Below, one piece after another: positions 1 through 64,000 of a stretch of 64,000 nucleotides of DNA; position 1 is the first letter of the stretch; each line of letters starts with the position of its first letter. Below the pieces are notes generated by a model. That model made no database searches and was not told the origin of the DNA. It saw nothing but the letters and a program-made list of their open reading frames with translations. A program made the position numbers and the translations under genes. This stretch comes from Halobellus inordinatus (lineage in GTDB: Archaea > Halobacteriota > Halobacteria > Halobacteriales > Haloferacaceae), in assembly GCF_024464655.1 (NCBI RefSeq), contig NZ_JANHAV010000001.1:62001-126000 (forward strand), written 5' to 3'.

Positions 1-2
1 TC

Positions 3-1256
3 AAACAGAACGCCACGGCGCTGGATTTCGATCTCGACGCCGTCGAGTTCCTGGATCTGAGTCCGAGCGCGGACGTGTTCTTCGAGGACAAATCGTACAC
101 TGTCTTCGAGGCGAGCGATGTCGAACGGGAGCCGTTCGCCGAGAGCGTCACCGACGCGGTCGAAGCGATCGATCCCGACCGCATTTTCGTCGACCCGATC
201 ACTCGGCTGCGGCATCTGACCCGCGACGACCGCGGGTTCCGAAAACAGGCGATTGGCTTCCTCGAGTATCTCACCCGAGACGACGCGACTGTGCTGTTCA
301 CCTCTCAACATACTGCGAGTTCATCCGACGAGGACCTGCAGTTCCTCAGCGACGGGACGATCGAACTCGACGACGCTGATCGGGGTCAATCGATCTCGGT
401 TCCGAAATTCCGCGGATCGGCGGCCCAGAGCGGAACGCACGCGATGGAGATATCGGACGAAGGAATGGTCGTCTATCCGGAATTACAGCCCGACGAGCAC
501 ACTCAGCAGTTCGTCGCCGAACCGCTCTCTTCGGGCGTTCCTGGTCTCGACGAACTGCTTCACGGCGGTATCGAACGGGGAACGGTCACGGTGATCAGCG
601 GGCCTACGGGCGTCGGCAAGACCACCCTCGGGACGCATTTTATGAAGGAAGCCGCAGCGCGCGGCGAGCGTTCAGTGATCTACCTTTTCGAGGAGAATAT
701 GGCGACGTTCCACGAGCGCTCTGAGTCGGTCGACGTCCCCGTGGCGGAGATGTGCGAGCAGGGATCGCTGTACGTCGAGGAGATGGAACCGCTGCAACTG
801 TCACCGCAACAGTTCGCTGGGTGCGTCCGACAGGAGGTCGAAGAGCAAGGCGCCGATATCGTGATGATCGACGGTATCGACGGCTACCGGGTTTCCGTCC
901 GCGGTCCCGAAGACGAACTCACCAGACGTCTGCACGCGCTGAGCCGGTATCTGAAGAATATGGGTGTGACGGTCATCCTCGTCGACGAGACCTACACTGT
1001 CACCGGCGATTTCTCGGCGACGGGGGCCAAACTGAGCTATCTCGCGGACAACATCGTCGTTCTCCAGCACATCGAGCACCAAGGGACGCTCCGGAAGATC
1101 GGCGGAGTTCTCAAGAAACGCACCAGCAACTTCGAACGTTCACTCCGGGAGTTCGAGATTACCGAAGATGGGCTCTCAGTTGGTGAACCGCTGACGGGGC
1201 TCCGCGGTATCCTCTCGGGCACACCCGAGTGGGAGTCGCCCCGTACCGATGACTGA
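3..1256 (+). CDS. KaiC-like RecA-superfamily ATPase (5' end outside the window)
   Basis: The frame is open from the first base of the window, so the start codon and most of the first KaiC domain lie upstream. What remains is the end of domain one (FLDLSPS near the edge, then the stretch ending VLFTSQ) followed by a complete second domain with a Walker A motif GPTGVGKTT (about 200 codons in) and a Walker B-like strand ending VMIDGID. Two-domain KaiC-type ATPases are common in haloarchaea, where they are usually signalling proteins rather than clock proteins. The stop overlaps the start of the downstream histidine kinase by 8 bases, so the two are probably co-translated and act together. A methionine at codon 75 is possible as an internal start but would cut the first domain, so I reject it. 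Confidence 0.85.
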   Translation, partial: KQNATALDFDLDAVEFLDLSPSADVFFEDKSYTVFEASDVEREPFAESVTDAVEAIDPDRIFVDPITRLRHLTRDDRGFRKQAIGFLEYLTRDDATVLFTSQHTASSSDEDLQFLSDGTIELDDADRGQSISVPKFRGSAAQSGTHAMEISDEGMVVYPELQPDEHTQQFVAEPLSSGVPGLDELLHGGIERGTVTVISGPTGVGKTTLGTHFMKEAAARGERSVIYLFEENMATFHERSESVDVPVAEMCEQGSLYVEEMEPLQLSPQQFAGCVRQEVEEQGADIVMIDGIDGYRVSVRGPEDELTRRLHALSRYLKNMGVTVILVDETYTVTGDFSATGAKLSYLADNIVVLQHIEHQGTLRKIGGVLKKRTSNFERSLREFEITEDGLSVGEPLTGLRGILSGTPEWESPRTDD

Positions 1257-3615
1257 CGGCCGCCTCGACCCGCGCGATCCCCAATCACCGACCGTACAGC
1301 GCGACAGGCGAATCCTCCTCCTGTTGGAGCACGAGGAGAATCGACGACACCTCAAACGGTGGCTCCGGGATGACTCGCCGTACACCCCCGTCGTCGTCTC
1401 CGATCCCGAAGACGCGGTCGATGGCGACCTCTGTCTCGTCGACCCTGCTGCACTCGCACGCCACCACGAGTGGGTTGAAGCGTGCAAAGAACGCGAACGT
1501 CCGCGATTCTTCCCCGTATTGCTCGCGACGGCCGACGGCGGTGAGACGCTTACTGACGCTCTCCGATCGGTCGTCGACGAGACGATCACGACGCCGCTTG
1601 AGGTCTCAGAGTTTCGACGACGACTCGAAAACCTCCTCGAACGACGGCGGCTCTCTGCAGACCTCACGACCCGGCTCGAACGGAGCAAAGAGCGCTACGA
1701 GACGATCTTCGCCGCTGTCGACGATGCTCTTTTGATTATCGACCCAGCGGCCGACCGGATCGCGGAGTGCAATCCCCGCGCGACGGAACTACTTGGCTAC
1801 GCTGAGTCTGAGTTGGTGTCGCTGTCGCCGTCCGCTGACCTCCACCGCGAGGACCAAGACGCGTACGAGACGTTCGTCCAGCGCGTCCTCGAAGAGGGCC
1901 GAGCGCGGACCGAGTCGCTTTCGTGTATCCGGAAGGACGGAACCGTCATCGAGACTGAGGTCTCGGCGAGCGTCCTCGAAGGCCACGCCGACGCGCATCC
2001 GAACATCGTGTTGAGCATCCGTGATGTCACTGCGCGGCGTGAGCGCGAGCGGACGGTCGAACGCCAGCGAGACAGGCTCGAAGAACTCACCCGAATCACT
2101 CAAACGCTGCAAGAGACGACGGAGGCAGTCGTTCAGGCGACCGATCGGGACGAACTCGAAGCCACCGTCTGCCGGCGACTCGCCGAATCCGAGTCCTATC
2201 AGTTCGCCTGGATCGGCGAGCGGCAGTTCGAGACGGGCGGCGATCCGGTCGTGCCGCGGGCGACGGGTGGCGGCGCGGCGGCGTATCTCGACCAGGTCGA
2301 AATCACCGCCGGCGAAGCCCCGACCGGGCAGGGGCCGACGGGCCGCGCGCTTCGGTCTCGTGAGGTCGAAACCGCCCAGCGCGCCACGGCTGATCCAGAG
2401 ATGACCCCGTGGCACGACGCGTTATCGGAATTCGATGTCCGCGCGACGGCCGCCGTCCCCATCCAGCACGACGACAAACTGTTCGGTGCCCTCAATCTCT
2501 ACACCTCGCGGGAAGACGCCTTTGGCGGGGAGGAACGAGAGACCCTGGCGAACCTCGGACGCGCTATCGGTCGCGAGATCACGGGAATCCGCGCACGCGA
2601 AGAGGCGGAACTCTTCGAGAAGGCGATCGAACACACCGGACACGCGATCTATATTACCGACGTCGAGGGCACGATCCAGTACGTAAACCGGGCGTTCGAG
2701 AAGGCAACTGGCTACGGTCGAGAGGAAGCGTTGGGGCGGACACCGCGCATCCTCCGCTCCGGCGAGCACGACCGGCGGTTCTACCGCGACCTCTGGGAGA
2801 CGATCACGTCGGGCGAGATATGGGAGAGCGAGGTTATCAACCGCCGCAAAGACGGCCGGCGCCAGTACATCGACCAGACGATCGCACCTCTCTTCGGCGA
2901 CGACGGAGCCGTCGAACGGTTCGTCGCGGTCAATACCGAGATCACGGAGCGACGGCGGCGCAGACAACAGCTCCAGGTGCTCTATCGAGTGCTCCGACAC
3001 AACCTCCGCAACGAGTTGAACATCATCAGCGGCTACGCCGACCTGCTCTCCGATCACGGGACCGACGCCGGGGGTGCCGTCTCGAGGATCATCGATTCGG
3101 CGGACGAACTCCTCCGGATCAGCGACCAGGTACAGCAGATCGAACGCACGTTCAGCGACGACAACGAGCGCAACGTCGTCCGGTCCCTCGAAACAGTGAT
3201 CCGGCGGGCAAAGCAGGACGTCCTCGACACTACTGCCGGCGTCGATGAATCGGTCGAGATCCCGCAGACGCAGCACCGCGTCAACGCCGAACTCGAAACC
3301 GCGCTCACGGAACTGCTTCGGAATGCGGTCCAGCACAACGATGCCGACACTCCGAAAGTGCGGCTGACTGTCGACGTCTCCGAGTCTGCTGCGCATCCCC
3401 ACGCGACGATCACTGTCACCGATAACGGGCCGGGGATCCCCGAGAACGAACGGCTCGTGCTCGAAGAGGGCGAAGAGACGCCGCTCCTCCACGGCAGCGG
3501 GCTCGGCCTGTGGCTTGTCAACTGGGTCGTGACCGAACTCGGCGGGCGGATCCGGATCACCGACAACGACCCCCGTGGCACGGTCGTTTCGATCACACTC
3601 CCGGTCACGAGCTGA
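1249..3615 (+). CDS. Multidomain PAS/GAF/PAS sensor histidine kinase
   Basis: The 788-residue protein starts with a receiver-like domain (about 1-130; RILLLLEHEE, LCLVDP) that looks degenerate. Then come a PAS domain (about 145-265), a GAF domain (about 290-445), a second PAS domain (about 450-570) and a kinase core. The core has the H-box VLRHNLRNELN with the phospho-acceptor His, an N-box LLRNAVQHND, a G1 box DNGPGIP and a G2 box GSGLGLWLV. There is no transmembrane segment, so it is a soluble sensor. The ATG lies inside the end of the KaiC-like gene (ATGACTGA overlap), indicating translational coupling. The input signal cannot be told from sequence. A GAF or PAS chromophore or redox ligand is possible, but no diagnostic cysteine or histidine is obvious. 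Confidence 0.9.
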   Translation: MTDGRLDPRDPQSPTVQRDRRILLLLEHEENRRHLKRWLRDDSPYTPVVVSDPEDAVDGDLCLVDPAALARHHEWVEACKERERPRFFPVLLATADGGETLTDALRSVVDETITTPLEVSEFRRRLENLLERRRLSADLTTRLERSKERYETIFAAVDDALLIIDPAADRIAECNPRATELLGYAESELVSLSPSADLHREDQDAYETFVQRVLEEGRARTESLSCIRKDGTVIETEVSASVLEGHADAHPNIVLSIRDVTARRERERTVERQRDRLEELTRITQTLQETTEAVVQATDRDELEATVCRRLAESESYQFAWIGERQFETGGDPVVPRATGGGAAAYLDQVEITAGEAPTGQGPTGRALRSREVETAQRATADPEMTPWHDALSEFDVRATAAVPIQHDDKLFGALNLYTSREDAFGGEERETLANLGRAIGREITGIRAREEAELFEKAIEHTGHAIYITDVEGTIQYVNRAFEKATGYGREEALGRTPRILRSGEHDRRFYRDLWETITSGEIWESEVINRRKDGRRQYIDQTIAPLFGDDGAVERFVAVNTEITERRRRRQQLQVLYRVLRHNLRNELNIISGYADLLSDHGTDAGGAVSRIIDSADELLRISDQVQQIERTFSDDNERNVVRSLETVIRRAKQDVLDTTAGVDESVEIPQTQHRVNAELETALTELLRNAVQHNDADTPKVRLTVDVSESAAHPHATITVTDNGPGIPENERLVLEEGEETPLLHGSGLGLWLVNWVVTELGGRIRITDNDPRGTVVSITLPVTS

Positions 3616-3706
3616 GGCTGGTCGTTCGCGTGACGCGTCCGAAGCCGGCCCAGACGAACAGATTAAGGGTCCAGCCGCACCCTTCACCGAACGGTGACCG
3701 AAATCT

Positions 3707-4420
3707 ATGGGCGACCTGCCCGACCAGTTCAACTGCACGATCACTAATTGGGAGTACATCTACGGGCTCTGTCGCGACGTCAGCGACCAGGTGAAGACCG
3801 CCGATTTCGAACCGGACGTCGTCGTCGCGCTCGCTCGCGGCGGCTGGTTCGCAGGTCGGTGCATCTGCGACTTCCTCGGACTCGACGATCTGACGAGCCT
3901 GAAGATGGAGCACTACGTCGGCACCGCCGAGAAGGCCGACGAGCCGGAGGTGCGTTACCCGATGCCGAAAGGCAGCGTCGAAGGCAAAGACGTGCTCATC
4001 ATCGACGACATCGCCGACACCGGCGGGTCGATCGAGCGCGCCTACGAGTACGTGACCGACCGCGACGCGGGCGAGGTCCGGACCGCGACGCTGCAACTCC
4101 TGCAGACGAGCGAGTTCGAGCCCGACTTCGTCGGCGAGCGCTTAGAGGAGTGGACGTGGATCGTCTACCCCTGGAACTTCATCGAGGATATGATCGACCT
4201 CATCTCCGGCGTGATGGAGAAGGCCGACGAGGAGACCTTCGAGGTCGAGGACATCCGCCATTACCTCTCGGAGTTCCACTCGGTCGACCGGATCGAGATG
4301 GAGATCGCCCAGCCCGATCGGATGAGCGAAGTGATGGCCGAGATGGAGCGGCGCGGCTACGTCGAATCGGCTCACACTGACGCCTGGCGACTCGTCGACA
4401 ACGAAGGTATCGGCGCGTAG
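3707..4420 (+). CDS. Type I phosphoribosyltransferase (purine PRTase-like)
   Basis: The 237-residue protein carries the PRPP-binding signature VLIIDDIADTGGS near residue 97 and an upstream VVALARGGWFAGR loop, both typical of hypoxanthine/xanthine-guanine phosphoribosyltransferase relatives. The family transfers phosphoribose to a purine base or, in some archaeal members, serves as a regulator. About 90 residues follow the catalytic domain and have a winged-helix-like look (an acidic helix, then MAEMERRGYVESAHTDAWRL), unlike minimal HGPRTs of about 180 residues. The cytosolic enzyme role is the default. The substrate base is not determined by what I can see. The gene stands alone between the histidine kinase and a permease. 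Confidence 0.8.
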   Translation: MGDLPDQFNCTITNWEYIYGLCRDVSDQVKTADFEPDVVVALARGGWFAGRCICDFLGLDDLTSLKMEHYVGTAEKADEPEVRYPMPKGSVEGKDVLIIDDIADTGGSIERAYEYVTDRDAGEVRTATLQLLQTSEFEPDFVGERLEEWTWIVYPWNFIEDMIDLISGVMEKADEETFEVEDIRHYLSEFHSVDRIEMEIAQPDRMSEVMAEMERRGYVESAHTDAWRLVDNEGIGA

Positions 4421-4501
4421 GGTCGGTCGGGGCGGATCCGAGCCTCCGATACGGACGCTCCCGTCACGCCGGCGACCGAAGCGTTTGAATAGCGACTTCG
4501 T

Positions 4502-5470
4502 GTGCCCTCTGACGTGGTCTCTCTGGTCTCCGTCTTCGCGACCGCGATCCTCCCGATCGTCGCCGTCGGCGGCGTCGGATACCTGCTGGGGCGCGTCCGC
4601 GACATCGAGACGGACGCGCTCAACACCGTCGTCGTCTACGTGCTCGCGCCGGCCCTCGTCTTTCATAGCCTCGCGACGACGACGCTCGCACAGTCCACGC
4701 TGGCGCGCATCACCGTCGCGATTCTCGTCTTTCACGTTCTCGCGATCGCGCTCGCAGAGGCCGCCGGTCGTCTCTTCGGCGCGTCGGAGACGGCGCTGGC
4801 GGCGCTGACGCTCGTCATCGCCTTTCCGAACACCGGCAACTACGGCGTCCCCGTCTCCAGTTTCGCCTTCGGCGACACCGGCCGCGCGACGGCCGTCGTC
4901 TATCTCTCCGTGCAGGCCGCACTCATCTACACTGTGGGCGTCTTCCTCGCCTCACGTGGAAGCGCCGAGAGCCGCTTTGCGGGCGTCCGGCAGGTCTTCC
5001 GCGTGCCGCTCGTGTACGCCGTCGCCGCCGCGCTCCTCGCTCGCGCGCTCGGCGTCGTCCCGCCGGTCGACTCGACCGCGATGTCGACGCTCCAACTCGT
5101 CGGCGACTCGGCGATTCCGGTGATGCTGCTCCTCTTGGGAATCCAGCTCGCGCGGACGAACGTCGCATCGACGCTGTCGTCTGTCAGCGGCGTCGTCGGC
5201 CTGAAGATGGTCGTCGCGCCGGTGATCGCAGTCGCCGTCGCGCTCCTGGTTGGCTTTTCGGATCCCGCCGTCGCGCGGACGTTCGTCCTCGAATCCGCGA
5301 TGCCGTCGGCGGTCACGCCGCTGATCCTCGTCGGCGAGTTCGCCGAGGGCGAGGTCGCGGGTGTCCCCGTTACCGAGTTCGTCTCGACGGCGATCTTCGC
5401 TACCACGGTGGTCTCCGTGCTCACGCTGACGGTCCTCATCGCCGTTCTAGAGAGCGGCGTGGTGCTCTGA
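4502..5470 (+). CDS. AEC family permease (auxin efflux carrier/malate permease type)
   Basis: The 322-residue protein is almost entirely hydrophobic, with about ten membrane spans in two halves. It has the family's conserved FPNTGNYGVPV segment around residue 104, which lies in the discontinuous helix of the first half, and a matching ESAMPSAVTP segment in the second half. Members export or import organic acids or small organic anions. The substrate here is unknown. Translation starts at a GTG (CCT CTG precedes it). The only later starts are internal and would remove the first helix. The gene ends immediately before a 77-base inverted-repeat element. Confidence 0.85.
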   Translation: MPSDVVSLVSVFATAILPIVAVGGVGYLLGRVRDIETDALNTVVVYVLAPALVFHSLATTTLAQSTLARITVAILVFHVLAIALAEAAGRLFGASETALAALTLVIAFPNTGNYGVPVSSFAFGDTGRATAVVYLSVQAALIYTVGVFLASRGSAESRFAGVRQVFRVPLVYAVAAALLARALGVVPPVDSTAMSTLQLVGDSAIPVMLLLLGIQLARTNVASTLSSVSGVVGLKMVVAPVIAVAVALLVGFSDPAVARTFVLESAMPSAVTPLILVGEFAEGEVAGVPVTEFVSTAIFATTVVSVLTLTVLIAVLESGVVL

Positions 5471-5547
5471 TAGGGAGTATCGTCACTGTTCGGAGGTTCT
5501 CGCCGACCGTCCGGCGAGACATCTATGGGGACGTACGATACTCCCTA
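5471..5547. repeat. 77-base nested inverted repeat between permease and mtnP
   Basis: Perfect 13-base arms TAGGGAGTATCGT (5471-5483) and ACGATACTCCCTA (5535-5547) enclose an inner perfect 8-base hairpin, TCTCGCCG (5498-5505) with CGGCGAGA (5512-5519). The first arm begins directly after the permease stop codon. It could be the permease terminator or 3' UTR structure, a small structured RNA or a tiny non-autonomous mobile element. No convincing target-site duplication flanks it and no anticodon-like architecture is present. Confidence 0.7.
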
Positions 5548-5626
5548 CGAGGCCGCTGCGACGCCGGCGCTGCGGCCCGCGCCGATCGCGTGCGAACGAT
5601 CACCGAACCGACGCCGACCCATCACG

Positions 5627-5632
5627 CTTTAG
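5627..5632 (+). promoter_or_regulatory. TATA-like box of mtnP
   Basis: CTTTAG lies about 26 bases before the ATG at 5656, the spacing that gives a leaderless transcript in haloarchaea. No ribosome binding site precedes the ATG, which agrees. Confidence 0.5.
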
Positions 5633-5655
5633 CGCCGTCGCTCGAAGCCACGACT

Positions 5656-6516
5656 ATGGCTATCGGATTCATCGGCGGGAGCGGAATCTACGACGCGCTA
5701 CCGCTGCGAGACACGCGGGAGGTCGACGTCGACACGCCGTTCGGGAAACCCTCGGCACCCCTGACGGTCGGCGAGTTCGGCGACACCGGCCGCGAAGTCG
5801 TGTTCGTGCCGCGACACGGCCCCGACCACCAGCGCTCGCCGACGACGCTGCCGTATCGAGCGAACGTCTTCGCGCTGAAGAAACTCGGCGTCACGCACGT
5901 CCTCGCCTCGAACGCGGTCGGGAGCCTCCGCGAGGACCTCCCACCGCAGACGCTCGTGATCCCCGATCAGATCTACGACCGGACGAAACACCGCGACCTG
6001 ACGTTCTTCGACGAGGACGTCGTCGTCCACCAACCGTTCGCCGATCCGTACTGTGGGGACCTCAACGAGATCCTCGCGGACGCCGCCGAATCGGCGACCG
6101 ACGCTGACGTCGTCCGCGGCGGAACCTACGTCTGCATCGAGGGACCGCAGTACTCCACGCGCGCCGAGAGCGAGTTCTACCGCGACCAGGGCTGGGACGT
6201 CATCGGGATGACGACCATCCCCGAGGCGAAACTCGCCCACGAGGCCGAGATGGCCTACGCCACCGTCACCGGCGTCACCGACTACGACGTCTGGAAGGAA
6301 GACAGCGAGGTCACACTGGACGAAGTGCTCGAAAACGCCGCGAAGAACGAGACGGCGATCAAAGAGACCGTCGAGGCGGCGATCGAGGCGATCCCCGAAG
6401 ACCACGCCTGCGACTGCCACACGGCGCTCGACGGCACGATCAACACGCCCGACGACGCGATTCCGGACGCGACGAAAGACGACCTCGAACCGCTCATCGG
6501 CGCGTACGTCGAGTAA
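5656..6516 (+). CDS. mtnP: S-methyl-5'-thioadenosine phosphorylase
   Basis: The 286-residue protein belongs to the PNP/MTAP family, which splits 5'-methylthioadenosine with phosphate in the methionine salvage pathway in the cytosol. It opens with the conserved IGFIGGSGIYD, has the phosphate/base region RHGPDHQRSP at about residue 55, and the family's GPQYSTRAESEFYR near residue 170 followed by IGMTTIPEAKLAHEAE. The frame stays open upstream to 5590, but homologous sequence begins at the ATG chosen here and a TATA-like box sits 26 bases before it. Some family members prefer 5'-deoxyadenosine or inosine, which cannot be excluded. Confidence 0.92.
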   Translation: MAIGFIGGSGIYDALPLRDTREVDVDTPFGKPSAPLTVGEFGDTGREVVFVPRHGPDHQRSPTTLPYRANVFALKKLGVTHVLASNAVGSLREDLPPQTLVIPDQIYDRTKHRDLTFFDEDVVVHQPFADPYCGDLNEILADAAESATDADVVRGGTYVCIEGPQYSTRAESEFYRDQGWDVIGMTTIPEAKLAHEAEMAYATVTGVTDYDVWKEDSEVTLDEVLENAAKNETAIKETVEAAIEAIPEDHACDCHTALDGTINTPDDAIPDATKDDLEPLIGAYVE

Positions 6517-6623
6517 GTCCGGTCGTCGCGAACGACCCCGCCAGTTCCCGGGAGGTCACGAACGACTCGCCGGCTCCTGTGGGTCACGAACGACCTGACC
6601 CGCCAGCCGACGCGGACCGCGCC

Positions 6624-7637
6624 TCAATCGTCGTCCGCGGCGGGCGCGACGGCCTCGTCCGCTGTTTTTTCGCTTTCCGCGTCGGTGTCGCCGTCCGTCC
6701 TGGTGTCGGCTCCCGATCCGCTCACGTCCTCGTCGCCGTCGGCGTCCGGGTCCGCGAACTCCGCGTCGGGATTCCGAATCCAGAGGTCTCCGAAGAGGTC
6801 GTCCTGCTGGAGTCGGACGTCCCCGCGGTGCGAGAGAAAGAGCAGCGCGAGGTAGGACGTCACCGGCGTCTCGGCGGCGTCGGCGACTTCTTTGAACAGG
6901 ACCTCCTCGCGGCCGTTGTCGTAGTGGACGTCGATGGACTCCTGGACGGCCGCGATCGACGTCTCGATGTCCTCGGTGTGGGCCGTGTCGGTCACGTCGG
7001 CCGCGGTCGGCTCGTCGGCCTCGCGGAACTCGTCGGCCGAGCGGTAATCGAGCGTTTGGGTCCCGCGGCGGTGGCCGTGCGGCGACTCGGAGGTGTCGTA
7101 CTCGCGGCGGCGCTTCCACCACGACTGCCGCTCGGCCTCCCGAAGTTCGCGGACGAGTTCGTCGAGCGTCTCTGGCGACCCACGCGCCTGTTTGCGTTCG
7201 AGACGCCGGTCCATCTCCGCCTCCAGCGCGTCGACCGGATCGAACCCCGGTGCGCCCGCGCCGTCGCCCTCGCTGTCTGCGATCGGCCCGCCGCTCTCCA
7301 GTGCGGCCTCCCACGGCTCGATCTCGTCTTCGGGCTCCTCGTCGTCCGGTTCCAGCAGCGCGTCGCTCTTCATCCGCAGGAGGACGGCCGCATAAAACAG
7401 CGCCCGCCCCGAGGTCCGCAGATCGGTCTCGTCGAGACGTTCGAGGAACGCGTCCGTCGCCTCGACGAGGTCGACGTCCCAGGGGTCGATTTCGCCCTCC
7501 TCGGCCAACTGGACGAGCAGTTCGACGGGCTCGACTTCGTCGTCGTCGGCCGACGGGTCGCGCTCTGGGCCGCGGTCGGCGCGGAGGCCATCGGTGAGAG
7601 CGCCGGTTCCCGGAGCCGACCCGGCTGAGTCAGTCAT
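6624..7637 (-). CDS. scpA: Segregation and condensation protein ScpA (kleisin)
   Basis: The 337-residue kleisin closes the SMC ring by linking the two ATPase heads. After an acidic N-terminal extension of about 30 residues it has the characteristic VELLVQLAEEGEIDPWDVDL helix at about residue 38, then LRTSGRALFYAAVLLRMKSDALLEP. A middle acidic linker leads to a C-terminal winged-helix region (TSYLALLFLSHRGDVRLQQDDLFGDLWI), and the protein ends in an acidic low-complexity tail. The ATG overlaps the smc stop by 8 bases (ATGACTGA), so it is the second gene of an smc-scpA operon. No ScpB gene is visible in the window. Confidence 0.92.
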   Translation of the reverse strand: MTDSAGSAPGTGALTDGLRADRGPERDPSADDDEVEPVELLVQLAEEGEIDPWDVDLVEATDAFLERLDETDLRTSGRALFYAAVLLRMKSDALLEPDDEEPEDEIEPWEAALESGGPIADSEGDGAGAPGFDPVDALEAEMDRRLERKQARGSPETLDELVRELREAERQSWWKRRREYDTSESPHGHRRGTQTLDYRSADEFREADEPTAADVTDTAHTEDIETSIAAVQESIDVHYDNGREEVLFKEVADAAETPVTSYLALLFLSHRGDVRLQQDDLFGDLWIRNPDAEFADPDADGDEDVSGSGADTRTDGDTDAESEKTADEAVAPAADDD

Positions 7638-10600
7638 CCGCCGGCACCTCCGCCTCCTCCTCGTCGCCGTCGTCGCTCAACTGAATCCCGGTGACGGCGC
7701 TGACGTTGTCGCCCTGCATCGTCACGCCGATGGCGCGCTCGGAGCGCTCCAGGAGCGCCGAGCGGTGCGAGACGACGACGAACTGAGCGTCCGCCGAGAG
7801 GTCGTCGACCATCTCACCCACGCGCTCGGCGTTGGCGGCGTCGAGGAAGGCGTCGACCTCGTCGAGCGCGTAGAACGGCGCGGGGTTGTGCCGCTGGATG
7901 GCGAAGATGAACGCCAGGGCGGTGAGAGACTTCTCGCCGCCGGACATCGCGTTCAGCCGCTGAATCGGCTTGTCGCCCGGCTGGGCTTTCATCGTCAATC
8001 CGCCCTCGAACGGATCGTCGGCGTCTTCGAGGTGGAGTTCGCCCGTCCCATCGGAGAGGCGCTCGAAGATCTCGGTGAAGTTCTCGTTGATCGCGTCGAA
8101 CGCCCGCATAAACGTCTCTTTCTTCTGTGCCTCGAAGCGGTCGATCCGCTCTTCGATGGCCTCGCGCTCGTCGACGAGGATGTCCCGGCGCTCCTGGAGG
8201 TCTTCGAGATCAGCCTTCACGTCGTCGTACTCGTCGATCGCGAGCATATTCACCGGTTCGAGCGCCTCCATCGCAGATGAAAGCCGCTCGATCTCGGATT
8301 CGACCTCCTCGTGGTCCGGAATGTTCTCGGGGTCGTAGTCGCCGACTTCCCCCTCCAACTCGTCGATCTCCCACGACAACCGCTCGACGCTATCTCGGAG
8401 CGAGTCCAGTTTCGACTCGACGCGGTCGACGTCGTCACGCTTCTCGTCGCGCTCGCTCTTTGCTTCCCGAAGCGTCGCCTGCAAGTCCGAGCGGTCCGAT
8501 TTGAGCTCTTTGAGCTCTTCTTCGAGCGCCTCGACGGCCTCGCGCTTCGCCTCGAGCGCCTCCTCGCGGTCTTCGATTCCGGCCTCTTTCTCGCGGATGA
8601 CGTCGCGGGCGTCGGCCTTCTGCTCTTGGGCGTTCTCGATCGTCTCTTCGAGGTCTGCGACGGCGTCTTCGGCGTACTCCTTCTCTAACTGGAGTTCGTT
8701 GAGCCGGCCGTCGAGGTCGTCCATTCGCTCTTCTTTCTCGTCGATGGACGCGCGGATACCGTCGGCTTCGGCCGTGAGTTCGGGGATCTTCGAGTCTTCG
8801 AGTTCGGATTCGAGGTCGTCGATCTCGGCTTCGACGTCGGCGATTTCGGCGTCGAGGTCGTCGATCTCTGCGTCTATCGTCCGCATCTCCTCGTCGACCT
8901 CGGCGCGCTTCTCGCGGAGGCGTTCGATCTCGGCTTCGAGGTCGTCGATCTCACGTTCGGCCTCCTCGACGTCGGCTTCGGCGGCCTCGATTTCGGCCTC
9001 GATCGAGCGGACGCGTTCGCGGGCGTCGGCCGCGCGGCTCCGGGCGTCCTCGATGTCTTCGTCGAGTTCGCGGATCTCCGCTTGTAGGCTCCGACGCCGG
9101 TCTTCTAACTCCTCGATCTCTTCTGCGAGCCGTTCGAGCCGGCCGCTGCCGGACTTCGAGAAGGAGTAGCGCGAGCCGCCGCCGGACCCGCCGGTCATCG
9201 CGCCGGAACGCTCGACGAGGTCGCCGTCGAGCGTCACCATCCGGTAGTCGCCCATCAGGTCGCGGGCGGTCTGCATATCCTCGACGACGAGCGTCGAGCC
9301 CAGCACGTACGAGAAGACGGACTCGTACTCGGCGTCGTAGTCGACGAGGTTGCGGGCGAAGTCGACGACGCCGGGGTGATCCGGGAGTCGCGGCAGCCCC
9401 CGGTCGTCCATCTTCGTGATCGGTAGGAACGTCGCCCGGCCGGCGTTTCGGGACTTGAGGTAGTCGATGCCGTCAGAGCCGACCCCGTCGTCGTCGACGA
9501 CGACGTGCGCGAGGCGGCCGCCGGCGGCCGTCTCACAGGCGGTCGCGTACTCGCCGTCGACGGCGCCTAATTGGCCGACGGTGCCGTGGATACCCGACAT
9601 CCCGGCGTTGAGGATCGTCGTGACCGCGCGCGGCCAGGAGTTGTCGCCGTCGTCGCCCGCGCGGGCCTCAAGCGTGGCGTACTCCGATTGCTTCGATTGG
9701 ATCTCCTCGACGACGTCGTCGAGGTCGTCTTTCAGTTCTGCCTTCTCCGCCTGGAGGTCGTCGACGACGCCCTCGATCTTCGATTCGTTCTTCTCGGCCT
9801 TGTCGAGTTCCGAGTAGAGGTCAGACACCTCGGCTTTCAGATCGGGCAGCGTCTCGCGGAGGTCCTCGATCTCCGCTTCGGTCTCGGATATTTCGGTCGC
9901 CCGTCGTCGCGTGTCGTCGAGGAGGCGATCCTTCTCGCGCTGGCGGTCGTTCTGTTCCGTTTTCAGCTCTTCGAGCCGGGCTTTCTTCTCGGCGAGATCG
10001 GATTTCAGCTCGTCGTACTCGGTGTCGACGTCGTCGATTTCGGCCTGGACTTCGGCCAGGTCCGTCTCCAGCGAGCCGATGTCGGACTTCACGGAGGCCT
10101 TCTCGACTTTGACAGAGCGGATCTCCGCGTCGAGTTCGTCGATCTCCTCCTGCTTGCGGTCGAGTTGGACGAACGCGTTCCGCCGCTCGCTCTCGGCGTC
10201 GTCGATTCGCTCTTCGGCGGCCTCGATGGCGTTCTCCAGCCGGTCGATCTCGCCTTTGACCTCCTCGATCTCGGATTTGATCCGGAGCTGTTCGTCCTCG
10301 CCCTTCCGTTCGATCTCCCGCGTGAGCGCTTCGAGTTCGTCCTCCAGCCGCGAGACGCGACCCTGTCGGCGGTCGAGTTCCTCGCGGTGCGATTCGAGCT
10401 TCGATTCGGTTCTCTCGGCTCGCTCCCGGGTCGCTTCGAGGTCCTCGCGCTTGTCTTCGAGTTCGGCGGCTTTCTGATAGCCCTCGTACTCCTCGCGCTC
10501 CTCGCGGAGCGACTTGTATTCCAGCGCCGTCTCGCGCTCGTCTTCGAGCTGGTCGAGTCGGGTCTCCTTCTCCCCGATCCGGAGGTCGGCCTCCTCGATC

Positions 10601-11226
10601 CGATCTTCGACGGCGTCGAGTTCCTCGAAGGCGTCCTCCTTCTTGGCGTCGAACTCGGCGACGCCGGCGATCTCGTCGATGATGCCCCGGCGCTGGTGGG
10701 GCGTCATATTGATGATCTCGGTGACGTCGCCCTGCATCACCACGTTGTAGCCCTCGGGCGTGATGCCCGCCTGCGCGAGGAGGTCCTGGATGTCCGAGAG
10801 GTTGCACGAGCGGCCGTTGAGGTAGTAATACGAGTAGTAGTTGTCCTCGGTCTCTTTCACGCGGCGCTTGACGCGGATCTCGGAGACGTCGCCGACGTCG
10901 TCGCTGCCCGCGGCGTTGACGAGTTGCGAACGCTCCAGCGTGCCGTCCGCGTTGTCGAGGACGACCGTGACGGTGGCCTCTTTGGGTCCGCCCCCGCCGC
11001 CGTCGCTGTCGTCGGCGTGACCGGGGTTGTAGATGAGATCAGTCAGCTTCTCGGCGCGGATGCCGCGCGTCCGGGCTAACCCGAGCGCGAACAGTACGCC
11101 GTCGATGATGTTCGACTTACCGGAGCCGTTCGGCCCCGTAACGACTGTGAAGTCCTCGTAGAACGGGATACGCGTGGTCCGCCCGAAGCTCTTGAAGCCG
11201 TCGAGGACGAGCTCTTTGATGTGCAT
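7630..11226 (-). CDS. smc: Chromosome segregation/condensin ATPase SMC
   Basis: The 1198-residue protein has full SMC architecture: a Walker A GPNGSGKSNIIDG at residues 31-43, a long coiled coil, a hinge at about 520-680 (glycine-rich, VGQLGAVDGEYATACETAAGG), a second coiled coil, then the signature motif MSGGEKSLTALAF near 1092 and the Walker B/D-loop ALDEVDAFLDAAN near 1113. The signature starts with Met where Leu is usual, a conservative change. It compacts and helps separate the chromosome with the kleisin ScpA, whose gene overlaps its 3' end. Length is normal for archaeal SMC. The coils are extremely rich in Asp and Glu, as expected for a halophile. Confidence 0.97.
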   Translation of the reverse strand: MHIKELVLDGFKSFGRTTRIPFYEDFTVVTGPNGSGKSNIIDGVLFALGLARTRGIRAEKLTDLIYNPGHADDSDGGGGGPKEATVTVVLDNADGTLERSQLVNAAGSDDVGDVSEIRVKRRVKETEDNYYSYYYLNGRSCNLSDIQDLLAQAGITPEGYNVVMQGDVTEIINMTPHQRRGIIDEIAGVAEFDAKKEDAFEELDAVEDRIEEADLRIGEKETRLDQLEDERETALEYKSLREEREEYEGYQKAAELEDKREDLEATRERAERTESKLESHREELDRRQGRVSRLEDELEALTREIERKGEDEQLRIKSEIEEVKGEIDRLENAIEAAEERIDDAESERRNAFVQLDRKQEEIDELDAEIRSVKVEKASVKSDIGSLETDLAEVQAEIDDVDTEYDELKSDLAEKKARLEELKTEQNDRQREKDRLLDDTRRRATEISETEAEIEDLRETLPDLKAEVSDLYSELDKAEKNESKIEGVVDDLQAEKAELKDDLDDVVEEIQSKQSEYATLEARAGDDGDNSWPRAVTTILNAGMSGIHGTVGQLGAVDGEYATACETAAGGRLAHVVVDDDGVGSDGIDYLKSRNAGRATFLPITKMDDRGLPRLPDHPGVVDFARNLVDYDAEYESVFSYVLGSTLVVEDMQTARDLMGDYRMVTLDGDLVERSGAMTGGSGGGSRYSFSKSGSGRLERLAEEIEELEDRRRSLQAEIRELDEDIEDARSRAADARERVRSIEAEIEAAEADVEEAEREIDDLEAEIERLREKRAEVDEEMRTIDAEIDDLDAEIADVEAEIDDLESELEDSKIPELTAEADGIRASIDEKEERMDDLDGRLNELQLEKEYAEDAVADLEETIENAQEQKADARDVIREKEAGIEDREEALEAKREAVEALEEELKELKSDRSDLQATLREAKSERDEKRDDVDRVESKLDSLRDSVERLSWEIDELEGEVGDYDPENIPDHEEVESEIERLSSAMEALEPVNMLAIDEYDDVKADLEDLQERRDILVDEREAIEERIDRFEAQKKETFMRAFDAINENFTEIFERLSDGTGELHLEDADDPFEGGLTMKAQPGDKPIQRLNAMSGGEKSLTALAFIFAIQRHNPAPFYALDEVDAFLDAANAERVGEMVDDLSADAQFVVVSHRSALLERSERAIGVTMQGDNVSAVTGIQLSDDGDEEEAEVPADD

Positions 11227-11255
11227 AGGTTGCTCGTAGCGGGCGGAGCGCCCGA

Positions 11256-11741
11256 TTATGCGACGATGATGTCGTCGTCTTCGGTCGCCGCCTCGTCGTC
11301 ACCCTCGGTTTCGTTCGTCTTAGTATCGTCGTCCTTCGATTCGACCTCGCTCGGGATGTGGTCGTCCGCGTCGGCGTCGATGAAGTCCGCGTCGTCGGAC
11401 TGCTGTGCGGACGTTTCGCGGCGCGACTCCGCCTGCGCCGGCGACTCCTGGTGTGGGTCCATCGGGTCTTCCGCGGTGTTCGCCTCGGCGTCGGATTCGG
11501 CGGCCGCCTCGGGTTCGGACTGGGCGTCCGACGCCGATTCGGGCTCCGATGCCGATTCGGGCTCCGACGCGACGACGTTGTCGTGACCGACCGGACGGGT
11601 CCCGGCCGCGAGGTCGACTTCGACCTCCTCTTCGAGGAGCCGAACGCGCTCTTTCGTCTCGACGAGCTCTTCGGTCAGCCCGTTGACGGCGGCCTGTAGC
11701 TCCGCGACCTTCGACTCGAGCTCCTCCACACGGTTGCTCAT
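11256..11741 (-). CDS. Uncharacterised coiled-coil/acidic tail protein upstream of smc
   Basis: A 161-residue protein. Residues 1-40 form a leucine-heptad coiled coil (MSNRVEELESKVAELQAAV, then two more heptad stretches to EEEVEV). The rest is disordered and acidic, with tandem ASEPES units and a final EDDDIIVA. The frame continues upstream to 11786, but the ATG at 11741 begins the coiled coil and is preferred. It lies 29 bases before smc on the same strand, so it is probably the first gene of an smc-scpA operon. A role as a structural or regulatory partner of condensin is inference from position only. I recognise no catalytic motif. Confidence 0.75.
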   Translation of the reverse strand: MSNRVEELESKVAELQAAVNGLTEELVETKERVRLLEEEVEVDLAAGTRPVGHDNVVASEPESASEPESASDAQSEPEAAAESDAEANTAEDPMDPHQESPAQAESRRETSAQQSDDADFIDADADDHIPSEVESKDDDTKTNETEGDDEAATEDDDIIVA

Positions 11742-11867
11742 AGGGTAGATAGCCCGTCTCCGGCCACATAAACGTACGTCAGACACCTACCCAGGAAGTG
11801 ATAGTTGACGTGAATATCCGATTCGACGGACGCCGGTAGCACCGGCTGCGACGGGGCGCCGAACCTC

Positions 11868-12767
11868 TCACCGGAGATGCCGATCGAAGAACGCTTCGGT
11901 CCAGCCGAGCGTGAACGGCCGCTGCGTCTCGTGGACGCCGTGGCCGGCGTCGGCCGCGACCACGCACTCGGCGGTGACGTCGCTCTCTTCCAGCATATCG
12001 TGGAACAGTTCCGAGGCCATCGCCGGAACGACGTCGTCGTCCTCGCCGTGGAGGAGCAAAATTGGGGGCACGTCGGCCGCGGCGTCCGTCTGTGAGGTGT
12101 CCCGCGCTCCCGGCTGTCCGTTACCACCCAGATACGTCGACGGCGACGCTCGCTCCCAGGCGTCCGGTGCCGACTCGCGGTCACCGCCCAGCAGCGCCAC
12201 GAGACCGTCGGTTTCGGGCTGGTGTTCCAGTGCGTACGTGCCGGCGACGCCGACGACTGCGGCGATCCCGTCGTGTGCGCTGGATGCGGCCGCGGCGTCG
12301 ATCGGAACACCGGCGAACGCCGATTCGTGTGGCGCAAACGACGCCTCTCCGGCCGTCACCGCGGCGAGGACGGCGAGGTGTGCGCCCGTGCCGTGGCCGA
12401 ACGCGCCGACGCGGTCCGGGTCGACGCCGACGTCGTCCGCGGCGCGAAGCCACCGGACCGCGGCCTTCAGATCCCGAATCTGGGCGGGGAAGCTCGCGAC
12501 GTCGCTGCCGCGATACGCCGGGACGACGCAGACGTAGCCGCGCTCGGCCAGATCGAGCGCGTACCGCGCCAGTTCGCCGCTGTCGGGGGCGCGACCGCGA
12601 CTGCCGGGAACGAGGACGACGGCGGCGCGGCGGGCAGCGTCGGCTGTCCCGAACCCGGCCGTCGCCGGGCGATAGAGATCGAGATGGAGGGGGCTGCCGT
12701 CAGGGGCCGCGAAGGTGACCCCGCGGCGAACGTCGATCCCGGCAGCGTCGGCCAGCGAGTCGCTCAT
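11868..12767 (-). CDS. Alpha/beta-hydrolase fold protein, nucleophile Ser replaced by Gly
   Basis: The 299-residue protein resembles dienelactone hydrolase/acetyl-esterase type alpha/beta hydrolases. It has an N-terminal beta region LHLDLYRPA, an oxyanion region VLVPGSRGRAP at about residue 52, a nucleophile elbow at 124-128, and the expected acid (LLLHGEDDDVVPA, about 243) and His (DAGHGVHE, about 276). The elbow reads GHGTG where GxSxG is expected, and I confirmed this on the nucleotide sequence (GGC CAC GGC ACG GGC). It may be catalytically dead, or use the adjacent Thr, or have a non-hydrolytic role. No signal peptide is seen. It sits between the smc cluster and an MFS carrier on the same strand with moderate gaps. 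Confidence 0.8.
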   Translation of the reverse strand: MSDSLADAAGIDVRRGVTFAAPDGSPLHLDLYRPATAGFGTADAARRAAVVLVPGSRGRAPDSGELARYALDLAERGYVCVVPAYRGSDVASFPAQIRDLKAAVRWLRAADDVGVDPDRVGAFGHGTGAHLAVLAAVTAGEASFAPHESAFAGVPIDAAAASSAHDGIAAVVGVAGTYALEHQPETDGLVALLGGDRESAPDAWERASPSTYLGGNGQPGARDTSQTDAAADVPPILLLHGEDDDVVPAMASELFHDMLEESDVTAECVVAADAGHGVHETQRPFTLGWTEAFFDRHLR

Positions 12768-12846
12768 CGGGCGTGCCGTCGATGGGACCGAGGGAATAGG
12801 TTACGGAAGCGCGAGGAAGACGTCGAATAGCGCCGTGTCCCCTCCG

Positions 12847-14148
12847 TCACGCACGAACCCCCGTCTCGGCCCACTGCCGGGCCAGGAGGAACAGCCCCGC
12901 CGAGAGGACGCTGATGAGTGCCATCCCGAGGAACACGGGGATGTACGTCCCGTACAGGTCGAACGAGAGGTTCGCGAGATAAGGATCGAGCGCACCCGCG
13001 AAGGCTGAGGAGACGGACGCGACACCGAACAGTCCGTTCAGATTCTGCGCTCCGAAGAGGTCTGCCATCACCGGCGTCATCAGCGCCCCGAGTCCGGCGT
13101 ATCCGAACCCGAACAGCGCCGACATAGCGAGCACCACTCCCGCGTCGTGTATCTGCGTGATCGGAACCGTCAGCACCCCGATCACGACCGCGTTGCCGGC
13201 GAGGACGTGCGTCGTGTCCAACCGGTCGGCGAGGTAGCCGGTGACGAACTTCCCGATGGTGTTGGTCGCTCCGATCACGCTGATTGCGAAGACGCCGGCC
13301 TGTGCTCCGATATCGACCGACCGGGCGAACTCGACGAAGTTGACCGTCAGCGACAAGGGCACGAGATACGATCCGAGAAACGCCAGAAAGAACACGGCGA
13401 ACGACGGCGACAGCACGACAGATCGGACGTCACGCAACTGTTCACGGGCGGAGGGGTAAGACCGGTCGTCGGCAGTCGTCACGAACTCCGCGGAGGCGTC
13501 GATACCGAGTCGTTCCGGCCGGTCGGCAATCAGGACCGTCGCAACTGCGAGGGCGACGCTCACTAACAACGCCAGCGCGAAGTACGCGCGCTGCCAGCCC
13601 AGCGCTTCGATCAACAGACGAGCGAACGGTGGCATCGCCATCATCCCGACCCCGGCACCCGCGGTCGCGATCCCCGTGGCGATGCCCCGTCGCCGCTCGA
13701 ACCAGAACACCGGTGTCACGTATGCGATGACCATCACGATGCTGAATCCGATGCCGACTGCGATCCCATAACACACCAGCACGCCTATGAAACTGGAGAA
13801 GATGCTCGTCCCGAACAGGCCGCCGACGATCAGCACAGACCCGAGCGCGAACAGTCGGCGGACGTCGTACCGGTCGATGGTGAACCCGAACACCGCCGCG
13901 CCGACGTACATCATCACCGACTGCAGAGAGAAAATAAGGGACGTGTTAGCGTGCGACATTCCGAACGCGGTGACGAGGTGGCCGAAAAAGACGCTGAACG
14001 AGTACAGGAGCCCGTAGATCAGCAGCCCGCCGAGAAAGCACGAGGCAACGACGAACCAACCGTAGTAGAGATCCAGCCCGGCCAACAGCCGCCGGACGTC
14101 GATGAACTGACCGACCCGCGTCGAACGCGGCGGTGAGTTTGGGCCCAC
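12847..14148 (-). CDS. MFS transporter, monocarboxylate/OFA-like
   Basis: A 433-residue major facilitator protein with 12 predicted spans. It starts LDLYYGWFVVASCFLGGLLIY, which is typical of the oxalate/formate antiporter and monocarboxylate transporter-like group. The family loop 2-3 region is FTIDRYDVRRLFALG. Helix 4-5 residues (TPVFWFERRRGIATGIATAG) carry the conserved WFxRRRGxATG motif. A cytoplasmic linker is near residue 210. It likely moves an organic anion, but the substrate is not evident. The first ATG is used because the first helix starts about 28 residues in. The gene is divergent from gatB. Confidence 0.85.
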   Translation of the reverse strand: MGPNSPPRSTRVGQFIDVRRLLAGLDLYYGWFVVASCFLGGLLIYGLLYSFSVFFGHLVTAFGMSHANTSLIFSLQSVMMYVGAAVFGFTIDRYDVRRLFALGSVLIVGGLFGTSIFSSFIGVLVCYGIAVGIGFSIVMVIAYVTPVFWFERRRGIATGIATAGAGVGMMAMPPFARLLIEALGWQRAYFALALLVSVALAVATVLIADRPERLGIDASAEFVTTADDRSYPSAREQLRDVRSVVLSPSFAVFFLAFLGSYLVPLSLTVNFVEFARSVDIGAQAGVFAISVIGATNTIGKFVTGYLADRLDTTHVLAGNAVVIGVLTVPITQIHDAGVVLAMSALFGFGYAGLGALMTPVMADLFGAQNLNGLFGVASVSSAFAGALDPYLANLSFDLYGTYIPVFLGMALISVLSAGLFLLARQWAETGVRA

Positions 14149-14260
14149 AGTTCCAATCGAGCGTTATTGATCGTCCGGCGAAAAAACTCCCGGTGGTATG
14201 GGCGCTAGCGGACAGTGGTCAGGGTGCTTTCGGCGCCCACCTATCCGACCGTCCCGTTAG

Positions 14261-14267
14261 CCTTTAG
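14261..14267 (+). promoter_or_regulatory. TATA-like box of gatB
   Basis: CCTTTAG centred about 29 bases before the gatB ATG at 14293 fits a leaderless promoter. Upstream, between the divergent MFS gene and gatB, I see no other clear signal. Confidence 0.45.
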
Positions 14268-14292
14268 CCCCGCTACGTCGAATCACGCGTCA

Positions 14293-15783
14293 ATGACCGC
14301 GAAGGCGCTCTCCCAGCGCGATCTCGCCACCGTCATCGGGTTGGAGGTCCACGTCCAACTCGAGACGGACACGAAGATCTTCTGTGGGTGTTCGACCGAA
14401 CCGGCGGACGACGAAGAGCCCAACAGCCGTACCTGCCCGATCTGTCTCGGCCTGCCGGGTGCGTTACCCGTCCTGAACGAGGGGGCCGTCGAGGCCGCCG
14501 TGAAGGTCGGAAAGGCGCTCGACGCCGACGTCGCCGAACACACCCGGTTCCACCGGAAGAACTACTACTACCCCGACCTGCCGAAGAACTTCCAGATCAC
14601 GCAGTACGACGCCCCGATCTGCGCCGACGGCACCCTCGAAGTCTCCGTCGAGGGCGAGCGCCGCGAGATCGGCATCGAACGCGCCCACCTCGAAGAGGAC
14701 CCGGGCAGCCTCCAGCACAAGGGCGGCAGCATCGACACCGCAGACTACACGCTCGTCGACTACAACCGCGCCGGCACGCCGCTGATGGAGATCGTCACCC
14801 GCCCCGACTTCCGCAGTCCTCAGGAGACCCGCGCGTTCCTCGCGAAACTCGAAGAGGTCCTCGAATACCTCAGCGTCTTCGACTCTACGCGCGACGGGTC
14901 GCTCCGCGTCGACGCCAACATCTCGCTCGTCCCGGCCGACGAGGTCGACGACGACGGCTCGATCAGCGTCGAGTCGCTGGAGGCGGCCAACCGGACCGAG
15001 GTGAAGAACATCTCCAGTCACAAGGGCGCAGAGCAGGCGCTCGCCTACGAGGTGACGCGGCAGAAGAACGCCGTCCAGCGCGGCCGCGCGGTCGAACAGG
15101 AGACGCGCCACTGGGACGAGTCACGCGGCATCACGGTCTCGATGCGCTCGAAGGAAGAAGAAAAGGACTACCGCTACTTCCGCGAGGCCGACCTGCCGCC
15201 GCTCGAAGTCTCCGACTGGAAAGCGAAGATCGACATCCCCGAACTCCCCGACGCCCGCCGCGAGCGCTTCCGCGAGGAGTACGGCCTCGACGCCGAGTCG
15301 GCGGCGAAGCTCACCTCGACGAAGGAGGTCGCAGACTTCTTCGAGGACGTCGCCTCCCAGTTCGACCCCGACTTGGCGGCGACGTGGGTCGCGGACAACT
15401 TACTGGGCGAACTCAACTACCGCGATATGGCGATCACCGACGTCGACGACCGCCTCGAGGAGTTCACGCGTCTCGTCGAACTCGTCGACGCCGACGAGAT
15501 TACGACGAAGAACGCCGAGGAGATCGTCCTCCGGACGATGCTCGACGAGGGCGAGGACCCCGACACGGTCATCGAGGCGGAGGGCCTCGGCACGGCCGAC
15601 GACGACGAGGTCGACGTCGCGGTCGCGGAAGCCATCGAGGAGAACCCCGACGCCGTCGAGGACTACCACGCCGGCGAGGGCGGCGCGATCAACTTCCTCG
15701 TGGGGCAAGTGATGCAGAAGACCGGCGGCAGCGCCGACCCCGGCGACGTGAACCAGAAGCTCCGCGAGCGACTCGACGAGTAG
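14293..15783 (+). CDS. gatB: Asp-tRNA(Asn)/Glu-tRNA(Gln) amidotransferase subunit B
   Basis: The 496-residue GatB is the kinase subunit of GatCAB, which converts misacylated Asp-tRNA(Asn) or Glu-tRNA(Gln) to the amide form in the cytosol. It has VIGLEVHVQLETDTKIFCGC at about 14-33 and the zinc-binding cysteine pair in CPICLGLPGALPVLN. Further on are FHRKNYYYPDLPKNFQ and IERAHLEEDPG. A C-terminal helical YqeY-like tail follows (about 350-496), ending in a GGxxxFLVGQVMQ-type segment. An upstream in-frame GTG at 14215 exists, but similarity starts at this ATG. GatA and GatC are not in the window. Confidence 0.95.
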   Translation: MTAKALSQRDLATVIGLEVHVQLETDTKIFCGCSTEPADDEEPNSRTCPICLGLPGALPVLNEGAVEAAVKVGKALDADVAEHTRFHRKNYYYPDLPKNFQITQYDAPICADGTLEVSVEGERREIGIERAHLEEDPGSLQHKGGSIDTADYTLVDYNRAGTPLMEIVTRPDFRSPQETRAFLAKLEEVLEYLSVFDSTRDGSLRVDANISLVPADEVDDDGSISVESLEAANRTEVKNISSHKGAEQALAYEVTRQKNAVQRGRAVEQETRHWDESRGITVSMRSKEEEKDYRYFREADLPPLEVSDWKAKIDIPELPDARRERFREEYGLDAESAAKLTSTKEVADFFEDVASQFDPDLAATWVADNLLGELNYRDMAITDVDDRLEEFTRLVELVDADEITTKNAEEIVLRTMLDEGEDPDTVIEAEGLGTADDDEVDVAVAEAIEENPDAVEDYHAGEGGAINFLVGQVMQKTGGSADPGDVNQKLRERLDE

Positions 15784-15897
15784 CGACCCCGTCTCGATTC
15801 GAGGAGCTGCGACGCCCGCCACACTGCGAGCGCCTGAAACGGCTGTTTCGCGCGCACGGGCGCGCTGTCCGCTGATTTTGCACGATTCGGCGCGAAA

Positions 15898-15905
15898 GCT
15901 TTAGG
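15898..15905 (+). promoter_or_regulatory. TATA-like box of topA
   Basis: GCTTTAGG preceded by a purine-rich CGAAA BRE-like stretch lies about 29 bases before the topA ATG at 15931, consistent with a leaderless transcript. Confidence 0.5.
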
Positions 15906-15930
15906 CCGGCCCCTCGCTTATCGCCGGGCA

Positions 15931-18504
15931 ATGAGTCAGGGCCCGGAACTGATCATCACCGAGAAGGACAACGCCGCTCGGCGGATCGCCGACATCCTGA
16001 GCGGCGGGTCCGCCGAGGCCGACCGCCTCAACGGCGTGAACGTCTACAAGTGGGGCGGCAAGCGCTGTATCGGCCTCTCAGGCCACGTCGTCGGCGTCGA
16101 CTTCCCGCCGGAGTACAACGACTGGCGGGACGTCGAGCCGGTCGAACTGATCGACGCACCGATCGACAAGCACCCGACCCAGGAGAACATCGTCGCGGCG
16201 CTCCGCCGTCTCGCCCGCCGCGCGGGTCGCGTCGTCATCGCGACCGACTACGACCGCGAGGGCGAACTCATCGGCAAGGAGGCCTACGAACTCGTCCGCG
16301 AGGTCAACGACGACGTCCCGGTCGACCGCGTCCGTTTCTCCTCGATCACGGAGAACGAGGTGACCGACGCCTTCGAGAACCCCGACGAACTCGACTTCGA
16401 CCTCGCGGCCGCCGGCGAGGCCCGCCAGATCATCGACCTCGTGTGGGGGGCGGCGCTCACGCGCTTTCTCTCGCTGTCGGCGCGCCAGCTCGGTGACGAC
16501 TTCATCTCTGTCGGCCGGGTGCAGGGGCCGACGCTGAAGCTCATCGTCGATCGCGAGCGCGAGATCGAGGCGTTCGATCCCGAAGACTACTGGGAACTGT
16601 TTGCGGACCTCGAAAAAGACGATGCCGACGAAGACGGCTCCTTCGAGGCGCAGTACTTCTACCTCGATGAGGATGGCAACGAAGCCGAGCGCGTCTGGGA
16701 CGAAGACACTGCGGACGCGGCCTACGAGACGCTCCGGTCGTCGTCGACGGCGTCGGTCGAGTCGGTCCGTCGGCGCACCCGGACCGACGATCCGCCAGCG
16801 CCGTTCAACACGACGCAGTTCATCCGCGCCGCGGGCTCGATCGGCTACTCCGCCCAGCGCGCGATGAGCATCGCCGAGGACCTCTACACCGCCGGCTATC
16901 TCACCTACCCGCGGACGGACAACACCGTCTACCCCGACGACCTCGACCCCCGAGAGCTCCTGGATTCGTTCGCCGGCACGCGGGACTTCGGCGACGACGC
17001 GAAATCGCTGCTCGACCAGGAGGAGATCGAACCGACCGCCGGCGACGAGGAGACGACAGATCACCCGCCGATCCACCCGACCGGCGAACTGCCCAGTCAT
17101 TCTGAACTCACAGAAGACGAATGGGAGGTCTACGAACTCGTGGTCCGGCGGTTCTTCGCGACCGTCGCCGAGGCGGCTACCTGGGAGCACCTCCGCGTCG
17201 TCGCGACCGTCGCCGGCGACGACGAGGGCCTCTCGCTGAAGGCCAACGGCAAGCGGCTCCTCGACCCGGGTTATCACGCGGTCTACCCGTATTCCAACGC
17301 CAGCGAGTCGTTCGTCCCCGACGTCGCCGAGGGCGAGGAACTGACCGTCACCGACACTCGCCTCGACGCAAAGCAGACCCAGCCGCCGCGGCGCTACGGC
17401 CAGTCGCGGCTCATCGAGACGATGGAACAGATGGGCATCGGGACGAAGGCGACCCGCCACGACGTCATCCAGAAGCTGTACGACCGCGGGTACATCGAGA
17501 GCGACCCGCCGCGGCCGACGCGACTGGCCCGGTCGGTCGTCGAGGCCTCCGAGGAGTTCGCCGACCGCATCGTGAGCGAGGAGATGACGGCCCAACTGGA
17601 GGAAGATATGCAGGCCATCGCCCGCGGTGAGGCGACGCTCGACGGGGTGACAGACGAGTCCCGCGAGATTCTCGAATCGGTGTTCGAGGGGCTGATGGAG
17701 TCCGGCGAGGAGGTCGGAAAACACCTCCAGGAGTCGCTGAAGGCGGACAAGACCGTCGGCGAGTGCCCCGAGTGCGGCGGCGACCTCGTGATCCGAAAGA
17801 GCCGGCAGGGCTCGTACTTCATCGGGTGTGACTCCTATCCGGACTGCACCTACACGCTCCCGCTGCCTTCGACCGGCAAGCCGCTCATCTTAGAGGAGAC
17901 CTGCGACGAACACGGTCTGCACCACATCAAGATGCTCGCGGGTCGCAAGACGTTCGTCCACGGCTGTCCGCTCTGTAAGGCCGAGGAGGCCGACGAGCAG
18001 GAGGATCTGGTAATCGGGCCGTGTCCCGAATGCGGTGAGAGCGCGGCGTCGGAGACGCCGCGAGACGAAGGCGGCGACGCCGAAACGGGCGGCGAACTCG
18101 CGATCAAACGCCTCCGCTCTGGGTCGCGGCTCGTCGGCTGTACGCGCTATCCCGATTGTGAGTACTCGCTTCCCTTACCGCGCCGCGGTGACATCGAGGT
18201 GACAGACGAGACCTGTGAGGAACACGACCTCCCGAAACTCCGGATCACCTACGACGACGACAGCGAACCGTGGGACCTCGGCTGTCCGATCTGCAACTAT
18301 CGCGAGTATCAGGCCGAGCAGAGCGAGAGCGGTTCCGACCTCGAAAGCGTCAGCGGCATCGGCGAGAAGACCGCCGAGAAACTCAAAGACGCCGGCGTCG
18401 AGGACGTCGCCTCGCTCAAAGAGGTCGAACCGGATGCGCTGGCCGAAAAGGTCGACGGCGTCGGACCCGACACGGTGCGGAAGTGGCAGGCGAACGCCGA
18501 CTGA
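15931..18504 (+). CDS. topA: DNA topoisomerase I (type IA)
   Basis: The 857-residue enzyme relaxes negatively supercoiled DNA through a 5'-phosphotyrosine intermediate. It starts with a Toprim domain (LIITEKDNAARRI, later ATDYDREGELIG). The active-site segment is GYLTYPRTDNTVY, with the catalytic tyrosine at residue 326 by my count. The C-terminal third holds four cysteine-rich zinc ribbon segments (CPECGG...GCDSYPDC, CPLCK, CPECGE...GCTRYPDC, CPICNY). A helix-hairpin-helix pair (SGIGEKTAEKL, DGVGPDTVRKW) ends the protein. Length and order match haloarchaeal TopA. Two direct repeats follow its stop codon. Confidence 0.96.
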   Translation: MSQGPELIITEKDNAARRIADILSGGSAEADRLNGVNVYKWGGKRCIGLSGHVVGVDFPPEYNDWRDVEPVELIDAPIDKHPTQENIVAALRRLARRAGRVVIATDYDREGELIGKEAYELVREVNDDVPVDRVRFSSITENEVTDAFENPDELDFDLAAAGEARQIIDLVWGAALTRFLSLSARQLGDDFISVGRVQGPTLKLIVDREREIEAFDPEDYWELFADLEKDDADEDGSFEAQYFYLDEDGNEAERVWDEDTADAAYETLRSSSTASVESVRRRTRTDDPPAPFNTTQFIRAAGSIGYSAQRAMSIAEDLYTAGYLTYPRTDNTVYPDDLDPRELLDSFAGTRDFGDDAKSLLDQEEIEPTAGDEETTDHPPIHPTGELPSHSELTEDEWEVYELVVRRFFATVAEAATWEHLRVVATVAGDDEGLSLKANGKRLLDPGYHAVYPYSNASESFVPDVAEGEELTVTDTRLDAKQTQPPRRYGQSRLIETMEQMGIGTKATRHDVIQKLYDRGYIESDPPRPTRLARSVVEASEEFADRIVSEEMTAQLEEDMQAIARGEATLDGVTDESREILESVFEGLMESGEEVGKHLQESLKADKTVGECPECGGDLVIRKSRQGSYFIGCDSYPDCTYTLPLPSTGKPLILEETCDEHGLHHIKMLAGRKTFVHGCPLCKAEEADEQEDLVIGPCPECGESAASETPRDEGGDAETGGELAIKRLRSGSRLVGCTRYPDCEYSLPLPRRGDIEVTDETCEEHDLPKLRITYDDDSEPWDLGCPICNYREYQAEQSESGSDLESVSGIGEKTAEKLKDAGVEDVASLKEVEPDALAEKVDGVGPDTVRKWQANAD

Positions 18505-18510
18505 GGCCCT

Positions 18511-18553
18511 GTTGCGGATCTGTCCTGGCTGACTCGTCGTTGCGGATCTGTCC
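18511..18553. repeat. Two direct repeats, period 28, after topA
   Basis: GTTGCGGATCTGTCC occurs exactly at 18511-18525 and again at 18539-18553, with partial similarity continuing past each copy. They lie between the topA stop and the following MFS gene. They could be duplicated promoter or regulator sites of the MFS gene or a local slippage duplication. Confidence 0.7.
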
Positions 18554-18656
18554 CGACTGAAAGCGACTTCCGTGCGGCGTCCGTCGCCCCGAGTATGTGG
18601 AGACGCTCGGGGCCAGCTGTCGTCGCTCGAACGCGGACACAGAGCGGGGCCGTACG

Positions 18657-19952
18657 ATGATCGGTGACACCGACGGGCGCGTGATCGCGCTCGGGCTCGC
18701 CCGGATGGCGGACGCGCTCGGCAACTCCTTTCTCATCATCGTGCTGCCGCTGTACATCGCGAGTGGCCAGGTATCGCTGGGCGGTCTCGTCGGCGGCGAC
18801 CTCTTCGGCGTCGCCGTCGGCGAGGAGCTACTCATCGGGTTCGTCCTGTCGCTTTTCGGGTTCGTCAACAGTTTCGGGCAACCGTTCACCGGTCGTCTGT
18901 CCGATCGGTTGGGCAAGCGCAAGTCGTTCGTCCTCTTCGGCCTGGTGTTGTTCGCTATCGGGAGCGTCGCGTATCCGTTCTTGACCAACTACTGGGCGGT
19001 CCTCGTCGCCCGTGGATTCCAGGGGATCGGTGCCGCGTTCACGGTTCCGGCGACCGTGGCGCTCGTCAACGACTACGCCCGGTCGGACAGCGAACGCGGG
19101 GGTAACTTCGGCGTCTTCAACACGTTTCGGTTGATCGGTTTCGGCTTCGGCCCGATCGTCGCCGGCGTCGTCATCCGATTCGGCCCGTACCCGACTCCGT
19201 TCGGCCTGCTCTCGGGCTTCGACGCGGCGTTCGGCGTCGCCGTGGCCGGGGCCATCGTGAGCTTCCTGCTCGTCTACGCGGTGGTGGACGACCCGCCGAC
19301 GCTCGACGCCGAGGCCGGCGACGACCTCTCGGTTCGGATCCTCGAACGGAGCGGGCCGGGACGGTTCGACTCGGTGTTCGTCCTCGGCGTCGCCACGTTC
19401 TTCATGGCGATGACGATCGCGCTGTTCGCGCCGCTGGAAGCGCCCATCCGCGCCCGCCTGAACGAGGGTACGTTCCTCTTCAGCGTCCAGTTCGCGGCCG
19501 TCGTCATCGCGAACGTCCTGCTCCAGATCCCGATCGGGAGCGCGAGCGACACCTACGGCCGTCGGCCTTTCCTGCTCGCCGGCTTCGTGATCCTCGTCCC
19601 CGCCGTCTTCGCGCAGGGCGTCGTCTCGACGCCGCTGGCGATGCTCGTCGCACGTCTCCTCCAGGGCGTCGCGGTCGCGCTGGTGTTCGCGCCGTCGCTC
19701 GCGCTCGCGGGCGACCTGGCACGCGAGGGACAATCGGGCAGCACCCTCTCGGTGCTGACGATGGCGTTCGGGCTCGGCGTCGCGGTCGGGCCGCTCACCG
19801 CCGGCTTCCTGTACAACGCCGGTCGGCTGTCGACGCCGTTCACCTTCGGTGCGGTCGCGGCGCTCGTCGCGCTCGTTCTCGTGTACACCCAGGTCCGCGA
19901 GTCGCTGCCGACCGACGCCGACAGCGGTGCCACGCCGCTCGGCGAGGACTAA
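18657..19952 (+). CDS. MFS transporter, multidrug-efflux-like
   Basis: A 431-residue major facilitator protein with 12 hydrophobic segments. It has the classic loop 2-3 motif (GRLSDRLGKRKSFVLFG, near residue 78) and a second-half copy (GSASDTYGRRPFLLAGF). This motif and the absence of soluble domains suggest a drug-resistance-like or sugar/metabolite exporter. The substrate is unknown. An in-frame GTG 20 codons earlier is possible, but the conserved RVIALGLARMADALG start lies right after the ATG chosen here. It converges on the HisG-like gene. Confidence 0.85.
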   Translation: MIGDTDGRVIALGLARMADALGNSFLIIVLPLYIASGQVSLGGLVGGDLFGVAVGEELLIGFVLSLFGFVNSFGQPFTGRLSDRLGKRKSFVLFGLVLFAIGSVAYPFLTNYWAVLVARGFQGIGAAFTVPATVALVNDYARSDSERGGNFGVFNTFRLIGFGFGPIVAGVVIRFGPYPTPFGLLSGFDAAFGVAVAGAIVSFLLVYAVVDDPPTLDAEAGDDLSVRILERSGPGRFDSVFVLGVATFFMAMTIALFAPLEAPIRARLNEGTFLFSVQFAAVVIANVLLQIPIGSASDTYGRRPFLLAGFVILVPAVFAQGVVSTPLAMLVARLLQGVAVALVFAPSLALAGDLAREGQSGSTLSVLTMAFGLGVAVGPLTAGFLYNAGRLSTPFTFGAVAALVALVLVYTQVRESLPTDADSGATPLGED

Positions 19953-20051
19953 CCGGGCGCTATCCGCCAGCGATGTGGCTCGAATCGAACTGCGCGTCAC
20001 CCCGCCAGCGACAAGCCCGGAGCGCACAGCGCGTTCACGCCATCTGCGCGC

Positions 20052-20987
20052 TCACACCGCGATTTCGGTCTCGTGGGCCGCGGTCGCGAGCGCGTCGCGA
20101 ACGGTTTCGGCGGCGTCGAGTTCCTCGGCCTCCGCGACGTTCTCCATCAGGACCGTCTCCGAGGGGAACAGGTTCTCGCCGAGGACGAGGCCGTGATCGC
20201 GGGCGGTCGAGCCAGTCATCGTCAGGTAGACGCCGAGACCGACGTCCGCGATGGCCGCTTCCTCCTCGCGGTCGTCGTCGGGGTAGGCAAAGGAGATGCC
20301 GTCGAGCGGTCGCGTACCGAGGACGGCCTCGACGAGCCGTTCGTACCGCGGCGAGATGCACAGTTCGCCCTCGTAGCCGGCGACGAACTCGCGGTCGAGG
20401 TCGGCCCCCGGTGGCAGAATCTCCGGACGCGCCATCAGGGTGTGATAGACGGTGTCGCCGAGTCCCGAGACGACCCGAACGTCGGTGTTCATCGGGTCGA
20501 TCCGGGCGTTGACGTCGGCGATCGAACCGACGCCTTCGGGTTCGAGTTCGACGACCTCCTCTAAGACCAGATCCGCGCTGTCGAATCCCAGGCCGAACTC
20601 GTGGGTGCGGAGCGCGCGGAAGGGCTCCTCGCGGCCGACGAACTGGACCGGGACGCCGCCGATGTCGACGGTGAGGCTGTCGAAGACGATCCGACGGGGC
20701 ATCCCCTGGCGGTCGTCGCGGAGGAGCGTGTACTCGGGCTCGTAGTCGTCCTCGAGATCGGAGTACGTTGCGAGCCGCTGGTAGATGTCCGCGCCCGGCT
20801 GGGTATGGCCCTTCGTGACCGCTTTCTCGTGGCGGAGCGTCGAGATGATCTCGTCGGCCACGGTCTCGACGTCGGCCGCGCTGCCGGCGGCGCTTCGCTC
20901 GGCAACGTCGGCGACGCGTTCGAGAACGGCTTCGAGGGGTCGGCCCTTGCGGGGGACGGCGACGCGAATCGCCTCCGTCTCAGTCAT
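20052..20987 (-). CDS. HisG-like (ATP-phosphoribosyltransferase fold) protein
   Basis: A 311-residue protein. It starts IRVAVPRKGRPLEAVL, like the HisG start (IRIALPKGR). Near residue 240 it has IADVGLGVYLTMTGSTARDHGLVLGE, which matches the HisG pattern VDIVSTGRTLRENGL by eye. The central part (RRIVFDSLTVDIGGVPVQFVG) is unlike ordinary HisG, and the spacing between the two half-sites is longer. It is probably a divergent member of the HisG/periplasmic-binding fold, perhaps a ligand sensor rather than the histidine enzyme. An ATG at 20987 is preferred over the upstream GTG because of the HisG-like N-terminus. It lies 74 bases downstream of the heptad-repeat gene on the same strand. Confidence 0.65.
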   Translation of the reverse strand: MTETEAIRVAVPRKGRPLEAVLERVADVAERSAAGSAADVETVADEIISTLRHEKAVTKGHTQPGADIYQRLATYSDLEDDYEPEYTLLRDDRQGMPRRIVFDSLTVDIGGVPVQFVGREEPFRALRTHEFGLGFDSADLVLEEVVELEPEGVGSIADVNARIDPMNTDVRVVSGLGDTVYHTLMARPEILPPGADLDREFVAGYEGELCISPRYERLVEAVLGTRPLDGISFAYPDDDREEEAAIADVGLGVYLTMTGSTARDHGLVLGENLFPSETVLMENVAEAEELDAAETVRDALATAAHETEIAV

Positions 20988-21061
20988 TGTCGAACGCACG
21001 GGGTGGCGCGCTAAACAGATTGCGCTTCGCGGTTACGGCTCTCGGAGGGGATCCGACCCGC

Positions 21062-23278
21062 TCACTGACCGCCGGGGCCGAAGGCGTCGTTGAGGCGGTC
21101 GCGGAACGTCTGCAGTTCTTCGATGTCGCGTTCGATGGACTCGAAGCGATCGAGTTCGGCCGAGAGCGCGGACATATCGGCCCGAAGCTCGTCGATCTCG
21201 GCTTCGAGCGAGTCGCGAACGTCGACGACGTCGCCGTCGAGCGTCGCGATGTCCTCGCGGACGTCGCCCATCTCCTCGTCGAGCCGCGAGACGCGCGCCT
21301 CGGTCTCGTCTACGTCCATCGCGACGTCGTCGACGTCGGCTGCGACGCCCTCTAGATCGGACGACATCCCGTCTACGTCGGCCGCGAGTCCGTCGACGTC
21401 CGCCGCGACCTCACCCATCTCGGCGGCTACTTCGTCGACGTCTGCTGCCACCGTATCGACGTCGGCTGCGACGTCGTCTACGTCGGCTGCCACTGTCTCG
21501 ACGTCGCTCGCAACGTCGTCGACGCCCACCTCGACGTCCGCGACACGGTCTGCGGTCGCGTCGAGTCGCTCTTCGAGCCCGTCGGCCCGCTCGCGAAGGT
21601 CGTCGAGGCCGGCTGCGGCAGCCGAGGCGATCTCGTCGACCTCGTCGAGTCGTTGCGTCGTCTCCGCGATTCGCCCGTCGTTCGCGTCGACGTCCTCGTG
21701 GAGGCTCGACACGTCCGCGCGAATCTCCTCGCGGTCCGTTTCGGCGGCGTCGAGCGAGGCCTGCAGATCGTCGAGTTCCGCGGTGATCTCGTTCAGTTCC
21801 GTGTCGAGGCGCTCGACCAGTTCCGCGCCGGTGCCTTCCTCGTCGATGAACTCCGCGAGCGCGTCGGCGTAGGCGTTGAGCTCCTCCATCTGCGCCTGTA
21901 CGCGCCGGAGGCGAACGTCCGCGCTCCGTGGCAGCCCGACGTCGAGTTCGCCGCGGAGCGTATCGAGATCGGACTCGGAGACTTCCCCGGAACGGATTTC
22001 CTCGGCGAGCGTCGCCGCCAGGCCCCCGGACGCTGCGGTTCCGGCTTCCGCAGCGGCGGACCCCGACTGGGTACCTGCCGATTTCGCCGATGCTGGCTCG
22101 GCGCTTACGTCGGTGCCGGACTCGGCGCTCGCATCGGCCCCGGACTCGTCGGTTGCGGCGGTCACCGCGACGTCAGAAGCGTTCACACCCGGCTCGTCGA
22201 CGTGTTCTTCGACGTGTTCGTCGATGTCGAGATAGTCGTCTGCGTCACTCTCTCCGGACGCCGTTGTTTCGGGTGCCTCGTCGGCCGCGTCGGCGTCGGC
22301 ATCTTCTTCGCCCTCTGCATCCGACTCCACCGGCTCCGCACTCTCCTCGTCGGTCTCGTCTGATTCCACCGGCGTACTCTCGCCGTCGTCTCGCTGGCGT
22401 AGTGCGGGCGTGAGATCAGTCGCTATCTCGCGCGGGATGGCTCCGGGCCCCGCGGCCACGTCCGATGCGTCCGCCAGGCTGGCGGTCGCCTCCGACTCCG
22501 CTGCCGCCGTTCCCGCACCGCTCTCAGCCGTGGCGTCGCCTGCGTCCACTTCTCCCTCGATGCCGTCCGCGTCTCCTTCTGCTGTGTCGCCTGTGGCGTC
22601 TTCTACTGCGGCGTCGTCGGTGACGCTCTCGGCTGTCGCCTCCGCACTGGCCTCCGCGCCGAGTCCCGGGTCGTCCGAACGCGCGTCGTCGGCGTCCACC
22701 GCTGCGGACGATTCGACGGCGTCCGGCACCGGATCTTGTTCGGGCTCTGATTCGTGTCCGACCGGCTGCTCGTGTCCGATGTCTCCGTTGGGCTCGCTTT
22801 CGGTCGCAAGCCGTCCGTTGCCCTGCAGGGCGTCGCGGACGAGTTGGCTCCGGTCCGCGCCGAGGATGTCTTCGACCTCGGCGCCGGTCTGGTCGTCGCT
22901 GGATTCTTCGGGTGCGGGCGGGCGTTCGAGAATCGGCTCGCCGAGGAATCCCTCGACGTCCGAGACCTGTTCGAGACGGATCCCGTACACCGTCGTGGTC
23001 TCCTCACCGGGGTCGAGGGTCCGCTCGTACTCGACGCGGTGGTCCTTGTAGGCGGTCCAGTTGTCGCTCTCGTAGTCCGGATGGAAGCCGACCCCTTCCA
23101 TCGGGAAGTCCTCGGGGATCTGATCGACGAGCCGGACGTGTACGGGCTCGTCGCTCTCGGAGTCGAGCCGGAACTTGATCGCCGGAACCGGGAACTCGTC
23201 GCCGGCGAACGACTTCTCTACGCGCACGTCGTCGTCTGACACGGCGGTCGTTCTATCGGCGTCGGACTCGTGGCTCAT
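21062..23278 (-). CDS. Large coiled-coil protein with N-terminal beta domain, unknown function
   Basis: The 738-residue acidic protein has three parts. Residues 12-110 form a beta-sandwich-like region (KSFAGDEFPVPAIKFRLDS, then VHVRLVDQIPEDFP, ERTLDPGEETTTVYGI) resembling haloarchaeal surface or adhesin repeat domains. Residues 115-460 are disordered and Glu/Asp/Ala/Ser-rich. The remainder is an almost continuous coiled coil that includes tandem heptads of the kind DVDDVAADVDTVAADVDEV. There is no signal peptide or transmembrane segment, so it should be cytosolic or peripherally attached. It is divergent from the pilus operon across 194 bases. A link to the pilus is inference from position. 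Confidence 0.75.
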   Translation of the reverse strand: MSHESDADRTTAVSDDDVRVEKSFAGDEFPVPAIKFRLDSESDEPVHVRLVDQIPEDFPMEGVGFHPDYESDNWTAYKDHRVEYERTLDPGEETTTVYGIRLEQVSDVEGFLGEPILERPPAPEESSDDQTGAEVEDILGADRSQLVRDALQGNGRLATESEPNGDIGHEQPVGHESEPEQDPVPDAVESSAAVDADDARSDDPGLGAEASAEATAESVTDDAAVEDATGDTAEGDADGIEGEVDAGDATAESGAGTAAAESEATASLADASDVAAGPGAIPREIATDLTPALRQRDDGESTPVESDETDEESAEPVESDAEGEEDADADAADEAPETTASGESDADDYLDIDEHVEEHVDEPGVNASDVAVTAATDESGADASAESGTDVSAEPASAKSAGTQSGSAAAEAGTAASGGLAATLAEEIRSGEVSESDLDTLRGELDVGLPRSADVRLRRVQAQMEELNAYADALAEFIDEEGTGAELVERLDTELNEITAELDDLQASLDAAETDREEIRADVSSLHEDVDANDGRIAETTQRLDEVDEIASAAAAGLDDLRERADGLEERLDATADRVADVEVGVDDVASDVETVAADVDDVAADVDTVAADVDEVAAEMGEVAADVDGLAADVDGMSSDLEGVAADVDDVAMDVDETEARVSRLDEEMGDVREDIATLDGDVVDVRDSLEAEIDELRADMSALSAELDRFESIERDIEELQTFRDRLNDAFGPGGQ
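21290..21545 (-). repeat. Tandem 21-base (7-codon) heptad repeats inside the coiled-coil gene
   Basis: About ten to twelve imperfect 21-base units encode heptads of the form VAADVD(D/T/E/G). They lie within the coiled coil of the preceding gene. Codon choice differs between units (gac/gat, gtc/gtg), so they are not a very recent slippage expansion. Confidence 0.75.
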
Positions 23279-23302
23279 AGACCACCTTACCGAAACTGCT
23301 CA

Positions 23303-23309
23303 CATAAAA
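23303..23309 (-). promoter_or_regulatory. TATA box of the coiled-coil gene
   Basis: On the minus strand TTTTATG sits about 27 bases before the ATG at 23278, fitting a leaderless transcript. It lies in the 194-base divergent region shared with the pilus operon. Confidence 0.55.
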
Positions 23310-23409
23310 CAACCGGGCAAAATACCGTTCCTGATAGCGTCGGCCGGGGTCGTAGCGGTTCTTTCCGCTGTGGACGTAACAACCCGAACACATTTTTTCA
23401 GGCCGACGC

Positions 23410-23450
23410 GGTCATAAATACTCGCCCGGTCCGGCAGAAGTCTTTTTCAG
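23410..23450 (+). promoter_or_regulatory. Pilus operon promoter region
   Basis: Two candidate TATA boxes precede the ATG at 23473. GTCATAAATACT (near 23410-23422) would give a leader of about 26 bases. GTCTTTTTCAG (about 23440-23450) would give a leaderless transcript. I cannot choose between them. Confidence 0.45.
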
Positions 23451-23472
23451 TGGGGAAGCCGACCCCCGAACG

Positions 23473-26400
23473 ATGGCAACCGACGACGACGCGTCCGCCG
23501 CCGACTCCGAGTCGGACGGCGAGGACACGTTGGAGGGGGGCGGGGACGCTTCGCCGTCGCCTCACGAGGGGGACATCGTCGATCGGACCGCCGACGACGC
23601 GGGGGAACTGTCAGTCGAGGAAGCTGGGGGGCTCCCGGCGACTGACGCCGCCGACGTTCCGGCGGAGGGATCTGACGACCAGGCTGCGCGCGGCTCCGAC
23701 GCGCAGGACCACAGTGGCGACGCGACCGAGGACGCCGCAGCCGGGCCGGCCGAGGACGGCCCGAAGGTCGCAGTCGGCGAGTACACCTGGGCGGACTTTC
23801 TCGACGAGTACGGCGTCGACGGCGACGTCACCACGCTCTATCAGGGCTACGACCCGCGCGAGGTAGACGACGGCGACGACGCCGAGAGCGCCCGCTGGGA
23901 CGACGGCGAGACCGTCGAGATCCCGACGCCGACGCGCGAGGAGTGGGACGACGTGAGCCTCGATCCCGAGGCGTACCTCGAGTTCCACCCCGTCGACACC
24001 GACGACGAGGTCGAGGCCGCAATCGCGGAAGCGGTCCGCATCTCAGCGGAGTTCGAGGCGTTCTGCGACCCGGAGACGACGCCCGTGGTCAAGGACGTCT
24101 GGATGTGGGAGCACTACAAGCGCGAGTACTACTACGAGGAAGACGGCTCGCGCCCGCGGGACGAAGACGGCGAAATCGAGCGGTTCGACGCCGAGGACGC
24201 GCTCGGCTTCGACCCCGAGGTGATGGAGAACGCGCTCGCTCGCGGCGGGCAGCGCGCCGCAGAGCTGAAAGACGTCGTCGACGAGCGTACGGTCGACGTC
24301 GACCCCGAGTTCGACGAGGACGCCTTCTTCACCGACGCGCGTGGGGCGACGACGGTCGCCAACCGCTACGATCTCGAAAAGGCGGTGCCGCTTTCGAAGA
24401 AGACGCACTTCCGCGAGGTCGAGCGCTACTGGGTCGACAAGCCGCACTCGTTCGTCATCATCTTCCACTCGACGAAGGAGAACGAGAAGAAGTACTACGT
24501 CGTCGAGCCCTACCAGAACCGGATCGAAGCCGACCTGGTGGAGTTCCTGACCGGCAAACTCCGAACGGCAATCAAGTACGACGACGAGAGCGTCGTCGGC
24601 GACGGTCCCGACACCCGCCGCCGCGTGATCGAACAGCAGGCGCTCGAACTCCTCGATCGCTACAACCTCTATCAGGTCCCCGACCGCCCACGACAAACCG
24701 GGCTCTCGATCCTTCCGTCGAATTCCACCGGCTCTACGGACGACGGGATGCTCTCGCAGTTCGACTTCGACCTCGGGGGAGCGTTCGGCAACGGTGACGC
24801 CGCGGCCCAATCTGCCGGACCCGGGTCGGCAGCGACCGCCTCCGAACGGCCGCTCGCGTCGATCGCGCGCTCGCTCGGCCTCGGTGAAGGCTCGCTCGGC
24901 GGCCGTCTCGACGGCCTGTTCGCCGAGTCGACGACAGCACACTCCGATCCCTCACTCGACGGGACCGCCGCGCGGCCCGAACCGGCCGTGCTCGAGGAGG
25001 GCCCGACAGAGCTGACCGACTACCAGGTCGAGAAACTGCTGTACGTCCTCCGGCGGGACTTCATCGGCTACGAGCGGATCGACGGCATCAAACACGACGT
25101 GAACGTCGAGGACATCTCCTGTGACGGCTACAACTCCCCGGTGTTCGTCTATCACTCCGACTACGAGCAGATCATCACCAACGTCTACCACGAGGAGGAG
25201 GAACTCGACGACTTCGTCGTCAAACTCGCCCAGCGGTCGGGCAAGGGCATCTCGAAGCGCCGTCCGCAGGTCGACGCGACGCTCCCGGACGGCTCTCGCG
25301 CCCAACTGACGCTGGGTCGGGAGGTGTCCGACCACGGGACCAACTACACCATCCGCCAGTTCAAGGACGTCCCGTTCACGCCGATCGACCTCGTGAACTG
25401 GAAGACCTTCTCCTTAGAGGAGATGGCGTTCCTCTGGCTCTGCATCGAGAACGACAAGAGCCTGATCTTCGCCGGCGGGACTGCCTCGGGGAAGACGACG
25501 TCGCTGAACGCGGTGTCGCTTTTCATCCCCTCGAACTCCAAGATCGTCTCGATCGAGGACACCCGCGAGGTCGAACTGCCCCAGCGGAACTGGGTCGCCT
25601 CCGTCACGCGCCCCTCGTTCAGCGACGACGACCGCGGCGACGTCGACGAGTTCGACTTACTGGAAGCCGCGCTGCGACAGCGCCCCGACTACATCGTGAT
25701 GGGCGAGATCCGCGGCGAGGAGGGGCGGACGCTCTTTCAGGTGATGTCGACGGGCCACACCACGTACACGACGTTCCACGCCGACAGCGTCGGTGAGGTC
25801 CTCAAGCGCTTCACCACCGATCCGATCAACGTCTCGAAGACGATGTTCACGGCGCTGGATCTCGTCTCGATCCAGACGTCGACCCGCGTCCACGGCGACA
25901 AGGTCCGGCGGAACAAGTCGCTGACCGAGATCAACCACTACGACGCCGAGAACGACGAGATCAACGTCCAGGACGTCTACCAGTGGCAGGCCGAGGGCGA
26001 CGAGTTCCTCAAGATGGGCTCGTCGAACACGCTCGAAGACGTCCGGTTCGACCGCGGGTGGACTAGAGAGCGACTCGACGAGGAACTGTTCAAGCGCCGC
26101 GTGGTCCTGGCGTACCTGATCGATCGCGGCCTCAACACGTACACGCAGGTCGCGGCGACGCTGCAGGCGTTCATCAACGATCAGGAGACGATCCTCGCGC
26201 TGATGGCGCGCGACGACCTCGAACGGAGCCTCGAAGACCTCCGCGAGATGGAGTCCGTCGAGATCGACGTCGACCCCGAGAAAGAGGAGATGGTCCCCCG
26301 GCCCGATCCCGACGAGGACATCCGCGACCTCTGTCGCGACATCCTCGACCGTGCGGCGGAAGAACTCTGGCCGGACTACCAGGACCTCGAAGACGTCGAC

Positions 26401-27162
26401 GTCGCGGATGCACTGGTCGACGTCGACGCCGCGCCGGACGTCACCGCCGACATCGGCGAGCATCCGGAACTCGACGCGCTCGACGAGCAGACCGACCAGC
26501 CCGAACTCGACTCGATTTCCGAATCGGCGGAGGCGCTCGACGGAGACGACGGAGACACCGACGTCGATGGCGCCCTCGAAGGCGACACCGCCGCTGACGC
26601 GCTCCCAGATGCGGAACCGATCTCCGACGAGGAGCGCCTCGAAGACGACGAGCGGGCTGTCGGGGACGAGGAGACGGGTGACAGCGACGCAGCCCTCGGA
26701 GACGTCGATGCCGGGGACGACGGAGCTGCCGACCCGTTCGACGCCTTCGAGAGCGACTCGGTCGACCAGAGTGGCGACCACGGCCCGGCCGGGACAGACC
26801 GCTCGCGAGCGGATCCCCAGGAGACGGACGCGAACCAGTCCCGCGGGGAGTCCGACGAGTTCGGCATCGAGGACTTACTCGAGGAGGGCACAGCGGCTGC
26901 CGATGCGGACGCTGACGTCGACGGCGAGGAGATGTGGGACTTCAGCGAGTTCGAGGGCGTCGAGCCGAGCGACGAGACGGGAGATCATAACGCAGACGAC
27001 AGCGCGCGTGCCCGAGGCGATGATTCGGATGATTCGGGCGATAGACCGGGTGGCGGCGACGACGCTAGCGAGACAGACGTGGAGGACGAAACCGGAGAGA
27101 ACGATGCCGACGACGCCGAGGAGACAGACGCGGACGACGAGACAGGAGGTGCGGACCGATGA
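23473..27162 (+). CDS. Type IV pilus/secretion ATPase PilB-like, unusually long
   Basis: The 1229-residue protein carries an archaeal GspE/VirB11-family ATPase core, which powers pilus assembly or type II-like export at the membrane. The core spans about 520-900. Walker A (FAGGTASGKTTSLNAVSLFIP) starts at about 666. Asp-box and Walker B segments follow (IVSIEDTREVELPQR; PDYIVMGEIRGEEG), then the His-box TGHTTYTTFHADS. Before the core lie an acidic N-terminal extension (1-90), a conserved adaptor region (about 95-410) and a low-complexity linker (410-510). After it comes an acidic, probably disordered tail of about 260 residues. Ordinary PilB homologues, including the second one in this window, are about 600 residues. 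The stop overlaps the next start by 4 bases. Confidence 0.92.
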   Translation: MATDDDASAADSESDGEDTLEGGGDASPSPHEGDIVDRTADDAGELSVEEAGGLPATDAADVPAEGSDDQAARGSDAQDHSGDATEDAAAGPAEDGPKVAVGEYTWADFLDEYGVDGDVTTLYQGYDPREVDDGDDAESARWDDGETVEIPTPTREEWDDVSLDPEAYLEFHPVDTDDEVEAAIAEAVRISAEFEAFCDPETTPVVKDVWMWEHYKREYYYEEDGSRPRDEDGEIERFDAEDALGFDPEVMENALARGGQRAAELKDVVDERTVDVDPEFDEDAFFTDARGATTVANRYDLEKAVPLSKKTHFREVERYWVDKPHSFVIIFHSTKENEKKYYVVEPYQNRIEADLVEFLTGKLRTAIKYDDESVVGDGPDTRRRVIEQQALELLDRYNLYQVPDRPRQTGLSILPSNSTGSTDDGMLSQFDFDLGGAFGNGDAAAQSAGPGSAATASERPLASIARSLGLGEGSLGGRLDGLFAESTTAHSDPSLDGTAARPEPAVLEEGPTELTDYQVEKLLYVLRRDFIGYERIDGIKHDVNVEDISCDGYNSPVFVYHSDYEQIITNVYHEEEELDDFVVKLAQRSGKGISKRRPQVDATLPDGSRAQLTLGREVSDHGTNYTIRQFKDVPFTPIDLVNWKTFSLEEMAFLWLCIENDKSLIFAGGTASGKTTSLNAVSLFIPSNSKIVSIEDTREVELPQRNWVASVTRPSFSDDDRGDVDEFDLLEAALRQRPDYIVMGEIRGEEGRTLFQVMSTGHTTYTTFHADSVGEVLKRFTTDPINVSKTMFTALDLVSIQTSTRVHGDKVRRNKSLTEINHYDAENDEINVQDVYQWQAEGDEFLKMGSSNTLEDVRFDRGWTRERLDEELFKRRVVLAYLIDRGLNTYTQVAATLQAFINDQETILALMARDDLERSLEDLREMESVEIDVDPEKEEMVPRPDPDEDIRDLCRDILDRAAEELWPDYQDLEDVDVADALVDVDAAPDVTADIGEHPELDALDEQTDQPELDSISESAEALDGDDGDTDVDGALEGDTAADALPDAEPISDEERLEDDERAVGDEETGDSDAALGDVDAGDDGAADPFDAFESDSVDQSGDHGPAGTDRSRADPQETDANQSRGESDEFGIEDLLEEGTAAADADADVDGEEMWDFSEFEGVEPSDETGDHNADDSARARGDDSDDSGDRPGGGDDASETDVEDETGENDADDAEETDADDETGGADR

Positions 27163-29210
27163 GTCTCGACGTCGGCGACGCCGAGGGAGAGGGACTCGAC
27201 CGAAGTAACGACGCGCTCGGCGACATCTTCTACCCCGTCTTCCAGTTCCTCTTCGACGAGGACGGCGACTTCGTCAACGATGTCGGCACGAAACTGGAAC
27301 AGGCGCGGATGCCGGCGACGGTGGAGCTGTATCTCTCCCACGCGATCGCCATCGGCGTCATCGCCGGGGCGTTCCTCTGGCTCCTCGGAACCTTCGTCGG
27401 GTGGGCGATTTTCGAGTTTGGTCTGATCTCGCCGGACGTTATCAGCATCGGCCTCCCTACCGGAGACGAAGCGACGGCCGCCGCGCTGGACGCGCTCACT
27501 GTGCCAGCGGTTACGATCGTCTCGGGTGTCGTCTTCGGCGCGATCGGGTTCGGTATCGGGTTCGGGAGCCTCGTCGCCGTCCCGTACTCGAAGGCTTCCG
27601 GACGGAAGCGCGAGATCAATATGCTGCTCCCCGACGCCATCTCGTTTATGTACGCTCTCTCGGTCGGGGGGCTGAACCAACTGGAGATTCTGGAGGCGAT
27701 GGGCCGCGCCGACGACACCTACGGCGAGGTCGCAAAGGAGTTTCAGAGCATCGTCCGCGAGACCGAGTACTTCGGGACCGATTATCGAAATGCGATCCGC
27801 GATCAGGCGATGACAACGCCCTCAGAGGAACTCTCGCAGTTCCTGACGGATATGCTCTCGATCGTCAACTCCGGCGGTAATATGGAGCAGTTCCTCGACG
27901 ACAAGAAAGAAAAGCACCTCCGGACGGCCAAACAGGAGCAAGAGACCGTCCTGGAGACGCTCGAACTCTTCGGCGAGATGTATATGACGCTCTCGCTGTT
28001 TCCGCTGCTTCTCATCATCATCCTCGTGATTATGAGTATGCTCGGGCAGGCCCAACAGAGCCTCCTGTACGGCACCGTCTACGGCCTCGTGCCGCTCACC
28101 GGCGTCGGCTTTCTCGTACTCGTCTCGACTGTCAAACAGGACGAACCCGGCGACGGCTATCTCCAGCCCACAAACGGTTCGGATCGGCTCGAACAGGTGA
28201 ACCGCGAGGGGCTGATTCATATGGGGCTGATCGAGAGCTTCGTCGGCGAGTTCCGCGTGTTCGACCGCATTCGCTCACGGGAGGGCACGTACAAGACCGC
28301 GCAACTACTGCGGCGCCCGCACCTGTTCTTCCGCGATCACCCACTGTACACGCTCGTCGTGACCGTGCCCGCGGCGCTGGTGCTCCTCGGTATCGCCGTC
28401 GTCAACGGCGCTGCCCCGCTCGCCTGGCAGGGAATGCTCGACAATCCCGTTTGGGGGACGTTCATCTGGTGGTACGTGCCGGTCTACGTCGTCGGGATTC
28501 CGCTCGCCGCCTTTCACTCCTGGAACGTGCGCTCGCGGAACGCCGTCATCGGGAAGCTTTCGGACAACCTCCGAAAACTCTCCAGCGCGAACGACACCGG
28601 ACAGACGCTGCTCGAATCCGTCGAAACCGTCGCCTCGACCTCCTCTGGAAAGATCGCCGAGGAGTTCGAGATAATGCACGCGAAGGTGAACTACGGGATG
28701 AGCCTCCGCAGCGCGCTCGTCGAGTTCAACAACAAGTACCACATCCCGCGACTCGCGCGGACCGTCAAACTCATCTCGAAGGCTCAGGAGGCGTCGAGTC
28801 AGATCACCGAAGTCCTGACAACCGCGGCGCAGGCCTCAGAGAACCAAGACGACATCGAGCGCGAGCGGAAATCCCGAACCCGGATGCAGGTGGCGATCAT
28901 CCTGATGACGTATCTGACGCTGCTCGGGGTGATGGCCATCCTCAAGACGCAGTTCCTCGACGTGATGGCTGGTCTGGCGTCGCAAGCGGGCTCGGGCGGG
29001 AGCAGTAACCTCTCCGGACAGGGGATGAACTTCGGGAGCGGCGTCGACACCGACCTGCTCTCGGTGCTCTTCTTCCACGCCGTCACGCTGCAGGCGGCGC
29101 TCTCGGGATTCATCAGCGGCTACATCCGCGACGCCGAGATCGTCTCTGGGGTGAAGTTCGTCGTCATCTTGCAAACGATCGCGCTCGTCGTCTGGATGGT
29201 GGTCGGATGA
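27159..29210 (+). CDS. PilC/TadC-like membrane platform protein (T2SSF domains)
   Basis: The 683-residue inner-membrane protein has two type II secretion F domains, one about 120-330 (MLLPDAISFMYALSVGGLNQLEIL) and one about 430-590 (LSSANDTGQTLLESVETVAS). Membrane helices flank each, with a helix pair at about 55-80 and 110-140, two more near 270-320, one around 395-445 and hydrophobic C-terminal segments ending LVVWMVVG. It anchors the PilB ATPase and transfers force to the growing pilus. It is the second gene of the operon (ATGA overlap with pilB, 4-base overlap with the next). Confidence 0.9.
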   Translation: MSLDVGDAEGEGLDRSNDALGDIFYPVFQFLFDEDGDFVNDVGTKLEQARMPATVELYLSHAIAIGVIAGAFLWLLGTFVGWAIFEFGLISPDVISIGLPTGDEATAAALDALTVPAVTIVSGVVFGAIGFGIGFGSLVAVPYSKASGRKREINMLLPDAISFMYALSVGGLNQLEILEAMGRADDTYGEVAKEFQSIVRETEYFGTDYRNAIRDQAMTTPSEELSQFLTDMLSIVNSGGNMEQFLDDKKEKHLRTAKQEQETVLETLELFGEMYMTLSLFPLLLIIILVIMSMLGQAQQSLLYGTVYGLVPLTGVGFLVLVSTVKQDEPGDGYLQPTNGSDRLEQVNREGLIHMGLIESFVGEFRVFDRIRSREGTYKTAQLLRRPHLFFRDHPLYTLVVTVPAALVLLGIAVVNGAAPLAWQGMLDNPVWGTFIWWYVPVYVVGIPLAAFHSWNVRSRNAVIGKLSDNLRKLSSANDTGQTLLESVETVASTSSGKIAEEFEIMHAKVNYGMSLRSALVEFNNKYHIPRLARTVKLISKAQEASSQITEVLTTAAQASENQDDIERERKSRTRMQVAIILMTYLTLLGVMAILKTQFLDVMAGLASQAGSGGSSNLSGQGMNFGSGVDTDLLSVLFFHAVTLQAALSGFISGYIRDAEIVSGVKFVVILQTIALVVWMVVG

Positions 29211-29734
29211 CGCTGCGCCGGTCGAGCGTGAGCGACGAAGCGCGTGCTGAGACGCGCGCACAGACGACGATCGACTTCGCGATCGGCGTGAGTCTCTTCT
29301 TGCTCGTCGTCGCGGTCGTGGTCGCGTTCGTCCCGACGATCTTCGCGCCGTTTCAGGGCGTCGACGGCTCCCAGACGGCTGATCGCCTCTCGACATCACT
29401 CTCGACGGATCGACTGGGGCAGCCGTCCGAGCCGTACGTTCTGAACGCGACGTGCACGAACGCGTTCTTCGAGCAGGTCTCCACCGGCACGGACGCGCCG
29501 ACCTCCTGTCGGTTCAATACGACTGCCGATACGGCACGGACGGTCTTCGCGCTCCCCGAGTCACGGTCGGTCAACGTCTCGATTCGCACGCTCGACGGCG
29601 CGGTCGCGACCGGAGCCGACGGCGACCCGCTCACGGCCGGGCCGTCAGTCCCGCAGACGACCTCTGTCACGTCTGCGCGGCGCGCGGTATCGTTCGAGGG
29701 CGACACGCACAGACTACTCGTGAGGACGTGGTGA
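29207..29734 (+). CDS. Pilin-like protein 1 of the operon
   Basis: The 175-residue protein has a short basic N-terminus, then R-A-Q-T-T-I-D-F-A-I-G directly before one hydrophobic helix (about 22-43), and an extracellular part with several Thr/Ser and two Cys. The R-A|Q junction before the helix resembles archaeal prepilin peptidase sites, and the absence of further spans fits a minor pilin. The function is inferred from the operon. It overlaps pilC (4 bases) and the next gene (TGATG, 1 base). The two Cys (codons about 83 and 97) could form a disulfide outside the cell. Confidence 0.75.
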   Translation: MTLRRSSVSDEARAETRAQTTIDFAIGVSLFLLVVAVVVAFVPTIFAPFQGVDGSQTADRLSTSLSTDRLGQPSEPYVLNATCTNAFFEQVSTGTDAPTSCRFNTTADTARTVFALPESRSVNVSIRTLDGAVATGADGDPLTAGPSVPQTTSVTSARRAVSFEGDTHRLLVRTW

Positions 29735-30318
29735 TGGACCGCGCACAGGCCCATACGCTCGAAGCGATCACGGCGGCGATGATCCTCGTCTCCAGTCTCG
29801 TCTTCGCGCTCCAGGTGACGGCCGTGACGCCGCTGACCGGCAGCACGTCCAGCCAGCACATCGAGAACCAACAGGCCGCCGTCGCCGAGGGCGTCCTCGC
29901 GTCGGCCGACGAGGAGGGAACGTTGCTGCCGACGCTGCTGTACTGGAACGAGTCGGCCGGCACCTGGCACGGAGCGACCGACGACGGCTACGTTCGGAGC
30001 GGTCCACCGACCGCCTTCGGATCCGTCCTCAACGAGACGTTTCTGGATCGCGGAATCGCCTTTGACCTGACGCTGTACTATATCGACGACGACGGCGAGC
30101 GCCAGCCGCAACCGATCGTCGATCTCGGTCAGCCGAGCGACCACGCCTCGAGCGCGCGCCGGCTCGTCACCCTCTCGGACGACGACCACCTACGCGACCC
30201 CGACGGGTCGGTCTCTTCGACGACGCTCTCGAACGCCTCCTACCCTGTCGACGACGCGGACCCGACGCAACAACTGTACACGGTCGTGGAGGTGGAGCTC
30301 GTCGTATGGCGGATCTGA
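29734..30318 (+). CDS. Pilin-like protein 2 of the operon
   Basis: The 194-residue protein begins MDRAQAHTLEAITAAMILV, where R-A-Q precedes a hydrophobic helix of about 22 residues. The C-terminal part is a hydrophilic domain with no Cys. I chose this ATG, which overlaps the previous stop by one base; a longer frame to 29452 runs in antisense-like, out-of-context sequence and is not credible. The family is unknown to me. The shared N-terminal motif with neighbours argues that all are processed or assembled by the same machinery. Confidence 0.75.
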   Translation: MDRAQAHTLEAITAAMILVSSLVFALQVTAVTPLTGSTSSQHIENQQAAVAEGVLASADEEGTLLPTLLYWNESAGTWHGATDDGYVRSGPPTAFGSVLNETFLDRGIAFDLTLYYIDDDGERQPQPIVDLGQPSDHASSARRLVTLSDDDHLRDPDGSVSSTTLSNASYPVDDADPTQQLYTVVEVELVVWRI

Positions 30319-31256
30319 GGCGGCAGTCAGGCGGGCGGAGCTCCGAGCGTCCCTCGGAGCGTGTGGACCGCGCTCAACTCCTCCTCGTGGGCGCGCTCGC
30401 CCTCGCGGTCCTGTTCGTCGCGCTCGCGCTGCTTTTGAACACTGCCATCTACACCGGGAACTTGGCGACCCGCGAGGCTGGCGTCGATTCCGCTGGCGCG
30501 ATCGAGTACGCCTCGGAAGCGCGGACGGCCGGCGAGGATGCGATCCGATCGGTGAACTACCGTAACAACTCCTCGCACTCGGCGCTGAACACCTCGCTCC
30601 GGTCGACGCTGCGGATCTGGGACGACGCCGCGGCACAGCATCGCGCGGTCGTCGGTGACGGTGCTGACGTCGATCTCGTCGGTGCCACGAACGGCACGCG
30701 GATCCAGCAGGACGACGTCACACAGAAATTCACGACCGCGGGCGGCGTAGCAAACTGGACCGTTGCGTCCGACCCCGACCTCTCGGGGCTCCGCTCGCTG
30801 CGTCTGACCGTCGACGAGACCACTCTCGCGAGCGGTCCCAGCGACGACGCGTTCCACCTGAACGTCGCCTCGGACGCGGGGACTCGGAACATCTCTGTCT
30901 ACGACGACAGTGGGCCGACGGTGCAGGTCTCAGAGAACGGGTCTGTCGTCGACACCTGCTCGCCCGGTTCGTTCTCCGGCGACACGTTCCGGATCGACGT
31001 CGCGAACGCGTCCGTCGGCGGGTCGCCGTGCTCGAACCTTTCGGTCGTCGACGACGTCGGTGGCGACCTCGAAATCGCGTACACCAACGGCGACGAAGCG
31101 GGCGGGCGGTACACGATGGTCGTCGACGAGCCCGGGGTCGGCCCCGCGTCTAGCGACCCCTACTCGACGCCCGCCATCTACGCGGCAGACCTCCACGTCA
31201 CGTACCGGACGCCGAAACTCGACTACGAGGCGCGAATCGAGGTGGTCCCCGAATGA
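30306..31256 (+). CDS. Pilin-like protein 3 of the operon
   Basis: The 316-residue protein has a 20-residue polar N-terminus, then ERVDRAQLLLVGALALAVLF, in which R-A-Q borders a strong hydrophobic helix (about 22-45). The extracellular part has several Asn-X-Ser/Thr sites typical of S-layer and pilus glycoproteins in haloarchaea (NNSS, NTS, NGT). Two or three Cys are seen (DTCSPGS, GSPCSN). The 13-base overlap with the previous gene and a 4-base overlap with the next tie it to the operon. Function by context only. Confidence 0.75.
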   Translation: MADLRRQSGGRSSERPSERVDRAQLLLVGALALAVLFVALALLLNTAIYTGNLATREAGVDSAGAIEYASEARTAGEDAIRSVNYRNNSSHSALNTSLRSTLRIWDDAAAQHRAVVGDGADVDLVGATNGTRIQQDDVTQKFTTAGGVANWTVASDPDLSGLRSLRLTVDETTLASGPSDDAFHLNVASDAGTRNISVYDDSGPTVQVSENGSVVDTCSPGSFSGDTFRIDVANASVGGSPCSNLSVVDDVGGDLEIAYTNGDEAGGRYTMVVDEPGVGPASSDPYSTPAIYAADLHVTYRTPKLDYEARIEVVPE

Positions 31257-31786
31257 CGTCTTCCTGCGACCGCGCGGTCTCGATCACGGTGAACTACGTC
31301 ATCGCGTTGGGGATCACCGCCGTCCTGATCTCGGGGCTGCTCGTCGGCGCAGGCGGGTACGTCGAAAACCAGCGCGAACAGGTCGTCCGCGAAGAACTCG
31401 ACGTCGTCGCCGAGCAACTCGCCGCGGGGATCGCCGACGCCGATCGGCTGTCGGAGTCGCAGGCGCGCTCGCGCTCCGTCCGTGTCGGCGTCGACCTCCC
31501 CGAGCGCGTGGCCGGTGAGTCCTATCGAATCTACGTCAGGGGAGTCTCAGACCCGGCCGACCAGCCGGCGAGACACGAACTGACGCTGCGGCCGTCTCGA
31601 TCTGACGTGAGCGCCACGCTTACTGTCTCGACGACGGTAGGTATCGAAGACGGATCGGTCACTGGGGGGTGGACGGTCGTGCGACTCGACACGAGCGGTC
31701 CGGACCCGACGCTCGTGGTCGCCGACGGCGACGCCTCGTCGTCGCTGTCGCTCACCGGGCCGACAGAGGGGGCTCTCGAAGGATGA
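31253..31786 (+). CDS. Pilin-like protein 4 of the operon
   Basis: The 177-residue protein starts MTSSCDRAVSITVNYVIALG, where R-A-V precedes the hydrophobic helix (about 15-38). A coiled region (ENQREQVVREELDVVAEQL) follows and then a beta-rich part with pairs of charged residues. One Cys lies just before the R-A-V site. It could be lipidated or lost on cleavage. It overlaps the neighbouring genes by 4 bases at each end. Confidence 0.75.
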   Translation: MTSSCDRAVSITVNYVIALGITAVLISGLLVGAGGYVENQREQVVREELDVVAEQLAAGIADADRLSESQARSRSVRVGVDLPERVAGESYRIYVRGVSDPADQPARHELTLRPSRSDVSATLTVSTTVGIEDGSVTGGWTVVRLDTSGPDPTLVVADGDASSSLSLTGPTEGALEG

Positions 31787-33297
31787 ATTACCGCGCGCAG
31801 TCGTCGAACATCGGACTCGTATTGCTCCTCGCGCTGACGATCACCAGCGCTGGCGTCGTCGTCGCCATCGGTTCCTCGGCGCTGGCCGACGTGCAACAGG
31901 AAGCGACGGCCGATCGAGCGGCACACGCGATGACGCTTCTGGACGCCCGCACTGCCGTCGTTGGACTCGGAGAAGGATCCGTGCAGACGGTCCAACTCGG
32001 GCGCTCCGGCGGGGGTCAGTATTCCTCCGAGTCCGAGAGCGGGTGGCTCCGTATTCGGCATCGCAACTACACCGACAACGAGACTGAGACGGTCTACAAC
32101 GCGTCGCTCGGATCGGTCACCTACCAGACCGCCGAGACGGAGATCGCCTATCAGGGCGGCGGCGTCTGGCGGTACCGCGACGGCGGCACGACGATGGTGT
32201 CGCCCCCGGAGTTTCACTATCGGGATCAGACGCTCACTTTGCCGGTCATCCGCGTTCGCTCGAGTGACACTGTGACCGGGAACGCGCGAGCGACCGTCCG
32301 TCGTTCGGCGTCGACCACCCGTATCTTCCCGAACGAGACGGCGGCGACCGACGACGGCGTCGGCGCGCCGTACGATGAGGACGTGGACGGGGCGACACAA
32401 CAGTATCACAACCCGGTACGCAGTGGCACCGTCGCGGTGACTGTCCACAGTCGGTTCTACGAGGGCTGGGCGGAGTACTTCCGCACGCGGACGACTGGCA
32501 ACGTCTCCACCGACGATAGCAACCGGACCGCGACGGTCGTCCTCGAGACGGCTGGGGCAGTGGGCGTCTTCCCGTATCCCGAAAAAGACGGCAGTGTGAC
32601 CATCCGCGGGATCGCAGACGGGCACGCCGTCACGGATTTCCAGACGTCGATCAAAAAGGACCACGGGACGTTCAACAACCTCTACGCCTCGTTCTACATC
32701 GAGGACGGCGACAAGGCCTACGAAGTTGCCATCGAGGTCCCGAACGGGATCGGAAACAACTACTGCAACGGCGGTGCGTCCACCGAGCAGTTGGTGATGG
32801 ACGTCTACTACGACGACGCCTCGACGTCCGAAGACGTTCACCGCTGGTCGAACGATAGCATCCCGTCGGACTCCGGCCCGGTGCAACTCGCCTGTGAGGG
32901 CGGTGACACGGTGATCGACGTCGACTTCACGAGTTCCGCACAGAACTTCACGTACGGATCGAGCAACGTCGGCCACGACACTGCGATCGACTGGGACGCC
33001 CGCGACGATGGGGGCAGCGTGGACCCGGTTTCGTTCAATCACACCGGCGACGACGGGGAGAACACGACGTACTACGACGGCGACGAACAGACGCTCCGAA
33101 TCCTCACGCGCCACTACTTCGCGACCTTCGACGGGGAGTTCAAACTCCACGTCGACCACGGCCCCGGTGACCGCGGGACGACCCAGATCGACCAGAGCGC
33201 GTCAGGAGGCGTCCTCCGGTACGACACGACCGACGCCTCGTCGTACATCACGTATCTCCACGTCACGCAGAACAACGTCACGATCGACCTGAACTGA
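31783..33297 (+). CDS. Pilin-like protein 5 of the operon (large)
   Basis: The 504-residue protein starts MNYRAQSSNIGLVLLLALTI; R-A-Q precedes the hydrophobic helix (about 8-33). A long extracellular domain follows, rich in Ser/Thr/Asn and Gly with many possible N-glycosylation sites (NYT, NETE, NDSI, NFT). Two Cys occur in the second half (NNYCNGG, LACEGG). It may be a tip adhesin or large minor pilin. I take this ATG (4-base overlap ATGA) over the upstream GTG at 31669, since the helix lies at the start. It is the last gene of the operon, converging on the next gene 36 bases away. Confidence 0.75.
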   Translation: MNYRAQSSNIGLVLLLALTITSAGVVVAIGSSALADVQQEATADRAAHAMTLLDARTAVVGLGEGSVQTVQLGRSGGGQYSSESESGWLRIRHRNYTDNETETVYNASLGSVTYQTAETEIAYQGGGVWRYRDGGTTMVSPPEFHYRDQTLTLPVIRVRSSDTVTGNARATVRRSASTTRIFPNETAATDDGVGAPYDEDVDGATQQYHNPVRSGTVAVTVHSRFYEGWAEYFRTRTTGNVSTDDSNRTATVVLETAGAVGVFPYPEKDGSVTIRGIADGHAVTDFQTSIKKDHGTFNNLYASFYIEDGDKAYEVAIEVPNGIGNNYCNGGASTEQLVMDVYYDDASTSEDVHRWSNDSIPSDSGPVQLACEGGDTVIDVDFTSSAQNFTYGSSNVGHDTAIDWDARDDGGSVDPVSFNHTGDDGENTTYYDGDEQTLRILTRHYFATFDGEFKLHVDHGPGDRGTTQIDQSASGGVLRYDTTDASSYITYLHVTQNNVTIDLN

Positions 33298-33332
33298 TCC
33301 GGGTCAGTCAGCACGACTGTCCGTTCCCGCCT

Positions 33333-34094
33333 TCATTCGAAGGCTGTCGTCACGCGCACCCAGATGACCGTGACACGGTCAACATCGTTGACTGTACACG
33401 AGACGCGTCCGGGGGTGCCCGGCGCCGGTTCGCTGATCTCAGTGCACGCGAAGCCGGCGGACTCGTAGTGCCGCCCCCACGCGTCCGTGTACGGTGTCGT
33501 GACGTTCACGCGAACCATCTCGTGATTGACCGACTCGTTGTCGTAGAAGAGCCGCGACCGGGTCGCGGACATCCGAACCCGGACCGTCTGTGACCCGCCG
33601 GTGACAGCCGATCCGACGTGCTCCTGTCTGATCAGTGTGAGCTGAATGTGGTCGTCGTCGACGACGAGCGGCGGCCCACGGACGACTGCCGACCCGCTGC
33701 GCTCGCTGTCCCGGAGCACTGCGCCGTTGCTGAGCCGGATCTCTCCGCCGGCCTCGACGTCGTAGACGATCGGTGACAGCGCGTACTCCCAGTACGTCGG
33801 TGACGCACCGTCCGGATCGACAGTCACGTTCATCGAGGCGTCGTCGACCGAGCGGAGCGTCGCCTCCGAGAGCTTCACTTCCGTCCCTCTGCTCGGTGCG
33901 CCCTCGGTGATATCCCGGAGGTTGTCTGCGAGGACGTCGAAGGCGCGCTGGGCGTTCTCGACGCGCTCTGCGTCCCGCGTCGCTTCGAGTTCCGAGACGC
34001 CGACGGCGTAGACTGTCCCCACGGACGCGACGACGAGTGCGAAGACGAGCACGAAACTGACTGTCTCGCTCACAGCGCGTTCGTCGCCGTTCAT
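33333..34094 (-). CDS. Pilin-like protein 6, opposite strand
   Basis: The 253-residue protein begins MNGDERAVSETVSFVLVFAL. R-A-V-S-E-T-V ahead of the hydrophobic helix (about 10-32) is the classical haloarchaeal pilin-type N-terminus. The extracellular domain is beta-rich with two Cys near the end (GFACTE, GRVSCTV). It is transcribed toward the operon, with a 35-base gap to protein 5, so it is probably a separate leaderless transcript (TATA-like CTTAATG at 34118-34124). Confidence 0.75.
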   Translation of the reverse strand: MNGDERAVSETVSFVLVFALVVASVGTVYAVGVSELEATRDAERVENAQRAFDVLADNLRDITEGAPSRGTEVKLSEATLRSVDDASMNVTVDPDGASPTYWEYALSPIVYDVEAGGEIRLSNGAVLRDSERSGSAVVRGPPLVVDDDHIQLTLIRQEHVGSAVTGGSQTVRVRMSATRSRLFYDNESVNHEMVRVNVTTPYTDAWGRHYESAGFACTEISEPAPGTPGRVSCTVNDVDRVTVIWVRVTTAFE

Positions 34095-34117
34095 ACGGGC
34101 CGCTTTCGCCGTCGCAA

Positions 34118-34124
34118 CATTAAG
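34118..34124 (-). promoter_or_regulatory. TATA-like box of pilin-like protein 6
   Basis: Minus-strand CTTAATG is centred 27 bases before the ATG at 34094, giving a leaderless transcript. Confidence 0.5.
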
Positions 34125-34139
34125 TGTGCCGTCGAGTGG

Positions 34140-34212
34140 CCCGCCGCTGTGCGTCTCGTTGTTGTGCGCGTTTCGTTGTGGCGTGCGTCTCGCTGCGGCG
34201 TGCGTTTATATC
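34140..34212. repeat. Short tandem GTGCGTCTCGTTG-type repeats
   Basis: Four imperfect 15-19 base units of the type GTGCGTCTCGTTG occur between the pilin-like gene and a symmetrical TTTATATC TATA-like box at 34204-34212. No gene uses the sequence as far as I can see. It may be an upstream regulatory region or slippage. Confidence 0.5.
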
Positions 34213-34343
34213 GGATGACGGCCCCACGACCGCCGTGACGTAAGCTCCGCCTCGCGTCGGGCCGCGGTCGTTCGGCACGTCGGCGCGAGGTCCCCCGTTC
34301 TCCGGGGTGCGACTGTGCCGACTGTTCGCCACTCTCGTCATTC

Positions 34344-34349
34344 AAAAAA
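34344..34349 (-). terminator. U-tract terminator of gltB
   Basis: Six consecutive A on the plus strand (T on the minus strand) lie 29 bases past the gltB stop codon, preceded by C/T-rich direct repeats (GTCGTCTCGGTCGTCTCGG on the minus strand). T-tracts without a strong hairpin are the usual haloarchaeal terminator. Confidence 0.55.
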
Positions 34350-34377
34350 GACGGCCGAGACGACCGAGACGACCCGA

Positions 34378-37300
34378 TCAGTCGTCGCTGGTCTGTGCGA
34401 GCGCGTCGCCGTCCTCCGCGGCGGTCGCGGCCGCGGCGGGCGGCAGTTCCTTTCGGACGTCGTCGCGGGCGCGCTCCTCGATGACCTCGGCGTAGGCGTC
34501 GGGCATCACCTTCACGAAGTCGGTGACGACCTCCCCCCAGTCGTCGAGCATCCACGCCGCGCGGTCGCTGTCGGTGTAGGTCGCGTGGTTCTCCACCAGG
34601 CGGCGGAGCATCTGGCGGTCGGAGTCGTCGAGGCTGTCTTCGAGCGAGACCATTCCGGTGTTCGTCTTCGCGGCGAACTCGTCGTCGGGATCGTAGACGT
34701 AGGCCACGCCGCCGGACATCCCCGCGGCGAAGTTGCGTCCGGTGTCGCCGAGCACGGCTACGACGCCGCCGGTCATATACTCACAGCCGTGGTCGCCGAC
34801 GCCCTCGACGACGGCTTTCACGCCGGAGTTGCGGACGGCGAAGCGCTCGCCAGCGACGCCGTTGACGTACAGTTCGCCTTCCGTCGCACCGTAGAGCGCG
34901 ACGTTGCCGATGAGGACGTTCTCGTCAGGCTCGTAGGCGGCGTTGTCGGGCGTCTCGACGATGATCTTCCCGCCGGAGAGCCCCTTGCCGACGTAGTCGT
35001 TCGCGGCGCCGGTGAGATCCATCGTCACGCCGTTGGCGAGGAACGCGCCGAAGGACTGGCCGGCGACGCCGTCGAACGTGCAGTGGATGGTATCGTCCGG
35101 GAGGCCGTCGCCGCCGTACGCCGCGGAGATCCGATTCGAGAGCATCGCGCCGACCGCGCGGTCGACATTCGAGATCTCCTCGTCGAGTGCGATCGGCTCG
35201 CCCTCTTCGAGCGCGGGGCCGGCCCGCCGGATGAGGTCGTGATCGAGTTGGGTCTCGACGCCCTCGTGGACCTGATCTTCGGTCTTCTGGCGCGCGTCGC
35301 CGGACGGTTCCGCGATGACGTCCGAGAGATCGAGGTGCTTGGCCTTCTCGTGGTCGGTCTCGCGCTGGGTGAGAAGCGACGGTCGGCCGATCATCTCCTC
35401 GAGCGAGCGGAAGCCGAGGTCGGCCATAATCTCGCGCAGTTCCTGCGCGATGAACGTCATATAGTTGATGACGTGATCCGGCTGGCCGGGGAAGCGCTGG
35501 CGCAGGTTCTCGCGCTGGGTGGCGACGCCGACCGGACAGGTGTTCTCGTGGCACTGCCGAGCCATCACACAGCCGGACGTGACGAGCGAGGCCGTCCCGA
35601 AGATGTACTCTTCGCCGCCGAGCAGCGCCGCGACGGCGACGTCGCGGCCGGTCTTCATCCCCCCGTCGACGCTGACGCGGATTCGCGAACGCAGGTCCGT
35701 CGCCCGCAGCATCTGGTTGGCCTCCGCGAGGCCGAGTTCCCACGGGAGGCCCGCGTTCTTGATCGACGTCTTCGGCGACGCGCCCGTCCCGCCGTCGTGA
35801 CCCGAGATGTGTACTACGTCGGCGTTGGCCTTCGCGACGCCGGCCGCAATCGTGCCGATGCCGGCCTCCGAGACGAGTTTCACGTTGATGTCGGCGTCGG
35901 GATTGGCGGTCTTCAGGTCGTGGATGAGTTGCTTGAGGTCCTCGATCGAGTAGATGTCGTGCAGCGGTGGCGGCGAGATGAGGCCGACGCCGGGCGTCGC
36001 GAACCGCACGTGCGCGATCATCTCGTTGACCTTCTTGCCGGGCAGGTGCCCGCCCTCGCCGGGCTTCGAGCCCTGCGCCATCTTGATCTGGATCTCGTCG
36101 GCGCTCGTGAGGTACTCGGAGGTGACGCCGAAGCGGCCCGAAGCGACCTGCTTGACGTTGCACTCCTTCTCGGTGCCGAACCGCTCCGGCGGTTCACCGC
36201 CCTCGCCGGAGTTCGATTTGCCGCCGAGGCGGTTCATCGCGATCGAGTTGTTCTCGTGGGCCTCCGGCGAGAGGCTGCCGAGCGACATCGCGGCCGTCGA
36301 AAAGCGGGTGACGATGTCCTCGACGGGTTCGACCTCCTCGATCGGCACCGACTCGCGGTCGGACTCGAACTCGAGCAGGCCGCGGAGGGTCTGGAGCTCC
36401 TCGGTCTGGTCGTTGATGAGCTCTGCGAACTCCTGGTACTTCTCGTAGTTGCCCGAGCGGACCGCCTGCTGGAGCGTGCCGACGGTCTGGGGGTTCCACT
36501 GGTGGTGGATGCCGTCCGAGCGGTGTTCGTACTCGCCCTGCCGGTCGAGTTCGGGATCGTTCCCGTACGCGACGGTGTGTCGCGTCTGAACGTCCTCCTC
36601 GATGACGTCGATACCGATGCCCTCGGTGCGGATCTCCGTGCCCTCGAAGTACTCCGCGACGAAGCCCGAATCGAGGCCGACGGCCTCGAAGATCTGCGCG
36701 CCCTGGTAGGACTCGACCGTCGAGATGCCCATCTTGGCCATCGTCTTCAGGAGGCCGTCTTCGAGGGCCTTCTTGTACGCTGCGATGGCTTCGCTCTCGT
36801 CGGCGCCGTCGGGACCGGCGACGACGTCGGCGATCGTCTGGTAGGCGAGGTAGGGGTTCACTGCATCCGCACCGTAGCCGACGAGCGTCGCGACGTGGTG
36901 CACCTCGCGGGGGTCGCCGGACTCGACGACGAGGCCGGCGTGGTTCCGGTGGCCGTTCCGGACGAGACAGTGATGGACCGCGCCCGTCGCGAGCAGACTC
37001 GGGACCGCGACGCGGTCGGGTCCGAGGTTCCGATCCGAGAGCACGACGACGTCGGCACCCGCTTCGATGGCATCGACGGCGTCGTCGCGGACGCGCTCGA
37101 CCGCCGCTTCGAGCGAGCGCTCGGGGTCGTAGGTGATATCGACGATCGTCGTAGACATCGAATCGCCGTCCTCGCCCAGCGACTTGATGCTCGCCGTCTG
37201 CGCGTCGGTCAGGACGGGGGAGTCGAGAACGAGCTGTCGCGCGTGCTCGGGCGTTTCGTCGAGTAGGTTGCGCTGGGCACCGAGCCGCGACTCAAGCGAG

Positions 37301-38919
37301 GTGACGAGTTCCTCGCGGATGTAGTCGAGCGGCGGGTTCGTCACCTGCGCGAACAGTTGCTTGAAGTACGTGAACAGCGGACGGTTGAAATCTGAGAGGA
37401 CCGACAGCGGCGTGTCGTCGCCCATCGAGCCGACCGGATCTTTGCCCTCTTTGGCCATCGGTTCGATGAGGTGGCTCAGTTGGTCGTGGGTGTATCCGAA
37501 CGCCGCCTGCGCCGCGCGGAGGTGGTCGACGTTCTCTCGCGGCGTGTAGTCGTCGGCGTCGGCGAGTTCGTCGAGTTGCTGCTGTTCGTCGTCGACCCAC
37601 TCGCCGTACTTCTCGTCGGTGAGGGACTCGAAGACCTCCTCGTCGGGGATGACGCGGCCCTCCTCGGGATCGGCGACGAACAGCTGTCCCGGCTGGAGTC
37701 GACCGCGCTCGCGAATCTCGCTGGGGTCGGTGTCGAGTGCGCCGACCTCGCTAGCCATCACGAGCGTGTCGTCGGTCGTGACGTCGTACCGGCACGGACG
37801 GAGGCCGTTTCGGTCGAGGACGGCTGCGACGCGGTCGCCGTCGGTGGCCGCGACGAGCGCGGGGCCGTCCCACGGCTCGATCAGCGAGGCGTGGTAGTCG
37901 TACCACTCGCGGCGTTCCTCGGTCATCTGGTCGTCGCCGCGGTACGCCTCGGGGATGAGCATCCGGAGGACGTGCGGGAGGTCCCGACCGCCCTGCAGGA
38001 GCAGTTCGACCGCGTTGTCGACGGAGGCCGTGTCGGACTGATCCGGATCGTTGATGATCGGCTTCAGCGTTTCGAGGTCCTCGCCGAAGTCCGGATGTTC
38101 GAGGTCGGTCTCGCGGCTCCGCATCCAGTTGATGTTGCCCTGGATCGTGTTGATCTCGCCGTTGTGGACGATGTGGCGGTAGGGGTGTGCGAGGTGCCAC
38201 GCACCCAGCGTGTTCGTCGAGAAGCGCGCGTGGACGAGCGTCAGCGTCGATCGGAGCCGCTCGTCGTCGAGGTCCGGGTAGTAGTCGGCGAGTTGCTCGC
38301 CTTTCAGCAGTCCCTTGTAGACCAGCGTCTTCCGCGAGAGCGAGCAGATGTAGAAGCGAGCCGCACCTTCCGATTCGAGTTCCTCGACCTCGTTCTCGAC
38401 GTCGCGTCGTGCGACGTACAGTGCGCGGTCGAAGGCCTCGGCGTCGAGGTCGTCTTCGGGTGCAACGAACACTTGCCAGACGTCGGGCTCGGAGTCGAGC
38501 GCGGTCGCGCCGAGATCAGAGTTGTCGGTGGGGACGTCGCGCCAGTGGAGTACGTCGAGTCCGTGCGCACCGAGCACGCGCTCGAAGATGGCGATGAGAC
38601 CTTCGCGCGCGGCCCCGTCTTGCGGCATAAAGAGCGATCCGACCGCGTACTCGTCGGGGAGATCGGCGTCGACGACGGCGTCGAAGAACTCGTCGGGGCG
38701 CTGAATCATAATCCCGGCCCCGTCGCCGGTGTTCTCCTCGGCTCCGGTCGTCCCGCGGTGTTCGAGATTCTCTAGCAGTTCGATCCCATCGGCGACCGTT
38801 TCGTGGGATCGGCCGCCGTCGAGGTCGATAACGGCACCTACGCCGCAGTTCGACCGCTCGTCCGACGGGTCCGCGAGCCCGCAGGACTCGCCAGTCGTGT
38901 GTCTCTGTGGCTTGGTCAT
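34378..38919 (-). CDS. gltB: Glutamate synthase, large-subunit type (GltB)
   Basis: The 1513-residue enzyme makes glutamate from glutamine and 2-oxoglutarate. The amidotransferase domain begins at Cys25 in SNCGVGAV (the likely mature N-terminus after propeptide removal). The central linker and FMN-binding synthase domain follow (about 720-1180; PGEGGHLPGKKVNEM, SGHDGGTGASPKTS). The 3Fe-4S cluster motif CVMARQCHENTCPVG is near 1115. The C-terminal GXGXG domain is about 1260-1490. A small NADPH subunit gene gltD is not adjacent, so it may use ferredoxin. The ATG at 38919 is preferred over the longer frame because of a purine-rich GGGGGGA six bases before it and a propeptide of usual length. Confidence 0.95.
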   Translation of the reverse strand: MTKPQRHTTGESCGLADPSDERSNCGVGAVIDLDGGRSHETVADGIELLENLEHRGTTGAEENTGDGAGIMIQRPDEFFDAVVDADLPDEYAVGSLFMPQDGAAREGLIAIFERVLGAHGLDVLHWRDVPTDNSDLGATALDSEPDVWQVFVAPEDDLDAEAFDRALYVARRDVENEVEELESEGAARFYICSLSRKTLVYKGLLKGEQLADYYPDLDDERLRSTLTLVHARFSTNTLGAWHLAHPYRHIVHNGEINTIQGNINWMRSRETDLEHPDFGEDLETLKPIINDPDQSDTASVDNAVELLLQGGRDLPHVLRMLIPEAYRGDDQMTEERREWYDYHASLIEPWDGPALVAATDGDRVAAVLDRNGLRPCRYDVTTDDTLVMASEVGALDTDPSEIRERGRLQPGQLFVADPEEGRVIPDEEVFESLTDEKYGEWVDDEQQQLDELADADDYTPRENVDHLRAAQAAFGYTHDQLSHLIEPMAKEGKDPVGSMGDDTPLSVLSDFNRPLFTYFKQLFAQVTNPPLDYIREELVTSLESRLGAQRNLLDETPEHARQLVLDSPVLTDAQTASIKSLGEDGDSMSTTIVDITYDPERSLEAAVERVRDDAVDAIEAGADVVVLSDRNLGPDRVAVPSLLATGAVHHCLVRNGHRNHAGLVVESGDPREVHHVATLVGYGADAVNPYLAYQTIADVVAGPDGADESEAIAAYKKALEDGLLKTMAKMGISTVESYQGAQIFEAVGLDSGFVAEYFEGTEIRTEGIGIDVIEEDVQTRHTVAYGNDPELDRQGEYEHRSDGIHHQWNPQTVGTLQQAVRSGNYEKYQEFAELINDQTEELQTLRGLLEFESDRESVPIEEVEPVEDIVTRFSTAAMSLGSLSPEAHENNSIAMNRLGGKSNSGEGGEPPERFGTEKECNVKQVASGRFGVTSEYLTSADEIQIKMAQGSKPGEGGHLPGKKVNEMIAHVRFATPGVGLISPPPLHDIYSIEDLKQLIHDLKTANPDADINVKLVSEAGIGTIAAGVAKANADVVHISGHDGGTGASPKTSIKNAGLPWELGLAEANQMLRATDLRSRIRVSVDGGMKTGRDVAVAALLGGEEYIFGTASLVTSGCVMARQCHENTCPVGVATQRENLRQRFPGQPDHVINYMTFIAQELREIMADLGFRSLEEMIGRPSLLTQRETDHEKAKHLDLSDVIAEPSGDARQKTEDQVHEGVETQLDHDLIRRAGPALEEGEPIALDEEISNVDRAVGAMLSNRISAAYGGDGLPDDTIHCTFDGVAGQSFGAFLANGVTMDLTGAANDYVGKGLSGGKIIVETPDNAAYEPDENVLIGNVALYGATEGELYVNGVAGERFAVRNSGVKAVVEGVGDHGCEYMTGGVVAVLGDTGRNFAAGMSGGVAYVYDPDDEFAAKTNTGMVSLEDSLDDSDRQMLRRLVENHATYTDSDRAAWMLDDWGEVVTDFVKVMPDAYAEVIEERARDDVRKELPPAAAATAAEDGDALAQTSDD

Positions 38920-38962
38920 ATGTCCCCCCTTGACTTGCCCCCTAAAGGGCCTTCTCCTGAAA

Positions 38963-38991
38963 GCATAAGGGTTCACTAACCACATATAAGG
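38963..38991 (-). promoter_or_regulatory. gltB promoter, AT-rich with two TATA-like boxes
   Basis: On the minus strand CCTTATGCTTTC (38960-38971) and CCTTATATGTGG (38980-38991) are TATA candidates 45 and 65 bases before the ATG. The second lies inside an imperfect inverted repeat TAACC ... GGTTA, which suggests regulated initiation. The region is unusually AT-rich for the window. Confidence 0.5.
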
Positions 38992-39764
38992 TTATTAGTA
39001 TAATACAAATCCGAGTGAATAATAGTTCGACGCCCGACGAACTACATCGACGAGGACGCGACATCCGGCGAGACGCGGTGGTCGTCCGTTCTCCGAGTGG
39101 TTCGACTACTGTCTGTTTCCTGTCAGTGAACGCGAACCGCGCGCCACAATGGTCGCTCTCCGCACAGCCGTGACCACTGACGGTGACGGAGCGGTCGGGT
39201 GCATCCCAGGCTACATCGATCCACCCGCCGCTGCCGCGTCCGATCGAGTACCGAGCAGCCCCCAACAGCTACCGTAGTCGAACGCTGTCGGTGTGGATCC
39301 GGCGGCGTCTGTACTGTCCGTTACTGATACTGTCGGACAGACATTCGTGAAGTATGTTGGCACCCAGAGTGATCAGCGGAACTGTTGAACCCGCTGATGG
39401 ACGCTGCCCACGACACAGGGAAATCGGGTGACCCCGTTGAGATCGTCGTGGCTCTCGTCGTCTCTCCCGCCTAGTTCAGAACTTATGCAGACCACTCCGG
39501 GGTGCCGATACGCTTCACATCGTTCTGTCCGACCGTATGATACCGACTGCTCTCTCGGTGTGAGGTTCGTCGAAATCCAAGTACCCTCGGCGACGAGAAG
39601 GAACACACTACGGCCCACCCTGGGGCGGTTATCCTCCTAGTAAGTCGTGATAACCACGCCGCTACTGTGCGGGTTGGTGTGGTAGCACCGGCATTACAAT
39701 TGGTCGCTTGACAGTCATCAACAGACAACGCGATCGGGTCCTCCCGGTCGGCAGATCCACAACT
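38992..39764. other. 773-base gene-poor region between gltB and the CmoA-like gene
   Basis: No frame here has haloarchaeal codon use or a recognisable product. It contains a hairpin at 39372-39398 (ATCAGCGG / CCGCTGAT, 11-base loop) and an inverted pair CTGTCCG ... CGGACAG (39314-39340). The latter includes the 14-mer ATACTGTCGGACAG at 39327-39340 that recurs at 41936. It may hold the promoter of the CmoA-like gene and decayed foreign sequence. Confidence 0.5.
39372..39398. repeat. Perfect 8-base hairpin in gene-poor region
   Basis: ATCAGCGG (39372-39379) and CCGCTGAT (39391-39398) are separated by 11 bases. No T-tract follows on either side, so a terminator is not clear. Confidence 0.5.
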
Positions 39765-40508
39765 ATGCAAGAGAAGACGACGGTGGATGGCAGTCTCGAA
39801 CAGAGCGAGGGTGGGTGGACGTTCGACGAGCAGGTCGCCGAGGAGTTCGACGCACACGTCCGGAAGTCGATCCCGCTCTACGAACAGGTCCAATCGCAGG
39901 TCGTTGATCTGGCCGACTGGTTCCTCCAATCGGAGGGAGAAGAGAAAGTCTACGATCTCGGCTGTGCGACGGGGACGACCATCGAACAGCTCGTCAATCG
40001 CTACGGGACGGAAGGGCCGCCGTCGTTCATCGGCATCGACATCCAGGCCCCGATGCTGGATCGCGCGCGGGAACGCATCGGTGACTGCCCGAACGTCGAT
40101 TTCCTGCAGGCCGACGTCTCCTCACACATGTCTTTCCCCGGGGCGTCGATGGTCATCAGCCTGTTCACGATGAGTTTCGTCCGCGAGGAGGACCGGCGAG
40201 AACTCGTCCAGCAGATCTACGACGACCTCGAATACGGCGGCGCGTTCGTCTTCGCCGAGAAGACGCGGGCCCGGTCCTCGCAGTTCCAGGACATCTGGAA
40301 CGAGGAGTACTGGGACTTCAAGGCCAGCCAGGGCCTTACCGAGGAGGAGATCATCGGGAAGGCGAAGACGCTCCGTGGGCAACTCCGGCCGCTGACCGTC
40401 GCCGAGTACGAGGATATCCTCACCGACGCGGGGTTCGACGTCGACCGGGACGTCGACATCTTCTTCAAGTGGTTCCCGTGGACCGGTTTCGTCGCACGGA
40501 AACGATGA
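39765..40508 (+). CDS. CmoA-like class I SAM-dependent methyltransferase family protein
   Basis: The 247-residue protein aligns by eye with bacterial CmoA, which makes carboxy-SAM used for wobble uridine modification. Shared patterns are WTFDEQVAEEFDAHVRKSIP (CmoA [20 protein letters not shown]), VYDLGCATGTT, GIDIQAPMLDRARERI, GGAFVFAEK and WDFKASQGLTEEEI. From memory of the E. coli protein, the Arg of its QKRSML segment binds the carboxylate, and here the aligned residues read AKTL, so the carboxy-SAM function is uncertain. It may act as a methyltransferase. An upstream in-frame start exists (39708) but similarity starts near this ATG. The next gene, an FkbM-like methyltransferase, is 52 bases downstream and may share the transcript. 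Confidence 0.75.
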   Translation: MQEKTTVDGSLEQSEGGWTFDEQVAEEFDAHVRKSIPLYEQVQSQVVDLADWFLQSEGEEKVYDLGCATGTTIEQLVNRYGTEGPPSFIGIDIQAPMLDRARERIGDCPNVDFLQADVSSHMSFPGASMVISLFTMSFVREEDRRELVQQIYDDLEYGGAFVFAEKTRARSSQFQDIWNEEYWDFKASQGLTEEEIIGKAKTLRGQLRPLTVAEYEDILTDAGFDVDRDVDIFFKWFPWTGFVARKR

Positions 40509-40560
40509 GAGGCGACACGCTCTCCATAGGATGGACGGCGGGCCGCGCGGAGGTGGGGCA

Positions 40561-41361
40561 ATGAGCACTCAAACCCCGTCGCTCGTCAGTCGGGCGTTCC
40601 ACGTGCTCCGCAAGCGCGGGCCGCGCTCGCTCGCGAAACACGCCTGGTGGTACGCCGTCGGGGCGCTGACTGCCCTGTGGTGGCAACTACGGTACGACAT
40701 CGACGTCGGCACCGGCCTGGAAGCGGCCGTCTCGGACGAACGGCCGGTGTTCGCAGACCTGTTCGCGAATCTACGGCGGGACGATGTCTTCTACGACGTG
40801 GGTGCACACGTCGGTATCTTCACCCGACCGGTTGCGGCGTACCTCACTGAGGGGACAGTCGTCGCCTTCGAACCGGGAGACGGAGCGTCCCAACTCAGAA
40901 CGTCCACCGGAGAGCGCTCGAACGTCATTCTCTCGGAGACGGCCATCAGCCAGCAGGCAGGCGACGGCTACCACTCTCATCAAGGACGCGTCGGTCTGCT
41001 CGGCAACAGTGACGCGGCGGGATTCGAGACGGTCGACGCCCGCGACATCCTCGACGACGAGACCATTCCACTCCCGACTGTCGTCAAGATCGACGTGTTC
41101 GGAGCCGAACTCGACGTGGTCAAGGCGCTCGAAGAACTGCTGGCGCGCGAGGAGTGCCGTCTCGTCTACTTGGAGGCACACCTCCCGACGACGTTCCAGC
41201 GGAAGCGCCCCGACGACGTCTTCGAGGACTACCTCGACGCCTGGTCGCTCACCGACCTCGTCCGCGTGTTCTACGGCGCGGGGTTCGAGGTCGAACCGAT
41301 CTACCTCCGACGCGACACCCACGACGTGTTCCTCAAGGCGTACAAAGCGGACGCAGAGTGA
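40561..41361 (+). CDS. FkbM-type methyltransferase-like protein
   Basis: The 266-residue protein has an FkbM-family core: FYDVGAHVGIFTRPVAAYL (SAM-binding motif I-like), VVAFEPGD, and PLPTVVKIDVFGAELDVVKAL, in which the usual KIDVEG(A/x)E is changed to KIDVFGAE. A SAM-dependent O-methyltransferase of a sugar or lipid is the default for the family. A hydrophobic stretch (WWYAVGALTALWW) near residue 31 may associate with the membrane. A purine-rich GGAGGTG six bases upstream supports this ATG over the first one at 40531. Confidence 0.75.
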   Translation: MSTQTPSLVSRAFHVLRKRGPRSLAKHAWWYAVGALTALWWQLRYDIDVGTGLEAAVSDERPVFADLFANLRRDDVFYDVGAHVGIFTRPVAAYLTEGTVVAFEPGDGASQLRTSTGERSNVILSETAISQQAGDGYHSHQGRVGLLGNSDAAGFETVDARDILDDETIPLPTVVKIDVFGAELDVVKALEELLAREECRLVYLEAHLPTTFQRKRPDDVFEDYLDAWSLTDLVRVFYGAGFEVEPIYLRRDTHDVFLKAYKADAE

Positions 41362-41422
41362 GCGCGGGTCGGTCGCGACGCCCCGTTCTCGCTCGCTTCG
41401 CTCGCAGGCTGCGGCTCGTCTC

Positions 41423-41735
41423 GTTCAAATCTCCCTTGGCAATTTCTCTGATCAGTTCGTTCGCAGCAGAAATGCGCCGGCCGGGATTGTGAACTTCACT
41501 CGCTCCCCCCGGTCGCTCGCTAGTTCAAATCCCTCTGGACGATTTTCGCCTCACTTCGTTCGGCAGAAAAAGCGCCGGCCGGGATTTGAACCGGAATCAG
41601 ACGTGCTCGCTCGCTTCGCTCGCTGCGCGCGACTGATAGGGTTCAAAACCCTTGGCGCATCTTCCCGCACGACTCACTCGTCGCTGTCGCTCCTCATTCG
41701 TAGTAGCGGGAAGATGCGCCGGCCGGGATTTGAAC
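41423..41735. repeat. Array of tRNA-Gly 3'-end-like copies with inverted flanks
   Basis: GCGCCGGCCGGGATTTGAAC, the 3' half of the tRNA-Gly gene (41716-41735), occurs as partial copies at 41474-41494 (one inserted base) and 41572-41591 (exact). Each of three blocks also begins with a GTTCAAA(T/A) motif (41423, 41523, 41641), the same element in the other orientation, so blocks of about 70-95 bases have inverted ends. In the last block GGCGCATCTTCCCGC (41654-41668) pairs exactly with GCGGGAAGATGCGCC (41706-41720). This looks like successive tRNA-targeted integration scars (att remnants). No integrase is nearby. Confidence 0.75.
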
Positions 41736-41785
41736 CCGGGCCATGAGCTTGGAAGGCTCAGGTCCTACCACTAGACCACCGGCGC
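41715..41785 (-). tRNA. tRNA-Gly (anticodon TCC)
   Basis: The minus strand folds as a cloverleaf: acceptor GCGCCGG / CCGGCGC, D-arm GTCTAGTGGTAGGAC, anticodon stem TGAGC / GCTCA with loop CTTCCAA (anticodon TCC), T-arm CCGGG / CCCGG with loop TTCAAAT, discriminator A. No intron is present and CCA is not encoded. A TATA-like CTTATTT lies about 65 bases upstream. Confidence 0.93.
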
Positions 41786-41846
41786 TCGTCCGGATCATCA
41801 CCACGACCGCGCGGTGACGACCTTCACTCACCCGTTCCCGGTCCCC

Positions 41847-41853
41847 AAATAAG
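41847..41853 (-). promoter_or_regulatory. TATA-like box of tRNA-Gly
   Basis: Minus-strand CTTATTT flanked by CC and GGGG lies upstream of the tRNA by about 62 bases, implying a 5' leader of about 35 bases. The flanking region shows no other gene. Confidence 0.45.
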
Positions 41854-41935
41854 GGTGTTACCCTTTGGAGTCGTCGCTCGGCGTACTGGTTCGCAGCAGG
41901 GTACTGTGTTCGACAGGTCCGAACGAGAGAGGGCC

Positions 41936-41952
41936 ATACTGTCGGACAGTAT
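41936..41952. repeat. 17-base palindrome at the end of the thioredoxin-reductase-like gene
   Basis: ATACTGTC-G-GACAGTAT is perfect around a central G. It includes the last base of the stop codon. Its first 14 bases are identical to 39327-39340, and 8-10 bases of it (ATACTGTCG) recur at the pilB2 and ilvA promoters where it forms a TATA context. It may be a regulator site or a transcription end signal. Confidence 0.6.
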
Positions 41953-43016
41953 CAGTCGTCGTCGGCCGGTTCGGGATCGGCGGGTTCGATCGGCGGCGCG
42001 CGCGCCTCCTCGAACTCCGCGGCGGCGGCGCGGACGCGGTTGCCGGTACTCGGCACCTCGTCGGCGCCGACGGGGCCGGTCGCCCGGAGCGTCTTGAGAT
42101 CACGCGGGAACTCCCGGAGGCCGTAGTGGATGTCGATGCCCGCCTGGGCGCCTTTGCCCATCGCGACCGGAATCTGATTGTGTCCGGGCGTGATGTCGCC
42201 GACGGCGTAGACGCCCTCGACGGTCGTCTCCATACTGTCGCTGACGACCACCGTGCCGTCGTCGTTCAGTTCGCAGCCCAACTGCTCTGCGAGCGCGTCG
42301 TTGTAGTTCGAACCGTACATCGGGAACCCGCCGCGGTACTGGCGGACGGTCCCGTCGTCGAACTCGAAGGCCTTCAGCCAGCCGTCGTCGCTCTTCTGCA
42401 TCCCGGTAATCTCGGCCTCGACGATGCCGATCGGGTGCCCGCGGAGCTGTTCGTCGGTTTCGTCGCTCCACTCGGGCGCGTCGCCGCGGAGCAGGATATC
42501 CACGTCGTCGGTGAAGTTGAGCATAATCATCGCGACGTGGGCGGCCGCCTCGCCCGTCCCCATCACGTAGACCGGACGGTCGATGAACATATACGCGTCA
42601 CAGTGGAGACAGTAGTGCAGTCCCTTGCCGGTCCGCGGTACGGGCGGGTCGGGGCGCTCGTCGTTGAATCCGACGCCGAGGACGACGCGGTCGGCCCGGA
42701 ACTCCGCGTCGTTGCCGACGAGTCGGAAGCGACCGTCGTCGGTCCGTTCGGCCTCGACGATGAAGTCGCGGACGACGTCGGCGCCGTACGATTCGATCTG
42801 TTCCTGCGCCGTCTGGAGGAATTCGTTGCCCGAGGTGTGCTCGGGGACGCCGATAACGTTGTGCGTGTCCAGCATCATCGCTGCCCGGCCGCCCCCGCGG
42901 TCGACGACAACCGTATCGTGGCCCAGTCGGGTCGTGTACAGGGCGGTCTGGATACCCGCCGGACCACCGCCGACGACGACTACTTCGTAGTCGCGTACGT
43001 CCTCTGTCTCGCTCAT
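41952..43016 (-). CDS. Thioredoxin-reductase-like FAD/NAD(P) oxidoreductase
   Basis: The 354-residue flavoprotein has FAD motif GGGPAG (residues 16-21), a redox-active pair CLHC at about 135-138 (haloarchaeal paralogues of TrxR keep CxxC), an NAD(P) motif YVMGTGEAAAHVAM, and the C-terminal FAD motif VYAVGDITPGHNQIPVAMGKG. It would reduce thioredoxin or a similar small disulfide protein in the cytosol. The stop codon is overlapped by a 17-base palindrome. The ATG is about 160 bases beyond the 3' end of the following minus-strand gene. Confidence 0.88.
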   Translation of the reverse strand: MSETEDVRDYEVVVVGGGPAGIQTALYTTRLGHDTVVVDRGGGRAAMMLDTHNVIGVPEHTSGNEFLQTAQEQIESYGADVVRDFIVEAERTDDGRFRLVGNDAEFRADRVVLGVGFNDERPDPPVPRTGKGLHYCLHCDAYMFIDRPVYVMGTGEAAAHVAMIMLNFTDDVDILLRGDAPEWSDETDEQLRGHPIGIVEAEITGMQKSDDGWLKAFEFDDGTVRQYRGGFPMYGSNYNDALAEQLGCELNDDGTVVVSDSMETTVEGVYAVGDITPGHNQIPVAMGKGAQAGIDIHYGLREFPRDLKTLRATGPVGADEVPSTGNRVRAAAAEFEEARAPPIEPADPEPADDD

Positions 43017-43179
43017 TCGTCTCCTGATAGCGGTCGCTCCGACTTAAACGCAGAGTTCGAGTGCGCCGCGACCGACCACCCGCGAACCGTTCAAGAAGCG
43101 TCGGCCGGCCAGGACTGCTGCCGCCGCTCTCGGTCGCTATGCTGTCGCTGTCTCTGCTCCGAACAGCCTCCGACACGAC

Positions 43180-44553
43180 TCACGATTCGTGGCGGTCGCG
43201 CTCCCGCAGGCGCTTCACTGTCCGATAGCCGACGGCTCCGGCGGCGACTCCGGCGACGCCCGTTCCCACGAGTGCCGGCAGATTTCGGTCGGTACGAACC
43301 CTGCGGAGGCTCCCCGCTCCCTCCTCTGTGACTTCGAGGTCGTACTCGTGTTCGTCACCTGTCTGAATCGTCTCGGTCCGCGCCGCGTTCACGGACGCAC
43401 CGTCCGCGTCGGTCACCATCGCTGTCAGTTCGTACTCGGTGTCGGCGGTTCCGAACACGCTGATCCGGTAGGCTCCCGGTTCCGCTCCGTGCTGGCTCCG
43501 CACCCGCCCGTACTCGCCGCGACTTCGGTCCGTGTACACGCCGCGGATGCGCCCGATCTGGCTCCCGCCGGGACCGACGACGGTGAGATCGACGTCCTCT
43601 GAGGTCGCGACAACGAGCGTGAACGGGAACAGCGACTCTCGGACCCTCCTCTGGTCGACGGTGACGTGATCCATCGGCGTCGGCGCGGTGCGGTCGGCTG
43701 CGTCTTCGATCCGATCGTACCGACTGAACAGCATTCCCGTGTACTGGCCGTACTGTCGCATCGAGACGGACTCGCCGTCGCGTTCGAACTCTAACCGCGG
43801 CGAGCGCCGCCGATACGCCGAGGCGGGGAGGTTGGGATCGTAGATCGGAACGACCACACTGTCGCTGCGGTCCTCGAAGCCGTACGCCAGCACCTGATGT
43901 GAGAGCAGGGTGTTGTTGAAGAGGATGAGCGTCGCGGTCCCGAACCGCTCGATGACGTTCCTGACGTCGCGGAGGATCGCTTCCGTGTCGATCCAGTCGC
44001 GATACAGGATCGCCTGCCGTGCGAGAAACGCCCGAAACCGGAGATACTGATCGGCCTGCCGCTGTACGATTTCGTCGTACACCGGGGCGATCGGTTCGTC
44101 GACCGGAACCGTCGGGACTTCGATCTCGCTCGCGCGACGCCGGTCGACGGGGATGGTTCCTGGCCGCTCGAAGTACCGCTGGGCCGTCAGCGCCATTCCG
44201 TAGCAGTGGCCGTTCGTTCCCGCCCGCTGTACCACTGCCGCGCGGAGCTGCGTGGCGATTGCACTCACCATCGCCTGCGAGAGTGCGCCGACGTCGAGTC
44301 CGAGGACGGCCCGTGCCTGTTCGACCCACCTCGTCCGGATCCGCTCGCGGATCTCCGCTTGCGTCGGGGCGGGCGGGGAGTCGAAGTACTGGTCTTCGGC
44401 TCCCCAGTTCCGAAACCCGTAGCCGTGTTCAATCGGAGTAAACCCACCGGCGCCGCTCCCGGACTGGGCACGCGTGATTCCGGAGACCGCCCCTGCTGTA
44501 ACGGGGGCGGTCAGTCCTGCGAGAAAGCCACGCCGTGTGACACGACGACCCAT
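43180..44553 (-). CDS. Tat-exported, membrane-anchored protein with cysteine-peptidase-like motifs
   Basis: The 457-residue protein starts MGRRVTRRGFLAGLTAPV, a Tat signal with RR at 7-8, and ends with a hydrophobic helix (VGTGVAGVAAGAVGY) followed by basic residues, so it is exported and C-terminally anchored. The middle has TNGHCYGMALTA (Cys about 117), SHQVLAYGFED (His about 219) and PIYDPNLP (Asp about 238). The order Cys, His, Asp/Asn with these contexts resembles papain-like C39-type peptidases. I did not find a convincing exact family. The ATG at 44553 fits the Tat signal; the longer frame from 44607 does not. Confidence 0.8.
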   Translation of the reverse strand: MGRRVTRRGFLAGLTAPVTAGAVSGITRAQSGSGAGGFTPIEHGYGFRNWGAEDQYFDSPPAPTQAEIRERIRTRWVEQARAVLGLDVGALSQAMVSAIATQLRAAVVQRAGTNGHCYGMALTAQRYFERPGTIPVDRRRASEIEVPTVPVDEPIAPVYDEIVQRQADQYLRFRAFLARQAILYRDWIDTEAILRDVRNVIERFGTATLILFNNTLLSHQVLAYGFEDRSDSVVVPIYDPNLPASAYRRRSPRLEFERDGESVSMRQYGQYTGMLFSRYDRIEDAADRTAPTPMDHVTVDQRRVRESLFPFTLVVATSEDVDLTVVGPGGSQIGRIRGVYTDRSRGEYGRVRSQHGAEPGAYRISVFGTADTEYELTAMVTDADGASVNAARTETIQTGDEHEYDLEVTEEGAGSLRRVRTDRNLPALVGTGVAGVAAGAVGYRTVKRLRERDRHES

Positions 44554-44623
44554 AGTAGGTTGTACACAGGAACGAGTATATCTGTTCCCCCGCTCGCACC
44601 CGGTCACTCGCTCTCGCGCGCGA

Positions 44624-45385
44624 TTAGCTGTCGGACCGTGTCCTCGCTCCGGCCTCTACCACGGCGTAGCAGTTCCCGCTGGAGACGACGCTGTCGACGG
44701 TTTGCAGGTCGCTCGCGGCCAGATCGGCTTCGAACTCCGACGGGTCGTATATGTGGTAGTACCGAGGGACGCGCTCGCCACCGGGGAGCGTCCACTCGAC
44801 GGTCGTATCGAACCCCGACATCGCCTCGAATCGGTCGTGTGCGGTCGACCAGACGCTGACGATAGCGCGGCCGCCCGGTGCGAGCACGCGGGCCAACTCC
44901 GAGAGGCTCGCGACGCGTTGGTCCCGCGTGCGCAAGTGATGCAGCGTCGCGACGTATACCGCGACGTCGACGACGCCGGATCGAAGCGGAAGCCCCGCTG
45001 CGTCCGCCTGCACGAGGTGGAGTGACTCGTCGAATTCGTGGTCCTGTGCCCGCTCGCGAGCGGTCCCCAGGAGCCCGCGACTGGCGTCGGCGCCGACGAC
45101 GCGTTCCACGTCGTCGGCTAGCAGCTCGGCGTGGCGACCGTTTCCACAGCCGAGGTCCAGCCCGACTCCCCCTGCGTCGTCGGCTGCCGATCGGACGCGC
45201 TCTAACGCCGGCGCGGCACCGTCGGCGAGCACCGCTGCGCCGTCAGCGAGGTCGCCGCCCACGTCGCGGCCGAGAAACGCCGCCACTTCGGGCCACGGGT
45301 ACTCCCGCGTCGACGCGAAGTGCTCTGCGATCCGGTCGTACGTCTCTGTGACCGGTTCGGGCGTCGCCGTCCGCTCGTCGTCCAT
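44624..45385 (-). CDS. Class I methyltransferase, Trm9/ALKBH8-like
   Basis: The 253-residue protein begins with ETYDRIAEHFASTREYPWPEV, which resembles the start of Trm9/ALKBH8-type tRNA wobble-uridine methyltransferases. SAM motif I is GLDLGCGNGRHAELL at about 88, then GADASRGLL and VVDVAVYVATLHHL. These enzymes methylate carboxymethyluridine at tRNA position 34 in the cytosol. Substrate assignment is by similarity only. The ATG at 45385 is preferred to the earlier one at 45409 since the Y-D-R-I-A motif follows it directly. It lies 70 bases from the start of the Tat protein gene. Confidence 0.78.
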   Translation of the reverse strand: MDDERTATPEPVTETYDRIAEHFASTREYPWPEVAAFLGRDVGGDLADGAAVLADGAAPALERVRSAADDAGGVGLDLGCGNGRHAELLADDVERVVGADASRGLLGTARERAQDHEFDESLHLVQADAAGLPLRSGVVDVAVYVATLHHLRTRDQRVASLSELARVLAPGGRAIVSVWSTAHDRFEAMSGFDTTVEWTLPGGERVPRYYHIYDPSEFEADLAASDLQTVDSVVSSGNCYAVVEAGARTRSDS

Positions 45386-45471
45386 ACCGACGCGAGGCGG
45401 CGGGCACACAAAGCACCGACGGTCCGGTGGACAGGCAACGGCAGGTCGATTCAGAGAGTGATGCCCAGCGC

Positions 45472-45492
45472 ACAGCGACGATCCGTCGCTGT
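45472..45492. repeat. 21-base palindrome between pilC2 and Trm9-like gene
   Basis: ACAGCGACG-ATC-CGTCGCTGT has perfect 9-base arms. It lies 58 bases past the end of the pilC2 gene and upstream of the Trm9-like gene, both on the minus strand. It could be a terminator-like hairpin or an operator. Confidence 0.6.
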
Positions 45493-45530
45493 CACTGTTA
45501 CGCCGCCGTCATTGCCACTGTTATGCCGCC
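45493..45530. repeat. Two direct repeats, period 23
   Basis: CACTGTTACGCCGCC (45493-45507) and CACTGTTATGCCGCC (45516-45530) differ at one base. They abut the 21-base palindrome on one side and the pilC2 stop on the other. Confidence 0.6.
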
Positions 45531-45549
45531 GCCACCGCGCGATGTCCGT

Positions 45550-47727
45550 TCAGAGCAGTGCGAAGACCACGTACGTCAGCGTCAGCAACACGGCCGCGTG
45601 CTTCAGCCCGTCCGCGACGCTCCCTTCTCCTAACTGTCCGGCGACGATGCCCGAACAGATGCCCTGGATCGCCGCGGTGTGGAAGAAGAGCAGTTCGTAG
45701 GCGTCCGTGTTGACCGTCTGGAAGCCGCCGAGGACGCCGGTGTCGACGCCGCCGATCTGGTTAGTCGAGCCCCCGGCGGACTGACTCGCGGCTTCGATCG
45801 CCGGGATGAACGAAACCGTCAGCGCGATGATGATCCCGAGGAAGACGAGAAACGAGACGTAGATGACGACGAGGTACGTCAGCATCTCCTGGCGACGCTC
45901 GCGCCGAAGCCGCCGGGTCTCTTGGGCCTCGTCGGCGGCGATGTGGAGCACCGGACTGATGTCGCCGCTTGCGGCCATCGCGTTCTTGATGAGTGTCACT
46001 GCACGTGACACCGTCGGCGTGCCCGTCCGCTGCTCTAACCCGGTGAGCGCTTCGCCGACGCTGGCGCCCCACTGGATGTCCCGCCACACCCGGCCGATCT
46101 CGTCGCCGAGCCGTCCGAGTTCGGCGTCCGAGAGCCGGTTCAGACAGCCGACGATGGTGACGCCCGCCTCGTTGATGCTTGCCATCCGGTCGAGGAAGTC
46201 GGGCATCTCCGCCTCGACCGCCCGCAGCCGTCGTTTCTGGATCTCGTGTGCGAGGGCGATGCCACCGAGGACGAGAATCATCGCCTGAACGATCGCCCCG
46301 TCGAGCAATTCGACGAGTCGCGTGAGCGCTCCCGGCGTACCCACCAGGATCCCGCCGACTGCCTCCAGTACGGCGCTGTCGATCGAGAGCCCGATGACCA
46401 GGAGTCCGACCGGACCGGTGAGAAGCAGCGTATACGTCGGGTTCCGAAGGAGTGTCCCGACGGGATTCGACAGCGTCTGTCGGACCGAGCCGATCTGATC
46501 GTAGACCGCAAGCCGTGCCCAGTTCTCGGCGTCCGCCCCGGTTCGGTCACGTACGGATCCGCCGTCGGTGACCTCGACGGCGTCGCTGTCTGCCTGTGTT
46601 GACCCGTCGTGGCGGCTCCCGCGTGCGCTGCCGACGTTCGTGGGATCGGTGTCCCCGCCGCCGCCTCCCGGGACGTTCAGGCCCTCGGTCATACTGTCGA
46701 CGTAGACGACGAAGCCGAACGTCAAGAGCGGGATCGCGGCGTAGCCCACGAGTCGGACGAGCGTGAGCGTGTCCTGAATGACGAGGCCGACGACGACGAG
46801 GACGGTGATGAAAAACAGCGGTCCGGCGACGAGGACGGTGACGTACACCTCCGCGAACGTCGAGAGGAGTTCCAGGTACTGTCGCTGTTGGGCTTCGGCC
46901 TCCTCCTGGAATCGCTCGTACTGTTCGCGCAGGAATGCTGAGACGCTCTGCCCCGACGAGAGGACGCTCGCGAGGTTCTCGGTGAACTCCTCGAGGTTCT
47001 CGCTCGGGGTCCGGCTCGCCGTGCTGTGTAACGCGGTCAGGATGTCGGTCCCGAAGGCGTTCATATCGCGAACGCTGACCCCGAGCTCTCGCGACGCCTC
47101 CCCGTAGACGTCCTGATTCTCCGAGAGCGTCCGCAACACTGCCTGGAACGGCATCCCGGACCGCGAGAGCGCGTACACGAAAGCGACCGTTCGGGGGAGG
47201 GTCGCGTCGATCTCGATGCCGCGAGCGCGGGCACGCTGGTCGAGATACGTCCAGCGGCCCCAGTAGGTCCCGACCGCGAGTGCCGTCCCGACGGTCGCAC
47301 TCGAAACGAACAACAACGCGAACAACTGGAGCAGCGAGAGTTCCGGGACGTTGACGATCGCCGCGAGAAAGCCCAGCGGTCCCGGGAGCGTCGATCTGAT
47401 CACTTCGGGACTGACGGCGAGCGAGCGCAGTATCAGCGCCCCGAGATAGACGCCGTAGACGCTTCCGGCGATGCCCGCGACGGCGGCGACTAACAGCGTC
47501 TGGGAGGCGAACACGCGGTGGCTCTCGCCAACGAACGCGGCTCGCATCCGCTCGATCTGCTGCTGTCGCTTCGGGCTCGACTCGGCGACGTACCGCCCGA
47601 AGATCGGTAGCGCCAGCCGGGAGACGACGAGACGCGCCCGTGGGCTGAACGGCACGAGCGCGACCGGGAGCGCGAGCAGCGTTACGACGACGAGCGGCGC
47701 GTAGCCGAGCAGTTCAATCGCCGGCAT
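45550..47727 (-). CDS. PilC/TadC-like membrane platform protein (second copy)
   Basis: The 725-residue protein has two T2SSF domains (about 180-330 and 500-640) with long hydrophobic segments, as in the first pilC of the window, and partial motif matches (TLPRTVAFVYALSRSGMPFQAVL; DFLDRMASINEAGVTIVGC). The C-terminus ends with two helices. The linker between domains is acidic and low-complexity. Its ATG overlaps the pilB2 stop by 14 bases, so it is the second gene of a pilBC operon. No pilin-like gene lies downstream. Confidence 0.88.
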   Translation of the reverse strand: MPAIELLGYAPLVVVTLLALPVALVPFSPRARLVVSRLALPIFGRYVAESSPKRQQQIERMRAAFVGESHRVFASQTLLVAAVAGIAGSVYGVYLGALILRSLAVSPEVIRSTLPGPLGFLAAIVNVPELSLLQLFALLFVSSATVGTALAVGTYWGRWTYLDQRARARGIEIDATLPRTVAFVYALSRSGMPFQAVLRTLSENQDVYGEASRELGVSVRDMNAFGTDILTALHSTASRTPSENLEEFTENLASVLSSGQSVSAFLREQYERFQEEAEAQQRQYLELLSTFAEVYVTVLVAGPLFFITVLVVVGLVIQDTLTLVRLVGYAAIPLLTFGFVVYVDSMTEGLNVPGGGGGDTDPTNVGSARGSRHDGSTQADSDAVEVTDGGSVRDRTGADAENWARLAVYDQIGSVRQTLSNPVGTLLRNPTYTLLLTGPVGLLVIGLSIDSAVLEAVGGILVGTPGALTRLVELLDGAIVQAMILVLGGIALAHEIQKRRLRAVEAEMPDFLDRMASINEAGVTIVGCLNRLSDAELGRLGDEIGRVWRDIQWGASVGEALTGLEQRTGTPTVSRAVTLIKNAMAASGDISPVLHIAADEAQETRRLRRERRQEMLTYLVVIYVSFLVFLGIIIALTVSFIPAIEAASQSAGGSTNQIGGVDTGVLGGFQTVNTDAYELLFFHTAAIQGICSGIVAGQLGEGSVADGLKHAAVLLTLTYVVFALL

Positions 47728-49555
47728 CGACGCTCGCCTCCTCGCCGTGCAGGCCGTCGGATCCGGCGACGACGTCGGCGTGCTGGCCGGACGACTCCTC
47801 GGCGGCTTCGAGGCGGTCCATCACGCGCTCGGGGTTGGCGTAGTACTCGTTGACCAGCGCGGTGAACTCGCGGTAGTCGGTCGTATCCAACTCCGCGAGC
47901 AGTCGGATGAACCGCTCTCGGCGGTTCAGCTCGCGTTTCAGCTCGGTCCGGCTCCAGCCCCGCTCACGTTGGATCTCGTCGATGAGGTTCGAGTCCGACT
48001 GCCGGAACGCGTCCGCCTCCGGCTGCCAGGTGAACGCCCGCGAGTAGTCGAGTTCGCCGGTCCGCTGGTCGATTTCGCCGATTTCGCCGATCGCTTTCGA
48101 GCGGCGGACGCGCTCGCCTTCGACGCGCGTGAGCGTCTGGACACAGAGGAGATCGAGCGACTGCACCATCGCACGCGGGACGTTGATCGGCTCGTTCTCC
48201 AGTCGGTTGATCACCGTTTCGATGCTGTCTGCGTGCATCGTCGAGAACGTCGTGTGGCCCGTGTTCATCGCCTGAAACAGCGTCACGGCCTCGTTCCCAC
48301 GGACCTCGCCGACGATGATGAACTCCGGGCGGTGCCGGAGCGCAGACCGCAGCAGGTCGTACATATCGATGTCGGCCCCCTCGTGAAGCCGCTCTCTGGT
48401 GACCGACGAGAGCCAGTTGTCGTGATACAGCGATAGCTCGCGGGTGTCCTCGATCGTCAGCACCTTCGCGCGCGGTGGGATGAACATCGAGACGGCGTTC
48501 ATCGACGTCGTCTTGCCCGAAGCGGTCCCGCCGGCGAAGATGAGGCTCTTGTTGTTCTCGATGCAGAGCCAGAGATACGCCATCTCCTCGACGGAGAACG
48601 TCCCGTAGTTGACGAGATCGACGGGCGTGAACGGCTCTTCTGCGTACTTTCGGATCGTGAACGCCGATCCGCGCGGCGTGACTTCCTCGCCGAGTGCGAG
48701 TTCGATCCGCGACCCGTCCGGGAGCGTCGTCCCGACGACGGGGTCGCCGACGCTGATGTGCCGCCCGGACTCTTGGGCGAGTCGGATCACGAAGTCGTCG
48801 AGGTCTTCAGAGCCGAAGACGACGTTCGTCTCCACGTCGGTGTACTCGTCGTGGTAGACGAAGATCGGGAGGTCGTAGCCGTCACAGGAGATGTCCTCGA
48901 TGTGGGGGTCGTGCATCAGGGGATCGATGCGGCCGAACCCCCGGAAGTCGCGAGCCAGGTAGTACAGCAACGTGTGGAACGTCAGCATCGACACGTCGAC
49001 GCCGTACCGTTCCAGCAGTTCCTTGAGCTCGTCTCGGAGCGTCTCCTCTGCGGTCGGTTCCTCGTCGGTGCGGTACAGGAGCGGGTCCCTGATGTCGACT
49101 CGGGCGCGCGCGAGGAGCTCGGCCTCGAACTCGTCGAGTTCGGGTTCGATCGCGTAGTAGTAGTGCTCGCTGTCCTCGTCGTCGTAGGTGATGACGACGT
49201 AGGCGTACGGCGCGTTCACCCAGTAGCGGTCGACGATCTCCTCGCCGGCGGGCGTGTCGAATGCAGCGAAGTTGCCGTCTTCCGGGCGGTACGGACGGAC
49301 GTCGATCGACGATCCTCGCAGGACGTCGATGGCGCGCTGGATCCGCTCTCGCAGGTCGCCGACGGGTCCCTCGGAGTCGTCCGTCAGCGCCTCGACGGTC
49401 GCAGCGAGCGAACCGCCGTCCGCTCGGAGTGGCGCGTCGCTCTCGCCGTTCTGTACGCTGCCGGAATCGTCTCCGGTACGCCCGCCGGTTGGAGAGGCGG
49501 TTCGCTCGTGGGTCGCGTGTGTCCCCGCACTTCGATTCGAGTCTGGGTCCCCCAT
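47714..49555 (-). CDS. Type IV pilus/secretion ATPase PilB-like (second copy)
   Basis: A 613-residue GspE-family ATPase of normal length. An acidic N-terminal extension (1-75) precedes the N-domain (about 80-300). The ATPase core has Walker A FAGGTASGKTTSMNAVSMFIP at about 338, ILTIEDTRELSLYH-type Asp-box, Walker B-like PEFIIVGEVRGNE, and the His-box TGHTTFSTMHAD. It energises assembly of a surface filament or export. Sequence similarity to the 23.5-kb PilB core is clear, so the two are paralogues or distinct pilus systems. It overlaps pilC2. Confidence 0.92.
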   Translation of the reverse strand: MGDPDSNRSAGTHATHERTASPTGGRTGDDSGSVQNGESDAPLRADGGSLAATVEALTDDSEGPVGDLRERIQRAIDVLRGSSIDVRPYRPEDGNFAAFDTPAGEEIVDRYWVNAPYAYVVITYDDEDSEHYYYAIEPELDEFEAELLARARVDIRDPLLYRTDEEPTAEETLRDELKELLERYGVDVSMLTFHTLLYYLARDFRGFGRIDPLMHDPHIEDISCDGYDLPIFVYHDEYTDVETNVVFGSEDLDDFVIRLAQESGRHISVGDPVVGTTLPDGSRIELALGEEVTPRGSAFTIRKYAEEPFTPVDLVNYGTFSVEEMAYLWLCIENNKSLIFAGGTASGKTTSMNAVSMFIPPRAKVLTIEDTRELSLYHDNWLSSVTRERLHEGADIDMYDLLRSALRHRPEFIIVGEVRGNEAVTLFQAMNTGHTTFSTMHADSIETVINRLENEPINVPRAMVQSLDLLCVQTLTRVEGERVRRSKAIGEIGEIDQRTGELDYSRAFTWQPEADAFRQSDSNLIDEIQRERGWSRTELKRELNRRERFIRLLAELDTTDYREFTALVNEYYANPERVMDRLEAAEESSGQHADVVAGSDGLHGEEASVDAGD

Positions 49556-49601
49556 AGCTGCGTGGTTCCGCGTGTGCCGACTCTTTCAGGCGAAGCGACT
49601 T

Positions 49602-49608
49602 ATACTGT
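49602..49608 (-). promoter_or_regulatory. TATA-like box of pilB2
   Basis: Minus-strand CCGACAGTATAAG is a typical BRE/TATA context, about 50 bases before the ATG, which would give a leader of about 22 bases. It shares ATACTGTCGG (rev. comp.) with the 39327 and 41936 elements. Confidence 0.45.
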
Positions 49609-49650
49609 CGGCCGTGCGGATGGGCGGTCTGCGATCGGAGGCGGGAGGCC

Positions 49651-51090
49651 TCAACAGTCGCATTCGAGGCCTACAATCTCGAACCGTGCCCCGCCATCCT
49701 CGCTGGGGGTTGCGCGTACCTCCCCTCCGTGGGCCTCTATGATGCTCTCTACGATCGCGAGGCCAAAGCCCGTACCGGTCCGCTGTGTCGAGTATCCGCT
49801 CTCGAACAGTCGGTCGTCGTCTCCCGCGTCGAAGCCGGCTCCGTCGTCGGCGACGTACAGCCCGTCTTCGTCCGGGAGCGCACCGACAGTGACGGTGACA
49901 CCGTCGCCAGCGTGTTCGATCGCGTTCCGGAACAGGTTCTCGAACGCCCGGCGGAGCTGGCTTCGATCCCCACAGATTTGCGCGCTCGTCTGTAATTCGA
50001 GCCGTGCTTCCTCTGTCTGCACGTTTCGCCAGCACTGGGTGACAACGCGCTCGATCTCGATCGGTTCGATGCTGTCGACGAGATCGTCCGTGTGCGCAAG
50101 TGCCAGCAGGTCGTCGATGAGCCGCTCCATCCGATCGAGCGCGCGATCGGCGCGCCCCAGGTGGTCGCTGTCACACTCCTCTTTTGCGAGGTCGAGGCTG
50201 AGGCTCGCCACGTTCAACGGATTTCGAAGGTCGTGTGAGACCACGCTAGAGAAATTGTCGAGTCGGTCGCGCTCCCGCTGGAGCGCTCGTTCACGTTCGG
50301 TCTGCGTCGTGACGTCGGTGTTCGAGAAAACGATGCTCTCGACCTCGCCGTCGTCGTCGAACAGCGGTGCGCCGTTGATCTCGACGACGCGACGCTCCCC
50401 GTCGGGCCACACGATGGTGTGTCGGTATCCTTCGATCTGTTCGCCAGACTGCAGCACCTGCTGGAAGGGCAACTCCTCGTCGGGGACCGGATCGCCGTCG
50501 AGATCTCTGATCTCCCACTTCGGGTCGTTGTACGTCCGCTCGGTCACCTCGTTCGGCTCGAACCCCAGGTTCGACTGCGCGCGTTCGTTCGTAAAGACGA
50601 TCTCGCCGTCGCGGTTGACTCGCGTGATCGCCGTCGGCACGGTCTTCATCACCTGTTGCAGACGCTGGTGGTGCTCTTTCGCCGCTCGCTCGGACTCGTA
50701 GGCCGACACCGCGTTGCGGACGCGGTTGGCCAGTAACTCGAATCGCTCTGGGGTCGTCCCCTTCTGCAAGTAGTCGGTGACGCCGGCCGCGATCGCGTCG
50801 CTGGCGATCGTCTCCGAGCCCTGACTGGTAAACAGTACGTACGGGAGGTCCGGATACTCCGACCGGACGGTCCGGAGCAACTCGATTCCGTCCTGGCTCG
50901 GGAGGTCGTAGTCAGAGACAATGCAGTCGACGTCCGCATCGAGCCGGTCGAGCGCCGCGTCGGCGCCGGCGGCAGCCGTCACCCTGAACGAGTTCTGTTG
51001 GCGCTCCAGGAACGTCTCGGTGAGCTCTCTGAACTGCGGATCGGGTTCGACGTGTAACACGCAGACTGCATCCGCTCCCGACTCACTCAT
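49651..51090 (-). CDS. Response-regulator/PAS hybrid histidine kinase
   Basis: A 479-residue soluble signalling protein. It has an intact receiver domain (1-125; phospho-acceptor Asp in CIVSDYDLPSQDG), a PAS domain (about 145-255; TAITRVNRDGEIVFTN), and a kinase core with H-box VVSHDLRNPLNVASLSL, N-box LFRNAIEHAG, G1 DDGAGFD and G2 GTGFGLAIVESI. A second ATG four codons earlier (51102) is also possible. The neighbouring pilB2 shares the strand with a 95-base gap, so co-expression is uncertain. The signal is unknown. Confidence 0.9.
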   Translation of the reverse strand: MSESGADAVCVLHVEPDPQFRELTETFLERQQNSFRVTAAAGADAALDRLDADVDCIVSDYDLPSQDGIELLRTVRSEYPDLPYVLFTSQGSETIASDAIAAGVTDYLQKGTTPERFELLANRVRNAVSAYESERAAKEHHQRLQQVMKTVPTAITRVNRDGEIVFTNERAQSNLGFEPNEVTERTYNDPKWEIRDLDGDPVPDEELPFQQVLQSGEQIEGYRHTIVWPDGERRVVEINGAPLFDDDGEVESIVFSNTDVTTQTERERALQRERDRLDNFSSVVSHDLRNPLNVASLSLDLAKEECDSDHLGRADRALDRMERLIDDLLALAHTDDLVDSIEPIEIERVVTQCWRNVQTEEARLELQTSAQICGDRSQLRRAFENLFRNAIEHAGDGVTVTVGALPDEDGLYVADDGAGFDAGDDDRLFESGYSTQRTGTGFGLAIVESIIEAHGGEVRATPSEDGGARFEIVGLECDC

Positions 51091-51172
51091 CACCTCAACC
51101 ATCCGAACAGTGACTATTTGCCGTTTTCGTTTCGCCCGGCCGACACCAGGCGAGCGTTCCGAACATAGGCTG

Positions 51173-51676
51173 CTACTCCCGATCGACGGTCAGCAGCACG
51201 CCGCCGAATAGGAGCAAGAAGACGACGCCGATCGGCAGCGGGACGCCGGGGAAGCCGCGCGTCGCGAGCAGGAACGTCGCGCCCGCGAGCACGACGCCCG
51301 AGAGTGCCAGGAGGCCGCCGAGCAATCGAACTGGGTCGAGGGGGCCCGATTCCACGCGCGCCTCGTCGTGATAGTACGCGGCGGCGATGACGACCGCTAT
51401 GGCGAGGACGGCCGCACCGACCGCCCAGACCTGATACGCCGCCTGGATCGTCTGTCCGGCCTGAAACGCCACCGCAGAGAGCGGATCCGAGACGCTGACG
51501 CGACGGGCGACAGGCACGCCGAACGCGTAGCGGATCTGGAAGAACGGGAAGCGAACGAACAGCACCGAGCCGCCGGAGACGCCGCTGGAGTACGTGACGT
51601 TCCAGGGCACGAGCGCGGCTAACCACGTCGAGACGACCGCCAGCGCCCCCGCGTACTCCGAACGTACCCACACCAT
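51173..51676 (-). CDS. Small membrane protein, unknown function
   Basis: A 167-residue protein with four hydrophobic segments (about 8-25, 79-103, 118-138, 144-162). I recognise no functional motif. The loop between helices one and two carries short polar motifs (YSSGVSGGSVLFVRFPFFQ). It stands between the histidine kinase and the AlaDH-like gene with gaps of about 80 bases each, and may be a conserved haloarchaeal family of unknown function. Confidence 0.65.
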   Translation of the reverse strand: MVWVRSEYAGALAVVSTWLAALVPWNVTYSSGVSGGSVLFVRFPFFQIRYAFGVPVARRVSVSDPLSAVAFQAGQTIQAAYQVWAVGAAVLAIAVVIAAAYYHDEARVESGPLDPVRLLGGLLALSGVVLAGATFLLATRGFPGVPLPIGVVFLLLFGGVLLTVDRE

Positions 51677-51753
51677 ACGTGGTCCGCGTCGTCGGCTCTG
51701 TAAAAGCTACCGGACGGACGCCGCGGACGTCGCTCGCTCGTCGCCGCTCCGAA

Positions 51754-52746
51754 CTACTCGCTCAGGCCGAACAGATCGAACGGGTAGCCGTTGTCGTTCT
51801 CCGTGGCGTGCTCGTAAACGATGTGGGCGGCCGCGACGTCCTGGATCGCGAGTCCCGTCGAGTCGAAGACGGAGATCCCGTCTGCTGCGGTTCGGCCGGG
51901 TTTCTTTTCGGTGACGATCTCGCCGACGGAGCCGTAGATGTCGTCGTCGTCGAGGACGCCCTCGCTCCAAGGGACGTTGATCTCCCCCGAGTGGGTCGTC
52001 TGCTCGTAGTCGTCGATGACTAGCTTCGAATCGAGGAGGATCTCGTCGTCGAGTTCGTGTTTCCCCTCGGCGTCGGCACCCATCGCGTTGATGTGGGTGT
52101 GGTCGCCGACGGCGTCGCGGGAGACGATCGGCGACTCGACCGGGGTGACCGTCGAGAGCACGTCGCAGGACGCGGCGTCCTCGATTGATCCCGCGCGAAC
52201 GTCGAACTCGTCCTCGAAGGCGTCGATGAAATCGGCGACGCGCTCCTCGTCGAGGTCGGAGATCACGACCGTCTCGATGTCACGCACCTGCGAGATGGCG
52301 CGCAACTGTGTGTAAGACTGGACGCCCGCGCCGACGATTCCGAGCGACGTGGCGTCGGGAACGGCGAGGTGGTCGGTCGCGACAGCGGCCGCCGCGCCGG
52401 TCCGGAGCATCGTGAGCTCTCGGCCGTCCATCACTGCGAGCGGGACGGCGGTCTCGGGATCGGAGTAGATCATCGTCCCCAGCACCGTCGGGAGGTCGAA
52501 CTTCTCGGGGTTGTCCGGGTGGACGTTCACCCACTTGATGCCCGCGGCGTCCCACGTGCCTGCGTCCAGATACGCCGGCATCGATCGGAAATCGCCGTTG
52601 TACGCCGGGAGATCGATGTAGGATTTCGGCGGCATCTGTGCGTCGCCGCGCTCGAAGGCGGCGAACGCGTCCTCGATGGCGGGGACGAGCTCCGCCATCG
52701 CGGCGTTCTCGCGGACGTCCGTACCGTTCAACAGAAGCGTCTCCAT
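51754..52746 (-). CDS. Ornithine cyclodeaminase/mu-crystallin family (archaeal alanine dehydrogenase-like)
   Basis: The 330-residue protein has the family pattern: METLLLNGTDV start, GIKWVNVHPDNP (substrate/phosphate region, about 82), MDGRELTMLRTGAAAAVAT (about 120), Rossmann GIVGAGVQSYTQL (about 139) and a C-terminal SVGEIVTEKKPGR. The archaeal branch includes NAD-dependent alanine dehydrogenase and ornithine cyclodeaminase; distinction by eye is not reliable. The ATG at 52746 is used over the upstream in-frame codon since it abuts the AT-rich promoter. Confidence 0.78.
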   Translation of the reverse strand: METLLLNGTDVRENAAMAELVPAIEDAFAAFERGDAQMPPKSYIDLPAYNGDFRSMPAYLDAGTWDAAGIKWVNVHPDNPEKFDLPTVLGTMIYSDPETAVPLAVMDGRELTMLRTGAAAAVATDHLAVPDATSLGIVGAGVQSYTQLRAISQVRDIETVVISDLDEERVADFIDAFEDEFDVRAGSIEDAASCDVLSTVTPVESPIVSRDAVGDHTHINAMGADAEGKHELDDEILLDSKLVIDDYEQTTHSGEINVPWSEGVLDDDDIYGSVGEIVTEKKPGRTAADGISVFDSTGLAIQDVAAAHIVYEHATENDNGYPFDLFGLSE

Positions 52747-52780
52747 ACTTGCGCTTCGAAGTGTCCGCACTTAATTCATA

Positions 52781-52804
52781 CTATAATCGAATCAGAATCT
52801 GATT
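52781..52804 (-). promoter_or_regulatory. Promoter and palindromic operator candidate of the AlaDH-like gene
   Basis: Minus-strand ATTATAG (TATA-like, 52781-52787) is 35-41 bases before the ATG. Directly upstream of it lies a perfect palindrome, AATCAGA-A-TCTGATT (52790-52804). The position over the BRE/TATA is where haloarchaeal repressors bind, so this is a candidate operator, perhaps for Lrp-type control. Confidence 0.5.
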
Positions 52805-53170
52805 TAGAGAGAAAATACAGATTTTACTACAACCTATGTGCTCTTCGTCGAATTGGACGACGGAATATCACCTGACGACGGAACGTGGGTCCGGAGTCAC
52901 ACGCCCTGAGTCGTGGGCCGCGTTGCGGCGGTCCTGAATGTGCTTCGATCGGGCCGCCACAAGTGGATCCGCCACAATGGACTGATTCGGGAATAGGGGC
53001 CGAGCGCGACGGCGTCGAGCGAGCGACGCACGAGTAAGCAGATGCTCGACGATCGACACAAGAATAAGCAGAAGTTCGACGATCGAGAGATCGGCTGCGG
53101 ACCGCGTCAGCCGACGGTGAGACAGCGATGCTCGGTGTGTCGGGGTGTGGTGGGTGTCCTCAGACGGACG
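52805..53170. other. Intergenic stretch of 366 bases, no gene seen
   Basis: Between the AlaDH-like promoter and the 3' end of the thermosome gene I see no coding frame with haloarchaeal codon use. It contains the 30-base tandem repeat described separately. The thermosome terminator should lie here but is not obvious. Confidence 0.5.
53031..53090. repeat. 30-base tandem duplication downstream of thermosome gene
   Basis: Two 30-base units share about 24 of 30 positions, including TAAGCAGA and CGACGATCGA. They include the palindromic element TCGACGATCGA in both units. Confidence 0.6.
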
Positions 53171-54853
53171 TCACATCGCGCCGCCCATTCCACCCATTCC
53201 GCCCATACCGCCCATTCCGCCACCGGGGGCGCCGCCTTCCTCGTCGCCGTCGCCGCTGGTGCTCAGTTCGTCGGCGGCGATGATGTCGTCGATCTTGAGG
53301 ACGAGGTTCGCGGCCTCGGTGGCAGACGAGAGCGCCTGCTCTTTGGCGTGTGCGGGCTCGACGACGCCGGCCTCGAAGGTGTCCTCGACGTCGCCGCTGA
53401 AGACGTTCAGGCCGGCGCGGACGTCGCCGTCCTCGTGGGCCTCACGGAGCTTGACGAGCGTGTCGATGGAGTCGAGTCCGGCGTTCTCCGCGAGGACGCG
53501 CGGGACGAGTTCGAGCGCGTCGGCGAAGGCTTCGACGGCGAGCTGTTCGCGGCCGCCGACGGAGCCGGCGTAGCTGCGGAGCCGACGAGCGACTTCGACC
53601 TCGATGGCACCGCCGCCCGCGACGACGCGGCCGTCGGAGACCGTCGTCGAGACGACGTCGAGAGCGTCCGTGACGCCGCGTTCGATCTCGTCGACGACGT
53701 GATCGGTGGAGCCGCGCAGCAGCAGCGTGACGCCGTGGGCCTCGTCGCCGAGTCCCTCGACGTAGAACAGTTCGTCCTCGCCGTCACGGCTGACCGAGCC
53801 GTAGCCGAGATCGTCTTCGGTGAGGCTGTCGAGGTCGGAGACGACGTTGCCGCCGACGACGTCGCGGAGGAACGCGATGTCGGACTTCTTCGTCCGGCGG
53901 ACCGCGAGGATGCCCTCCTTCGCGAGGTAGTGCTGTGCGAGGTCGTCGATACCCTTCTGACAGAAGACGACGTCGGCACCGGAGTCGACGATCTGCTGGA
54001 CCTTCTGTTTGAGCTCTTTTTCCTCCTGATCGAGGAACTTCTGGAGCTGGTCGGGCGATTCGATGTTGACCTGCGTGTCGACGTCGGTCTCTTCGACCTC
54101 GATCGGCTCGTTGAGGAGCAGGACGCTCGCCTCGTCGAACGACGAGGGCATATCGTCGTGGACGGGGTCCTTGTCGATTACTGCGCCGTTGAGAAGTTCG
54201 GAGTCACCGGTCGAGCGACCGGTCTGCGTCTCGATGTTCGCGTTCGCCAGGTCGACGATGTAGGAGCCGTCGTCGGCTTCGACCGTCACGGCCTCGACGG
54301 TCTCGACGATGAGCTGTGCGAGGAGGTCCTTGCTGAGCTCGGAGCTCTTGCCGGTCATCGAGGTCTCGGCGACCTTCTGCAGGAGCTCGGTGTCGTCGGG
54401 CTCGACCGACTCGGCGATGTCGTCGACCGCAGAGCGCGCTTCCTGGCTCGCGAGGTGGAAGCCCTTGATGATCGCCGTCGGGTGGATGTCCTGATCGAGG
54501 AGGTCCTCGGCGTTCTTCAGGAGTTCACCCGCGATCGCGACGGCGGTCGTCGTGCCGTCGCCGGCCTCGTCTTCCTGGGTCTCGGCGACTTCGACGATCA
54601 TCTCGGCCGTCGGGTTGTCGATGTCCATCTCCTGGAGGATGGTGACGCCGTCGTTCGTGATGGTGACGTCTCCCATCGAATCGACGAGCATCTTGTCCAT
54701 CCCTTTCGGGCCGAGTGTCGATCGTACGGCTTCAGCGACGGCACGAGCGGCCTGAATGTTGTACTCCTGCGCGTCGCGGTCCTTGACGCGCTGGGCGTCC
54801 TCGCCCATAATGATCATCGGCTGACCCTGCTGCATTCGCTGACTCATAGACAT
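53171..54853 (-). CDS. Thermosome subunit (group II chaperonin)
   Basis: The 560-residue chaperonin has the signature [30 protein letters not shown] (about 55), [15 protein letters not shown] (about 90) and a C-terminal GGM repeat ([17 protein letters not shown]) typical of haloarchaeal Cct proteins. It folds cytosolic proteins using ATP. Two ATG codons (54853 and 54847) fit; the leaderless TATA box favours the first. The frame also extends to 54919 but that part is upstream of the promoter. An adjacent promoter inverted repeat (GGTTCTC ... GAGAACC, 54895-54931) may serve stress control. Confidence 0.93.
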
Positions 54854-54872
54854 CGTTCGATTGTTTGTGATT

Positions 54873-54931
54873 CTATATAAAAACTTCGCTATCGGGTTCT
54901 CACTGTCCGGCGAACGCATCTCCCGAGAACC
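54873..54931 (-). promoter_or_regulatory. Thermosome promoter with TATA box and inverted repeat
   Basis: Minus-strand TTTTTATATAG (54873-54882) centred 24-27 bases before the ATG gives a leaderless transcript. Upstream, GGTTCTC (54895-54901) and GAGAACC (54925-54931) are inverted with a 23-base spacer. Function as a heat-shock or repressor site is untested. Confidence 0.55.
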
Positions 54932-55036
54932 GTCGCATCGAGGCCAGATGGCTACTATCAGCCGATGTTTGTGTGTGGGAAAGTGTCACATAATACTGTT
55001 CGAATCCAGGTGTCCGACGGTTATTTATATACTACT

Positions 55037-55240
55037 TCACGCCCCCGCTGAGCGGGCTATTTTCGCACGGCTTTGGCTCCCGACGATGTCTCCCGTCGTC
55101 ATACTTCTCGCGGGCTTAGGCGTCTCGCGCGCGACGCGAGTGCGAATCCACGTGGGCATCACTTGCCGCGCGTTCGTAGTGGGTCGCCTCCGCCGTGACA
55201 GCGATACTTCCGTACCTGAAAAGAAGTCCTCGTTGCTCAC
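55037..55240 (-). CDS. Possible small basic protein, overlapping the next gene
   Basis: A 67-residue frame starting GTG. The GTGA overlaps the stop of the 57-residue gene at 55237. The product (MSNEDFFSGTEVSLSRRRRP...) is basic and has lower GC at third positions than its neighbours. No family is recognised. Translational coupling to the upstream frame is the main support; a non-coding structured region is an alternative. Confidence 0.35.
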   Translation of the reverse strand: MSNEDFFSGTEVSLSRRRRPTTNARQVMPTWIRTRVARETPKPARSMTTGDIVGSQSRAKIARSAGA

Positions 55241-55410
55241 TCCCTGTCTGGCAGTTCGTCGGCGACAAACGGCCGATCGCTCGACGGCTCGAACGGGGGG
55301 AGATCCTCGTCGGTTTCGAGCGCTTCGATCTCCTCATCGTAGAGTTCTTCTTGGAGCTGGTTGCGCTTGTTCCGCCCCTTTCGCTCCCGTCCAGATTTCG
55401 TGTCAGGCAT
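55237..55410 (-). CDS. Small acidic/charged protein, unknown function
   Basis: A 57-residue frame (MPDTKSGRERKGRNKRNQLQ then an acidic half and FVADELPDRE) too short for usual ORF cutoffs. A basic N-terminal half and an acidic C-terminal half with a two-proline hinge (DLPPFEP) are typical of small haloarchaeal proteins of unknown function. A TATA-like AAGTTAATC lies about 30 bases upstream. Its stop overlaps a possible second small gene. Confidence 0.65.
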   Translation of the reverse strand: MPDTKSGRERKGRNKRNQLQEELYDEEIEALETDEDLPPFEPSSDRPFVADELPDRE

Positions 55411-55536
55411 TGTCAACCGTGTTGATGTATCCCACAGTGATTAACTTTGTGTCTGTGACAAGTAGTACCACACAACTTCCGGACGCGGCGGTGAACGCCG
55501 GAGAGATCACTCCCGGACGTTGGATCGCAGGAAAAA

Positions 55537-55617
55537 CGCCGGGACAGGGATTTGAACCCTGGATCCCAGAGGGAACACGCTTTCCAGGCGTGCGCCTTAC
55601 CACTCGGCCATCCCGGC
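55537..55617 (-). tRNA. tRNA-Ser (anticodon GGA)
   Basis: The minus strand folds as a class II tRNA with an extended variable arm: acceptor GCCGGGA / TCCCGGC, D-arm GGCCGAGTGGTAAGGC, anticodon stem CACGC / GCGTG with loop CTGGAAA (anticodon GGA), variable arm TTCCCTCTGGGAT, T-arm CAGGG / CCCTG, discriminator G. No intron; CCA not encoded. Confidence 0.93.
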
Positions 55618-55642
55618 TCGGTCTGAGGTAGCCTACTGAGTC

Positions 55643-55649
55643 GTTTAAG
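55643..55649 (-). promoter_or_regulatory. TATA-like box of tRNA-Ser
   Basis: Minus-strand CTTAAAC lies about 29 bases before the tRNA 5' end. It overlaps the end of the next upstream small gene. Confidence 0.5.
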
Positions 55650-55848
55650 TCCTTCCCTTCGCCGCCAACCGGGGTTCGGCGACGTAGGACGCGGCAGTCA
55701 CGACGCCGCCGACGAGGAGGGCGACCCCGGACGCCGTGAGGAAGTCCAATCCCAGCGCTCCGACGAGCAGCCGGTAGCCCTGGACGAGAACGAGAAACGC
55801 GAGCGTCCCGACGAGCCCCCACAGTAGTGCCGACGCAGTTCGGTTCAC
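55645..55848 (-). CDS. Small two-helix membrane protein, unknown function
   Basis: A 67-residue protein with hydrophobic segments at about 6-25 and 34-56 and a short basic tail. It starts at GTG. It lies 51 bases downstream of cydB on the same strand and could be a small oxidase-associated subunit (CydX-like position), but its sequence does not resemble CydX, so this is only a positional guess. Confidence 0.6.
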   Translation of the reverse strand: MNRTASALLWGLVGTLAFLVLVQGYRLLVGALGLDFLTASGVALLVGGVVTAASYVAEPRLAAKGRT

Positions 55849-55899
55849 GACGGGACATCTCCGTCGCGCCGTCTAAAATCTCTCGCTGCGCGGCGGCGA

Positions 55900-56991
55900 C
55901 TACTCGCCGGCGTATCCTTCGCCTTCCTCCACCGGTCCCCAGAACGCCGCGTAGAGGACGACGAAGTACGCGAAGATCAGTGGGAGCAACAGCGCCGCCC
56001 CGATGCTCATCAGATTCAGCGGGAGCGTCGAGACGATCGCGTCGGCGACGGTCAGCCCCGCGACCGGGTCGATCACGGGATACAGGAGTGCCGCGACCAG
56101 CGCCACCAGTCCGTAGGTGAGCCCGGCCGTCGCTGCCAGCGCACCGACGTAGGACTCGCGGCGCATCGCGACGACGTAACCCGCACCGAGGACGACGCTC
56201 GCCCCGACGAGACCGAGCGCGACCGGTGAGAGCAGATCGCCCCGGAGATCCGGCCGCGTCGCGAACAGGTAGCCGACGGCGACGACGACGAGCGCGAGAT
56301 ACGCCACGAGCGCTTTCGGGCCGTACGCCGCCGTCTCCTGCTGGAGCCGTCCGCGCGTCTTCAATCCGAGAAATGCGGCCCCGCCGGCAGTCGAGAGCGC
56401 GACCAGCGCGACGCCGACGACCAGCGAGGGGAGCGAAACGAGCGCCGTCGATCCCAGCAACCAGTTGCCAGCGAAGATCCCCAAAAAGAGGGGTGCCGCC
56501 ACGCTACCGACGACGAACGCCCGGCCCCACCAGCGCTGCCAGGTCTCGTCGTGCCGCTGTTCGTACATCTCCGGCGCGAGTCCGCGAACGATGAGCGCGC
56601 CCAGGATGGCGAACATCAGGAGGTAGTGGCGACTGAACAGGTTGGCGTACACGGCCGGAAAGGCGGCGAAAAGCGCCCCGCCGAAGACGACGAGCCACAC
56701 CTCGTTGCCGTCCCAAAAGGGGCCGATCGCCGCCAACAACTGCTCGCGAGCGGACCCCTCACTTCGGGTGACGAAGATCGCGCCGACGCCGAAATCGAAG
56801 CCATCGAGGAACAGAAACGTCCCGAGGATGAAGAAGACCAGCCCGTACCACAGTTCCGTCAGCGGGAGCCCGAGCAGCGGCCCGTCGGCGAGTCCCCCTG
56901 TCTGGAGCGCGAATCCGGCCTCGAGCGTCGCGGCTGCTTCTCGTCCTGTTGCACCCGCGGCGAACCCGACTGTCCCCCCCGGCTCAGTCAT
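55900..56991 (-). CDS. cydB: Cytochrome bd quinol oxidase subunit II
   Basis: The 363-residue protein has about nine hydrophobic helices and the CydB features FLDGFDFGVGAIF (near 60) and FWDGNEVWLVVFGGALFAAFP (near 90), which are highly conserved. It pairs with CydA to reduce oxygen with quinol at the membrane, without pumping protons. An N-terminal extension of about 45 residues precedes the usual start of homology (LTELWYGLVFFILG), perhaps part of a longer first loop. Its ATG overlaps the cydA stop by 8 bases (ATGACTGA), so both are co-expressed. Confidence 0.93.
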   Translation of the reverse strand: MTEPGGTVGFAAGATGREAAATLEAGFALQTGGLADGPLLGLPLTELWYGLVFFILGTFLFLDGFDFGVGAIFVTRSEGSAREQLLAAIGPFWDGNEVWLVVFGGALFAAFPAVYANLFSRHYLLMFAILGALIVRGLAPEMYEQRHDETWQRWWGRAFVVGSVAAPLFLGIFAGNWLLGSTALVSLPSLVVGVALVALSTAGGAAFLGLKTRGRLQQETAAYGPKALVAYLALVVVAVGYLFATRPDLRGDLLSPVALGLVGASVVLGAGYVVAMRRESYVGALAATAGLTYGLVALVAALLYPVIDPVAGLTVADAIVSTLPLNLMSIGAALLLPLIFAYFVVLYAAFWGPVEEGEGYAGE

Positions 56992-58426
56992 CGTCGCCTC
57001 CCGCGGGCGTCGGCCCTGCCCCCGTCTCCTCGCGGACCACGTCGGTCTCGGGTGCCTCTGGCGTAATGCTTGGCGGCCCGGCCCGCACGATCCGGAAGAC
57101 GACGTAGCTGTACAGCGCCAGCAGTCCGAGGTAGACGGCCGCGAAACTGACGAGCGTCAGCGTCGCCTCGAAGCCGGTCAGTCCGGGGGAGACGCCGTCG
57201 GCGGTCTTCATCACGCCTTGGATCACCCACGGCTGTCTGCCGACCTCGGTCACGATCCAGCCGACTTCGACGGCGAGGATACCCAGCAGTGACGACGCCA
57301 TCAGCGACTTGTGCAACAGGTCGTCTTCGAGCAACTGGCCGCGCCACCAGCGGTAGCCCGCCCAGAAGGCCAAGAGGACGAACCAGAAGCCGAGTCCGAC
57401 CATTATGCGGAACGACCAGAAGACGATCGCGACCGGGGGTGCTTCCGTCTCGAACTCGTTTAGGCCTATAATTTCGGCGCTCGGATCACCCCCGCTTGCG
57501 AGCCAGGACGCGCCGCCAGGGATCCCGATCCCGAATATCTCCTTTGCGCGTGGGTTCGTCAGGTCTTCGAGGTTCGTCGGCACCGCGATGATGTACTCGG
57601 GGACGTAGCTCTCGGTCTCCCAGACCGCTTCCATCGCAGCGAACTTCTGCGGTTGGGTTTCGGCGACGTGTCGTCCGTAGGCGTCGCCGTGGAGCACCTG
57701 AAACGGCGCGGTGATGATCAAGACGACCAGCGCGATCTTCAGCGTCTTCTCCCAGAACTGCGGGTGATCGACGGGGTACTCCCAGTGGTAGTGCCGGAAC
57801 AGGTGGTAGGCGGCGACGCCGGCCATAAACAGCGCGACCGAGAGGACGGCCGCGTTCTGCATGTGGACGTACATCCACGGGAACCGTGGGTTGGCGTACG
57901 CCGCGATCGGATCGACGAGCGAGACGATCATCTGGCCGTTCTCGGTCACCAACTCGTAGCCCCGGGGCGTCTGCATCCAGGAGTTGGCGATCAGGATCCA
58001 GACCGCTGATAGCCACGTGCCGAGCGCGACCGCGACGGCGGAGATCATATACAGGACGTTGCCGACGCGCTCGCGACCGAAGACGAAGATGCCGAGGAAC
58101 GTCGCCTCGAGCATAAACGCCATCATCCCTTCGACGGCGAGCGGCCCGCCGAACAACTCGCCGGCGGCCGTCGAGAACGCGGCGAAGTTCGTCCCGAACT
58201 CGAACTCCAAGACGATGCCCGTCACTGTCCCGACGACGAAACTGATCGCAAAGATCTTCGTCCAGAAACGCCGCAGTTGCTCGTAGATCGGTTCTCCGGT
58301 CCGGATGTCTTTCCACGTGAAGTAGACGAGAAATGGGGCGAGCCCCATACTCATCACGGGAAAGATGATGTGGACGATCGTCGTGAGCGCGAACTGAAGT
58401 CTACTCGCGAGGGCGGGTTCGATCAT
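56984..58426 (-). CDS. cydA: Cytochrome bd quinol oxidase subunit I
   Basis: The 480-residue heme subunit begins MIEPALASRLQFALTTIVHIIFPVMSMGLAPF, where His19 (approximate, by my alignment) is the heme d or b595 ligand. FWTKIFAISFVVGTVTGIVLEFEFG carries the conserved Glu, and GRQPWVIQGVMKT is the family's conserved C-terminal region (about 395). The Q-loop is short, suggesting the short-loop subtype. CydD/C genes are not nearby. The frame extends seven codons upstream, but homology starts at this ATG. Confidence 0.93.
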   Translation of the reverse strand: MIEPALASRLQFALTTIVHIIFPVMSMGLAPFLVYFTWKDIRTGEPIYEQLRRFWTKIFAISFVVGTVTGIVLEFEFGTNFAAFSTAAGELFGGPLAVEGMMAFMLEATFLGIFVFGRERVGNVLYMISAVAVALGTWLSAVWILIANSWMQTPRGYELVTENGQMIVSLVDPIAAYANPRFPWMYVHMQNAAVLSVALFMAGVAAYHLFRHYHWEYPVDHPQFWEKTLKIALVVLIITAPFQVLHGDAYGRHVAETQPQKFAAMEAVWETESYVPEYIIAVPTNLEDLTNPRAKEIFGIGIPGGASWLASGGDPSAEIIGLNEFETEAPPVAIVFWSFRIMVGLGFWFVLLAFWAGYRWWRGQLLEDDLLHKSLMASSLLGILAVEVGWIVTEVGRQPWVIQGVMKTADGVSPGLTGFEATLTLVSFAAVYLGLLALYSYVVFRIVRAGPPSITPEAPETDVVREETGAGPTPAGGDDD

Positions 58427-58667
58427 TGATGGTGATGTCGCACGCACGCGGCATACGCGCGTGCACCGGGTGGCGTTCGGATTTCGTTCGTATTTCGGAC
58501 CGACTACCGGTGGACCGTCCGACCCACCGCCGACGTACTGACGGACGAGAGGCCACGGACCGCCGACGACTCTTGGGTACTGGTGTCCACTCGCTACGCG
58601 GGATTGTGTCGGCCGTTGGTTCTCACCGAATGAAAAGGTTTGCCTCGCTTATATTTACACGGGGCCG
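58427..58667 (-). promoter_or_regulatory. cydA upstream region
   Basis: 241 bases between cydA and ilvA without a gene. On the minus strand TGTAAATATAAG (58646-58657) is the strongest TATA candidate and would give a leader of about 200 bases. Long leaders are rare in haloarchaea, so this may be a regulatory leader or the promoter may be closer. No riboswitch motif was recognised. Confidence 0.35.
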
Positions 58668-59879
58668 CTAGGCCAGCACGTCGACGTCGTAGCCTGCCGC
58701 ACGGAGTGCTACGAGCAGTTCCTCGATGTGATCGTGCCCGCGCGTTTCGATGTCGATCTCGACGTCGGCCTCGTTCATCGCGACGTCCCGGGACGTCCGG
58801 TCGTGCTGGATCGCGTAGATGTTCGCCCGCTGATCGGCGATGATCTCGACGAGGTCCTGCAGCGCGCCGGGACGGTCGCGCAGCACGGTCCGGATCTTCA
58901 GGTAGCGCCCCGTCTCGACGAGCCCGCGCACGAGAACGGTCGTCAACTGATTCGTGTCGATGTTGCCCCCGCAGAGCGCCGGGACGATCGTCTCGCCGTC
59001 CTCGTAGTCGAACGCCTCGAACAGCAGTGCCGCGAGCGGGACGGCCCCCGCCCCCTCGACGAGCGTCTTCTCGCGCTCAAGCAGATACGTCAGAGCGACG
59101 GCGATCTCCTCGTCGGAGACGGTGACGACCTCGTCGACGCGCTCTTGGATGACCTCGAAGGGGCGCTCGCCGACCTTCCGGGTGGCGATCCCGTCGGCAA
59201 TCGTGTTCACCGCGTCGAGTTCGCGGATCTCGCCGGCCTGGAGTGATTGCGGGAGCGACGCCGCGCCCTCGGCCTGGACACCGATCACTCGCGCATCCGG
59301 ATTCCGGCCCTTCACCGCGGTCGCGATGCCGGAGATGAGCCCGCCGCCGCCGATGGGGACGACGACAGTGTCGACCTCGGGGCAGTCGTCGACGATCTCC
59401 AGCCCGATCGTCCCCTGTCCCGCCATCACCACCTCGTCGTTGAACGCGTGGACGTACGTTCGGCCCTCCTCGCGTTCGATCTCGTGGGCTTTCGCCTGCG
59501 CTTCGTCGTAGTCCGCCCCGTAGAGCACCGTCTGCCCGCCGTAGCGCTCGGTCGCTTCGACCTTCGAGATCGGCGCGTGCTCCGGCATCACGATCTTCGA
59601 GTCGACGCCCGAGCGACTGGCGGCGAGCGCGACCCCCTGGGCGTGGTTCCCCGCGCTCGCCGTGACGACGCCCGCCTCGCGCTCGGCCGCCGAGAGCGTC
59701 GCGATCCGGTTCGTCGCCCCACGGATCTTGAACGCGCCGGTTCGCTGGAACGTTTCGAGCTTCAGGTGTACGTCCGCACCGGTCATATCCGAGAACGTGT
59801 GCGAGTACTCCAGCGGCGTCCACCGGGCGATGTCTTCGATCCGGTCGCGCGCGGCCTCGACGTCAGCGAGAGAGAGCAT
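58668..59879 (-). CDS. ilvA: Threonine ammonia-lyase (threonine dehydratase)
   Basis: The 403-residue PLP enzyme deaminates threonine to 2-oxobutyrate, the first step to isoleucine. It has TPLEYSHTFSD at about 21, HLKLETFQRTGAFKIRGA with the PLP-lysine K51, and the Gly-rich phosphate loop VVPIGGGGLISGIATAVKG near 170. A C-terminal ACT domain (about 325-403) is present, which in other members binds branched-chain amino acids for feedback control. The single short ACT domain resembles the shorter biosynthetic or catabolic type. A TATA box 27-33 bases upstream (CCTAATA on plus, TATTAGG on minus, 59906-59912) gives a leaderless transcript. Confidence 0.92.
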   Translation of the reverse strand: MLSLADVEAARDRIEDIARWTPLEYSHTFSDMTGADVHLKLETFQRTGAFKIRGATNRIATLSAAEREAGVVTASAGNHAQGVALAASRSGVDSKIVMPEHAPISKVEATERYGGQTVLYGADYDEAQAKAHEIEREEGRTYVHAFNDEVVMAGQGTIGLEIVDDCPEVDTVVVPIGGGGLISGIATAVKGRNPDARVIGVQAEGAASLPQSLQAGEIRELDAVNTIADGIATRKVGERPFEVIQERVDEVVTVSDEEIAVALTYLLEREKTLVEGAGAVPLAALLFEAFDYEDGETIVPALCGGNIDTNQLTTVLVRGLVETGRYLKIRTVLRDRPGALQDLVEIIADQRANIYAIQHDRTSRDVAMNEADVEIDIETRGHDHIEELLVALRAAGYDVDVLA

Positions 59880-59905
59880 ATGGACGACCGTTCCCCGGCG
59901 GCGGG

Positions 59906-59912
59906 CCTAATA
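59906..59912 (-). promoter_or_regulatory. TATA-like box of ilvA
   Basis: Minus-strand CGACAGTATTAGG includes TATTAGG centred about 30 bases before the ATG, consistent with a leaderless transcript. Its CGACAGTAT context matches the pilB2 promoter. Confidence 0.5.
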
Positions 59913-60330
59913 CTGTCGACTGTACGGCTGTCTCTGTCGCCCGCACGCGTCCTGGCCGGGCCTCTACGATCGAGAGGGGCCCGCCTCACGGGTGAAACTG
60001 CCACCGACGGACGGCGCTGTCGCTCAGGGGCGTTGAAGGGGAAAGGGGGAATGCACGCGTGTGACGTGCAATTGTCTATGCACCCGCGAGGTACATAAAT
60101 ATCCCCCACGCACGGTGAAAGTGAAATCGGCCGACAGCGGAGCCCTCCCGGCCGCTGTCTGACGGTTGTCTGTCACACGTCTGCCGGGAGTTGCCCGCAG
60201 TCGGCCGATTCGTCCCGGTCTCGTTGTCCCCAGAGCGGACCTGCAGAGCCTTCCTGTGCCGGGACGGTCGCGTGGCTCTGGTGGGTCGTGAGAGCGTCGT
60301 CGAAGAAGCGTAACGGCTGTGTGTGCTACG
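59913..60330. other. Intergenic stretch of 418 bases between ilvA promoter and citrate synthase
   Basis: No coding frame with haloarchaeal codon use. It contains three TGCAC/GTGCA half-sites (60052-60083), a TATA-like ACATAAATAT (60093-60102, also readable in reverse), and the highly folded segment 60125-60281 described separately as an ncRNA candidate. Confidence 0.5.
60093..60281 (+). ncRNA. Candidate structured small RNA with own promoter
   Basis: TATA-like ACATAAATAT (60093-60102) is followed about 27 bases later by inverted repeats: AATCGGCCGAC (60125-60135) with GTCGGCCGATT (60200-60210), GACAGCGG (60133-60140) with CCGCTGTC (60152-60159), CTCCCGGC (60145-60152) with GCCGGGAG (60183-60190; exclusive with the last), CGTCCCGG (60211-60218) with CCGGGACG (60259-60266), CCAGAGC (60230-60236) with GCTCTGG (60275-60281). 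No known RNA family is recognised. It could equally be an extended untranslated region of ilvA or citrate synthase. Confidence 0.45.
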
Positions 60331-61470
60331 TTACCGCTCGTCGATAGCCGGGAAGTCGAGGTCTTTCGGCCCGACGTAGCGCGCTCGCGGACGGATCAAG
60401 CGGTTGTTTTCGTACTGTTCGAGGACGTGGGCGATCCAGCCGGCGACGCGGGACATCGCGAAGATGGGCGTGTAGATGTCGATCGGGATGCCCATCTGGT
60501 AGTACGTCGACGCCGAGTAGAAGTCGACGTTGGGCGCGAGGCCCTTCTCCTCGGTGATGTAGTCCTCGATGGCGACAGAGCAGTCGTACCACTTCGTGTC
60601 GCCCGCGGCTTCCGCGAGCGCCTTCGACTTCTCGCCGAGGATCTTCGCGCGCGGATCCTTGACGTCGTAGACGCGGTGGCCGAACCCGGGGATCCGCCGT
60701 CCCTCGTCGAGGGCGTTTTCGACCCACGTCGTCGGGTCGACGTCGCTCTCGTCGACCTCTTTGAGCATCCGCATCACGTTGGCGTTCGCACCGCCGTGAA
60801 GCGATCCGGCGAGGGTCCCGATGGCCGAGGTGACGGCGCTGTGGAGATCAGACAGCGTCGAGGCGGTCACGAGCGCCGAGAACGTCGAGGCGTTCAGGCC
60901 GTGGTCGGCGTGGAGGACGAGCGCCATATCGAACGTCTCTGCGAGCACCTCGTCGGGCTCTTCGCCGTTGAGCATATAGAGGAAGTTCGCGGCGTGGCTG
61001 AGGTCTTCGCGCGGCTCGAGCGCGTCGTCGCCGTTCCGGAACCGCTCGAAGGCGGCGAGTGCGGTCGGAATCTTGGCCGTGATGCGACACGCCATCCGGA
61101 GGTTCGCTTCGAGATCCGTCACGTCCTCGTGGTCGGCGTCCTCGTCGTACGCCGACAGCGACGAGACGATGGTACGGAGCGCCGCCATCGGCACCTCGTC
61201 GGCCTCCGCCAGTTTCCGGATCTCCGAGAGCACCTCGTCGTTCAGCGATCTTGTCCCGGCCATCCACGACTCGAAATCGGCGAGTTCCTCGGCGGTCGGA
61301 AGTTCGCCGTGCCACAACAGATAGACGACTTCTTCGTAGGACGCTTCACGGGCCAGGGACTCGATCGGGTACCCGCGGTAGACCAGTTTTCCGGCGTCAC
61401 CGTCGATGTAACTAAGCTCTGATTCGGCGACGAGGACGCCTTCCAGCCCGCGCTTCAGGTCGTCTGACAT
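60331..61470 (-). CDS. citZ: Citrate synthase
   Basis: The 379-residue enzyme condenses oxaloacetate and acetyl-CoA in the TCA cycle. Catalytic residues are visible: LHADHGLNASTFS (His, about 184), GSLHGGANA (His, about 219), GFGHRVY (about 258) and PNVDFYS (Asp, about 315). The length is that of the prokaryotic short form. The ATG at 61470 is chosen over the upstream MEGN start since MSDDLKRGLEGVLVAES is the usual start. A methylcitrate synthase role cannot be excluded. Confidence 0.93.
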   Translation of the reverse strand: MSDDLKRGLEGVLVAESELSYIDGDAGKLVYRGYPIESLAREASYEEVVYLLWHGELPTAEELADFESWMAGTRSLNDEVLSEIRKLAEADEVPMAALRTIVSSLSAYDEDADHEDVTDLEANLRMACRITAKIPTALAAFERFRNGDDALEPREDLSHAANFLYMLNGEEPDEVLAETFDMALVLHADHGLNASTFSALVTASTLSDLHSAVTSAIGTLAGSLHGGANANVMRMLKEVDESDVDPTTWVENALDEGRRIPGFGHRVYDVKDPRAKILGEKSKALAEAAGDTKWYDCSVAIEDYITEEKGLAPNVDFYSASTYYQMGIPIDIYTPIFAMSRVAGWIAHVLEQYENNRLIRPRARYVGPKDLDFPAIDER

Positions 61471-61588
61471 ACCTATGCGGTTCCCTTCCACGTGAAAAAA
61501 GCGTTATCGTTTCCGGGTGTCAGTGACATTCATCCCAGCCCTGGGTCGACCACCAAGTGTTTTTGCGACCCGCGGCGAACGGCGGGGT

Positions 61589-62812
61589 ATGGATCCACAG
61601 GACGTCGAGTACGAGCCGGTCAGCGTCAAGGAGGTGCTCGCGGAGATGAAAGACACCGCAGAGCTCCTCATCGATCTCTCGTACTCTGCCGTCCTCAACG
61701 GGAGCGACGAGATCGCCCGTGAGGTCCTCGAACTCGAAGGCCGGATGGACATCCTCCAGCTTCAGGGTCGGATGAGCCTCCTGATGTCCGCCCGCAGCCC
61801 CGAGGACGCCGAACAGCTCGCGCCGGTACTCGGAGTGATGGGGGCCGCAGAGAAGATCTCGAACGCTGCCGGCGACATCGCGAAAATCGTCATCGAAGAC
61901 ATCGGGATGCCGGACGCAATCCGCACGGCCCTCCCAGAGGCCGTCGAGGTGCTGGTCCGTGCGACTGTCGCGCCCGATTCGTCCTACGTCGGGCGGACGC
62001 TCCGCGACATCAATATGGAGACCGAGATGGGCGTCCGCGTCATCGCGATCCGTCGGGAGTCGGTGACGGGCAAGCGCCGCTGGCTGATGAACCCCGGCCC
62101 CGACAGCGAACTCCAGGCCGACGACTCGCTCCTGCTTCGCGGCCCGCTCGACGGCATCTCGGGGGTGTTCGAGGACGTGACCGGCGATGCCTACGAACCC
62201 CCGGAGGCAGTCGAACCGCCGATCGAGGACCTCGAACGCGCGGTCGACTCGATCATCCTGATGAAGGATATGAGCGAACTCGCAGTCGATCTGGCTTACG
62301 GCGCGGTGCTGTTCGACAGCGAGGGCGTCGCCGAGGAAGTCCACGAACTGGAGGCCGAAGTCGACGCGCTGAAGTCGCGCTTCGAGGCCTGGACGCTCCG
62401 CGCGGCGAGTCGCGTCGAAGATCCCGTCCGACTCCGCGGGCTCGTCCACCTGGCGTCGGCGACGGAGGTCATCTCCGATGCGGCCTTAGAGATCAGCGAG
62501 GGAGTCCTCCGCGGTATCGACGCTCATCCGGTCGTCGCTGCCGCCGTCGAGGAGTCCGACGAGGTGATCGTTCGCCTCACGGTCGCCACCGACGCGCCGC
62601 TCGCGGGCACCACTCTCGGCGAGGAGATGGTCAAGACGCAGACCGGGATGCGCGTCATCGCCGTCCGCCGCGCGAGCGGCGGCGAGTGGGTCGTCCAGCC
62701 CGGCCCGACGACCGAACTCCGCGGCGGCGACGTCATCATCGCGAAGGGGACGCGGGCGGGGGCCGAACGGCTCGGCGAACTCGTCGGCGACGAACAGGAG
62801 TTCGAGATCTAG
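61589..62812 (+). CDS. Tandem PhoU-like/TrkA-C protein, probable K+-transport regulator
   Basis: The 407-residue protein is two copies of the same two-domain unit: a PhoU-like helical domain (1-95; and about 205-300) followed by a TrkA-C/RCK-C domain (about 100-200; and 305-407). RCK-C hallmarks are VLVRATVAPDSSYVGRTLRDI and VIVRLTVATDAPLAGTTLGEE, each followed by (V)RVIAIRR and a loop with GP. Such soluble proteins gate or regulate potassium channels and transporters. No channel gene is adjacent. A TATA-like GTGTTTTTGC lies about 27 bases before the ATG, giving a leaderless transcript. Confidence 0.85.
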   Translation: MDPQDVEYEPVSVKEVLAEMKDTAELLIDLSYSAVLNGSDEIAREVLELEGRMDILQLQGRMSLLMSARSPEDAEQLAPVLGVMGAAEKISNAAGDIAKIVIEDIGMPDAIRTALPEAVEVLVRATVAPDSSYVGRTLRDINMETEMGVRVIAIRRESVTGKRRWLMNPGPDSELQADDSLLLRGPLDGISGVFEDVTGDAYEPPEAVEPPIEDLERAVDSIILMKDMSELAVDLAYGAVLFDSEGVAEEVHELEAEVDALKSRFEAWTLRAASRVEDPVRLRGLVHLASATEVISDAALEISEGVLRGIDAHPVVAAAVEESDEVIVRLTVATDAPLAGTTLGEEMVKTQTGMRVIAVRRASGGEWVVQPGPTTELRGGDVIIAKGTRAGAERLGELVGDEQEFEI

Positions 62813-62831
62813 CTCTCTTTTCGGCCGCAGT

Positions 62832-63122
62832 CTACAGCCGCCGCGTCAGCCGCACGGCCTCGACGACGGTCAGCGCCGACGCGACGAGCAGCGCGGTCGA
62901 CGTCGCGAGGACGAACGCGAGCACTAGAAACCAGCCCTCGGGACCCAAGACGGGATACTCGCGCGTGCCTGCGAACGGCCCGAACAGTTCGAGTACGCGG
63001 GCGAGGTACGCGACGACCGCGAGCGCGACGCCGACGCCGGCGCCGACCGCGGCGTTCCGTGGGACGTGCAACGCTCGGACCAGCCTCGATTGCGGCGGCC
63101 GGTCTGGAACCTCATCGCTCAC
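62832..63122 (-). CDS. Small membrane protein, unknown function
   Basis: A 96-residue protein (GTG start) with two hydrophobic helices at about 23-41 and 60-88 and a short basic C-terminus. I see no functional motif. A longer reading from TTG at 63149 adds nine residues. It converges on the preceding PhoU/TrkA-C gene across 19 bases. Confidence 0.6.
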   Translation of the reverse strand: MSDEVPDRPPQSRLVRALHVPRNAAVGAGVGVALAVVAYLARVLELFGPFAGTREYPVLGPEGWFLVLAFVLATSTALLVASALTVVEAVRLTRRL

Positions 63123-63285
63123 GTCCTGTCCTTTCGGTGGCGTCGACAAAGCGTCGTCGGTCCCGTGGCATCTCCGGCGAATACTGCCACTCCCTTTCGG
63201 TACCGGAACAGCGAGAACGGCCAGTAGACGGCGACGAGCGGCGGAGACCGAACCCCTAAAGGCGGGTGCCTCCGAGTGTCAGATA

Positions 63286-64000
63286 ATGACGACACTCGGA
63301 ACGGCGAGTGCGGGTCCCGGCGAGATGGACACGGGCCGTCTCGAAGTCGGCGAAGCCCGCGACGGCTCCTCCGTCGGACTCCCCTGTGCGGTCATCAACG
63401 GCGCGTCCGACGGCAAGACTCTCTATATGCAGGCGGCCTCGGACGGCGACGAACTGAACGGCGTCGGCGTGATCAACCGGGTCGTCCCCCAACTCGACCC
63501 CGCGGAACTGTCCGGGACGATCCTCGTCGTCGGCATCGTCAACTACCACGCGTTCCAGGTCGCAGAGCACCGGAACCCGATCGACGACACGAAGATGAAC
63601 CGGGCGTACCCCGGCGACGAGAACGGCACGTCCTCCGAGCGGATCGCAGCCGCGACGTTCGACGCCGCCACCCGCGCGGACCTGATTCTCGACCTGCATC
63701 AGGGCTCGACCTCGCGGATGATCGACGAGGTTCGCGTCCGCTGTGGCCGCCGGCACCGTCTTCACGACGAGTGTCTCCAACTCGCGAAGACCTTCGGCTG
63801 CGGGTACGTCCTCGATCAGAAAGGTCCGGAGGGGCAACTCGCCCGCGCCGGCCCCGACCAGGGGATCCCGACGATCGACCCCGAACTCGGCGGCTGCGTC
63901 GGCTGGGACGAGACCAGCATCGAGGCGGGCGTCGAGGGCGTCTTCAACGTCCTCCACGACTACGGCTTCCTCGATGGATCGGTGACTCCCGAGCCACAGA
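63286..64000 (+). CDS. Aspartoacylase/succinylglutamate-desuccinylase-like protein, 3' end outside the window
   Basis: At least 238 residues are in the window and the frame is open at the edge. The family is a zinc carboxypeptidase-like deacylase: SDGDELNGVGVI replaces the usual HGDExxG (one zinc His changed to Asp, Glu kept; see findings), then MNRAYPG, LILDLHQGST (second zinc His kept), and a C-terminal IDPELGGCVGWDE. Substrate unknown. A TATA-like CCTAAAGG (63256-63263) lies about 27 bases before the ATG. A plausible antisense frame (63256-63957) is rejected because all family motifs lie on this strand. Confidence 0.78.
   Translation, partial: MTTLGTASAGPGEMDTGRLEVGEARDGSSVGLPCAVINGASDGKTLYMQAASDGDELNGVGVINRVVPQLDPAELSGTILVVGIVNYHAFQVAEHRNPIDDTKMNRAYPGDENGTSSERIAAATFDAATRADLILDLHQGSTSRMIDEVRVRCGRRHRLHDECLQLAKTFGCGYVLDQKGPEGQLARAGPDQGIPTIDPELGGCVGWDETSIEAGVEGVFNVLHDYGFLDGSVTPEPQ

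Follow-up and report, generated by a model that had tools for sequence, protein, structure and literature searches.

The window, by which we mean the whole stretch of 64,000 nucleotides of Halobellus inordinatus DNA that was analysed, encodes on its minus strand a real, conserved papain-like protein in which the catalytic residues are kept. The protein is probably exported, and its family is nameless in the libraries searched. The reading frame at positions 43180-44553 (-) is complete, with an ATG at 44553, a stop codon at 43180-43182 and 457 residues, and frame 1 of the plus strand across the same positions is interrupted by stops. The first-pass annotation had given these coordinates, which are exact for the ATG-to-stop frame, and had named no strand. 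The features of the gene, the protein and the neighbourhood are as follows.

43180..44553, minus strand: complete coding sequence, 457 aa plus stop; open reading frame, with homologues in other haloarchaea.
44467..44553, minus strand: Tat-type signal peptide, residues 1-29, VTRRGFLAG, putative cut TRA-Q; from the sequence, with RR in 46/47 homologues.
43654..44442, minus strand: papain-like domain, residues 38-300; AlphaFold2 model of 36-300 and structural matches.
44404..44415, minus strand: F-R-N-W motif, residues 47-50; F47 and N49 each 47/47, N49 with a possible oxyanion-hole role.
44194..44214, minus strand: nucleophile motif NGHCYGM, residues 114-120, Cys117 codon at 44203-44205; C117 47/47, at the start of helix 116-129.
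44047..44049, minus strand: Gln169; invariant, 47/47.
43882..43902, minus strand: His motif SHQVLAY, residues 218-224, His219 codon at 43897-43899; H219 47/47, strand 218-223.
43831..43842, minus strand: YDPN motif, residues 238-241, Asp239 codon at 43837-43839; Y238 and P240 47/47, directly after strand 232-238.
43285..43629, minus strand: C-terminal beta-sandwich, residues 309-423; model strands between 311 and 423, weak structural matches (Z <6).
43225..43281, minus strand: hydrophobic segment 425-443, then basic tail 444-457; putative membrane anchor by hydropathy.
45550-47727, minus strand: T2SSF (TadC-type) gene, by Pfam.
41952-43016, minus strand: pyridine nucleotide-disulphide oxidoreductase gene, by Pfam.

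The motif set described in the first-pass annotation is present in this protein, with RRGFLAG at residues 7-13, GHCYGMA at 115-121, SHQVLAYG at 218-225 and YDPNLP at 238-243, and the cysteine that had been placed approximately at position 117 is located exactly there. Since Cys117 is the sole cysteine of the protein, it has no intrachain disulfide role. Among 47 aligned homologues, 14 columns are invariant, i.e., F38, P40, G46, F47, N49, G115, C117, G119, Q169, A207, H219, L222, Y238 and P240, and the motifs are therefore more than a chance resemblance. A lack of conservation of the Cys, His and Asp had been named in advance as evidence against a papain-like enzyme, and the opposite was found: C117 and H219 are present in all 47 sequences, and position 239 is occupied by Asp in 42 of them and by Asn in the other five. 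Residue 116, next to the nucleophile, is variable (H 26, Y 19, F 2). The identity between the window protein and its homologues ranged from 22 to 60% in a 33-row alignment (A2). This alignment leaves out L031, L032, L033, L035, L037 and L038, which are copies of L002, L004, L005, L010, L012 and L018, as well as L039 (no intact frame, MAG) and the bacterial L041 and L042. The 47-row count also leaves out L089, and L036 is truncated by a contig end.

AlphaFold2 models were obtained for the whole protein (mean pLDDT 74.5, pTM 0.73) and for residues 36-300 (mean pLDDT 82.5, pTM 0.83), each of them built from only 10 sequences. In both, the Cys, His and Asp stand on the same elements: Cys117 starts helix 116-129, His219 is on strand 218-223, and Asp239 follows directly after strand 232-238. 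This predicted placement is the papain arrangement. When the domain model was compared with known structures by a second-look aligner, which only puts the candidates proposed by Foldseek into a new order, 40 of the 50 listed entries could be placed, and all 40 were papain-like, many of them being repeated entries of one protein. The best placed match was staphopain (Z 7.3, rmsd 3.5, 132 residues), with IdeS/Mac-1 and IdeC (up to 6.8), the C39 domain of PCAT1 (6.6), phytochelatin synthase (6.4) and cathepsins (about 6) behind it; all Z-scores were below 8, a range in which the tool cautions against common arrangements, and differences of less than 1 are ties. Der f 1, cathepsins B and K, falcipain, glutathionylspermidine amidase, AvrRpt2, AvrPphB, ZUP1 and a toxin titled papain-like were also among the placed entries. 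Ten entries were not placed: seven of them are CtaG entries, and the others are BtaeB, which heads the list at 7.7, C0362 and a CdiA toxin domain that we take to be papain-like. With the whole-protein model, the first five rows were Mac-1 (two), phytochelatin synthase (two) and the CdiA domain at Z 6.0-6.5, and most later rows matched the beta-sandwich. Foldseek itself found no match that reached E 0.001 with one model or the other, its best values being 0.021 and 0.060; papain-like entries were recognised in 13 of the 50 rows listed for the domain model and in none of the 50 listed for the whole protein. We accept the papain-like fold because of the make-up of the structural list, the scores themselves being moderate. 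The earlier guess of such a fold was borne out by the model topology and by this list, and no unrelated domain appeared.

The exact family, which the first-pass annotation did not recognise, received no name from Pfam, NCBIfam or PDB sequence searches either. In Pfam, the window protein had no match up to E 5, its match to an efflux transporter model of NCBIfam at E 0.2 was taken as a chance match, and neither the single protein nor the profile A4 had a match among PDB sequences. The 33 members of A2 gave Tat-signal models and scattered weak matches. The Pfam model of the papain family C1A was not among the four families matched by these members at E up to 1, and Peptidase_C39_2 (PF13529) was matched neither by the window protein nor by any of the 33. 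A match of the 33-row profile to the Ufm1-specific protease over the His/YDPN part (E 0.22) was not used. In the titles and abstract starts of the open-licence literature, no paper on a haloarchaeal GxCxGM papain-like family appeared, and the string GHCYGM was not found.

Relatives of the domain were detected beyond the haloarchaea. The haloarchaeal profile (A3) matched six proteins from archaea of the same phylum with an hhalign probability of 99.1 (E 8e-19), and the match runs through the F-x-N, Cys, His and YDPN motifs. These archaea outside the class (L051, L057, L071 and L068-L070) are probably methanogens. Like the haloarchaeal proteins, the six have F-x-F-x-N or F-x-N and GHC[YF]GM, then HAV[VL]AY or HALVVY, and then YDPN or YDSN. 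Unlike the window protein, the forms of 258-278 aa have no room for a C-terminal beta-sandwich, and the larger forms contain other regions; the N-terminal signals of these archaeal proteins appear, by eye, to be non-Tat. In addition, the large same-phylum archaeal frames L052-L056 match the beta-sandwich part of A2 (325-422 or parts of it) at E 1.5e-6 to 1.9e-5, and an HF[VI]V...DP stretch was seen by eye in L054 and L056.

Short profile matches, which are weaker than they look because their E-values come from single pairwise comparisons, connected bacterial VWA/TSP3 proteins with A3 over 30 columns around the Cys (probability 94, E 1e-7) and with the archaeal profile over 80 columns of the His/YD-N part (E 4e-10), and they brought in two further frames: L074, a haloarchaeal frame of 826 residues with GMCGGM, over 57 columns of the His/YDPN part (E 4e-12), and L073, a frame of 2472 residues, over 44 columns of the His/Asp part (probability 84.7, E 7e-6). 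L073 scores 31.4 against the Pfam cut-off of 24 for Peptidase_C39_2; in the other relatives scanned, no Pfam or NCBIfam model exceeded its cut-off for the papain-like domain. L074 (2679-5156) showed a weak match to an H-type lectin (E 0.0046, below its cut-off), and its C-terminal domain, GMCGGM...HQVLAYGY...YDPNYP, had no Pfam match. The bacterial proteins L041 (Erysipelotrichaceae MAG), L042 (Saccharibacteria) and L059-L063 have F-x-F-x-N[YF] just ahead of G[HQ]C[YF]GM, followed by HA[IMV]NA and YD[NS]N as in the haloarchaeal motif order, but differ in a long insert between Cys and His and in the VWA and TSP3 domains in front, the latter scanned in L041 and L042. All six bacterial full-length loci (L058-L063) contain F-x-F-x-N, G[HQ]C[YF]GM, HA-x-NA and YDNN. 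The unmodelled G[HQ]C[YF]GM domain forms the protein end in L041, L042 and L058-L063, and matches over almost the entire length of the bacterial form occur in 6 of the 97 genomes that belong to one order, a count that includes the genome of the query.

At the N-terminus, the Tat-type signal that had been read earlier was confirmed as the twin-arginine motif VTRRGFLA with a hydrophobic stretch. R7-R8 are kept in 46 of the 47 homologues; the one miss, L019, results from the start codon chosen, as SRR is located upstream in its open frame. Generic Tat-signal models gave weak matches, and for some members only. The first-pass annotation called Tat export of an enzyme of this kind uncommon, which is not supported: figures from a part of PMC2945643 make it ordinary in haloarchaea, where 39-55% of the secreted proteins were predicted to use the Tat pathway, while the share did not exceed 8% in the other archaea of that analysis.

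The possible C-terminal anchor proposed at the same time is compatible with the hydropathy. A Gly/Ala-rich hydrophobic segment, LPALVGTGVAGVAAGAVGY, precedes the basic tail RTVKRLRERDRHES, and its mean Kyte-Doolittle value is 1.46 over 19 residues, which is moderate. The AlphaFold2 model has no confidence in this segment, and its role as an anchor is plausible from its composition. Among the 32 long homologues, 30 have a 19-residue stretch with a mean of at least 0.85 within the last 60 residues, the exceptions being L023 and the contig-cut L036. The other 15 of the 47 are short (299-309 residues), belong to one family of the order, and have neither the beta-sandwich nor the anchor; no C-terminal stretch in them exceeds 0.46. 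A predicted anchor is thus not universal in the family. The catalytic motifs are kept in these short homologues (L030 and L075-L088), which may be released instead of tethered.

Of 391 genomes of the class, 45 were matched at E 0.001 or better. The match in G158 (L089, E 4.8e-4) shows none of the motifs in any of the six frames of 3 kb, so 44 genomes were accepted. Ten of the haloarchaeal loci are from genomes with a name, and six of these ten duplicate other loci of the set. The occurrence is patchy, with 3 of 17 genomes of the same genus carrying a homologue, and the genome itself (3.4 Mb) contains neither a second copy nor a distant paralogue. Six plasmid records, four of them from Halobaculum, encode a homologue, annotated in every case as 'hypothetical protein'; judged by matching coordinates, they are partly the same replicons as L006-L008 and L088. 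In viral contigs, 55 stretches matched the pattern, none of them encoding a relative. The neighbouring genes were assigned by Pfam as a methyltransferase, a T2SSF protein (TadC-type) and a pyridine nucleotide-disulphide oxidoreductase, and the latter two flank the papain-like gene and its methyltransferase neighbour. In a comparison of eight loci, of which L035 and L039 are unreliable because genes are poorly called there, the TadC-type gene, the gene preceding it and the oxidoreductase gene stood beside the homologue again only in Halobellus rarus (L031). A TadA-like gene, assigned by eye, is also among the genes that recur there. Since these neighbours recur in H. rarus only, the context is uninformative on function, and we draw no connection to pili from it.

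We consider it likely that the protein acts as a papain-like thiol enzyme, which would be exported in the folded state and held by its C-terminus at the outer face of the membrane. The Tat pathway would export the folded protein, and the C-terminal helix would tether it to the outer face of the cell membrane, with the beta-sandwich placed between the enzyme domain and the membrane. Cys117 would attack the carbonyl of an amide or peptide bond, the putative substrate class, with His219 as its base and with Asp239, which is Asn in some homologues as in papain, orienting His219; these predicted roles follow from the papain-like superfamily. Asn49 may stabilise the oxyanion. The F-x-N motif precedes the Cys in other archaeal and bacterial relatives too, and several structural alignments start just ahead of it (model residue 1 or 2 against residue 10 of cathepsin K or 55 of phytochelatin synthase). 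The acyl-enzyme would most likely be resolved by water, giving a cell-surface peptidase or amidase. We favour hydrolysis, since this is the activity most often found with the papain-like fold, and transfer is the main rival. Peptidase activity is not a given, because amidases, transglutaminases and acetyltransferases have papain-like folds as well, as described in passages of PMC10318531.

An acyltransferase or cross-linker would pass the acyl group to an amine or thiol at the surface, in the manner of a transglutaminase or an isopeptide/peptide ligase. The range of activities just cited would accommodate it, the structural list includes both phytochelatin synthase and glutathionylspermidine amidase, and bacterial relatives have VWA and TSP3 domains. 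However, peptidases are equally close in the structural list, where Z differences of less than 1 are ties, and we found in the sequence no pointer to an acceptor site; we regard this alternative as unlikely. That the papain-like domain is catalytically idle and serves in binding, e.g., as part of an adhesin or receptor, appears more improbable still, although beta-sandwich and VWA companions are common in binding proteins. The invariance of C117 and H219, which extends to the other archaeal and bacterial relatives, is unexpected for a dead enzyme, and the variation at the third residue (D 42, N 5) involves Asn, which is the third catalytic residue of papain itself. An unrelated fold, with the Cys and His in another role such as metal binding, would suit the lack of a significant Foldseek match and the moderate Z-scores, but three observations leave it very little probability: the model topology, the kinds of proteins in the structural list, and the profile matches that lead step by step, via L073, to Peptidase_C39_2. 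From its sequence and models, the window protein is most likely a cell-surface thiol hydrolase.

A broader proposal, which we put forward with considerable doubt, is that the protein represents an unrecognised branch of the superfamily with Asn for Gln in the oxyanion hole, which would operate at the cell surface not only in haloarchaea but also in further archaea of the phylum and in some bacteria with small genomes, and that the Tat-exported, tethered form of haloarchaea would process or cross-link surface proteins, for example those of pili or the S-layer. Sections of a review on haloarchaeal membrane proteases (PMC4343526) cover signal peptidases, prepilin peptidase, rhomboids, archaeosortase and Lon. 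An exported thiol-enzyme family, if conserved as such, would extend that list with a testable enzyme, and a name for the family would at once cover the similar domains of other archaea and of bacterial VWA proteins.

Compared with known systems, the window protein has the Cys, His and Asp/Asn in the same order and structural places as the papain-like superfamily (MEROPS clan CA, Pfam clan CL0125), but it matches no Pfam or NCBIfam enzyme model. Papain has Gln19 ahead of its nucleophile; in the window protein, the Asn of F-x-N would take this place, and the protein differs in that a long helical stretch separates the F-x-N motif from the Cys. IdeS/Mac-1 (C66), with Z 6.8, is tied with staphopain, C39 and phytochelatin synthase. 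The cut-off of the Peptidase_C39_2 model is passed by the distant archaeal relative L073, whereas the window protein and the other A2 members are unmatched by it. Beside these known groups, the window protein and its homologues apparently form an unmodelled papain-like family with the motifs F-x-N, GxCxGM, H-x-V-L and YDPN.
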